Part shown: positions 1-35,226 of the stretch, piece by piece | Position numbering within the stretch: position 1 is the first letter of the stretch | Layout: every line of letters starts with the position of its first letter | Source of the DNA: Candidatus Peribacteria bacterium RIFCSPHIGHO2_02_FULL_51_15 | GTDB lineage: Bacteria; Patescibacteriota; Gracilibacteria; Peribacterales; Peribacteraceae | DNA length: 35,226 bases | Direction: 5' to 3' | Assembly (NCBI GenBank): GCA_001788965.1 | Contig: MFXU01000051.1 | Location: 1-35,226 of the forward strand | The notes under the pieces: generated by a model | Databases searched by the model: none | What the model was told of the DNA's origin: nothing | Seen by the model: the letters and a program-made list of their open reading frames with translations, nothing else | Translations under genes and position numbers: made by a program

Positions 1-890
1 GCGAGGCTTTGTTTGCCGAGTATGAATTCACGGAAGCGGGAGAGCATGCGGGTCTTCATCGGAACGACTGTCAGGGCTGGAAGAGCTGCGGAAGGGGCGT
101 GTTTTTCTCCTCTTTCCTCAGCCAAAAGCCCGGCCCAGAGGGATTCGAAAGATGCGCGTTCCACCCTGGCCAGCTCGGGGTAGCGCAGGAAGCAGGCGGT
201 CTGATCGGTGAAATTTATACAGGCGATGGTCCCGTCGACGATCGTTTTTTCGAAATCGATCGGAGACTCGGACTCGTGGACGAGAAGCGTCTTGCGATAT
301 TCAAACGCGTCCTTAGACTGATATCTGCGGGCGAGCGTGGTATCCGGCGCGATGATCCGTTGGAAGATCTTGCGGTATTGGCGCTTTCTGAAGAGATCGA
401 CACGGAAAGCGCGGAGAGGATCTTCTTCGGCTTTGTAGAGGATCGGCGTGAAGGTGAGCAGCTCCTGCCCGGTCTCGAGAAGCTTCAGGTACGCCTGCTC
501 GATGCCGTCTGTCCCATGGAAATATTCCAGCTCGGGCTTGTGACGGTCCAGCTTCAATGAATTTACGAAAGATGAGAAATCCTGGTGACGGCGGTCGAGC
601 TGCTCATGGCGCTTCTTCATATCGCGCTCCATCCATTTGATGATCGTATCGAGCGAGTGGATGGAATATTTCGGCTGATCGTTCAGCATGTCCCGCTGCG
701 CTATCCCCTTGACCAAGAGTTTCTTCATCGCCTGATCGAGCACACCGGTAGACTTGCCGGTCTTGGTCGCGAGCCCCCGTAGCGTCATGGCATCCTCCTC
801 GACCAGCTTCTTTAGCAGCAGTATCTCGGTCCCCGAAAACCCGGCTTCTTTGAGCGCTGTCTCGATGCTGGTGGGAAGGATGGAATTCAT
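1..890 (-). CDS. TrmB-like transcriptional regulator, C-terminus beyond window
   Basis: Reading leftwards from an ATG at 890, the frame stays open to the window edge (at least 296 residues), so the C-terminus is missing. The N-terminus (MNSILPTSIETALKEAGFSG) leads into a winged-helix segment: a 'GTEILLLKKLVEED' helix, then 'LRGLATKTGKSTGVLDQAMK' as the likely recognition helix. A Lys/Arg-rich linker helix around residues 75-100 follows, then an alpha/beta domain (ELEYFHGTDGIEQAYLKLLE) of the kind seen behind the DNA-binding domain in TrmB regulators of candidate phyla. It would bind DNA and sense an unknown ligand. A leader with promoter, hairpin and terminator lies upstream. It resembles the other regulator in the window (12577-13308) in domain order but is clearly a different gene. 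The family call is from sequence pattern; the ligand is unknown. Confidence 0.7.
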   Translation of the reverse strand, partial: MNSILPTSIETALKEAGFSGTEILLLKKLVEEDAMTLRGLATKTGKSTGVLDQAMKKLLVKGIAQRDMLNDQPKYSIHSLDTIIKWMERDMKKRHEQLDRRHQDFSSFVNSLKLDRHKPELEYFHGTDGIEQAYLKLLETGQELLTFTPILYKAEEDPLRAFRVDLFRKRQYRKIFQRIIAPDTTLARRYQSKDAFEYRKTLLVHESESPIDFEKTIVDGTIACINFTDQTACFLRYPELARVERASFESLWAGLLAEERGEKHAPSAALPALTVVPMKTRMLSRFREFILGKQSL

Positions 891-916
891 AATTATTATG
901 GAAATCTGCGAATATT

Positions 917-942
917 AAAAAAATCGCCCTTTCTTTGGGCGA
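917..942 (-). terminator. Intrinsic terminator-like hairpin just upstream of the TrmB-like gene
   Basis: A 6-bp GC-rich stem (TCGCCC/GGGCGA) is followed on the minus strand by seven T's. On the plus strand six T's follow after a short gap, so it could act in both directions. On the minus strand it lies about 27 nt before the start codon at 890, downstream of a plausible promoter, which is the arrangement of a transcription attenuator. Confidence 0.6.
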
Positions 943-1091
943 CGGTTTTTTGCTCGGTCAGATCTGAAAAAATGATGAGAGGCCAAAGAGCGCAAATCAT
1001 ATTAAAAATCAGCATACTCTCCCTGCCGGTGAGAAAAACGTACGGCATAAAAGGAATAATAAGAAGTTAATTCTTATTCAGACAACCTCGT

Positions 1092-1119
1092 ACTCTACAC
1101 TAGTATTTTCTTACGTCAA
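1092..1119 (-). promoter_or_regulatory. Putative promoter for the leader of the TrmB-like gene
   Basis: On the minus strand TTGACG, a 16-nt spacer and TAGAGT give a sigma-70-like promoter. It would start a transcript near 1085, leaving a leader of about 195 nt. That leader contains a perfect 8-bp inverted repeat at 1058-1078 (AATAAGAA/TTCTTATT) and the terminator at 917-942. A 39-codon open frame inside it starts behind AGGGAG and runs through the terminator to a stop just before 890. Confidence 0.4.
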
Positions 1120-1195
1120 TATCATTTTGATGGCTTACAGAAGCCAATCTTGATTTTATATTTTTACAACTAACTTACTCATATAATCTCGAACT

Positions 1196-1220
1196 CCGCG
1201 GCCGGGGACGGCCGCTGCTG
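1196..1220. repeat. Short palindromic repeat, CCGCGGCC...GGCCGCTGCT family
   Basis: A GC-rich palindrome with a conserved CTGCT tail, next to AT-rich sequence. Two more copies occur at 6906-6929 and 15026-15049, both intergenic, each with a different short loop. The constant arms with variable loops indicate a dispersed hairpin family rather than chance. Confidence 0.7.
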
Positions 1221-1287
1221 TATCGATAAAAATTAATTGAAGAATCGAAATTATCAAAGCATTCGGTTATACACATCCATTTCCCCC

Positions 1288-1434
1288 TCTCATTCGCCCC
1301 CTCCCCCAACCCCTCCCCCGACGCGCGCGTTCGAGCTCGCGCGAATCGGGAGAGGGGAGGAAAACCATAAACAAATGTCTCCCTCTCCCGGCTGTCATGC
1401 CGCAGCATGACCCGGGGGAGGGTCGGGGTGGGGG
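1288..1434. repeat. Inverted C-run/G-run repeat pair with two G-quadruplex motifs
   Basis: At 1297-1319 four C runs (5, 5, 4 and 5) are separated by 1, 2 and 1 bases. At 1414-1434 four G runs (5, 3, 4 and 5) are separated by 1, 2 and 1 bases. The two blocks are roughly reverse complements, so the unit is a paired inverted repeat enclosing CCCTCTCCC/GGGAGAGGG type palindromes. Each block can form a quadruplex on its G strand. Confidence 0.6.
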
Positions 1435-1461
1435 CTGCGCTTCCGCAAAATAAACACTTCG

Positions 1462-1601
1462 TGATGTGGCATGGGCATCCTGCCCATGGGTGCACGTGGC
1501 GTCCCGCCCGTGCAAAAGCCCGGTGCAACTTTTCCGAATTCAATCGTTTCGCATGGGCGAGACGCCCATGCCCCCACGGCCGAGACGGCCGTGCCACATC
1601 G
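1462..1601. repeat. REP cluster, GTGGCATGGGC family (family A)
   Basis: Several adjacent palindromes: GGCATGGGCATCCTGCCCATG, a related CACGTGGCGTCCCGCCCGTG element, GCATGGGCGAGACGCCCATG, and CACGGCCGAGACGGCCGTGCC. The outer edges (GTGGCATG at left, CATGCC/GTGCCAC at right) are inverted. The same cluster recurs at 10419-10590 and 13311-13456 and flanks the RAYT transposase at 16839-16893 and 17551-17602. Confidence 0.8.
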
Positions 1602-1615
1602 CGGCTGCGAATATT

Positions 1616-2611
1616 TCAGAGCTCCACCCTCCCCTCTTTTATAAGCCGCTTCAAATCCTTTTCAAAAGTAACCATCCCATCCTGTGCCCCGGTCTGCAGC
1701 ACGCTACCCAGCTCGGCCAGACGGTGTTCGCGGATGATGTTTGCCACGGCGGGTGTTTTTACCAGTATTTCCCGGTTGGCAATTCGGCCGCCGCCTTTTT
1801 TGGGATAGAGCCTCTGGGCCACCACGGCCTTCAGCGACAAAGACAGCTGGACACGCACCTGGGCCTGCTGATGCGGCGGGAAGACGTCGACGATCCGATC
1901 GATGGTTTGTGTGCTGTTCGGAGTGTGTAGCGTAGCCAGCATCAGGTGACCTGTTTCGGCGAGCGTCAAAGCCAGTGAGATACTTTCGAGATCGCGCATT
2001 TCGCCGACCATTACCACATCAGGATCCTGTCTCAAAACATGCTTCAACCCTTCGGGGAATGATGGGAAATCGGTCCCGAGTTCTCTTTGACGGACCAGCC
2101 CTTTTTCGGGAAGGAACCGGAACTCGATTGGGTCTTCCAGCGTGATGATATTCAGCGACTCGGTGTTCAGTAATTCCTGTACGATCGCGGCCAGGGACGT
2201 GGATTTTCCAGATCCTGTCGGTCCGGTAAAGAGTACGATGCCGTCTCTTTGACGGCAAAGATTCATGACTGCCCCGGGCATCTCCACATCGGCGAGAGTC
2301 GGAACTTTGTTCGGAATCAACCTGGCGGCAAAAGCCGGGGCGCCGGAAGCCATGTGACAATTTATCCTGAGCCGCGTGCCGTCTTCCAGCAGATAAGAAC
2401 AATCCAGATCGCCATCGGCCAAAAACCGCTTGTATTGGTTTTCATTCAGAAATTTATGGATCAGGGCGTTTACCTCGGACTCAGAAAGCGCCTGTTTGTC
2501 GATCGGAGTCAAAACACCGTCGATCCGGAGCACCGGCGGATAACCGGTTATCACATGGATATCGGAGGCTCGCTTTTGGGTGGCAGCCGTCCAGAGGTTC
2601 TGTTTGGGCAT
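1616..2611 (-). CDS. pilT: PilT-type type IV pilus retraction ATPase
   Basis: A 331-residue hexameric secretion ATPase of the PilT branch, which powers retraction of type IV pili and acts at the inner face of the membrane. Visible motifs: N-terminal PAS-like domain (SDIHVITGYPPVLRIDG), Walker A GPTGSGKST at residues 130-138, Asp box (ITLEDPIEF), Walker B (VVMVGEMRD) and His box (LMLATLHT). Length is typical for PilT. I start at 2611 because a -10-like TACAAT ends six bases before this ATG, the usual arrangement in this window; a start eight codons upstream would fall on the promoter. No other pilus genes are visible. Family assignment is firm; twitching or DNA uptake in this organism is inference. 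Confidence 0.93.
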   Translation of the reverse strand: MPKQNLWTAATQKRASDIHVITGYPPVLRIDGVLTPIDKQALSESEVNALIHKFLNENQYKRFLADGDLDCSYLLEDGTRLRINCHMASGAPAFAARLIPNKVPTLADVEMPGAVMNLCRQRDGIVLFTGPTGSGKSTSLAAIVQELLNTESLNIITLEDPIEFRFLPEKGLVRQRELGTDFPSFPEGLKHVLRQDPDVVMVGEMRDLESISLALTLAETGHLMLATLHTPNSTQTIDRIVDVFPPHQQAQVRVQLSLSLKAVVAQRLYPKKGGGRIANREILVKTPAVANIIREHRLAELGSVLQTGAQDGMVTFEKDLKRLIKEGRVEL

Positions 2612-2617
2612 CGTATT

Positions 2618-2623
2618 ATTGTA
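2618..2623 (-). promoter_or_regulatory. -10 element of a leaderless pilT promoter
   Basis: TGCTACAAT (extended -10) on the minus strand ends six bases before the pilT ATG, so transcription would begin at or next to the start codon. Confidence 0.5.
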
Positions 2624-2668
2624 GCAGAAAAACAAGCTTTTTTATAGGTAATTTGACGACTTGGAAAA

Positions 2669-2757
2669 GAAACCGAGGAGTCCGAAGAAACCGACGAAAC
2701 CGAAGAAAAGAAGTTATCCTCGGACTCTTCGGTTTCCTCGGTTTCTTCGGTTTCTTT
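2669..2757 (-). terminator. Long hairpin made of GAAACCGA-type words, likely terminator
   Basis: The two arms consist of degenerate repeats of GAAGAAACCGAG and its complement. They pair into a long stem with a short AT-rich loop, followed by a T-rich stretch. It lies directly after the stop of the chorismate-mutase-like gene and before the pilT promoter, the expected place for a terminator. Open frames across it (Glu/Thr or Ser-rich) are low-complexity artefacts. Confidence 0.55.
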
Positions 2758-2759
2758 TT

Positions 2760-3014
2760 TCAAACTTCTTTCGCCTTCCTTCCCATCTCCATCACCTGTT
2801 TGCAGACTTTTTCCAGCTGCGCTTCGTCGAGATCGAAGTCGAAACCTTCCTCCAGCCAGTTACTGAGTACCTGCGCCTCACGATCCTTGTCCGGCTCGTC
2901 TTCATCGAGCTGGGTGATGATCTGTTTGACCAAAAACGTCCTCCTGGAGAGCAATTCCACGATTTGTCGGTCGACTGCGTCTACCTGCCGGCGGAGATCG
3001 GATACTGATGGCAT
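2760..3014 (-). CDS. Chorismate mutase type II (AroQ-fold) domain protein
   Basis: A small all-helical protein of 84 residues. The start LRRQVDAVDRQIVELLSRR matches the first helix of AroQ-type chorismate mutases, including the two substrate-binding arginines, and a later DKDREAQVL matches the DRER segment. The Lys that contacts the ether oxygen in the E. coli enzyme has no obvious counterpart, so activity (chorismate to prephenate) is uncertain. A start 13 codons upstream is possible; I prefer the Met at 3014, where the domain begins and a TATATC box lies about eight bases upstream. No other aromatic pathway gene is nearby. Confidence 0.65.
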   Translation of the reverse strand: MPSVSDLRRQVDAVDRQIVELLSRRTFLVKQIITQLDEDEPDKDREAQVLSNWLEEGFDFDLDEAQLEKVCKQVMEMGRKAKEV

Positions 3015-3109
3015 CGCTGGGCGATATACTCGCCACTGGGAGAGATTTTGCAATTGACAGGGAAATTAAGAGTTGGAAATTGATAGTTTGTTAAATTAGA
3101 AACGAAGAT

Positions 3110-3133
3110 AAAAGGTAAGGTAGGTAAGGTAGG
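3110..3133 (+). repeat. GGTAAGGTA tandem repeat upstream of ligA
   Basis: A short degenerate tandem repeat of GGTAAGGTAGG. The same word builds the long hairpin at 7945-8095. No complementary arm is seen here, so this copy is a simple repeat. Confidence 0.6.
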
Positions 3134-3151
3134 TGTTAAATCAAACCTTGC

Positions 3152-5284
<2,133 letters not shown>

Positions 5285-5290
5285 GCGGAG

Positions 5291-5372
5291 AGCGATGAGC
5301 GGTTAGCGGGTAGATTGGAAGTAATTCAATAAGCGCTTGCGACTCATCGCTACCCGCTAGCCGCTCATCGCT
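5291..5372 (+). terminator. 23-bp hairpin downstream of ligA
   Basis: Arms at 5291-5313 and 5350-5372 are complementary over 23 bp with one mismatch and enclose a 36-nt loop. The arm is itself built of GAGCG/TAGCGG words; a related unpaired copy lies at 31424-31450. The position seven bases after the ligA stop suggests transcript 3'-end formation, although no T tract follows. Confidence 0.5.
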
Positions 5373-5403
5373 TATCAGTGCTCCTGTTGCATGCAAAATT
5401 CTG

Positions 5404-5431
5404 TTGACATGTAAAAACTCTTCCCTATTCT
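5404..5431 (+). promoter_or_regulatory. Strong sigma-70-like promoter upstream of the argA-like gene
   Basis: TTGACA, 16-nt spacer, TATTCT. Six bases after the -10 a GTG opens a 20-codon frame (5438-5500) with an Arg-rich product; whether it is translated is unknown. A second -10-like TATTTT at 5556-5561 ends six bases before the argA-like ATG, so two start points are possible. Confidence 0.45.
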
Positions 5432-5567
5432 TTCCCCGTGAATTTTCCGCGCCCGCTCATCGTCCGTCGCCGCCCCGCTTCCAGCGAGGTGCAGGGCTGA
5501 TGCGCGAAAAATCGATCCCCCTGAAAACCTCTCTGGAAGCCAATCCGGAGTTTTTTATTTTGTACAC

Positions 5568-6887
5568 ATGCTCAATAAATTCGAAAAAACAGCGGCAGCC
5601 TACGACCAGCTCTATGAGGGCAAAGTAGTGCTGGTGAAAGTCAGCGGTGCCGAAATAAGCGGCGAAAATTTCCCCAAGCTGGTGGAAGACATCCGGTGGA
5701 TGATCGAAAAAAAGATCCGGGTGGTGCTGATCTTCGGCGGGGGGGACCAGATCACCAAAAAATTCAAGGAAGCTTCCGGCAAAGACCGGCCGAAGATAGA
5801 CGGCATCGGCGTAACGGATCCGGAAGTACTGACAAAAGGGGTAGTCCCCTCTTTCAATGAAATAAGAGCGCAACTGAAGGAAATCCTGCTTCCGGAAACG
5901 ATATTCATCGAGCCCAAAGCGATGATCTGTGAGATCCATCCGGATCCCCGCTACGGGCTGGTGGGGACACCTCAGGCAATCGAGCTTCCCGATGCTCCCT
6001 TATCGGCCGTCGGCTTCGTCGGCACCGCGGGACCGGACGAAGAATATCCGCAAGAACTTGAAACCGAAACCGGCGCGAGGAATTTAAACGTCAACGCCGA
6101 TGATGTTGCCGTGGCTTTGGTCAAACAATATTCCGCACTGATAAACGAGCTGATTTTCATCACCAAAGAAGGGGGAGTAAGAGACAAAGAATGGAATCTT
6201 TCTCCGCTTCTTACAGATAAACGGCTGGAACGAATCCTGAGCGGAGAAGACCCGGATATCCCCGTGGAAGGGGGAATGAAGAAAAAAGTGGAAGCGATAT
6301 TGAGCGTCCTGAAAAAAGTGGGAAAAATAGCTATAACCGATGCGAGAGGACTCAGGTCCGAGATCGAAAGGTGGAAAGGCACGGGTACTTTCTGCGCCGA
6401 TACGGATCAAATGCAATTCGAGGAAATGCAGCCGATCGAGGAACCGATTTTTGATGAAGTCTATGAGGAATTCGTGCAAGCCGGGATTTTCAGACAGCGG
6501 ACTCCGGAGGAAATCGCGGAACTGAAGCGGTATCACGTGATGCTCAGGGTGAAAAACTCGCCCCTTGGCGGGCTTTCACTTGTCCCAAAAGAAGGCGGCT
6601 GGCTGGAACTGTCGGCTCTCTGGGCCGGAACAGTGGGAAACGGTGTGGGGCAGATCCTCCTAGATTCAGCCCTTAAAAAAGGCCAGGGCCGGCTTTATGC
6701 GCTGGCGCTGGAATCGAGCGCCGAATCGATAAAAGCGTTCCAGGGAAACCCGGGGTTCAGATGTCTCGGAAAAATATCCGAGGCCAGGAAAAACCATTGT
6801 GAGGAGTTGCCGCCGCATCTCCGGGATAACCGGAAATACGATGTAACTGCGAGGGACCCGTACGTATTCGTCGGGGTTGCGGGTTGA
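5568..6887 (+). CDS. ArgA-like acetylglutamate kinase/N-acetyltransferase fusion
   Basis: A 439-residue two-domain protein. Residues 1 to about 270 form an amino acid kinase fold of the acetylglutamate kinase type: VLVKVSGAEI at the start, a glycine-rich VLIFGGGDQITKKF, and the later NVNADDVAVALVKQ. Residues from about 320 form a GNAT acetyltransferase (LSALWAGTVGNGVGQILLDSA, an acetyl-CoA loop variant). The order and length match classical ArgA N-acetylglutamate synthase (about 443 residues), in which the kinase fold only binds arginine. The product would make N-acetylglutamate from glutamate and acetyl-CoA, or perhaps act as a bifunctional synthase/kinase. No other arginine gene is in the window, so the pathway role is inferred. 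The start at 5568 follows a TATTTT box by six bases. Confidence 0.75.
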   Translation: MLNKFEKTAAAYDQLYEGKVVLVKVSGAEISGENFPKLVEDIRWMIEKKIRVVLIFGGGDQITKKFKEASGKDRPKIDGIGVTDPEVLTKGVVPSFNEIRAQLKEILLPETIFIEPKAMICEIHPDPRYGLVGTPQAIELPDAPLSAVGFVGTAGPDEEYPQELETETGARNLNVNADDVAVALVKQYSALINELIFITKEGGVRDKEWNLSPLLTDKRLERILSGEDPDIPVEGGMKKKVEAILSVLKKVGKIAITDARGLRSEIERWKGTGTFCADTDQMQFEEMQPIEEPIFDEVYEEFVQAGIFRQRTPEEIAELKRYHVMLRVKNSPLGGLSLVPKEGGWLELSALWAGTVGNGVGQILLDSALKKGQGRLYALALESSAESIKAFQGNPGFRCLGKISEARKNHCEELPPHLRDNRKYDVTARDPYVFVGVAG

Positions 6888-6905
6888 GAATAGATGAACT
6901 CAAAA

Positions 6906-6973
6906 CCGCGGCCTAAAAAAGCCGCTGCTTTATCAAAAAAATAAAATAGACCCAGCAGCGCCCTTTCAGGGCG
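6906..6973. repeat. Palindromic repeats between argA-like and methyltransferase genes
   Basis: 6906-6929 is a CCGCGGCC...GCCGCTGCT copy. 6957-6973 is a separate GCGCCC/GGGCGC hairpin with loop TTTCA. They occupy the gap between two convergent genes and may serve as 3' end structures. Confidence 0.6.
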
Positions 6974-7003
6974 CGGTGATGCAAGGCGACATTTTTCCCC
7001 GTA

Positions 7004-7942
7004 TCAAACCAAAAACCCCCTCTTCATATCCAGCTTCTGCGAAGAGACGATCTTTTTGTTTTCCATTAATTTCACTTCCCAGCTCAGATTAATCTTTACT
7101 TTCAATCTGGTATCCGAGACCAGCTTCAGCCGCAATTTTTGTCCCGGTTTTATCGGAACCGGTTCTAAAAGCGGCAGATAAATCTGTTCCCAATGCGTCG
7201 GCGGATCATGGGGACCGGTTGAGAGATTTATTCCCGGTACCAATTCGGCATTCCACCATAAAGCGAAACCGTAAACGTTGTAGAGACGCCCCGCCGGGGC
7301 GTCTCTACCATCGGATTCCCAAGTTACCGAGGCCTTCCTAACACTCGAGTTCTTCTTTTTAAAATCTATCTCATCCCATTTCTTCGCACTGATAATTTCT
7401 TCGGGACGGATTTTTTTGACGTATATGTTGTTAAGTGCGATTTCCCGGGCTTCCTTCATGTCCAGATCGTAACCCACATCGGCCATCACATCGATTTCTT
7501 TTTGTAAGCGATCCGAGATTACCGGTGCGACGAATTGTTCGATCCGGCCCGGGATTATGATTCCGCCTGGTTTCAGAAACCGCTTGGCGTCCTCAATGAT
7601 CTCGATGATGTTTTCCTCCAGTGCGTAATTTCCAAGTATCTCGGCGACCATCATGTCCGCCGGCCCGGCCTTCGTCACGTCCATCGAATGTTTGTTTATA
7701 AACGTGCAATTTTTGATTCCGTTACTCATGGCCAGTTTACGGCTGACACCGGATATATCACCGTAATCAATCAAAGTGCAATGCTTCGCTCCCATTCTGG
7801 AAGCCAAAAATGAAAGAAAGCCGGTGCCCGAACCGACATCGACGATTGTCGTCTTCCCGGATTGTACTGATTGTTTTAGGGCTCGATAGAAGGCTTCGTT
7901 GCGCACCTTGTCACCCAGTAATTTGCGTTGAAGCTCAATCAT
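7004..7942 (-). CDS. PRMT-like class I SAM methyltransferase
   Basis: A 312-residue protein with the layout of protein arginine methyltransferases. It has an AdoMet motif I (VDVGSGTGFLSFLA), a motif II acidic residue (TLIDYGDISG), a double-E-like loop (AEILGNYALEENI) with two glutamates, then LKPGGIIIPGR, and a C-terminal beta-barrel carrying a THW loop (PPTHWEQIYLPLLEPV). Together these are hallmarks of PRMTs, which methylate arginine side chains and are uncommon in bacteria. A perfect palindrome is embedded in frame at residues about 212-221. I start at the Met at 7942; the 40 codons upstream are a translation of the GGTAAGG repeat hairpin. Substrate unknown; methylation of another target cannot be excluded. 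Confidence 0.75.
   Translation of the reverse strand: MIELQRKLLGDKVRNEAFYRALKQSVQSGKTTIVDVGSGTGFLSFLASRMGAKHCTLIDYGDISGVSRKLAMSNGIKNCTFINKHSMDVTKAGPADMMVAEILGNYALEENIIEIIEDAKRFLKPGGIIIPGRIEQFVAPVISDRLQKEIDVMADVGYDLDMKEAREIALNNIYVKKIRPEEIISAKKWDEIDFKKKNSSVRKASVTWESDGRDAPAGRLYNVYGFALWWNAELVPGINLSTGPHDPPTHWEQIYLPLLEPVPIKPGQKLRLKLVSDTRLKVKINLSWEVKLMENKKIVSSQKLDMKRGFLV
7280..7308. repeat. In-frame palindrome within the PRMT-like gene
   Basis: A perfect inverted repeat with 13-bp arms (GTAGAGACGCCCC/GGGGCGTCTCTAC) and a 3-nt loop, translated as roughly GRDAPAGRLY. An intergenic member of the same family lies at 33269-33297 (GTAGAGACGTCC/GGACGTCTCTAC). The copy keeps the reading frame and lies between two conserved strands of the barrel domain. 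Confidence 0.8.
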
Positions 7943-7944
7943 AA

Positions 7945-8095
7945 GAAAGTAAGGAAAGTAAGGAAAGTAAGGTAAGGGAGGTAAGGGAGGTAAGGGAGGT
8001 AAGGTAAGTGACAAAAAACATAATTTTACCTTCCTGACCTTCCTGACCTTCCTTACCTCCATTACCTTCCTTACTTTCCTTACTTTCCTTACCTA
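7945..8095 (-). repeat. Long hairpin of GGTAAGG/GGAAAGTAA words
   Basis: Two arms of roughly 65 bp, each made of degenerate GGTAAGGAAAGTAAGG-type units, are complementary around a central AT-rich loop near 8013-8031. The structure spans from the stop of the ATPase gene to the start of the methyltransferase gene on the minus strand. It could terminate the upstream transcript or shape the 5' end of the methyltransferase mRNA. Confidence 0.65.
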
Positions 8096-10336
8096 AATCA
8101 ACGGTTCTTCAAAAGTTTCTTCCTCCGGTATCTCATCCTTCTTCGGCGGCTCACTGGCCGCTTCGTCCCATTTTCGGAGGCTTTCCTCCACTTCTTCCTT
8201 CGGCCGGCAGTATTTTTTTCGCGACGTCTCAATGATTTCCCGCGTGTGATCTTCCCCGATCCGAGGCACGTCTACGGTCCGCCCGGAAAACGCCTCGCGG
8301 ATCTCGCCTTTGACCGACATCTTGGTATAGAACTCACGGACGCCGAGGTTGATGATGTCGCGTTCCTTGAAGATCGGCTCGTATTCTTTTTCCAGCACTC
8401 CGGCATCCTCGGCGCCGACCCGGAAGCTGATCATGGAGCCGACGTTGCCGAAGACCGTCTGGCGGATCTTGCTGCTCAGCTGGCCCATGTATTGGTGCGC
8501 GATAGTCAGGTTCAGGTGATATTTGCGTGCTTCGGACAGGATCTCGTAAAACGTGTCGGTGGCGAAGTTCTGGAATTCATCGACGTAGAAATAAAAATCG
8601 GTGCGTTCCTCCTCCAGCACGTTGGCCCGGCTCATGGCCGCCTGGTACATCTTCGTGATGATCATGGAACCAAGCAGTGACGAGTTTTCCTCTCCCAGAA
8701 GCCCTTTACTGACTTTCATCAGCAGGATTTTCTTATTGTCCATTATTTCGCGGATATCGAAACGCGTCACCGGCTGGCCGATGATGTTGCGGATCATGTT
8801 GGTCGCGACGAACTGGCCGACTTTATTTAGCAGCGGGGTGATGGCCTCGGCGTCGAATTTCTCGGACCAGGCGGCGAACTCCGAGACCCAGAAGCTCTTC
8901 ACCACGTTGTCCTGGATCCGCGCCACGATTTTCTGACGGTAGTTTTTGTCGGTGAGCATCTTGAGAATCGACATAACCGTCGTGTTCGGGCTGTCTAAGA
9001 GGGCCAGCGTCGTGTAGCGCAACACATGCTCCAGGCGGTAGGTCCAGTTGTCGCCGAAAAGCTTCTTGAAGATGTCGAGAAAACCGATGGTGAGCTGCAT
9101 CTTGTAGGCTTCCTCCACCTTCTCCAGCGGATTGAATGCGATCGGATTCTGGATATCTCCCGGATCGAATAAGACCACGTCGTTTACCCTGTTTGTCGGT
9201 ACGAACCGCAGGACATTATCCACCAGATCTCCGTGCGGATCGAGTACGGCTACTCCCCGACCCCGATTCAAATCCTCGTGAACCAAAAGCTCAAGCAGTT
9301 TGCTTTTGCCGGAGCCCGATTTTCCGACGACATACAGATGCCGCCGGCGGTCATCCAGCCTCACGCCGAAGCGGACGAAGTTGTTGTGGTAATTCGTGAC
9401 GCCGAAAACGCTGACATCGTCGCCCTCGCCCTCCCGCGGCAGGTCCTGCGGCGGAGCGGATTTTCGTGCCAGAACATGGACGATGTGCGACACGAAATCG
9501 GCATTCGGAAAATGGAACAGCGTCGCCACTTCCTTGCTGCTCTGGATAAATGCGGAAGCATGCGTCCGTTCACGGAAGCGCTTGAGAAAGGACGTCGAGT
9601 TTGTGACGCCCGTCGCCTTGAATCCGTTGATATCCGAATCGTTGAAATGATAAAAACTGTTTTTTATGGCTTCCAGCTTGCGGCTGCCTTCTTCGAAACT
9701 TCGCGTCACATAGGTGCACCTGATGGAAACCCGGAACGGTTTCATCTGATCCTTGGTTTTCGCGGCTTCCGCCCGGACCGTCTGGATCCCCTTCCGGCCT
9801 TCTTTCCTGAGCCGGTCTCGGATACTGAAGAACTTTTTCAGCGCCGCCAGCTTGTAACGGATATTTCGCAAAAAGTGGTAAAGGGCGCTGTCCGGATGCG
9901 GCTCGACGATTATCTGGACCCAGACCTGCTCGCCGCTTTCGATCTTCGAGATTACGGAGAAAAGCCGCGACATGCTGTCTTCTTCAAATCTTTCATAAGT
10001 TTTGATCGGATAAACGTCGCGCTCTTTCAGGATCAATTCACAGCCGGCAAAATTGTTGTGCTGCGGATTGAACCAGGCGGTGTAGTCGTTGGTCTCTTTT
10101 ATCTCGGCGTCCGGAAAGGTGGCGTAGATCATGCCCTCTATCGTCTCCTTGTATTTCTCGTCCATGACGGCATAAAAATACGTGTACTGCTCGTAGCCGA
10201 AATATTCGAACGAAAACCGCTCGCGGGTGATGGTATTGCGCAAGCTTTCCAGCAAATCCTGGAACCTGGATTCCATTTTTTTGTTCTCATCCGTCCCCTG
10301 GGGCACGATGATGTGGAGGTAGCGCAGATCGGCCAT
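8093..10336 (-). CDS. VirD4/TraD/HerA-like conjugation-type ATPase
   Basis: A 747-residue protein. The N-terminal 300 residues carry no clear enzymatic motif. A RecA-like ATPase follows, with Walker A GKSGSGKSKLLE at about residues 338-346, then DPHGDLVDNVL, and Walker B FYFYVDEFQNF at about 580-588, followed by a sensor-like LNLTIAHQYMGQLS. This is the type IV secretion coupling-protein/HerA class of DNA-pumping ATPases. Stand-alone versions are frequent in candidate-phyla genomes. No relaxase or VirB genes are visible, so transfer of DNA is inference; a role in chromosome processing or pilus-linked DNA handling is equally possible. No transmembrane helix is obvious, unlike classical VirD4. 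The C-terminus is acidic and proline-rich. A weak promoter (TTTACA-17-AAGAAT) precedes the start. Confidence 0.8.
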   Translation of the reverse strand: MADLRYLHIIVPQGTDENKKMESRFQDLLESLRNTITRERFSFEYFGYEQYTYFYAVMDEKYKETIEGMIYATFPDAEIKETNDYTAWFNPQHNNFAGCELILKERDVYPIKTYERFEEDSMSRLFSVISKIESGEQVWVQIIVEPHPDSALYHFLRNIRYKLAALKKFFSIRDRLRKEGRKGIQTVRAEAAKTKDQMKPFRVSIRCTYVTRSFEEGSRKLEAIKNSFYHFNDSDINGFKATGVTNSTSFLKRFRERTHASAFIQSSKEVATLFHFPNADFVSHIVHVLARKSAPPQDLPREGEGDDVSVFGVTNYHNNFVRFGVRLDDRRRHLYVVGKSGSGKSKLLELLVHEDLNRGRGVAVLDPHGDLVDNVLRFVPTNRVNDVVLFDPGDIQNPIAFNPLEKVEEAYKMQLTIGFLDIFKKLFGDNWTYRLEHVLRYTTLALLDSPNTTVMSILKMLTDKNYRQKIVARIQDNVVKSFWVSEFAAWSEKFDAEAITPLLNKVGQFVATNMIRNIIGQPVTRFDIREIMDNKKILLMKVSKGLLGEENSSLLGSMIITKMYQAAMSRANVLEEERTDFYFYVDEFQNFATDTFYEILSEARKYHLNLTIAHQYMGQLSSKIRQTVFGNVGSMISFRVGAEDAGVLEKEYEPIFKERDIINLGVREFYTKMSVKGEIREAFSGRTVDVPRIGEDHTREIIETSRKKYCRPKEEVEESLRKWDEAASEPPKKDEIPEEETFEEPLI

Positions 10337-10418
10337 TTCAAGGGCATATTCTTCAGGAAAATGGAGAATTTGTAAACATCAGAAAATGAATCAAATATTA
10401 TGAAAATAATAAAGCGTT

Positions 10419-10590
10419 GTGGCACGGCCGTCCCGGCCGTGGGGGCATGGGCGTCCCCGCCCATGCGAAAATTCGGGCGAATCAAAACCGAAGCTTTCGC
10501 ACGGGCTGGAAGCCCGTGCACCCATGGGCAAGCCCGTAAAGGCCGCGTGGCGGCCCACGTGCCGCTTTACGCGGATGCCCATGCCACATC
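10419..10590. repeat. REP cluster family A between the ATPase gene and P1
   Basis: Contains GTGGCACGGCCGTCCCGGCC, GGCATGGGCGTCCCCGCCCATGC in part, GCACGGGCTGGAAGCCCGTGC, and an AAGCCCGTAAAGG/GGCGGCCCACGTGCC segment ending in CATGCCACATC. Outer ends GTGGC and GCCAC are inverted. With the P1 3'-end vestige it fills the 365-bp gap, in which I see no gene. Confidence 0.75.
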
Positions 10591-10610
10591 GCGATGGCCT
10601 TCTTTTTGAA

Positions 10611-10640
10611 TCAATAAACTTCCTTCAAATAACATTTCTC
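10611..10640 (-). pseudogene. Displaced 3'-end fragment of a P-family gene
   Basis: On the minus strand these 30 bases read EKCYLKEVY followed by TGA, the family's conserved C-terminus. It is cut off from P1 by a repeat containing GCCCTTCGACAGGCTCAGGG. P1 itself ends in the atypical CYVNTVF, as if its native end had been pushed downstream. Confidence 0.65.
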
Positions 10641-10731
10641 GCCCTTCGACAGGCTCAGGGCGAATCCTGTGCTCCGGTAAAAAGAGACAAAGGGCCTCAT
10701 CTTAGAATACGGTGTTAACATAACATGATTC
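10641..10731. repeat. 3'-end insertion unit at P1 (REP plus spacer)
   Basis: Starts with a REP-like GCCCTTCGACAGGCTCAGGG, continues through about 40 bases, and ends with the last codons of P1 as far as the conserved GATTCGC. The layout matches the two near-identical units at 19540-19631 and 33330-33420, although the middle part has diverged. Confidence 0.55.
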
Positions 10732-12387
10732 GCAATAAACGATTTCGGGGCGATCGGGTGAATAGCTTGTGGCAATTGGCTTTTGGCATTTGGCACATTG
10801 TCTATCCCAGAGCTTGCGCGGATTCCGCAGAGCCATGCGGTCCAGATGGCGCTGGTCGAAGCAGCGGCGCGGCACCGGCAAGCCGAAATCGCGATAAAAT
10901 TTCAGCTCCGCTTTTTGGATCTTGAAAAGCTTCCCGGTCACTTCGCACTTCACCGCCCAATCCAGTATCTCATCGGGGGTTTGATCGATCGCATCCGGAA
11001 GCTGATCGCCGGAAATTATTTTTTCCGCCTGCGGCGATTCGTCTACCGCGTCCCGCCAATTCCAGCCTTTGGCTTTAACCTTAGATTCTTCAAGCGGGAA
11101 ATATTCCTGGGCCACCGTTTCGTTGTAGCCATAAGGGCTCAGGCGGTGCGGAAAAAATTCACCGAATTCACCTGATTTCTTCATGTGTTCGATTATTTTC
11201 GGAACCAGTGCTTCGTATTCCTGCTGCGAGTATTGCTTATTGAAAATGCAATACTGCTTGTGTTGAAGGCCGATGCAGCCGAAGAGATCCTTCGAGCCGT
11301 TTTCGCAGTAACGACAGTAAAGAATGTTTGAAACATCGTTGGTGCAGGATTCGGAAAACGCGACGTTGTAGAAATTGTTCCCGAGCAAGTGATTTTCGAG
11401 TCCCAGCTCGCCGGGAAGTGCCCAGCCGTAGCAGTCGTAGCAACTTTTGGCTTTATGAAACCAGACGCAGTAACGGCAGTCTTCGCTGTAGGTGATGTCG
11501 TAGGAATCTTTGACGTTCCGGCTGTAGGAGATGTGATCGCCGGTGCAATTTTCGCTCCCGAAGCCGGCCATATATTTGTGCGGCAGAGTCAGACGCAGCT
11601 GTTCCCGTTTATTTAGCGCTTCCCTCCGCATCGCGGGGTTTTTGATCAAGGCAAACTGTTTTTCGAATTCTTCCTTCGAAACCGGTAGGTTTAGAATGTG
11701 GTATTTCTTGTTCGCCAGATTCACGCAACCGATACAGTTTGAGCAACCCTGACAGCTATAAAGCAAAGCTGAATCAAAACAGTTTTTGCAGAATTCCGAG
11801 AAAAGAAGGTTATTTGATTCATAACAATCCACGCATTCGTAGCAGCTCTCGGAATCGAAAGTGAAAAAACAGTCCATGATCCGGTGGCTGCGGTGGATGA
11901 AGGTGGAGTAAAGACATTCTTCGTTGTCGTTGGAAGCGAAGATCAGATAACAGTCCTTGTTTCTGGCCGAGAGATTGGTGAAATCGCTGTTCTGGTTCTG
12001 AAACCGCAGATTCATCGAAGGCAAAGGCACCGCGTGATGCAGCTCGTCCCATTGGTCGAAAAAAATCCGGTTAAAATCGAAATCCCGGCCGAAGCTCATG
12101 GGATCCCACTTATCGGAATGCCAGATATCCTGCTCGTAAACCTTGAAAGGTTTGTCGGGGGAATAAATGGACAGAATCGTCTGGCCGGAAAAATCACACT
12201 TACGGCGGTAAAGCCTTTTCTCGTTTCGCCAGGCCAGCCGTCTCTGCCTCCGGCAATCGGGGCAGAGCGTCGGCGGCGGAATGGAATATTTTTTACCGCC
12301 GAATACCGGAGAAATCATCTCGTAAAATTTTTGGTCCTCCTTTGGAACCGTGAACGCCGATTTGCATTGAGTGCAAGTTTTTTGCAT
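10702..12387 (-). CDS. Cys-rich two-module protein P1 (unknown function)
   Basis: I recognise no characterised homologue. This 561-residue member shows the family layout: N-terminal Cys pairs C5/C8 and C42/C45 (zinc-ribbon-like); module A about 133-240 with many CxxC steps ending GCVNLANKKYHILN; module B about 279-392 ending GCIGLQHKQYCIFN; a GEFGEFFP hinge near 408; and a C-terminal RNPRKLW followed by a four-Cys ribbon (C531, C534, C552, C555). There is no signal peptide or membrane helix, so it is probably cytoplasmic. It differs from most paralogs by a C-x2-C rather than C-x4-C start and by ending CYVNTVF instead of CYLKEVY, apparently through a repeat insertion. It is the only paralog with a long 5' leader, divergent from a TrmB gene that probably regulates it. 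Confidence 0.85.
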   Translation of the reverse strand: MQKTCTQCKSAFTVPKEDQKFYEMISPVFGGKKYSIPPPTLCPDCRRQRRLAWRNEKRLYRRKCDFSGQTILSIYSPDKPFKVYEQDIWHSDKWDPMSFGRDFDFNRIFFDQWDELHHAVPLPSMNLRFQNQNSDFTNLSARNKDCYLIFASNDNEECLYSTFIHRSHRIMDCFFTFDSESCYECVDCYESNNLLFSEFCKNCFDSALLYSCQGCSNCIGCVNLANKKYHILNLPVSKEEFEKQFALIKNPAMRREALNKREQLRLTLPHKYMAGFGSENCTGDHISYSRNVKDSYDITYSEDCRYCVWFHKAKSCYDCYGWALPGELGLENHLLGNNFYNVAFSESCTNDVSNILYCRYCENGSKDLFGCIGLQHKQYCIFNKQYSQQEYEALVPKIIEHMKKSGEFGEFFPHRLSPYGYNETVAQEYFPLEESKVKAKGWNWRDAVDESPQAEKIISGDQLPDAIDQTPDEILDWAVKCEVTGKLFKIQKAELKFYRDFGLPVPRRCFDQRHLDRMALRNPRKLWDRQCAKCQKPIATSYSPDRPEIVYCESCYVNTVF

Positions 12388-12403
12388 AGGCAGGAAATAA
12401 TTT

Positions 12404-12460
12404 GAGAGAGCAAGGAGCCGGGTTATTTATCCTCGCTCTCTCATGTTTCACACCTCCTTT
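12404..12460 (-). promoter_or_regulatory. P1 leader: strong Shine-Dalgarno, five-codon mini-ORF and hairpin
   Basis: On the minus strand AAAGGAGGTG (12460-12451), a near full complement of the 16S 3' end, is followed six bases later by a mini-ORF encoding MRERG and a TAA stop (12444-12427). The mini-ORF is one arm of a 13-bp stem (12430-12442 with 12404-12416, one G-U pair). P1 starts 16 bases beyond the stem and has no Shine-Dalgarno of its own. A ribosome on the mini-ORF would melt the stem, so translation-dependent control of P1 is a reasonable inference. Confidence 0.55.
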
Positions 12461-12496
12461 CTAGAAAGGTTGAAGATGCGGATTGCATGCCTTGCC

Positions 12497-12524
12497 AATT
12501 TAAAGCTTTTTATGATTAAATCAA
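12497..12524 (-). promoter_or_regulatory. Putative P1 promoter
   Basis: On the minus strand TTGATT, 16-nt spacer, TAAATT. Transcription would start near 12490, giving a leader of about 100 nt that contains the mini-ORF and hairpin. The -35 lies two bases from the palindrome at 12526-12550. Confidence 0.45.
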
Positions 12525-12525
12525 T

Positions 12526-12550
12526 AGTTTCACATAAAACTTGTGAAACT
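12526..12550. promoter_or_regulatory. Operator-like palindrome between P1 and the TrmB-like gene
   Basis: Perfect 9-bp arms AGTTTCACA and TGTGAAACT separated by seven bases. The right arm overlaps the -35 of the rightward promoter (TTGTGA, 12541-12546) and the left arm abuts the -35 of the leftward promoter. A further GTTTCACA half-site occurs at 12445-12452, just upstream of the mini-ORF. This is a natural binding site for the adjacent TrmB-like protein. Confidence 0.6.
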
Positions 12551-12569
12551 GTGAATATGGCTTTATAAT
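12541..12569 (+). promoter_or_regulatory. Promoter of the TrmB-like gene (leaderless)
   Basis: TTGTGA, a 17-nt spacer and a consensus TATAAT, which ends seven bases before the ATG at 12577. Three upstream Met codons overlap or nearly touch the -10 and are therefore not starts. Confidence 0.65.
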
Positions 12570-12576
12570 GATGTCA

Positions 12577-13308
12577 ATGGCTTACACAGTCCTCGAGTCG
12601 TTTGGTCTATCGGCTGAGGAAGCCGGTCTCTATACCGAGCTTTTGCCGCTGGGTGACGTACCGGTAATCGATCTGATCAAGCTGACCCAAAAACATCCAC
12701 AAATCATTTATCGTCTGCTCGATTCCCTCTCCGCCAAAGGTCTGGTGCTGACTGAGATCAGGAAGCACCGGAAATACGTCCGGGCCGAGGACCCGGAAGT
12801 ATTCAAAAAATCACAGGAACAAAAACTGGAGGCGCTGAAGGCGCTCCTGCCCGAGCTGAAGGCCCTGCAAAACAAACCCAGGGAAGCCACGGTCCGGGTG
12901 GCCAGAGGCGAAGAAGCGGTAAGGAATCTGCGGCGCCGGGCATTTGACGAGCTGCCCGAGGGGGGCATGTTTTACATTCTCAGCGCTTCGGGCACGAGAT
13001 TTTACGAAATTATGGGAGGCACGCTGGATGGCATTGAGAAGCACCGGGTGAAACGGAAGATCCGGAAACGGCTGCTCGCCTTCGAGAGCCAAAGGAAGAT
13101 GCTCGAAAAAAACGAGAAATGGGATTTGATTGAGATCCGGTATTTGCCGGAAAGCAACTCCGTGCCTTCGAGCACGAATATCTTCGGGAATACGGTTGCG
13201 ATTCAGATTTGGCTTTCTGATCCCATTGTCATAATGATCGAAAGCCCGGAAGTGGCTCAGAGCTACAAGGATTATTTCGGGAGTTTGTGGAAAACTGCCA
13301 AGCAATAA
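12577..13308 (+). CDS. TrmB-like transcriptional regulator
   Basis: A 243-residue regulator. The N-terminal winged helix (LESFGLSAEEAGLYTELLPL; recognition part HPQIIYRLLDSLSAKGLV) is typical of TrmB. A Lys/Glu-rich helix at about residues 70-105 precedes a ligand-domain start (VRVARGEEAVRNLRRRAFDE) and an alpha/beta region resembling the effector domain of this family (FYILSASGTRFYEIMGGTLD). The effector is unknown. It is divergent from P1, and the palindrome between them overlaps its own -35, so autoregulation plus control of P1 is likely by inference. I start at 12577 because TATAAT ends seven bases before that ATG. Confidence 0.8.
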   Translation: MAYTVLESFGLSAEEAGLYTELLPLGDVPVIDLIKLTQKHPQIIYRLLDSLSAKGLVLTEIRKHRKYVRAEDPEVFKKSQEQKLEALKALLPELKALQNKPREATVRVARGEEAVRNLRRRAFDELPEGGMFYILSASGTRFYEIMGGTLDGIEKHRVKRKIRKRLLAFESQRKMLEKNEKWDLIEIRYLPESNSVPSSTNIFGNTVAIQIWLSDPIVIMIESPEVAQSYKDYFGSLWKTAKQ

Positions 13309-13310
13309 CA

Positions 13311-13456
13311 TGATGTGGCATGGGCATCCTGCCCATGGGGACACGGGCTTCGAGCCCGTGTGAAACACCGACGGAGGATAGTATCCGATAAATTCGGGAA
13401 CAAATTTCGCATGGGCGCGACGCCCATGCCACCACGGCCAAGATGGCCGTGCCACA
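13311..13456. repeat. REP cluster family A between TrmB-like and DUF5667-like genes
   Basis: Elements GTGGCATGGGCATCCTGCCC, CACGGGCTTCGAGCCCGTG, GCATGGGCGCGACGCCCATGC and CACGGCCAAGATGGCCGTG, again bounded by inverted GTGGC/GCCAC. It closely matches the cluster at 1462-1601 and fills the gap between convergent genes. Confidence 0.8.
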
Positions 13457-13459
13457 GCT

Positions 13460-14320
13460 TCACTTAGCAAGCTCATCTTCAACTTTCTTTAGTCTCCTTA
13501 GTTGCTCTTTCAGGTTCCTGATTTCCTGCTTTTCCTCATTTTCCTGTTTCGGAACTACGGCTCCGGATCCGACTACCGAACCGGTACCCGACTGCGCTCC
13601 GGGTAAAGAAAGCATCATGGGCTGCGCGCTTTCCGCGCCGGTGGATTTCAAGTCTCTTTGGGCCTCCTCCGGTTCTTTGGGAACGGCAAACATAAGCGGT
13701 TCCGGCGTGTTTTCCCCTTCCGGGCTTACCCGGTCCGTCTCCGGTTCTTCACCGCCTTTTATGATTTTCGACAGATTTTCCGTTTCTTCCTTCACCCGTT
13801 CCTTGAGCTTGTGTTCCAATGCATTCCGTTTTCCCGAGGGCGGCAGAGTCTTCGCCGCACTGGCGGCCTGGCTCAGATCGTCGGTCATTTCGTCCAGAGA
13901 TTCAAAGTCCCAAACGCCTTTGTCCTTCATGGCTTTGGCTTCGTCGCTCCTCCGGTCCGAAAACTTCAGATAAGTTTCCGCTTGTTTCTCGGGAGTCACG
14001 GCGGTCTTCAGCTCTACGGTTTCGACGAAACGCTTGAGGAAATAAAGCTTGTTATCCCGGCCCACATACGGCGAGGCGTATGAATACGAGACCACCCCGG
14101 TCACGGCGATCAAAAAAGCGCACGTGGCACCGATCCAGATCCGGGTGAAGTGGAAAAATCTCGAGCGGGCGGATACCGGCTCGCCGTGAATCCATTGCCG
14201 GATGCGTAGCCGCATGATTTGCCGGAATTTTTTATCCGGATGCACCGTTTCGGTTCGCTGATCAAGCAAATCGTTGAGCAGTTTTTCATCGTTGGCCTGT
14301 GATTTCGGGTCGTAAATCAT
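13460..14320 (-). CDS. DUF5667-like membrane protein, probable anti-sigma partner
   Basis: A 286-residue protein with a cytoplasmic N-terminal segment of about 60 residues, one transmembrane helix at about 60-82 (IWIGATCAFLIAVTGVVSYS), then SPYVGRDNKLYFLKRFVETV. That last motif recalls the DUF5667 extracytoplasmic domain, which often follows ECF sigma factors in candidate phyla and actinobacteria. The C-terminal third is acidic and low-complexity and ends in a coiled-coil-like ENEEKQEIRNLKEQLRRLKK. Its ATG overlaps the sigma gene stop (ATGA), so translation is coupled. A role in holding or sensing for the sigma factor is inference from this arrangement; no canonical zinc anti-sigma motif is visible. 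Confidence 0.6.
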   Translation of the reverse strand: MIYDPKSQANDEKLLNDLLDQRTETVHPDKKFRQIMRLRIRQWIHGEPVSARSRFFHFTRIWIGATCAFLIAVTGVVSYSYASPYVGRDNKLYFLKRFVETVELKTAVTPEKQAETYLKFSDRRSDEAKAMKDKGVWDFESLDEMTDDLSQAASAAKTLPPSGKRNALEHKLKERVKEETENLSKIIKGGEEPETDRVSPEGENTPEPLMFAVPKEPEEAQRDLKSTGAESAQPMMLSLPGAQSGTGSVVGSGAVVPKQENEEKQEIRNLKEQLRRLKKVEDELAK

Positions 14321-15006
14321 TTGTGGCGGTTAAGAATCTTTTTCCGAAGCATCCCCAGGGACCGGTGGATCATGACGTTTACATTATTTTCCGAGATATT
14401 CAGTATTTTCGCGATTTCCTGGTGCGGCAGATCGGAAGCAAGCTTGAGCGCCCAAAGCGTCTGATATTTTTCAGGTAAAGTCCGTATTTCTTCCCAAACT
14501 TCGGTTATCAGCATTTTCCGGTTCAAGCCCTGCAGATCGAAGTTTTCCGATGGTTCAAAACCGGTTTCGGAAAGCTCATCCAGGGAATCAACCGGCTTTA
14601 TCCGGCGGTAATGATCAATCAGGCAATTGTTGGCGATTTTGAATAGCCAGGCTGGAAAAGAAGTACTGTCGTCCCGGAAGTTTTTGAGACCCAGAAAGGC
14701 TTTCTCGAAAGTGAGCGAGGTCAGATCCTCGGAGTCTTCACGATGCCGGAGACGGAAGAAAAAATAGCGGTACACGGGCGTCAGGTATTTTTCGAAAAGT
14801 TGGGCGAATGAATCGGGATTTTCGCGGGCTTTGAGCGCCAGATCCAGATCGGATGATTCCGGTGTTCCGGATGAATCTGAAAAAGAACCGTCAGTATCAA
14901 AGAAAACGCTTAAAAGCCTCATCACCTTACAAAAAAAGCTGAAGAAAGCGGAAGGCGGTGATATTCCAACTGACACTGGCATCTGACTTGAGTTATAAAT
15001 CAGCAT
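14317..15006 (-). CDS. ECF-type RNA polymerase sigma factor
   Basis: A sigma-70 family ECF factor. Region 2 is visible as FAQLFEKYLTPVYRYFFFRL...EDLTSLTFEKAFLGL followed by AWLFKIANNCLIDHYRR. Region 4 is LPEKYQTLWALKLASDLPHQ...EIAKILNISENNVNVMIHRS. It would direct polymerase to a small regulon, possibly released by the coupled membrane protein. The start is uncertain. The Met at 15006 has an AAGGAG eight bases upstream, one of few Shine-Dalgarno sequences in the window. A downstream Met at 14922 would give a 201-residue protein that still has both regions and drops a Phe/Ser-rich tail. Confidence 0.85.
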   Translation of the reverse strand: MLIYNSSQMPVSVGISPPSAFFSFFCKVMRLLSVFFDTDGSFSDSSGTPESSDLDLALKARENPDSFAQLFEKYLTPVYRYFFFRLRHREDSEDLTSLTFEKAFLGLKNFRDDSTSFPAWLFKIANNCLIDHYRRIKPVDSLDELSETGFEPSENFDLQGLNRKMLITEVWEEIRTLPEKYQTLWALKLASDLPHQEIAKILNISENNVNVMIHRSLGMLRKKILNRHK

Positions 15007-15025
15007 AAACATTACTCCTTACGAC

Positions 15026-15110
15026 CCGCGGCCTGAAAGGCCGCTGCTGGGTAATATTTTTTTATTTGATCCAGGCCGGGCGTTCCCGCCCGGCACTGCC
15101 CGAAGGGCAG
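15026..15110. repeat. Palindromes between the sigma gene and P2
   Basis: 15026-15049 is a CCGCGGCC...GGCCGCTGCT copy. 15073-15110 is the double palindrome GGCCGGGCGTTCCCGCCCGG plus CTGCCCGAAGGGCAG (family B). Family B recurs at 19454-19492, 21468-21504 and 23498-23534, always just downstream of a P-gene stop. Confidence 0.75.
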
Positions 15111-15129
15111 AAATTCGAAGAATCTATAT

Positions 15130-16815
15130 TCAATAGACTTCTTTCAAATAGCATTCCTCGCAAAAAACCCTCTCCTGCCGTTCCGGTGAATAGCTCGTCT
15201 CAATCGCTTGCCCGCATTTGTCACACTCCCGGTCCCAGAGCTTGCGGGGATTTCTGAGAGCCATACGCCGCCTGTGCCGCTCGTCCGGATGGAAATGCGG
15301 GACTGGAAGATCCATCCTCCGGTAAAAATCCAGCTCCTGTTTCACGATCCTGAAAGGCCGTTTCGTGGCTTCGCATTCGATCGCCCAGTTCAGGATATCG
15401 TCGGGGATTTCGTCGATATTCGCCTGCAAGTCTTTAGCCAGAATGATTTTGGAAACCTGAGGCGCTTCATCCGTTTCATCTTTCCATTTCCAACCCCTCT
15501 TCAAGACCTCCTCTTTCGTAAGCGGAAAAGCTTCCTCCGCGACAGTTTCATTGTAGGCAAAAAGTGAAAGCTGCACCGGTGGAAACTCACCCCATTCCCC
15601 AGATTTCCGCATTTGATCGATAAGTTTCGGAACAAGAGTCTCATATTCATCCCGGCTGTATTGCCTGTTCAAAATACAATACTTCTTATGGTGAAGATTC
15701 ACGCAGCCAAAACAATTTTCACAGAAATGGCAGTTGTAACAATAAAAAATATCCTTGTCCCCGTAACCCCAGTTACCGAAAAGGCAATGATATGACCCGA
15801 TGCCGTAATTGTTGCACTCATAAAGCAACTCGGCCGGCAAGCCAAAGAATGACACATCCATGCTTTCTTTTACGTCAGCGATAAATTGGCAGTGCGCGCA
15901 ATCCTGGGACTGACGGGTATTGAAACAGTCCCGACAATTTTGCGATTCATAAATGTAGTTGCCGGTGCAGTTTTCAGTCATCCGCTGATATGACCAGGGC
16001 ACCGGAATCTTTATCAGCAATTCTTCGAAAGATTTTTGGAGTGCAGCTTGCGCCTCAGGATTTGTCAGAAGATTTTTCAGCCGTTCTTCATATCCTTCTT
16101 TCGTGAGCCTTTCATTTAACCAGCAATACGAAGCGTTTCTCATGCCCACGCAGCCGACACAATTGGTGCAATTCAGGCAGTAAGCCAGATAGCGGCTCGT
16201 CTGGCAGTTCGCCGAGGTCCGGCAGTAGGTCAGATCGTAACCGCGGAAACATTCGTTGCATTCATAGCAGCGTTCACTCCGGCGTACGCTGGAACAGTCG
16301 ATGCATGACGTGGAGTTTTGGATCCAGTAACTGTAGAGACAGTCTTCATTGAAACTGCCGCAAAAAAGCATGTAACAATTTTTGTTGTAGGTCGCGTTGT
16401 GCGTGTACTCGCTGTTTTCGCTGTTTACGTTCAGCAGATTGATATGCGGTGTGACACCGATCAGGTGCTTTAGCTGATCGAAAAAAGGTCTGGAAAAATT
16501 AACCGGTTCTCCGAAATCCAAACCGTCCCAGCTTTCCGACCACCAGGCCGGATTTTCATAAACGATATTGGGTTTATCCGGAGAAAAAGCCGAAACCATT
16601 TGTTTTCCGGTTTTATCGCACTTTCTATGGTAAAGCTTGCGCTCATTTCGGAAGGCCAGCCGCCTCTGATACCTGCAATCCGGACATAATGTCGGGGGCG
16701 GGATCAATTCTTTTTTCCCGTTGAAAACCGGAGAAACGGATTCGTAAAATGCTAGGTCGCTGTCGGTTATTTCGAATTCAGTTCCACACCAGGGGTTTGC
16801 ACAAGTACGTATCAT
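15130..16815 (-). CDS. Cys-rich two-module protein P2 (unknown function)
   Basis: 561 residues with the family layout. N-terminus MIRTCANPWC (C-x4-C form), LCPDCRYQRR, module A ending GCVGMRNASYCWLN, module B starting ENCTGNYIYESQNC and ending GCVNLHHKKYCILN, then GEWGEFPP, RNPRKLWDRECDKCGQ and the terminal CEECYLKEVY. The reading frame is open 57 codons further upstream, but that part is a translation of a REP and of the end of the transposase gene, so I start at 16815. The start overlaps the RAYT stop (TGATG), which would couple the two, and its own -10-like TAGATT lies 13 bases upstream. Function unknown. Confidence 0.85.
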   Translation of the reverse strand: MIRTCANPWCGTEFEITDSDLAFYESVSPVFNGKKELIPPPTLCPDCRYQRRLAFRNERKLYHRKCDKTGKQMVSAFSPDKPNIVYENPAWWSESWDGLDFGEPVNFSRPFFDQLKHLIGVTPHINLLNVNSENSEYTHNATYNKNCYMLFCGSFNEDCLYSYWIQNSTSCIDCSSVRRSERCYECNECFRGYDLTYCRTSANCQTSRYLAYCLNCTNCVGCVGMRNASYCWLNERLTKEGYEERLKNLLTNPEAQAALQKSFEELLIKIPVPWSYQRMTENCTGNYIYESQNCRDCFNTRQSQDCAHCQFIADVKESMDVSFFGLPAELLYECNNYGIGSYHCLFGNWGYGDKDIFYCYNCHFCENCFGCVNLHHKKYCILNRQYSRDEYETLVPKLIDQMRKSGEWGEFPPVQLSLFAYNETVAEEAFPLTKEEVLKRGWKWKDETDEAPQVSKIILAKDLQANIDEIPDDILNWAIECEATKRPFRIVKQELDFYRRMDLPVPHFHPDERHRRRMALRNPRKLWDRECDKCGQAIETSYSPERQERVFCEECYLKEVY

Positions 16816-17531
16816 CAAATTCCGGAAGAATCTAAGAGTGTCGTGGCATGGCCGTCCCGGCCATGGGGACACGGGCTTTGAGCCCGTGCGAAAAAATGAT
16901 CTAAATTTTCTTTTTTCAATTGTTCCTCCGGTATTCGCCATCTCCATTCCCAGTTTTTTAGTCCCGCGAGTTCGGGATTGCTCCAAGTGTATTCGATACT
17001 GTAGTCCAGCTGCTCCTGTGACCGTATGAGCCTGTCAAAGTACTCGCTTTGCCAAAATTGGCCCCGTTTCCCAAGTAGTGCGTTGGACCTTTTGGCTGAG
17101 AATGATTTCCAGGAACAAACGATCGAGGAAAGTGTATGTTCGGAAAACGGCTGTACCACGACATGCACATGATTCGGCATCACGCACCATGCAAACAAGC
17201 GGTAACGCTGACCTTCGAAAAAACGCAAAGCTCCTGCGATTTCCTTTGCAATATTTTCCTGCTTCATCCAACAAGCCCCATGACCACCTCGCAGGAAACG
17301 GTCTACTGACTCCGAATGCAATTTCAGCAGTGCAAGTCTTTCCTGGTAGGTCAATTCACGTTTTTGCCTTTGAGCCATCATTATTATGTCTCTTCGTTCA
17401 TTTTCCCACTCCCTGATTTTTTCCTGTGGAACCGAGTCGCACAACCTGAAACGTAAACAATAGATTCCACCGAGTTTGCTCCAATGTGGCAGATAGGCAC
17501 CCCGCCGTTTCTGGACTATTGAGCTTTCCAT
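16815..17531 (-). CDS. REP-associated tyrosine transposase (RAYT, Y1 family)
   Basis: A 238-residue single-strand DNA transposase of the IS200/IS605-related Y1 class. The HUH pair is in VMPNHVHVVVQ (H121, H123), GQFWQSEYFDRLIR lies before the active site, and the probable catalytic tyrosine is Y181 in YTWSNPELAGL. Such enzymes bind and mobilise REP palindromes. The gene is bracketed by inverted family A REPs (16839-16893 and 17551-17602). The first of these lies inside its 3' end, so residues of about 213-231 are REP-encoded. A TAGAAT box ends seven bases before the ATG at 17531; the open frame upstream is REP translation. It is probably the enzyme responsible for at least part of the REPs in this genome, by inference. 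Confidence 0.88.
   Translation of the reverse strand: MESSIVQKRRGAYLPHWSKLGGIYCLRFRLCDSVPQEKIREWENERRDIIMMAQRQKRELTYQERLALLKLHSESVDRFLRGGHGACWMKQENIAKEIAGALRFFEGQRYRLFAWCVMPNHVHVVVQPFSEHTLSSIVCSWKSFSAKRSNALLGKRGQFWQSEYFDRLIRSQEQLDYSIEYTWSNPELAGLKNWEWRWRIPEEQLKKENLDHFFARAQSPCPHGRDGHATTLLDSSGI
16839..16893. repeat. REP pair inside the RAYT 3' end
   Basis: TGTCGTGGCATGGCCGTCCC and a following CACGGGCTTTGAGCCCGTG. The outer TGTCGTGGCATG is repeated in inverse orientation at the far side of the transposase gene (ends about 17602), as expected for a REP-RAYT unit. Confidence 0.8.
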
Positions 17532-17550
17532 TGTAAAGATTCTACAACAC

Positions 17551-17602
17551 GCATGGCCGCAACGGCCATGTCCCCATGCCCGGGACGGGCATGCCACGAC
17601 AT
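17551..17602. repeat. REP pair upstream of RAYT, inverse to 16839-16893
   Basis: GCATGGCCGCAACGGCCATG followed by CATGCCCGGGACGGGCATG and GCCACGACA. It sits between the RAYT promoter and the P3 stop. Confidence 0.8.
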
Positions 17603-17610
17603 CTTGCCTT

Positions 17611-19299
17611 TCAATAAACCTCTTTCAAATAGCATTCCTCGCAATACACTCTTTCCGGCCGCTCCGGCGAATAGCTTGTGGCTATTGGCTTTTGGCAATT
17701 GGCACAATTCCTTTTCCAGAGCTTGCGCGGATTCCGAAGCGCCGTTCTCCTCCTGAAACGCTCATCTGGATGAAAATGCGGGACGGGAAGACCCATTCTC
17801 CGGTAAAAATCGAGCTCCTGTTTGATGATTTTGAAAGGACGTTTCGTCGCCGCACACTCTATCGCCCAGTTAAGAATATCGTCGGGAATATCGTCAAGCG
17901 AGTCTGGAAGCTGGGAAGCAGGAATAACCTTAGTCACTTTCTGCATTTCGTCGTATTGGTCTTTCCATTTCCACCCGCGCGCGGCTGCCTCCTCTTCCCT
18001 TAGCGGAAAGTACTCGTGCGCCACCGTCTCATTGTAGGCGAACGGCGAGAGTTCCATTGGAAAGAATTCGCCCCACTCGCCCGTCGAGCGCATATGAGTG
18101 ATGATTTTCGGCGCTAACCTCTCGTATTCCTCTTTCGAATACTGTTTGTTCAGGATGCAATATTCCGCATGTTTGAGACCTGCACAACCGAAACAATCCC
18201 GTGTGCCGTTGAATGGCAGAAGGCAGTAGAAAACATCATGAGTACCCTGAAAAGCAGCGAAGCTGAAATAAATATCGGTACTACGGCTATTGGAAATATT
18301 TTCGTAACAACGCTCCCCGTAATAAATAAAGTCCGCATCCCCGATATCACGGGAATATTCGACGCCCCACGAATATGAAACGGATTCAGACTGGTCCACG
18401 TCGAAAGATCTTGAAACGTCTCTCGAATTTGAGATGTAATCACCCAAAGCATTTTCGCTCTGCAGCATGAAGACTGCACGCACAGGGTGCCGTCGGCGCA
18501 GATCATCAAACCGTTCCTTTGCGCGCTCCAGTCCCCCGATCGTGGATAGCCGAAGCTCCGCCAGGCGCTTCCCGTATTCGTCCGGCGAAAGTTGTTCGTT
18601 GAAAAAACAATTGGAGGCATTGCGCAGATTCACGCAGCCGACGCAGTTTTTGCAACCAGTGCAGCAGTAGCACAGCTGAACATTGGTGCAATTGCGGCAA
18701 AGCTGCGAAAAAAAGCTTTCATAGCAACTCCAGCAATCGATGCACTCGTAACAGTATTGGCAATGATCGACGCCGTAACTGTCGATGCAGTACAAGCTGA
18801 ACAGCGGAAGATAACAGAAGTAAATATGCTCGCTATCGGCCACCCGCGCGGACATGTATGCATCCTTTGTATCGACGCAAAATGAATTGAAATCCGAGTT
18901 TACGCAATTGACCACGACGTTCGACAAAAACGGCGTTGACATCATGACCTCTTTGAGTTGGGGAAAAAAGGGACGCGAAAAATCCATTTCCCGTCCGCTT
19001 GAGCGAGGATCCCAGCCGTCTTGCCAGAAACATTCAGGGCAATAAACCGTCAGTCCGGAATCTGCTGAATAGACCGAAACAATTGTTTTGCCACAAAGGC
19101 CACAAGGCCGGTGATACAGGGAACGCTCATTCCGCCAGACGATGCGGCGTTGCTGGCGGCAATCGGGGCAGAGCGCCGGCGGAGGAATCGGTATTTTTCT
19201 CCCGCCGATTGTCGGAGAAAGCTTCTCAAGTAGGCCCAAGTCCCCGGCCGAGACCTCAAATGCCGATTTGCACCAGGCGCTTGCGCAGGGTTTATGCAT
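17611..19299 (-). CDS. Cys-rich two-module protein P3 (unknown function)
   Basis: 562 residues with 36 cysteines (6.4 percent). N-terminus CASAWC and ALCPDCRQQRR, a second pair VYCPEC, module A rich in CxxC steps (YCYECIDCWSC, CTGCKNCVGC) ending GCVNLRNASNCFFN, and module B that has lost many cysteines (ENALGDYISNSRDV) but keeps DCFGCAGLKHAEYCILN. Then come GEWGEFFP, RNPRKLWKRNCANCQ and CEECYLKEVY. The ladder of short Cys/Ser/Asn/aromatic steps suggests a right-handed beta-helix or metal-lined solenoid; this is inference. TATAAT at 19307-19312 ends seven bases before the ATG. The loss of Cys in module B suggests divergence of one half. Confidence 0.85.
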   Translation of the reverse strand: MHKPCASAWCKSAFEVSAGDLGLLEKLSPTIGGRKIPIPPPALCPDCRQQRRIVWRNERSLYHRPCGLCGKTIVSVYSADSGLTVYCPECFWQDGWDPRSSGREMDFSRPFFPQLKEVMMSTPFLSNVVVNCVNSDFNSFCVDTKDAYMSARVADSEHIYFCYLPLFSLYCIDSYGVDHCQYCYECIDCWSCYESFFSQLCRNCTNVQLCYCCTGCKNCVGCVNLRNASNCFFNEQLSPDEYGKRLAELRLSTIGGLERAKERFDDLRRRHPVRAVFMLQSENALGDYISNSRDVSRSFDVDQSESVSYSWGVEYSRDIGDADFIYYGERCYENISNSRSTDIYFSFAAFQGTHDVFYCLLPFNGTRDCFGCAGLKHAEYCILNKQYSKEEYERLAPKIITHMRSTGEWGEFFPMELSPFAYNETVAHEYFPLREEEAAARGWKWKDQYDEMQKVTKVIPASQLPDSLDDIPDDILNWAIECAATKRPFKIIKQELDFYRRMGLPVPHFHPDERFRRRTALRNPRKLWKRNCANCQKPIATSYSPERPERVYCEECYLKEVY

Positions 19300-19306
19300 C
19301 AGAAAG

Positions 19307-19312
19307 ATTATA
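19307..19312 (-). promoter_or_regulatory. -10 element, leaderless P3 promoter
   Basis: TATAAT, seven bases, ATG on the minus strand. Equivalent boxes lie before P4 (21310-21315), P5 (23206-23211), P6 (TAAACT, 25214-25219), P7 (31410-31415), P8 (33176-33181) and P9 (TAATCT, 34900-34905, six-base gap). Confidence 0.65.
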
Positions 19313-19360
19313 CAACGATAAACGCGATTGTTTGTTTGCTTTGGCTGTTTTGTCGATTTT

Positions 19361-19415
19361 CAGGTCGGGCGGGAACGCCCCGACCTGATGCCAGGCGGGA
19401 ACGCCTGGCCTGGAA
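19361..19415. repeat. Family C REP pair upstream of P3
   Basis: Two palindromes in series: CAGGTCGGGCGGGAACGCCC with its closing CGACCTG, then CCAGGCGGGAACGCCTGGCC. Near-identical pairs occur at 21366-21420 (upstream of P4) and 23258-23312 (upstream of P5), at the same distance from the promoters. Confidence 0.8.
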
Positions 19416-19453
19416 ACACGTAAATATTTTTTAAAAATCTAATTTATTTGATA

Positions 19454-19492
19454 TAGGCCGGGCGTTCCCGCCCGGCACTGCCCGAAGGGCAG
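19454..19492. repeat. Family B REP pair downstream of P4 vestige
   Basis: Same double palindrome as at 15073-15110 (GGCCGGGCGTTCCCGCCCGG and CTGCCCGAAGGGCAG). Together with the family C pair it fills the gap between P3 and the vestige at 19510. Confidence 0.8.
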
Positions 19493-19509
19493 AAATCAGA
19501 AAATTCATT

Positions 19510-19539
19510 TCAATAAATCTCTTTAAGGTAACACTCTTC
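19510..19539 (-). pseudogene. Displaced 3'-end fragment of a P-family gene
   Basis: Reads EECYLKEIY followed by TGA on the minus strand. It is separated from the intact end of P4 by a 92-bp unit. It matches the C-terminus of the family and lies at the correct distance from the family B REP, so it is probably the original end of the P4 gene. Confidence 0.7.
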
Positions 19540-19631
19540 GCCCATTCGACGAGCTCAGGGTGAATCGTGTTGTTTCGGCAGAAAATGGATTGAGCTGATC
19601 TTCAGTACACTTCTTTCAGGTAACACGATTC
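19540..19631. repeat. 92-bp 3'-end unit at P4
   Basis: Nearly identical to 33330-33420 (one base longer, about three further differences). From left: a REP-like CATTCGACGAGCTCAGGG, GAATCGTGTT, about 40 bases, the stop and last nine codons of the P gene, and AACACGATTC. The 10-bp GAATCGTGTT/AACACGATTC are perfect inverted repeats, and the identity between copies stops right after the second one. Confidence 0.7.
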
Positions 19632-21302
19632 ACAAACCACTTTTTCCGGCCGCTCCGGCGAATAGCTTGTGGTTATTGGCTTTTGGCAATTGGCACAATT
19701 CCTTTTCCAGAGCTTTCGCGGATTCCGGAGAGCGCGGCGGGCCGCATGCCGGACTTCGAAATGCCAGCGCGGAACAGGGACTCTGAGGCGCCGGTACAGC
19801 TCCAGCTCGGCTTTCTGCAATCTGAAAGGTTTCCTGGTTTTTTCGCATCGGATTGCCCAGTTCAAAATATCATCGGGGATATCATCAATTGAATCAGGTA
19901 ACTGCGATGCCTCTATTACCCGAGTCACATTTAACGGCTCATCTACTTGATCGCGCCATTTCCAGCCCCTTTTCAGGACTTCTTCCCGGGGCAGTGGATA
20001 GTAATCCTGGGCCACGGTCTCGTTGTAGCCGAAGGCGGAAATTTCGGGAGGAAAGAAATCGCCCCATTCTCCGTCGGTTCTCATGCACTCAACGATTTTG
20101 TGAACGAGCTCCGAATATTCGGACTCACTATATTTCTTGTTCAAAATACAATGAGAGTTCTTTTTGATAGCCGTGCAACCGAAAAGATTGTTGACGCCGG
20201 TCATGCAAAAAATCGAAGAGATCACATTGCTGGCATTGAGTGCAGTGTAATAACACCCGATAAGATTTTGGGACCCCGCCCCGATATAAGCGCAGTTATA
20301 GGCCAGTGTCAGGCGGTCGCCCCAGGCATCGACATCCTGGCAATCCTGACCGCCCATCATACAGCCGGTGCAGAAGCGGCAATCCCGCATGCCGATGCAG
20401 TCGAAACAGTAGCTGGAATCTTTGCAGCTCAGGATATTGTCGCCAGTTGCGTTTTCGTTCATCACGCCGCGCAGGGCCTTCCCAGGATGTTTCAGAAAAT
20501 TTTCCAGCGCCAGTGCTTTGAGCTGCCGGACGCCTGAATGAGTATGGAGATTCATGGCCGCTTTGCGCTTCAAATAGTCTTCTTTAGAAAACGGCTCATT
20601 GAAAATGTAATACTCCTTCTGAACCAGATTCACGCAGCCGATACAGCTTTTGCAGGAAACGCAGTCGAGCAGAAAAACCGACTCGGAACAATTTTGGCAG
20701 AAACTTGAATACCTCAGATCGAAACAGTTCTGGCAATGGATGCATTCGTAGCAGAGCTCCGATTCAGTCAGGTAAAGAAAGTCGCAGCAATCCTTCATTT
20801 TTACGTAACACTCGCCATAGAAACAATCCTGTGCCTGCTCGCCGTCGAAGATGAAATAGCAGTTTTTCAGACGGTAACCGTCATGCGTGTAATCGCTGTT
20901 TATATCGTCTTTGAAACGAAAAGTCGACATCTTCGGTATCGCGGCATAGAGCTCGCCAAACTGCTCGAAAAAGGGCCGGTTTTGATCATAGGCACGGCCG
21001 AAAGAGAGCGGGTCCCAGTTGTCTCCCCACCAGCATTCGGGGCAATAGACGGCATGCGGACCGTCCGGCGTGTAGATGGAAATTATTGGACGCTTACAGA
21101 GATCACAGGAACGTTTGTATAGATTACGCTCGTTTCGTTGAGCCAGTCTCCGCTGCTGACGGCAGTCATAACAAAGCCGGGGCGGCGGAAGCGCAAGCTT
21201 TTTTTCACCGATTACCGGGGAAACTTTGTCGAGAAATTTTAGGTCGCTTTCGGTGACCTCGAAGGACGCTTGACACCATGTATTTGAGCAGAGTTTTCGC
21301 AT
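19602..21302 (-). CDS. Cys-rich two-module protein P4 (unknown function)
   Basis: 566 residues. N-terminus CSNTWC and LCYDCRQQRR, then VYCPECWW. Module A (INSDYTHDGYRLKNCYFIF...CVSCKSCIGCVNLVQKEYYIFN) and module B (ENATGDNILSCKDSSYCFDC...NLFGCTAIKKNSHCILN) are both complete. Hinge GEWGDFFP; C-terminal RNPRKLWKRNCANCQ, CESCYLKEVY. The last nine codons and 3' flank are shared almost base for base with P9, evidence of recombination between distant paralogs. Leaderless-type promoter TATAAT at 21310-21315. No function can be assigned. Confidence 0.85.
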   Translation of the reverse strand: MRKLCSNTWCQASFEVTESDLKFLDKVSPVIGEKKLALPPPRLCYDCRQQRRLAQRNERNLYKRSCDLCKRPIISIYTPDGPHAVYCPECWWGDNWDPLSFGRAYDQNRPFFEQFGELYAAIPKMSTFRFKDDINSDYTHDGYRLKNCYFIFDGEQAQDCFYGECYVKMKDCCDFLYLTESELCYECIHCQNCFDLRYSSFCQNCSESVFLLDCVSCKSCIGCVNLVQKEYYIFNEPFSKEDYLKRKAAMNLHTHSGVRQLKALALENFLKHPGKALRGVMNENATGDNILSCKDSSYCFDCIGMRDCRFCTGCMMGGQDCQDVDAWGDRLTLAYNCAYIGAGSQNLIGCYYTALNASNVISSIFCMTGVNNLFGCTAIKKNSHCILNKKYSESEYSELVHKIVECMRTDGEWGDFFPPEISAFGYNETVAQDYYPLPREEVLKRGWKWRDQVDEPLNVTRVIEASQLPDSIDDIPDDILNWAIRCEKTRKPFRLQKAELELYRRLRVPVPRWHFEVRHAARRALRNPRKLWKRNCANCQKPITTSYSPERPEKVVCESCYLKEVY

Positions 21303-21365
21303 CAGAAGAATTATACACGATAAATGCGATTGGTTGTTTGCCTGGCTGGCCGGTTTGCCGATTTT

Positions 21366-21504
21366 CAGGTCGGGCAGGAATGCCCCGACCTGATGCCGGG
21401 CGGGAACGCCCGGCCTGGAACATGTATAAAAAATTTTTTATTTTTTCAAAATAATTTTATTCTTATAGGCCAGGTGTTCTCACCTGGCACTGCCCGAAGG
21501 GCAG
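21366..21504. repeat. P4/P5 spacer: family C and family B REP pairs, empty MITE site
   Basis: 21366-21420 is the family C pair and 21468-21504 the family B pair, with an AT-rich linker between them. The linker is almost the same as at 23313-23500, but without the 135-bp insertion found there; the unoccupied target TTA is at 21463-21465. Confidence 0.8.
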
Positions 21505-21524
21505 AAATCAGAATAAATTATCTT

Positions 21525-23198
21525 TTAGTAAACTTCTTTCAAGTAACATTCCTCGCACAAGACTTTCTCCGGCCTCTCCGGGGAATAGCTGGTGGACATC
21601 GGCTTTCGGCATTCGGCGCAATTTCGATTCCATAACTTGCGGGGATTGCGGAGCGCTTTACGGATACGATGGCGCTCATCAGGATGTATGCGCGGTATCG
21701 GCAGACGCAATTTCCGGTAGAACTCCAGCTCCTTTTTGACGATGCGAAAAGGTCTCCCTGTAGAAACGCAATGAATCGCCCAATTTAAGATGTCATCGGG
21801 TATTTCATCGATGGAATCGGGCAGAGATTTCGCGTCGATTATTTTCGAGACTTCGGAGATGTTTTCATCCTCCTTCCATTTGTAGCCTTTTTCCAAGGCG
21901 ACTTTCTGGCTCAACGATGCCCAATCCTGTGCCATGGATTCGTTGTAGCCAAAAGGCGAGAGGTTTGTGGGAAAGAAGGAACCCCACTCGCCTGCCTGAT
22001 CGAGATCGCCGATGATTTCCGAAACCAGTTTTTCATAGGCCGGCTGCTCGTACTTTTTGTTGAGGATGCAGTTTCGCTGCCTTTTTAGCGACAGGCAACC
22101 GAAACAATCATTACATGAAAAACAGTATTGGGAATATCTGAGGCCGCTTCCGTCCCAGCATGCGTTGCAAGCCAGGCAGTCAAAAAGCCCGAGGCATCCG
22201 ATGGTCTGGTAGCAGCGTTCGCTGCGGTCGTACCCCATGTAATCCAAATCCATGGAGCTATATGTGCCGTCCAGCTGCAAACCGTAAGAACAGTCTTCGC
22301 TGTCCGAACAGTAATAGCAGGAACGCATGTTTTTGCAGTTGTTCAGAGTGTCACCTTCGCAATTTTCGCATTGGACATGATAAAGAGCGCGGACCGGAAA
22401 ACGGCGTGGCAGCTCGTCATTTTGGGCCCGCCGGGCGGCTTCCAGTCCCGAATATGTATCGAGTTTAAGCGAAGCCAAAATACGCTCGTATTCGTCCTTT
22501 GTTTTTTGCTCATTGAAAACGCAATGCCGTTTTTGCCTCAGGTTGCTGCAGAAAAGACAACTTGAGCAACCTTTCAGATCGCGGGAGAACAAACAATCGC
22601 GACAATCTTCGCAGTGATCCAAATAAATCGACCGGTAACAATTTTTGGAAAACATGCATTCATACAAGAGTTCGCTGCCGTAAATCCAAAGCGAATCTGT
22701 ACAATCCTTGTTTTTCGTCGAATATGCGCCGTATAAACAATCTTCCTCGTAATGACTGCCGGAAGTTTGGTAGCAATTTTTATTTGCGTAGGAATAATTG
22801 CAGTAGTCGCTGTTTTGCGACTGCTTGTTCATTATGGCGAGCCTGGGCACGCGTTCATACAACTTCGCCAATTGATCGAAGAAAGATGAATTCTCGTACT
22901 CGACCCCGAATGAAAGCGGATCCCATTTGTCACCGTAGAAACAAGCGGAACAGTAAACCGGAAAAGGCGCGGCCGATGAATACATCGATATCACGTTCCC
23001 ACCGCAAAGACCGCATATTCGTCTGTACAAATTGCGCTCGTTTCTATGCATGCAGCGCAGCTGAGACCGGCAATCGGGGCAGATGTCCGGAGGCAGAATG
23101 GTTTCGGTTTCATTTGAAATACTTTTATAAAAATCTAGATCGGATCGGGTGATCCCGAATGCTGCCTGGCACCAGAGATTGGAACAACGCTTTTGCAT
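21525..23198 (-). CDS. Cys-rich two-module protein P5 (unknown function)
   Basis: 557 residues. N-terminus MQKRCSNLWCQ, ICPDCRSQLR, a Cys-rich CGLCGGN and VYCSACFYGD. Module A (NSDYCNYSYANKNCYQTSGS...CSSCLFCSNLRQKRHCVFN) and module B (ENCEGDTLNNCKNMRSCYYC...DCFGCLSLKRQRNCILN). Then GEWGSFFP, RNPRKLWNRNCAECRK and CEECYLKEVY. The frame is open 39 codons upstream, but that stretch translates the family C REP, and TATAAT (23206-23211) ends seven bases before 23198, which fixes the start. It lies in a tandem series with P3, P4 and P6, with the same spacer elements. Confidence 0.86.
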   Translation of the reverse strand: MQKRCSNLWCQAAFGITRSDLDFYKSISNETETILPPDICPDCRSQLRCMHRNERNLYRRICGLCGGNVISMYSSAAPFPVYCSACFYGDKWDPLSFGVEYENSSFFDQLAKLYERVPRLAIMNKQSQNSDYCNYSYANKNCYQTSGSHYEEDCLYGAYSTKNKDCTDSLWIYGSELLYECMFSKNCYRSIYLDHCEDCRDCLFSRDLKGCSSCLFCSNLRQKRHCVFNEQKTKDEYERILASLKLDTYSGLEAARRAQNDELPRRFPVRALYHVQCENCEGDTLNNCKNMRSCYYCSDSEDCSYGLQLDGTYSSMDLDYMGYDRSERCYQTIGCLGLFDCLACNACWDGSGLRYSQYCFSCNDCFGCLSLKRQRNCILNKKYEQPAYEKLVSEIIGDLDQAGEWGSFFPTNLSPFGYNESMAQDWASLSQKVALEKGYKWKEDENISEVSKIIDAKSLPDSIDEIPDDILNWAIHCVSTGRPFRIVKKELEFYRKLRLPIPRIHPDERHRIRKALRNPRKLWNRNCAECRKPMSTSYSPERPEKVLCEECYLKEVY

Positions 23199-23257
23199 CA
23201 GGAAGATTATACAACGATTAGACAGGCTTTTTTTACCTGGTTGGTTTGTCGATTTTT

Positions 23258-23312
23258 CAGGTCGGGCAGGAATGCCCCGACCTGATGCCGGGCGGGAACG
23301 CCCGGCCTGGAA
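23258..23312. repeat. Family C REP pair upstream of P5
   Basis: Nearly identical to 21366-21420 including the flanking AT-rich sequence. The three family C pairs are spaced by about 2.0 and 1.9 kb, the length of one P gene plus spacer, a sign of tandem duplication of the whole unit. Confidence 0.8.
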
Positions 23313-23357
23313 CATGTATAAAAAATTTTTTATTTTTTTAAAATAATTTTATTCTTA

Positions 23358-23492
23358 TACCACTTCGCGTTTAAAACGTTCTTAATCAGACGCGCTGGCG
23401 GTATGGAGTTCTTGGCTTGAGTAAACGCTACGCGGTACGAGATGATGCCGTTACGAATGACCGATTAGTTATGTTTTAAATGCAAAATGGTA
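23358..23492. mobile_element. 135-bp MITE with imperfect terminal inverted repeats and TTA target duplication
   Basis: Left end TACCACTTCGCGTTTAAAAC and, in reverse complement, right end TACCATTTTGCATTTAAAAC match at 17 of 20 positions. TTA flanks both sides (23355-23357 and 23493-23495). The sister spacer between P4 and P5 has the same sequence without the element and with a single TTA. No open frame of note is inside, so it must move in trans. The transposase family is not identifiable from the window. Confidence 0.8.
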
Positions 23493-23497
23493 TTATA

Positions 23498-23534
23498 GGC
23501 CAGGTGTTCTCACCTGGCACTGCCCGAAGGGCAG
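23498..23534. repeat. Family B REP pair downstream of P6
   Basis: GGCCAGGTGTTCTCACCTGG and CTGCCCGAAGGGCAG, the same variant as at 21468-21504. It sits about 20 bases after the P6 stop. Confidence 0.75.
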
Positions 23535-23553
23535 AAATTCAAATATTTTATTT

Positions 23554-25206
23554 TTAGTAAACTTCCTTAAGGTAGCAATTTTCACACAAAATTCTCCCGT
23601 CGTATCCCTCCGTCCAGCTGGTCTCCGTTTCTTTGCCGCATTTCCCGCATCTCACTGTCCGCATCATACCGTCAAAAGGTATCAACCGGAAATTTTCCTG
23701 AAGACGGCGGGCGTAATAGGTGTACGGCAGCGGGATGCCCAAATCCCTTGAAAAAACAATGTCCGCATCCTGGATCTGGAAAGGATGGCCAGCCGCTTCG
23801 TCCCAGAAAACTTTTTCGGTAAGTTTTTCATTCGCTTCGGAGCTGTTGTCCGGAATTTCGCTTGAATCCAACGCATTCACCGGCCGCACAGGAATCCGCC
23901 CACTCAATCTGAAACCGAAACGCCCGGCCGTTTCTTTGTCCAGCGGCCAATAAAAACCGGAAATACTCTCATCATAAGGATTGGCCGCGAAATATCCGGG
24001 GAAGAATTTCCCGTATTCACCGGTAGACTGCATGTGATCGATGATTTTTATTTTCAGCTTCACGAATTCTTCGGGTGAATAAGGTTTGTTGAAGATTTGG
24101 TATTTTTTACCCACAAGCCCGCAGCAGCCGAAACAGTTTTCACACTGGAAACAGTGGGCGCAGTAATTTATGAACTTGCACTGAACGACGTTATAAGAAA
24201 AACGTACGTCATAACATTGGTCTTGAACCAAAGCAGACAAATATACAATTTCCGAGCTCATGGAGGTAAAACAATCAAGATTGTCTCTGACGTGCAAACC
24301 GGCGCGGATCAAGTGAATGCAATCTTCGGCATCATTCGTCACGAAAAAGCAGTCTTGACAGTTTTTACATTGGTAAAGATAGTTGCCAGAAACATTTTCG
24401 CATTGCTCGGTAAAGAGCGCCCTGTGCCAGGCTCGCTCGGTAAGCATTTTTTTAAATTCTTTTTTTGCTGAAAAATATACCGATCGCGACGACAATTTCC
24501 ATTCCTTAACTTTTTTTTCATATTCATTTTCAGTCAACTGCTGATTTTCGAAGCAAAATGATTTACTCCGAAGATTTGAACAAAACATGCAATGATTGCA
24601 ATTTCTGCAATCGTAGAGAAAAGCGCTCTCAGAGCATCTAAAAGCATTATATGCAAACATTACCCTGAAGCATTGCTGGCTATTAATGAGGTCGATGCAC
24701 AACTCACTGTCGAAAGAAAAAACGCAAAACTGACAATTTTTCAAGTCGAGTGTTCGGTAGCAATAACGTAGATCCTGACAATTCACACCCGAGTGGCACA
24801 GATAACAATTTTTGCTGTACCACCAGTCATCGGTGTATTCGCAATTTTCGTTTCCGGCGCCGATATTGTGAGAGATCGGCGATTTTCTGAAGAAATCCCA
24901 CATCTGCCCGAAAACCGGACGGCTGGGATCGAAATCCGCACCCGGCGGATCGGCATGCTTGATCCATTCGTCCTTGTGCCAGACCGGATAAGGGCAATCT
25001 TCGGAAAAAACCGAGATGATAGATTTGCCGGCTCGGTCGCATTTGCGTTTGAACAAGTTCCAGTGCTGCCAAAAAGCCCCGAGCTGCATGAAGCGGAAAA
25101 CCGGGTGATACTCCGGTTCGCCCTCGACCCCCAGTTTTTTCCGCAGAGCCATTTCTTCGGTGGAGACCTCGAACGGAAGATTTGTGAGGGGGCAGATTTT
25201 CTGCAT
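23554..25206 (-). CDS. Divergent Cys-rich two-module protein P6 (unknown function)
   Basis: 550 residues and the most divergent paralog. The N-terminus is CPLTNLPFEVS, and the usual PPPTLCPDCR is replaced by EYHPVFRFMQLGAFW. Both modules remain: A (CEYTDDWWYSKNCYLCHSGV...CNHCMFCSNLRSKSFCFEN) and B (ENVSGNYLYQCKNCQDCFFV...CENCFGCCGLVGKKYQIFN). The hinge is GEYGKFFPGYF. The C-terminal RNPRKLW motif is missing, but a four-Cys ribbon (CGKCGK, CENC) and the exact terminal CYLKEVY persist. Conservation of that tail in such a divergent copy points to a function for it. Promoter TAAACT at 25214-25219 ends seven bases before the ATG. Function unknown. Confidence 0.82.
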   Translation of the reverse strand: MQKICPLTNLPFEVSTEEMALRKKLGVEGEPEYHPVFRFMQLGAFWQHWNLFKRKCDRAGKSIISVFSEDCPYPVWHKDEWIKHADPPGADFDPSRPVFGQMWDFFRKSPISHNIGAGNENCEYTDDWWYSKNCYLCHSGVNCQDLRYCYRTLDLKNCQFCVFSFDSELCIDLINSQQCFRVMFAYNAFRCSESAFLYDCRNCNHCMFCSNLRSKSFCFENQQLTENEYEKKVKEWKLSSRSVYFSAKKEFKKMLTERAWHRALFTEQCENVSGNYLYQCKNCQDCFFVTNDAEDCIHLIRAGLHVRDNLDCFTSMSSEIVYLSALVQDQCYDVRFSYNVVQCKFINYCAHCFQCENCFGCCGLVGKKYQIFNKPYSPEEFVKLKIKIIDHMQSTGEYGKFFPGYFAANPYDESISGFYWPLDKETAGRFGFRLSGRIPVRPVNALDSSEIPDNSSEANEKLTEKVFWDEAAGHPFQIQDADIVFSRDLGIPLPYTYYARRLQENFRLIPFDGMMRTVRCGKCGKETETSWTEGYDGRILCENCYLKEVY

Positions 25207-25231
25207 AAGATACAGTTTACACGACGAAAAA

Positions 25232-25376
25232 TGTTAAATTGCTAAATTGTTAAATTGTTAAAAATACATTCTTAAAAACTTGCGCTCCGCTTGCTTGCCG
25301 GCCGTAGCCTTCAAAACGGATAGTAGAGTGGAAATTGGCGAAGGCTGGCGAACAATTTAGCAATATAGCAATCAAA
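25232..25376. repeat. AAATTGTT/AAATTGCT word hairpin between P6 and livM
   Basis: Left arm 25232-25260 (degenerate TTAAATTGCTAAATTG units) and right arm 25348-25376 (its approximate complement) enclose about 87 bases. The right arm touches the livM stop. The same words form hairpins at 27133-27204 and 28485-28567, all within the transporter cluster. Confidence 0.65.
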
Positions 25377-26226
25377 CCGTTCTCGGCACCGGGAAAAGCT
25401 TCTCGCGACGAAGATAAACGGCAACCAGTAAAATCATCCCGAAAACGATCAATCTGAGCGGACCCAGAGCACCGGAGGGAAAAGGCAGGAACCTGATGGC
25501 CTCCTTCAGAATCGTAAGCAAGATGCACGAAAGAGCGACTCCGGGTATGCCGCCCCCCATGCCGGCGACGATGAACATTATGTACATGATCATGAAATAA
25601 AACGTGAGGTCGCTCGGATGCACCAGCCCGATGTATTGCGGATAAAACAAATTGGCCAAAACCGAACCGACCGCGCTCAGTACAAAAACAGTCGTATAAA
25701 CCTTTTCACGACTGATTCCGAGACTCCGGGCGTGGGAGGGATTTTCGGCAAGCGCCGTAAGTCTCCGGCCGAGCGGTCCACGGTCGATCTTCCAGAGAAA
25801 AAATCCCCAGATCAACGCAACAGTCGAGGTAACCAGGGCGAAATAACGTGGATCTCCAAGCCCGGGTGCGCGGGGAATGTGAGCGATGCCCATGGCGCCG
25901 CCGGTCAGGTCGATCCAATTCAAAACAACCGCCAGCAACGCGAGGTGCAATGCGATAGTCAAAATGCCGAAGCTGTCAGAGTCCAGCCTGAAAGCCAGCC
26001 ATGAGAAAACGAGCGCAAGCAATATCGCAATGCCCAGACCGGCGATAAACCCGAGAAAATACCCACCGCCGTTCATAAGCACCAGAAAGATCCCATACGT
26101 CGAAACAAGAGAAGTGCCCATAATTCCGAAATGCAATATTTTTCCACGCCCGAGTATGAGCCCGTAGGGCAGCCCGTTCATCAGAACGACGGAAATGGAA
26201 ATAACCAGATGCAGGAAAAAATTCAT
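25372..26226 (-). CDS. livM: Branched-chain amino acid type ABC permease (LivM-like)
   Basis: A 284-residue multi-span permease of the LivM class, which forms half the membrane channel of branched-chain amino acid (or urea/amide) importers. There are eight or more hydrophobic segments; the family's AENPSHARSLGIS loop is visible (usual form ENPxxAxxxG), followed by FVLSAVGSVLANLFYPQYIG and GGIPGVALSCILLTILKEAI. I start at the ATG 26226, one base after the livH stop (TGA-T-ATG); a TTG three codons upstream would overlap. Substrate cannot be fixed from sequence. Confidence 0.85.
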   Translation of the reverse strand: MNFFLHLVISISVVLMNGLPYGLILGRGKILHFGIMGTSLVSTYGIFLVLMNGGGYFLGFIAGLGIAILLALVFSWLAFRLDSDSFGILTIALHLALLAVVLNWIDLTGGAMGIAHIPRAPGLGDPRYFALVTSTVALIWGFFLWKIDRGPLGRRLTALAENPSHARSLGISREKVYTTVFVLSAVGSVLANLFYPQYIGLVHPSDLTFYFMIMYIMFIVAGMGGGIPGVALSCILLTILKEAIRFLPFPSGALGPLRLIVFGMILLVAVYLRREKLFPVPRTV

Positions 26227-26227
26227 A

Positions 26228-27103
26228 TCAGGCAAAACGGGATGTCCGGCCGAAAAGGCCGGTCGGTTTTATAAGAAGCAAAACTATGATCAGCATCAAG
26301 GCCACGGAACCCTGGTATCCGGCCGGCAGGTAATATCCGAACCATTTGATGCCGACGGCCAGCTGTTCGATGGCGGCGATGAAATAAGACGCTATCACCG
26401 CTCCCCAGATGTTGCCCTTTCCGCCGGCGATGAGGGCGGCATAGGCTTTGATAGTTATGGTAAAGCCCAAAACCGGAGTCAGGTTCTGGTCTATGCCCAC
26501 ATAGATTCCGGCTATCGCCGCCAGCGTTCCGGAGATGATGAATACCAGGCGGTGCAGGAGGGCCGAAGAAATCCCCAGGCTTTCGGCTGCCTGACTGTGC
26601 GCGACAGTTGCCCGGATCCGGCGGCCAATGGAAGTGGAATGCAAGATCCAAGCGGTGGCCGAAAGCAAAACAACTGTAAAGATGATCAATTTGATCTGCT
26701 CCATCGAAATCACCGCTGAGCCTAAATGAACCATTTCTTTGGCGCGGATCAGTATGCTGCGCGTCTGCTCCTTGAAAATCAGCTGGATCAAACCGTCCAG
26801 GATCTGCGAAAGCGCGATGGTCGAGACGAGCGGCAGGAGCGGATGACGCTTATAAAATGGCCGGACGGCGATCTCGAACGATAGCCATGAAACCAGTGCG
26901 CCGCAGACGATCCCGCCCAATATGCCGACGGGCAGCGGAAGCCCCAAAGGCTGGACCAGCCACCAGGTGACATATCCGCCCACCAGCGCAAATTGTCCCA
27001 GAGCGAGATTGAAGACCCTCAGCACACCGTAAACCAGCGCCAGCCCCGTTGCCATGATCGCGGCGAAGGAGCCGGCAATCAACGTATTAACGAGAAGCTG
27101 CAT
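26228..27103 (-). CDS. livH: Branched-chain amino acid type ABC permease (LivH-like)
   Basis: A 291-residue LivH-class permease partner. The characteristic N-terminus (NTLIAGSFAAIMATGLALVY then GVLRVFNLALGQFALVGGYV) and the cytoplasmic loop HSQAAESLGISS are present, with about eight hydrophobic helices. It is directly followed by livM on the same strand with one base between. A TATACT box (27113-27118) lies nine bases upstream of the ATG, so it probably starts the livH-livM transcript. Confidence 0.88.
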   Translation of the reverse strand: MQLLVNTLIAGSFAAIMATGLALVYGVLRVFNLALGQFALVGGYVTWWLVQPLGLPLPVGILGGIVCGALVSWLSFEIAVRPFYKRHPLLPLVSTIALSQILDGLIQLIFKEQTRSILIRAKEMVHLGSAVISMEQIKLIIFTVVLLSATAWILHSTSIGRRIRATVAHSQAAESLGISSALLHRLVFIISGTLAAIAGIYVGIDQNLTPVLGFTITIKAYAALIAGGKGNIWGAVIASYFIAAIEQLAVGIKWFGYYLPAGYQGSVALMLIIVLLLIKPTGLFGRTSRFA

Positions 27104-27132
27104 GTGAGTGAGAGTATACAGAAATTGTCAAA

Positions 27133-27204
27133 CTGCTAAATTGTTAAATTGTTCGCAAGCGTGATGCGCGGTTGCCTGCCAGCAATTTAACAATTTAGCA
27201 ATGT
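27133..27204. repeat. AAATTGTT-word hairpin between livK and livH
   Basis: Arms at about 27133-27153 and 27182-27203 are complementary with few mismatches and enclose a GC-rich loop. It sits after the livH promoter (minus-strand view: before it), downstream of the livK stop, consistent with a terminator or spacer hairpin. Confidence 0.65.
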
Positions 27205-27229
27205 TCCAGCTATTCCAAAACCCAGGAAA

Positions 27230-28354
27230 TCACTGCAGGGAGATTTCTATATCCTCAATTTCCACGATCTTCCCGTCCCGGAATTCCTTCAGCGCGTAAC
27301 CGATCCCCACTACGTCCCCGTTTTTGTCGAAGGATATCGTGCCTGCCGCGCCTGCGTAGTTCATGTTGTAAAGGGCGTCTCTCAGAGCTGCGCCGTCAAG
27401 AGTTGGAACCTGTTTCAGAGCTTCGGCCAGCACTCCGGCTGAGTCGTAGCCGAGGGTGGCGTAACTCAGGTTGGCCTTTGGCTCGCCGTATTTCGCGCGG
27501 AATTTCGCGGCGAAAGAGTCGGCTCCGCCTTCGCCCAGCTTGTTTGAAGTATTGATCACCCGCATGCCCTCCACTGCCTCAGGAGCCAGCTGACCCATCG
27601 TGGCCGAATCGGAAGTGTCGGAGCCGGCAAACGGCTGCTTGATTCCAAGTTCCCGGGCCTGCTTGACCATTTCCACGTTTGTCGCATCAGTTTGCCCGTT
27701 GATGAAAATCACATCGAAGTCTGTATCCTTCAGTCTTGTAAGAAGCGATCGGTAATCCTTGGTACCCTGGTCAACCAGCTCATCGAAGGCGAGGGAAGCG
27801 CCAGATCCCATAGTGTTTTTCACCGTGGTCCGAAGCCCCTGGCAAAAATCTGTGTTCTCGGTGATGATGCCTATCTTTTTGTAACCCTCGCGCTCGAAAT
27901 ATTTACTTAACTCTCGGCCTTTGTTCGCGTCGCTCGGAGACGCGCGGAAGACATAGTCTCCCGCGTCGGTGACCGCCGGAGCCGTCGAGATCGCCGAAAG
28001 CAATATCATCTTCGCGGGTTCGGTCACGCTGGCGGCAGCCAGAGTTTCGGACGAGCAGACCCCGCCGAGTATGGCGGCGACTTTGTCGATATTGACCAGT
28101 TTCTGCGCCGCGGAGGTGGCGTCAGAGCCATTGCATTTGGCGTCCTCGCTGACCAGCTCGATTTTTTTTCCGTTCACTCCTCCGGCGTCGTTTATTTCAT
28201 CTATCCTGAGACGAATAGCATTCAAGTTGTCCTGTCCGTAAGACTGCCCGTCACCGGTGAGCGGCCCGATGGTGCCGATTTTTATGACATCTTTGTTCGA
28301 TGCGCAGGCAGCGAAAAACAAAGCGCCCGACACGACAAATAATTTCTTATTCAT
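27230..28354 (-). CDS. livK: Branched-chain amino acid type substrate-binding lipoprotein (LivK/LivJ-like)
   Basis: A 374-residue periplasmic-binding-protein type I lipoprotein. The signal peptide MNKKLFVVSGALFFAAC ends in a lipobox with C17, so it is secreted and anchored to the membrane. The mature part begins KIGTIGPLTGDGQSYGQDNL, typical of LivK/LivJ, with the first-lobe GGVCSSETLAAASVTE segment and hinge-like YDSAGVLAEAL near the C-terminus. It would deliver an amino acid or related ligand to LivH-LivM. Ligand unproven. It lies between the permease genes and livG, separated from each by AAATTGTT-word hairpins. Confidence 0.9.
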   Translation of the reverse strand: MNKKLFVVSGALFFAACASNKDVIKIGTIGPLTGDGQSYGQDNLNAIRLRIDEINDAGGVNGKKIELVSEDAKCNGSDATSAAQKLVNIDKVAAILGGVCSSETLAAASVTEPAKMILLSAISTAPAVTDAGDYVFRASPSDANKGRELSKYFEREGYKKIGIITENTDFCQGLRTTVKNTMGSGASLAFDELVDQGTKDYRSLLTRLKDTDFDVIFINGQTDATNVEMVKQARELGIKQPFAGSDTSDSATMGQLAPEAVEGMRVINTSNKLGEGGADSFAAKFRAKYGEPKANLSYATLGYDSAGVLAEALKQVPTLDGAALRDALYNMNYAGAAGTISFDKNGDVVGIGYALKEFRDGKIVEIEDIEISLQ

Positions 28355-28484
28355 AAATAAGCGGGGAGATAAATAAAGCGCGATTCATTTTACTCATAAT
28401 AAGGATTAATAGAATTGACAGATGAAATTTTATTCATAAGAAAAAATCTGGCTTTAATAATCATTACTAGAGTTTTTGGGAACA

Positions 28485-28567
28485 TTGTTATATTGCTAAA
28501 TTGTTAAATTGTTGACGCAAATCCATGTGTCGCTTGCGAACAATTTAGCAATATAACAATTTAACAA
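28485..28567. repeat. AAATTGTT-word hairpin between livG and livK
   Basis: Perfect 21-bp arms (28485-28505 and 28539-28559) within longer degenerate repeats. It is the most perfect of the three hairpins and lies downstream of the livG stop. The remainder of the 250-bp gap is AT-rich, with no gene seen. Confidence 0.7.
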
Positions 28568-28607
28568 TTCCTCTGACATTGATTAAACGACCGCAGTTCA
28601 CCCGAAT

Positions 28608-29342
28608 TTAAGTAACCGGGTCCGCCCCGAAATAAATCTCTTTCAGCTTCGCATGCGAATGGATTTCTTCCGGTTTGCCTTCCAGGACTTTTTCGCCGAG
28701 ATCGAGAACGATCACCCGATCGCAAATCCTGCGGATGAAGGGCAAATCATGCTCGATAATCAGTATCGTCCGGCCTTCTTTTTTAAGTAACCGGATGAGG
28801 TCCGAGATCTGGCTGGTCATTTTCGGCGATACGCCGGCCGTAGGTTCATCGAGAAGCAACAATTCCTTGCGGGCGGCGAATGTGCGAGCCAGCTCCAAAA
28901 GGCGCATCTGCCCGCCTGAAAGGCTGCTCGCTTTCTTTTTTGCGCAATGGTCGAGGTCAACCAACTTCAGCGTTTCGTTGACCTTTTTTTTCAAATCGCC
29001 GAGCGCCGTCCGCTGCTCTTTCGGAAGCGACTCAAACGCTACCAGAACATTGTCAAAAAGGGTCATGTCGCGAAAAATGCCGAAGTTCTGGAAGACCCGG
29101 CCGATGCCGATGCGCGCCCGCAGGCTCGGGGGCATCGTTGAAATATTTTCTTCCCGGAAGAAAACGGATCCCGAAGTCGGTTTCAGGAAACCGGAAATCA
29201 CGTTGAAGAAAGTCGTTTTCCCGGAACCATTGGGCCCGATGAGCCCCACCACCTCGCCGGGCTCGACATCCAGATCGATACCATGGAGTATTTTCTGCGA
29301 CTCAATCGTGAGCGAGAGATTTTTGACGGAGAGGAGAGGCAT
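28608..29342 (-). CDS. livG: Branched-chain amino acid type ABC ATPase (LivG-like)
   Basis: A 244-residue ABC ATPase. Walker A GPNGSGKT, signature LSGGQMRLLELART, Walker B LLLLDEPTAG, H-loop IIEHDL. The LivG-type features are GRVFQNFGIFRDMTLFDNVL and the C-terminal EGKPEEI. It powers uptake together with LivH/LivM. A second ATPase (LivF) is not in the window; LivG may work as a homodimer or with a partner elsewhere. The start at 29342 is preceded by TGGTAATAT (extended -10) with a seven-base gap, so I reject the Met three codons upstream. Confidence 0.9.
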   Translation of the reverse strand: MPLLSVKNLSLTIESQKILHGIDLDVEPGEVVGLIGPNGSGKTTFFNVISGFLKPTSGSVFFREENISTMPPSLRARIGIGRVFQNFGIFRDMTLFDNVLVAFESLPKEQRTALGDLKKKVNETLKLVDLDHCAKKKASSLSGGQMRLLELARTFAARKELLLLDEPTAGVSPKMTSQISDLIRLLKKEGRTILIIEHDLPFIRRICDRVIVLDLGEKVLEGKPEEIHSHAKLKEIYFGADPVT

Positions 29343-29436
29343 CGGGCCCATATTACCAGAATTAATAAGCGGTGATTCGTTCTCGGATCAATTCCAAAAC
29401 TACGGGAAATTTTTCAGATGTTTCACGACTCCTTGG

Positions 29437-29667
29437 TCGGGACACGATGTCCCGATTTGAAATAAAAGATCCCGCAGCCGGGGCATCGTGCCCCGGTGAG
29501 GCAATCGATCAATGTCTCCAATGGATCAAGCAATGCTGGAAATTTGACCGATATCCACAGCCAATCGAGCACGTCTTTGACGAAATTCTATGTTTTACGG
29601 CTTTGAGGAGCATCGTGCTCCGCCAGCGATCATTCATTTTCCCGGCTAAACTGGGACACGATGTCCC
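29437..29667. repeat. Cluster of GGGACACGATGTCCC-type palindromes
   Basis: Four short palindromes centred on CACGATG or CATCGTG: 29437-29455, 29478-29496, 29607-29621 and 29653-29667. Further members are at 33192-33210 and 33230-33248. They have varying arms but a common core. The gap between livG and P7 (about 340 bp) contains nothing else I can support. Confidence 0.75.
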
Positions 29668-29683
29668 GGCTGCGGGTAGCAAT

Positions 29684-31402
29684 TTAATAAATTTCTTTCA
29701 GGTAGCAATTTTCGCAATAAATCTTCTCTCCTCGGGAGCCTGAGGGCTCCTCGGAGCCTCGAACGGCCGGCCGCTCGGGGGAATATGTCGACTGCACCGC
29801 CTTGCCGCATTTCTGACACTTTCTTTCCCACATTTTTCGAGGATTCCTAAGACTTCGAACGGATTTCAGGGAACAGAAAAAACAATCAACCGAAAGCGGC
29901 AGATTCAACTGCCGGTAAAGCTTCAGCTCCTGAGGCAGGATCTTGTAATTTTTGCCACAGTCGCGGCAGCTTAAAATTTCTTTTGTAATCGAATCGGGGA
30001 CCTCTCCGATTTCATCCGGAAGCTCCGCCGTGGCTTTAAGCGTCTCTTTCGGATCCTCATCATGCCATTTGTATCCCCGCTTCAGTGCTTCTTCGCGGCT
30101 CAAGTGATAGTAATCGTGGGCAATGGTTTCGTTATAAGAAGCGTACGACATTTCGATGGGGAAAAACTCGCCCCATTCACCGGTTTTCTGCATGTGGCTG
30201 ATAATCTTTGCGGCCAGTTTTTCGTAGTCCTCCTTGGAATACTGCTGGTTGAAAACGCAATATTTTTTATTCCGGACACCGTGGCAGCCGAGCATGTTTT
30301 GGGATGAGCGGCAGTGCATCGAATAAAACTGGGACGAGGCGTTGCTCAAAACGTAAGCCGTGCCGATCAGTTCATTGGCGCCGTAACCGCAAACCGAACA
30401 CTCATAAAGCCGCTCACCCTCTCCGCACTCCTGGGTATCCATGCAGGTTTTGAGCGGCATGAAAGCCTGGAAACAGTAACGGCAATCCCAGAGCTCGGAG
30501 CAGTCGAAGCAGTAGTAGGAATCTTTCGATTGGGTTACGTAATCTCCGACGACATTCTCGTTTTGGACGCCGTGCACGTATTTCTGGGGATATTCCAGCT
30601 TTAGCTTCTGAAACCGCGCCTGGGCTGAGCTAAGGCGTGAAGCCGAAGTCATCAAATCCCGGATCCGGTCAAACTCCTCCCTGGTCGCTTGTTTGTTTTC
30701 GATCATGTATTCCTTGTTTCTGAGGTTTGAGGACATCAGGCAGTGCCGGCAGCCGACGCAGTTTTTCAGGAACATGCTGTCCGAGCAGTTCTCAGAGTCC
30801 TGGAGATATGCCGAGGCATAACAATTGAGGCAATCGATGCAGCCGATGCAAAGCTCGCTTTTCCTGACCCGGTAACACCCGCTGATATTGATCGAACCGT
30901 TTATGCTGTAGGAGTAATAACAGTCCCGGTTCTCGTCGGAGTCGAAAATCATGTAGCAGTTTTTGTTTTTTCCGGCGTTATTCGTGTACTCGCAGTTTTC
31001 ATCCAGGTTGTAAGCCGTGAAAAGCGCCGGCCAGGGGCAGACGTCCATCAGCTCTTTGAATTGCGGGAAGAAAGGCCGGTTGAAATCGAAATCGCGTCCA
31101 TACTGAAGCGGATCCCAGCTGTCTCCGAACCAGATATCCTGCTTGTAAACCTTGTAAGGACTTTCGGGCGGAAAAATGGCGACTATCGGCTCACCCGAGA
31201 AGCTGCAGGTTCGCTTATAAAGCGAGATGTGATTTACGTATGACGCCCGGCGCTGCTGCCGGCAGTCGACACACAAGGTCGGCGGCGGCAAAGAGATAAC
31301 CGTGTCACCGATTTTGGGGGATAGTTTTTCGAGAAACGACAGATCATCCTCCGAAACCGTAAATTTTTGTCCGCACCAGGGGTTTTGGCAGGTACGCTGC
31401 AT
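29684..31402 (-). CDS. Cys-rich two-module protein P7 with in-frame palindrome insert (unknown function)
   Basis: 572 residues. N-terminus CQNPWCGQKF, PPPTLCVDCRQQRR. Module A (CEYTNNAGKNKNCYMIFDSD...CVGCRHCLMSSNLRNKEYMI) and module B (ENVVGDYVTQSKDSYYCFDC...NMLGCHGVRNKKYCVFN). Hinge GEWGEFFP, RNPRKMWERKCQKCGK, terminal CENCYLKEIY. Between SPERP and EKIYC lies an extra AVRGSEEPSGSRG (residues about 546-558) encoded by a palindromic 39-bp insert inside the C-terminal Cys ribbon; P9 has the same. TATAAT at 31410-31415 ends seven bases before the start. First paralog beyond the transporter cluster. Confidence 0.86.
   Translation of the reverse strand: MQRTCQNPWCGQKFTVSEDDLSFLEKLSPKIGDTVISLPPPTLCVDCRQQRRASYVNHISLYKRTCSFSGEPIVAIFPPESPYKVYKQDIWFGDSWDPLQYGRDFDFNRPFFPQFKELMDVCPWPALFTAYNLDENCEYTNNAGKNKNCYMIFDSDENRDCYYSYSINGSINISGCYRVRKSELCIGCIDCLNCYASAYLQDSENCSDSMFLKNCVGCRHCLMSSNLRNKEYMIENKQATREEFDRIRDLMTSASRLSSAQARFQKLKLEYPQKYVHGVQNENVVGDYVTQSKDSYYCFDCSELWDCRYCFQAFMPLKTCMDTQECGEGERLYECSVCGYGANELIGTAYVLSNASSQFYSMHCRSSQNMLGCHGVRNKKYCVFNQQYSKEDYEKLAAKIISHMQKTGEWGEFFPIEMSYASYNETIAHDYYHLSREEALKRGYKWHDEDPKETLKATAELPDEIGEVPDSITKEILSCRDCGKNYKILPQELKLYRQLNLPLSVDCFFCSLKSVRSLRNPRKMWERKCQKCGKAVQSTYSPERPAVRGSEEPSGSRGEKIYCENCYLKEIY
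29729..29767. repeat. 39-bp in-frame palindromic insertion in P7
   Basis: Contains GGAGCCTGAGGGCTCC flanked by CTCGG/CGAGG arms. It adds 13 residues between the two Cys pairs of the terminal ribbon without breaking the frame. P2 to P5 and P8 join the flanking codons directly. Confidence 0.8.
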
Positions 31403-31423
31403 CGAGGGAATTATAGCCGTGAG

Positions 31424-31475
31424 AAGCGGGTAGCGGATAGCTAGCGATTAGCTAATAGTTGGAGCTAGCCGGCTA
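31424..31475. repeat. GCGGGTAGCGG/TAGCTAGC-word repeat between P7 and P8
   Basis: Degenerate tandem words related to the ligA downstream hairpin, with short self-complementary parts (TAGCTA, GGCTAGCTCC-like). It occupies the short gap after the P8 stop. Confidence 0.45.
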
Positions 31476-31479
31476 AACT

Positions 31480-33168
31480 TTAGTACACCTCCTTCAAATA
31501 ACATTCTTCACATACGACCTTTTCCGGTCTCTTTGGCGAATGGCTTGTGGCAATTGGCTTTTGGCAATTGGCACAGGTCATATTCCAAAGTTTTTTGGGA
31601 TTCCTGAGCGCAATCCGCCGCTTATGCCGCTCATCGGGGTGAATCCTGGGAGTCGGCAGATGCATTTTCCGATAAAAATCAAGTTCCTGACGGATGATTT
31701 TATAAGGCCGATCAGTTTTGTGGCAGCGGATTACCCAATTCAGCACGTCATCCGGCGTCTCATATATCGAATCGGGCAGCTCACTGGCATCAATCGTGTG
31801 AAAAGCTACAGGTGTTTCCTCCGTCTGATCGCGCCAACGCCAACCACGGCTCAAGACTTGATCTCTGGCAAGCGGAAAATAACCGGCCGCAACCGATTCG
31901 TTATAATCGAAAAGGGCTGTCCGGAAATGAAAAAATTCGCTCCACTCCCCGGTTTTTAGCATGTGCTCAATTATTTTTGGCACTAACTTCTCATAATCAT
32001 CCTCTGAATATTGACGGTTCAATATACAATGCCGCTTCTTTTTCAATCCGACACAGCCAAAACAGTCCGAACACGAATATATCAAATCACAGTAAATCAG
32101 ATTGCTATCCGTCGGTGAAAGCATGCCCTGACAAAAGAGCAGACTGTGGCCGGCTACCGACATCCCCTCGTAGGAAGATTCCAAATAAACGCACTGATCG
32201 ATGTCCATACTGCTTTTTACCTGCTCGTCCATCCGGCAGCAATACCTGAGATCCTCGGAGGAGTCTCCGTCAAAACAATGAAAACAGTTTTTCGAGTTAA
32301 TCAGATAATCACCGACACAATTCTCGCAATTTATATTGTGGTCGGCACGGCGCAAAACTTTTGACATCAAAGAATTGAAAGATTCCAGATTGGACTCCAT
32401 ATCTCCGTAGCCGCCGTTTGTCAGTTTCTTTTGGAATTCGTTCCATTGTTCTTCGCCTATCTCCCGGTTAAAGACGCAATATTTTTTATCGCGCAGGTTC
32501 GAGCAGAAGGCAATGGCCGTACAACGCTGACAATCAATCGAATAATAGGAATCATGACAATCCCGGCAATCAAGCAGATATAAACAGTTGTAGCACAAAA
32601 CACAATCAATCAACTCAAAAGCCAACTCGCAATTCCGGCAGTGAGCGCAATCAACCGCGTCACGGGTATGATAGGTCGCGTAGCAATAAAGCGCATTTTC
32701 GGCATACCCGACATCTACACACATATGGCAGTTTTTGCTATGCCAAACTTGATGGACGTAAGGACAATTTTCATTCTGGATTGCCACTAGGGCGAGCCTC
32801 GGAACTTTCTCCCGCAGGTCAGCGAACTGACGGAAAAAAGGGCGGCTGAAATCAAATTTAGAACCGAACTCCAAAGGATCCCACCCGTCGCCATACCAGG
32901 ACTCCGACTCATAAACCGGAAAAACCTTGTCCGGCGAATAAATCGAAATAATGTTTTTTCCCGAGAAATCGCATTTGCGCTTATACAAATGCATTTCGTT
33001 CCGGTTGACATAACGCCTTTGGGACCTGCAAGGCGGGCACAGCGTCGGAGGCGGAATCAATTCTTTTTTTTCTCCGAAAACCGGCGACACCTCTTCGTAA
33101 AATTTGAGATCGTCATCGGTTATCTCGAAGGATTTATTGCACCAAGCATTGGCGCAGGTTCGCTGCAT
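31480..33168 (-). CDS. Cys-rich two-module protein P8 (unknown function)
   Basis: 562 residues with 39 cysteines. N-terminus CANAWCNKSF, LCPPCRSQRR. Module A (NENCPYVHQVWHSKNCHMCV...CQRCTAIAFCSNLRDKKYCV) and module B (ENCVGDYLINSKNCFHCFDG...DCFGCVGLKKKRHCILN). The hinge is GEWSEFFHF, a small deviation; the C-terminus is RNPKKLWNMTCANCQ, CEECYLKEVY. The frame is open 45 codons upstream through palindromes; TATAAT at 33176-33181 with a seven-base gap fixes the start at 33168. A very regular CxxC ladder (CRNCELAFELIDCVLCYNC) makes this the best member for structural prediction. Function unknown. Confidence 0.86.
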   Translation of the reverse strand: MQRTCANAWCNKSFEITDDDLKFYEEVSPVFGEKKELIPPPTLCPPCRSQRRYVNRNEMHLYKRKCDFSGKNIISIYSPDKVFPVYESESWYGDGWDPLEFGSKFDFSRPFFRQFADLREKVPRLALVAIQNENCPYVHQVWHSKNCHMCVDVGYAENALYCYATYHTRDAVDCAHCRNCELAFELIDCVLCYNCLYLLDCRDCHDSYYSIDCQRCTAIAFCSNLRDKKYCVFNREIGEEQWNEFQKKLTNGGYGDMESNLESFNSLMSKVLRRADHNINCENCVGDYLINSKNCFHCFDGDSSEDLRYCCRMDEQVKSSMDIDQCVYLESSYEGMSVAGHSLLFCQGMLSPTDSNLIYCDLIYSCSDCFGCVGLKKKRHCILNRQYSEDDYEKLVPKIIEHMLKTGEWSEFFHFRTALFDYNESVAAGYFPLARDQVLSRGWRWRDQTEETPVAFHTIDASELPDSIYETPDDVLNWVIRCHKTDRPYKIIRQELDFYRKMHLPTPRIHPDERHKRRIALRNPKKLWNMTCANCQKPIATSHSPKRPEKVVCEECYLKEVY

Positions 33169-33191
33169 GGAAATTATTATATACCCCGCAA

Positions 33192-33297
33192 CACGGGCAT
33201 CGCGCCTGTGTGTCAGTTTCACGTGATCACCGGGACACGATGTCCCGGTTGCGGAATCGCGATGATCCGTAGAGACGTCCGATTCGGACGTCTCTAC
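33192..33297. repeat. Palindromes between P9 vestige and P8
   Basis: 33192-33210 (CACGGGCATCGCGCCTGTG), 33230-33248 (CCGGGACACGATGTCCCGG) and 33269-33297, the intergenic sister of the palindrome embedded in the PRMT-like gene. Confidence 0.75.
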
Positions 33298-33299
33298 AA

Positions 33300-33329
33300 T
33301 CAATAAACCTCTTTAAGGTAGCAATTTTC
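33300..33329 (-). pseudogene. Displaced 3'-end fragment of a P-family gene
   Basis: Reads ENCYLKEVY followed by TGA on the minus strand, immediately next to the repeat unit 33330-33420 and 61 bases beyond the intact P9 stop. Same arrangement as at 19510-19539. Confidence 0.7.
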
Positions 33330-33420
33330 GCCCTTCGACAAGCTCAGGGTGAATCGTGTTGTTTCGGCAGAAAATGGATTGAGCGGATCTTCAGTACACT
33401 TCTTTCAGGTAACACGATTC
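33330..33420. repeat. 91-bp 3'-end unit at P9
   Basis: Near-identical to 19540-19631. It includes the REP-like CTTCGACAAGCTCAGGG, inverted GAATCGTGTT/AACACGATTC, the P9 stop and its last nine codons. The flanks differ completely between the two loci outside the unit. Confidence 0.7.
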
Positions 33421-34893
33421 GCAATACACCTTCTCTCCTCGGGAGCCTGAGGGCTCCTCGGAGCCTCGAACGGCCGGCCTTTCGGGGGAATAAGTTGTGG
33501 CGATCGTTTTTTTGCAATTGGCACAATGCCTATCCCAAAGCTTTCTCGGGTTTCTCAAGTTCATTCTTTCCATATGCCGCTGATCGGGGCATTTCCGCGG
33601 AAGAGGAATTTTTCCTTCGCGATAAAACTTGATCTCCTGCGGAATCAGTTTGAACGGCTTACCGGTTTCTTGGCAGGTGAGGATCTGGTTGCAAATCGCA
33701 TCCGGAACTTCACTTATATTGTCGGACATCTTGAATGACGGACCTAGGTAGCTTTCCTTATTATTCTCGGCTTCATGCCAGGCCCATCCCCGTTTCAGGG
33801 TCTCGGATTTACCCAAAGGATCATGGTTCTGGGACAAAGATTCGTTGTAGGCGAAAACGCTTGTTTCCACCGGGAAAAATTCACCCCATTCTTGCCCCGC
33901 GAAGCTGCCGTCAGGCAAGCGAAGTGGGGTCACCCGCATGTGTTCGATGATTTTCAACACTAGTTTTTCATATTCATCCTTCAAGTATTGTTTGTTCAAA
34001 ATGCAGTATTCGTTTTTCTTGAGACCCGAACAGCCGAAACAATTTTTGCTCGGGAAAGAGTCATCGCAATAAGTCAGGTCGCTGCAATTGGTCCAGCAGA
34101 TATTGCAAAACCGCAGATTGAAAAGGTCGTAGCCGCAAGCCATGCATTCATAAGTTTGCTCCGCGTTTCCGCCCCAATACGAGTGATCCATGCAATTTTT
34201 GGCGTCATACAGGCACATCGAATATCGGACGTCCTCGCACCGGTCGCACTCGAAAGACATGTGGCAGTTTTTACAGTTTCGTAAGTAATCCCCGGAGCAA
34301 TTTTCCGCGTTCATACCGTGGTAAAACTTGGCGATCGGACCTGGGAGTACTTCTTCGACTTTGGTTTTGATTTTTTCGATCACGGCATGGCTGCCGGTAT
34401 CCACCTGCCGGATAAAATCCTCGTATTCCGCTTTGGTTTTTTGTTCGTTGAATATCACATACTTTTTGTTTATCAGATTGCTTCCGCTTTTTAAACGGCT
34501 GGCGCATTGGCAGTCTTCGCTGTTTTCCATCGGCAGCTGCTGCTGCAATGCAAGCCGCGGGGTTGCATTCCGGAGTTCGGTGAATTGTTCGAAAAAAGGC
34601 CGGTTGAAATCAAACGGGCGTCCGGTGCTCAGTGGATCATATTTGTCGCTCCACCACGCATCGATGGAATAGACGATCTGCGGTTTGTCCGGCGAAAAAG
34701 CGGAAATGATCTGTTTGCCGGTCAAATCGCATTTCCGGTAGTACAGAAATTGCTCATTTCGATGCGAAAACCGCCGGATCATCCGACAGAAATAACAGAG
34801 AGTCGGTACGGGCACCTGCATTTGATCCAAAAATTCTTTATCCTTCGGCAGGATTTCGAAAGACAGCGAACATTGGCGGCAAGTTTTTTGCAT
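33391..34893 (-). CDS. Cys-rich protein P9, module A mostly deleted, two in-frame inserts (unknown function)
   Basis: 500 residues, the shortest paralog. N-terminus CRQC (C-x2-C as in P1), TLCYFCRMIRR. Where others have the full Cys ladder of module A, P9 jumps from ENSEDCQCASRLKSGS straight to NLINKKYVIFN, a loss of about 80 residues. Module B is intact (ENCSGDYLRNCKNCHMSFEC...NCFGCSGLKKNEYCILN). The hinge EWGEFFP carries an upstream insert of about 11 residues (PLRLPDGSFAGQ). The terminal ribbon has the same 13-residue insert as P7. Ends CESCYLKEVY. TAATCT (34900-34905) ends six bases before the ATG. It shares its 3' end with P4 and its insert with P7, so it appears mosaic. Confidence 0.84.
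   Translation of the reverse strand: MQKTCRQCSLSFEILPKDKEFLDQMQVPVPTLCYFCRMIRRFSHRNEQFLYYRKCDLTGKQIISAFSPDKPQIVYSIDAWWSDKYDPLSTGRPFDFNRPFFEQFTELRNATPRLALQQQLPMENSEDCQCASRLKSGSNLINKKYVIFNEQKTKAEYEDFIRQVDTGSHAVIEKIKTKVEEVLPGPIAKFYHGMNAENCSGDYLRNCKNCHMSFECDRCEDVRYSMCLYDAKNCMDHSYWGGNAEQTYECMACGYDLFNLRFCNICWTNCSDLTYCDDSFPSKNCFGCSGLKKNEYCILNKQYLKDEYEKLVLKIIEHMRVTPLRLPDGSFAGQEWGEFFPVETSVFAYNESLSQNHDPLGKSETLKRGWAWHEAENNKESYLGPSFKMSDNISEVPDAICNQILTCQETGKPFKLIPQEIKFYREGKIPLPRKCPDQRHMERMNLRNPRKLWDRHCANCKKTIATTYSPERPAVRGSEEPSGSRGEKVYCESCYLKEVY
33436..33474. repeat. 39-bp in-frame palindromic insertion in P9
   Basis: Same sequence and same position in the C-terminal ribbon as the P7 insert, giving residues about 474-486. 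Flanking codons are also almost identical to P7, so the segment may have been copied between the two genes. Confidence 0.8.
33892..33927. repeat. 36-bp in-frame insertion in P9 hinge
   Basis: Encodes PLRLPDGSFAGQ (residues about 323-334) where all other paralogs have one or two residues between HM..T and EWGEFF. The DNA is an imperfect palindrome (CCCCGCGAAGCTGCC against GGCAAGCGAAGTGGGG). Confidence 0.65.
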
Positions 34894-34902
34894 TAAAACA
34901 GA

Positions 34903-35226
34903 TTAAAAAACTAAGGATCCCAAGGGCGCATCGGAATCAGGCTTTAATAAAATAACCCGGCTCTTCTCGTCACTTACGCCCAGCGTTAAAACTTCAGAAA
35001 TGAATGGACCGATCTGCTTCGGCGGGAAATTTGTCACGCAGACCACGAGCCGCCCGATCAAATCCTGAATTGAATATAAATCCGTGACCTGGGCCGAGGA
35101 TTTTTTTTTTCCTACTCCGATTTCCAAAAAGTAGAGATGCGCGTCGGGAAAATACTCTCCTGCGAGCCTTTTCCAGAAGCACGAAAACCGGCTTACAAGC
35201 TGACGATAGATTTCGGGGAGTTCGGA
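34903..35226 (-). CDS. tRNA-binding (EMAP/CsaA/MetRS-C type) domain protein, N-terminus beyond window
   Basis: The frame is open from the right edge to a TAG-side stop at 34903, at least 107 residues. Segments [52 protein letters not shown] and [14 protein letters not shown] line up with the tRNA-binding OB-fold module found in CsaA, at the C-terminus of methionyl- and N-terminus of phenylalanyl-tRNA synthetases, and in EMAP II (HPDADKLY...ELIGRKVVVVANLKP). Without the N-terminus I cannot tell whether this is a synthetase tail or a free-standing module. A TTG at 35127 is not the likely start because homology continues upstream. Confidence 0.7.

Follow-up and report, generated by a model that had tools for sequence, protein, structure and literature searches.

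Insertion of a 39 bp palindrome into zinc-ribbon paralogs

The 35,226 nt stretch analysed here (the window), from Candidatus Peribacteria bacterium RIFCSPHIGHO2_02_FULL_51_15, contains a 39 bp palindrome that interrupts a cysteine-rich protein, P7, in frame. Paralogs from two genera have this segment at a single shared codon, with no recombination tract visible around it. The relevant features of the window are as follows.

29729..29767, minus strand: 39 bp in-frame palindromic insert in P7, GCCGTTCGAGGCTCCGAGGAGCCCTCAGGCTCCCGAGGA, encoding AVRGSEEPSGSRG
29684..31402, minus strand: P7 host gene, from a large paralog family; 572 amino acids, Cys-rich, with a treble-clef-like zinc ribbon at the C-terminus
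33436..33474, minus strand: second 39 bp insert, identical, at the same codon of a paralog
33391..34893, minus strand: second host gene, 500 amino acids, paralog of P7
31480..33303, minus strand: insert-free paralog between the two carriers, with the empty site PKRP/EKVVCE

An initial annotation had placed a 39 bp hairpin in frame between the Cys pairs of P7, and we found its position, length, frame and peptide to be as described: AVRGSEEPSGSRG separates the two C-x2-C pairs of the last zinc ribbon and splits RP from EK. P7 and the 500-amino acid paralog are 44% identical across their C-terminal part (P7 residues 215-572), and in the window paralogs other than these two carriers RP is joined directly to EK or ER. 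A search for GGAGCCTGAGGGCTCC in the 1,183,743 bp of the organism's own genome returned two copies (at most one mismatch), both of them the window inserts; a third was found neither as an exact or one-mismatch match nor by a covariance-model search of the same 1.18 Mb. The fold energy of the 39 bp hairpin as DNA is ordinary for its composition (z = -1.36; 19 of 200 shuffles equally stable) and its context is GC-rich, so the hairpin alone is weak proof of an element and its stability was rejected as evidence for one.

The same codon is occupied in a second genus

About 15-18 members of the host family are present in the organism's own genome, and relatives have up to dozens. Among the 74 genomes of the family-level group, the palindrome was present in just one other, Ca. 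Peribacteraceae bacterium STD1_181 (G047), where three copies occupy the same codon (ERP/EK) of three different paralogs. These match the window insert at 38-39 of 39 positions, with one copy differing by one base. The earlier statement that the element is shared by two paralogs and absent from the others thus holds within the window but not overall, where five paralogs of two genera carry it at one codon. The 39 bp are unchanged between carriers while adjoining synonymous sites have diverged, and among about 80 further intact tails almost all are of insert-free length. An exact-pattern scan of 84,980 species genomes, from which records very near the window's genome may have been omitted, returned the STD1_181 copies only, and viral contigs contained no exact copy. 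The exact scans pointed to a gene-specific insert, a reading overturned by the mismatch-tolerant search of the class described below.

A FastTree phylogeny was constructed from 154 family proteins, with the inserts removed before building. The five carriers require five changes on this tree, all forced by branches with support of at least 95, and shuffled carrier labels gave 5.0 changes, so the carriers are as scattered as random. P7 lies beside insert-free genes of two genomes (G022 and G048), the carrier P9 beside an insert-free gene of G048, and one STD1_181 carrier (C18) beside an insert-free gene of G069 and the insert-free window paralog P4 (21525-23315). No deep-branching member with a diverged version of the insert was seen among the 154 proteins.

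A dispersed palindrome family in Patescibacteria

When three mismatches were allowed across 353 genomes of the class, four further copies appeared: one in frame in ribosomal protein S20 (G347), one in GMP synthase and one intergenic (both G087), and one in the linker of the Der GTPase (G072). A first covariance model, built from nine copies, gave 50 matches in 22 of the 353 class genomes, some places being matched on both strands, and a second model, built from 36 copies, gave about 56 distinct places in 19 genomes. The second model also matched 20 of 380 genomes sampled evenly across the phylum. Copy number is low, at 1-14 matches per genome. The element is dispersed in relatives, but not in the organism's own genome, where the search proposed by the initial annotation gave two copies.

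The family is ~36-40 bp long with the consensus GCCGTTCGAGGCCCTGAnGGGCCCTCAGGCCCnGAACGGG, and the subtype nearest to the 39 bp insert is GCCGTTCGAGGCTCTGAGGAGCCCTCAGGCTCTCGAAGAG. Its architecture is X-TGAN-X'-CTCA-X, in which X' is able to pair with either X, and this pairing is kept by compensatory changes in the subtypes GGCTC/GAGCC, GGCCC/GGGCC and GACCC/GGGTC. Covariation scores were 0.262 and 0.304 versus 0.149 and 0.147 for shuffled data (0 of 500 shuffles as high), and structures slid along the alignment reached at most 0.15. One alignment row (G024) has an error in its left flank, which lies outside the paired core. Direct repeats of at least 7 bp border 10 of 43 copies on both sides, where 1.3 would be expected with mismatched flanks (maximum 5). 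Many of these repeats are 7 bp words, for example ACTTCGG (der) and AAACCAG (uppS), and they could represent either duplications of the target or word arrays that were already present; none of at least 7 bp was found at the zinc-ribbon copies. As a separate observation, tandem arrays of 7-14 bp words (ACTTCGG, AAACCAG, TGGTTAG, AAGTGCGAGTCTCA and TTAAATTG) surround or replace palindromes at loci L109, L131, L134, L143 and L183 and at window positions 25226-25267, and also occur within coding loops of MnmA and UppS.

In-frame copies in unrelated genes

Copies of the family lie in frame and without stop codons in unrelated genes, at loops, linkers or termini. The insert falls inside a Pfam-matched domain in UppS, MnmA, an FtsJ-like methyltransferase, asparagine synthase, two alpha/beta hydrolases, DsbD_2 and the anticodon-binding domain of ArgS. 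It lies between domains or at their edges in Der, GMP synthase (GuaA; two genomes, at different sites), GT4 and GT2 glycosyltransferases, a carbamoyltransferase, an alpha-2-macroglobulin-like protein and a 6-phosphogluconolactonase-like protein, and at termini in the C-terminal tail of S20 (rpsT), the N-terminus of a DEAD helicase and the C-terminus of a POR subunit. Another member of the zinc-ribbon family (G347:C45) also has a family copy. Both strands and several frames are used, giving the peptides AVRGPEGPSGPER, QPFEALMDPQAQNG, SRSGPEGPSGPRTA, PVQGLRTPQGLER, LREPEGSSEPRTA and others, and the remaining copies are intergenic or in short or uncertain open reading frames.

Alignment with solved homologs of UppS, MnmA, FtsJ and GuaA showed the inserts to be extra segments that these homologs lack. 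UppS of the same genus has no palindrome but a ACCAGCCG word array at that place, and MnmA of the same genus has a different word array in the same loop, which indicates that these loops are generally permissive and fast-changing. The mnmA gene with the insert is the sole mnmA copy found in its genome.

For P7, the last 150 residues were modelled with AlphaFold2 from a 17-row alignment (mean pLDDT 74.7, pTM 0.43). In this model the insert forms a low-confidence loop leading from the strand at residues 113-116 to the last helix at 142-149, with a pLDDT of 53-58 that falls below 50 at residues 130-135. As modelled, the 13 residues should be tolerated in the zinc-ribbon loop, and they are probably translated, disordered and near neutral. 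Pfam analysis of the host family yielded weak treble-clef hits only, and NCBIfam nothing above cut-off.

Origin of the five zinc-ribbon copies

All five zinc-ribbon copies have GGCTCC together with CTCCCGAGGAG, while the rest of the subtype shows GGCTCT and, in most copies, CTCTCGAAGAG. These shared derived letters point to one source and hence to one original insertion. Across flanks of 24-48 bp, the carriers were no more alike than other paralogs of the same genome (the fraction of other pairs at least as alike was 0.18-0.91) and no conversion tract was visible around the five inserts, so flank identity lends no support to long-tract gene conversion. Flanks without a shared tract leave either very short recombination tracts or repeated insertion of the same subtype at one codon, and since no tract is visible, it is the shared derived letters that carry the copying step. 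Very short tracts are tentatively favoured over repeated insertion at the same codon.

We consider it likely that a short (~36-40 bp) REP/RPE-like palindromic family of Patescibacteria gave rise to the insert as one of its in-frame copies, and that the paralog copies arose via short-tract recombination. The family would spread as a small selfish DNA element, and coding insertions would survive only if they preserve the frame and place the peptide in a tolerant loop, which here connects the final strand of the zinc ribbon to its final helix. From a single original insertion in the zinc-ribbon family, very short-tract recombination may then have carried copies to this codon in further paralogs, and across species, with the flanks of each recipient kept.

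The main competing explanation is that an active element homes to one codon as a site-specific target and inserted there on five separate occasions. The flanks without a conversion tract and the scatter of carriers on the tree would both fit, as would the repeated acquisition of different palindromes at one codon or loop elsewhere in the gene family. Against this, the letter set of the five copies is found in no other copy, and the subtype occurs nowhere else, either in the 84,980 species genomes (with the nearest records perhaps omitted) or in the organism's own genome, whereas a homing element would be expected to have copies elsewhere; we therefore regard homing as unlikely. Descent from an ancestral segment lost in most members, which the initial annotation had itself named as the reading that would undermine an insertion, would account for the shared position in two genera but fails on the tree: the five carriers are scattered, each beside insert-free orthologs, so that many precise 39 bp losses would be needed, and so high a DNA identity does not fit an old segment. 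We judge ancestry to be extremely improbable.

Selection on the hairpin or peptide, as an RNA or DNA structure or a protein tag, would explain at the DNA level why the 39 bp stayed identical beside diverged synonymous sites and why hairpin pairing is kept by compensatory changes. It is very unlikely given that the many unrelated genes occupied by the element family have it on both strands, in several frames and with differing peptides, and that most paralogs have no insert. An ordinary low-complexity loop or chance palindrome would agree with the unremarkable fold energy, but its probability becomes negligible in view of the 39/39 identity in divergent paralogs, the three same-codon copies shared with another genus and the covarying dispersed family.

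RAYT-like transposases as candidate mobilisers

The window also encodes a candidate transposase, which is accompanied by palindromes of a second type.

16815-17597: RAYT-like Y1 transposase gene (PF01797, with a sub-threshold match to the NCBI REP-associated tyrosine transposase)
16847-16888 and 17552-17593: palindromes of the CATGGCCGTCCCGGCCATG type flanking the RAYT-like gene

A RAYT-type transposase is a candidate only as mobiliser of the element. The palindrome that flanks the window RAYT, CATGGCCGTCCCGGCCATG, is not the 39 bp element, and Y1 transposases are weakly associated with the element, being present in 15 of 17 element-bearing versus 38 of 57 other genomes of the family. No Y1 transposase was detected in G013 and G056, two nearly complete genomes with several element copies each, so the idea of RAYT as a required mobiliser has no support. 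The CATGGCCGTCCCGGCCATG-type palindromes recur in the window in sets of two or more (1470-1593, 10423-10519 and 13319-13451), as a REP/BIME-like family.

Comparison with known palindromic elements

Palindromes in coding sequence have their precedent in the Rickettsia palindromic elements (RPEs), which measure 105-146 bp, and in those of Wolbachia, for which no mobilising enzyme is known either (review PMC2229807). Like RPE-1 and the other Rickettsia and Wolbachia elements, the Patescibacteria family consists of dispersed palindromes with an open reading frame, in frame in unrelated and often conserved genes as well as intergenic (PMC2229807). In relatives it lies at several unrelated loci, though not within the organism's own genome, and it interrupts genes that have insert-free conserved homologs. 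By description it is not RPE-1 proper, a 105-146 bp element of Rickettsia (PMC2229807): it has a 36-40 bp core with three segments, X-X'-X, its hosts are Patescibacteria, and several members of one paralog family have identical copies at a single codon. The likeness to in-frame palindromes of Rickettsia that the initial annotation proposed is therefore borne out in kind, although such palindromes have also been published from outside Rickettsia, as Wolbachia elements and as intragenic REPs of several species (PMC2229807, PMC3733652), and the RPE-like idea for the 39 bp insert is largely right.

REPs of the GTAG and CGTC superfamilies are likewise palindromic repeats of 20-40 bp, some of them intragenic and in frame (PMC3733652). 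Intragenic examples have been described in many species, including RPE-4/RPE-6 of R. conorii, and REPs occur at about the same recB site in two Xanthomonas species (PMC3733652). Unlike these, the present family has low copy number per genome and no conserved GTAG/CGTC tag; the element ends in G[C/T]CGTTCG, with CGTC in a minority subtype only. It resembles REPIN/RAYT systems in being short palindromic mobile DNA whose host genomes frequently have a Y1 HUH transposase, with a RAYT-like gene in the window, but differs in that this RAYT is flanked by another palindrome and in its weak association with Y1 transposases.

No report of such elements in Patescibacteria was found in the literature searched, where absence is no proof, and this family of tiny repeats is apparently undescribed. 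The Peribacteria genome paper records that twelve proteins differ between strains by indels of tens of bp, and does not mention palindromes (PMC4736985). Coding palindromes were formerly thought peculiar to Rickettsiales and some REP-rich genomes, a range that a Patescibacteria family, in frame across the phylum in the essential genes rpsT, argS, der, guaA, uppS and mnmA, would widen. It would also provide dozens of natural insertions that keep the frame and have insert-free relatives, on which protein insertion tolerance could be tested, and would offer streamlined small genomes a route to new protein segments.

Other palindromes around the Cys-rich family

The 500-amino acid paralog carries a further insert.

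33895..33927, minus strand: different in-frame palindrome-like insert in the loop before EWGEFF, CCACTTCGCTTGCCTGACGGCAGCTTCGCGGGG, encoding PLRLPDGSFAG

This loop is an insertion hotspot in 11 of 154 family genes, where several inserts are palindromic and have differing stems but a similar peptide (TPLR.PD.SFAGQ). At the codon CE/xCYLKEVY, 17 of 152 family genes have palindromic elements of 70-105 bp that supply a new C-terminal tail and stop, the old tail codons remaining just downstream (window 19542-19646, 33331-33435 and downstream of 10702; also L054-L093). The downstream arm of these elements is the reverse complement of the first bases of the new tail (GAATCGTGTT...AACACGATTC and GAAAATTGCT...AGCAATTTTC) and is followed by CCCTGAG...GTCGAAKGGGCGA; the third residue of the new tail is S, N, R or T, never E. 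Taken with the 39 bp insert at ERP/EK in five genes, the tail-replacing elements and the varied palindromes before EWG prompt the speculative, somewhat doubtful suggestion that the C-terminal codons and one internal loop are preferred landing sites, and that the elements serve as mobile coding modules through which paralogs are remodelled in different species.

Two sites, window 7280-7308 and 33269-33297, hold long palindromes of the form GTAGAGACG...CGTCTCTAC that end in GTAG, and intergenic palindromes (GGGACACGATGTCCC, GGGGCATCGTGCCCC and GGAGCATCGTGCTCC) lie by P7 and its neighbours at 29437-29496, 29634-29675 and 33213-33254. The region 10702-34893 is a tandem array of Cys-rich zinc-ribbon paralogs, which reach dozens of copies in some relatives, and is broken by a set of genes resembling a branched-chain amino-acid ABC transporter (25372-29351).
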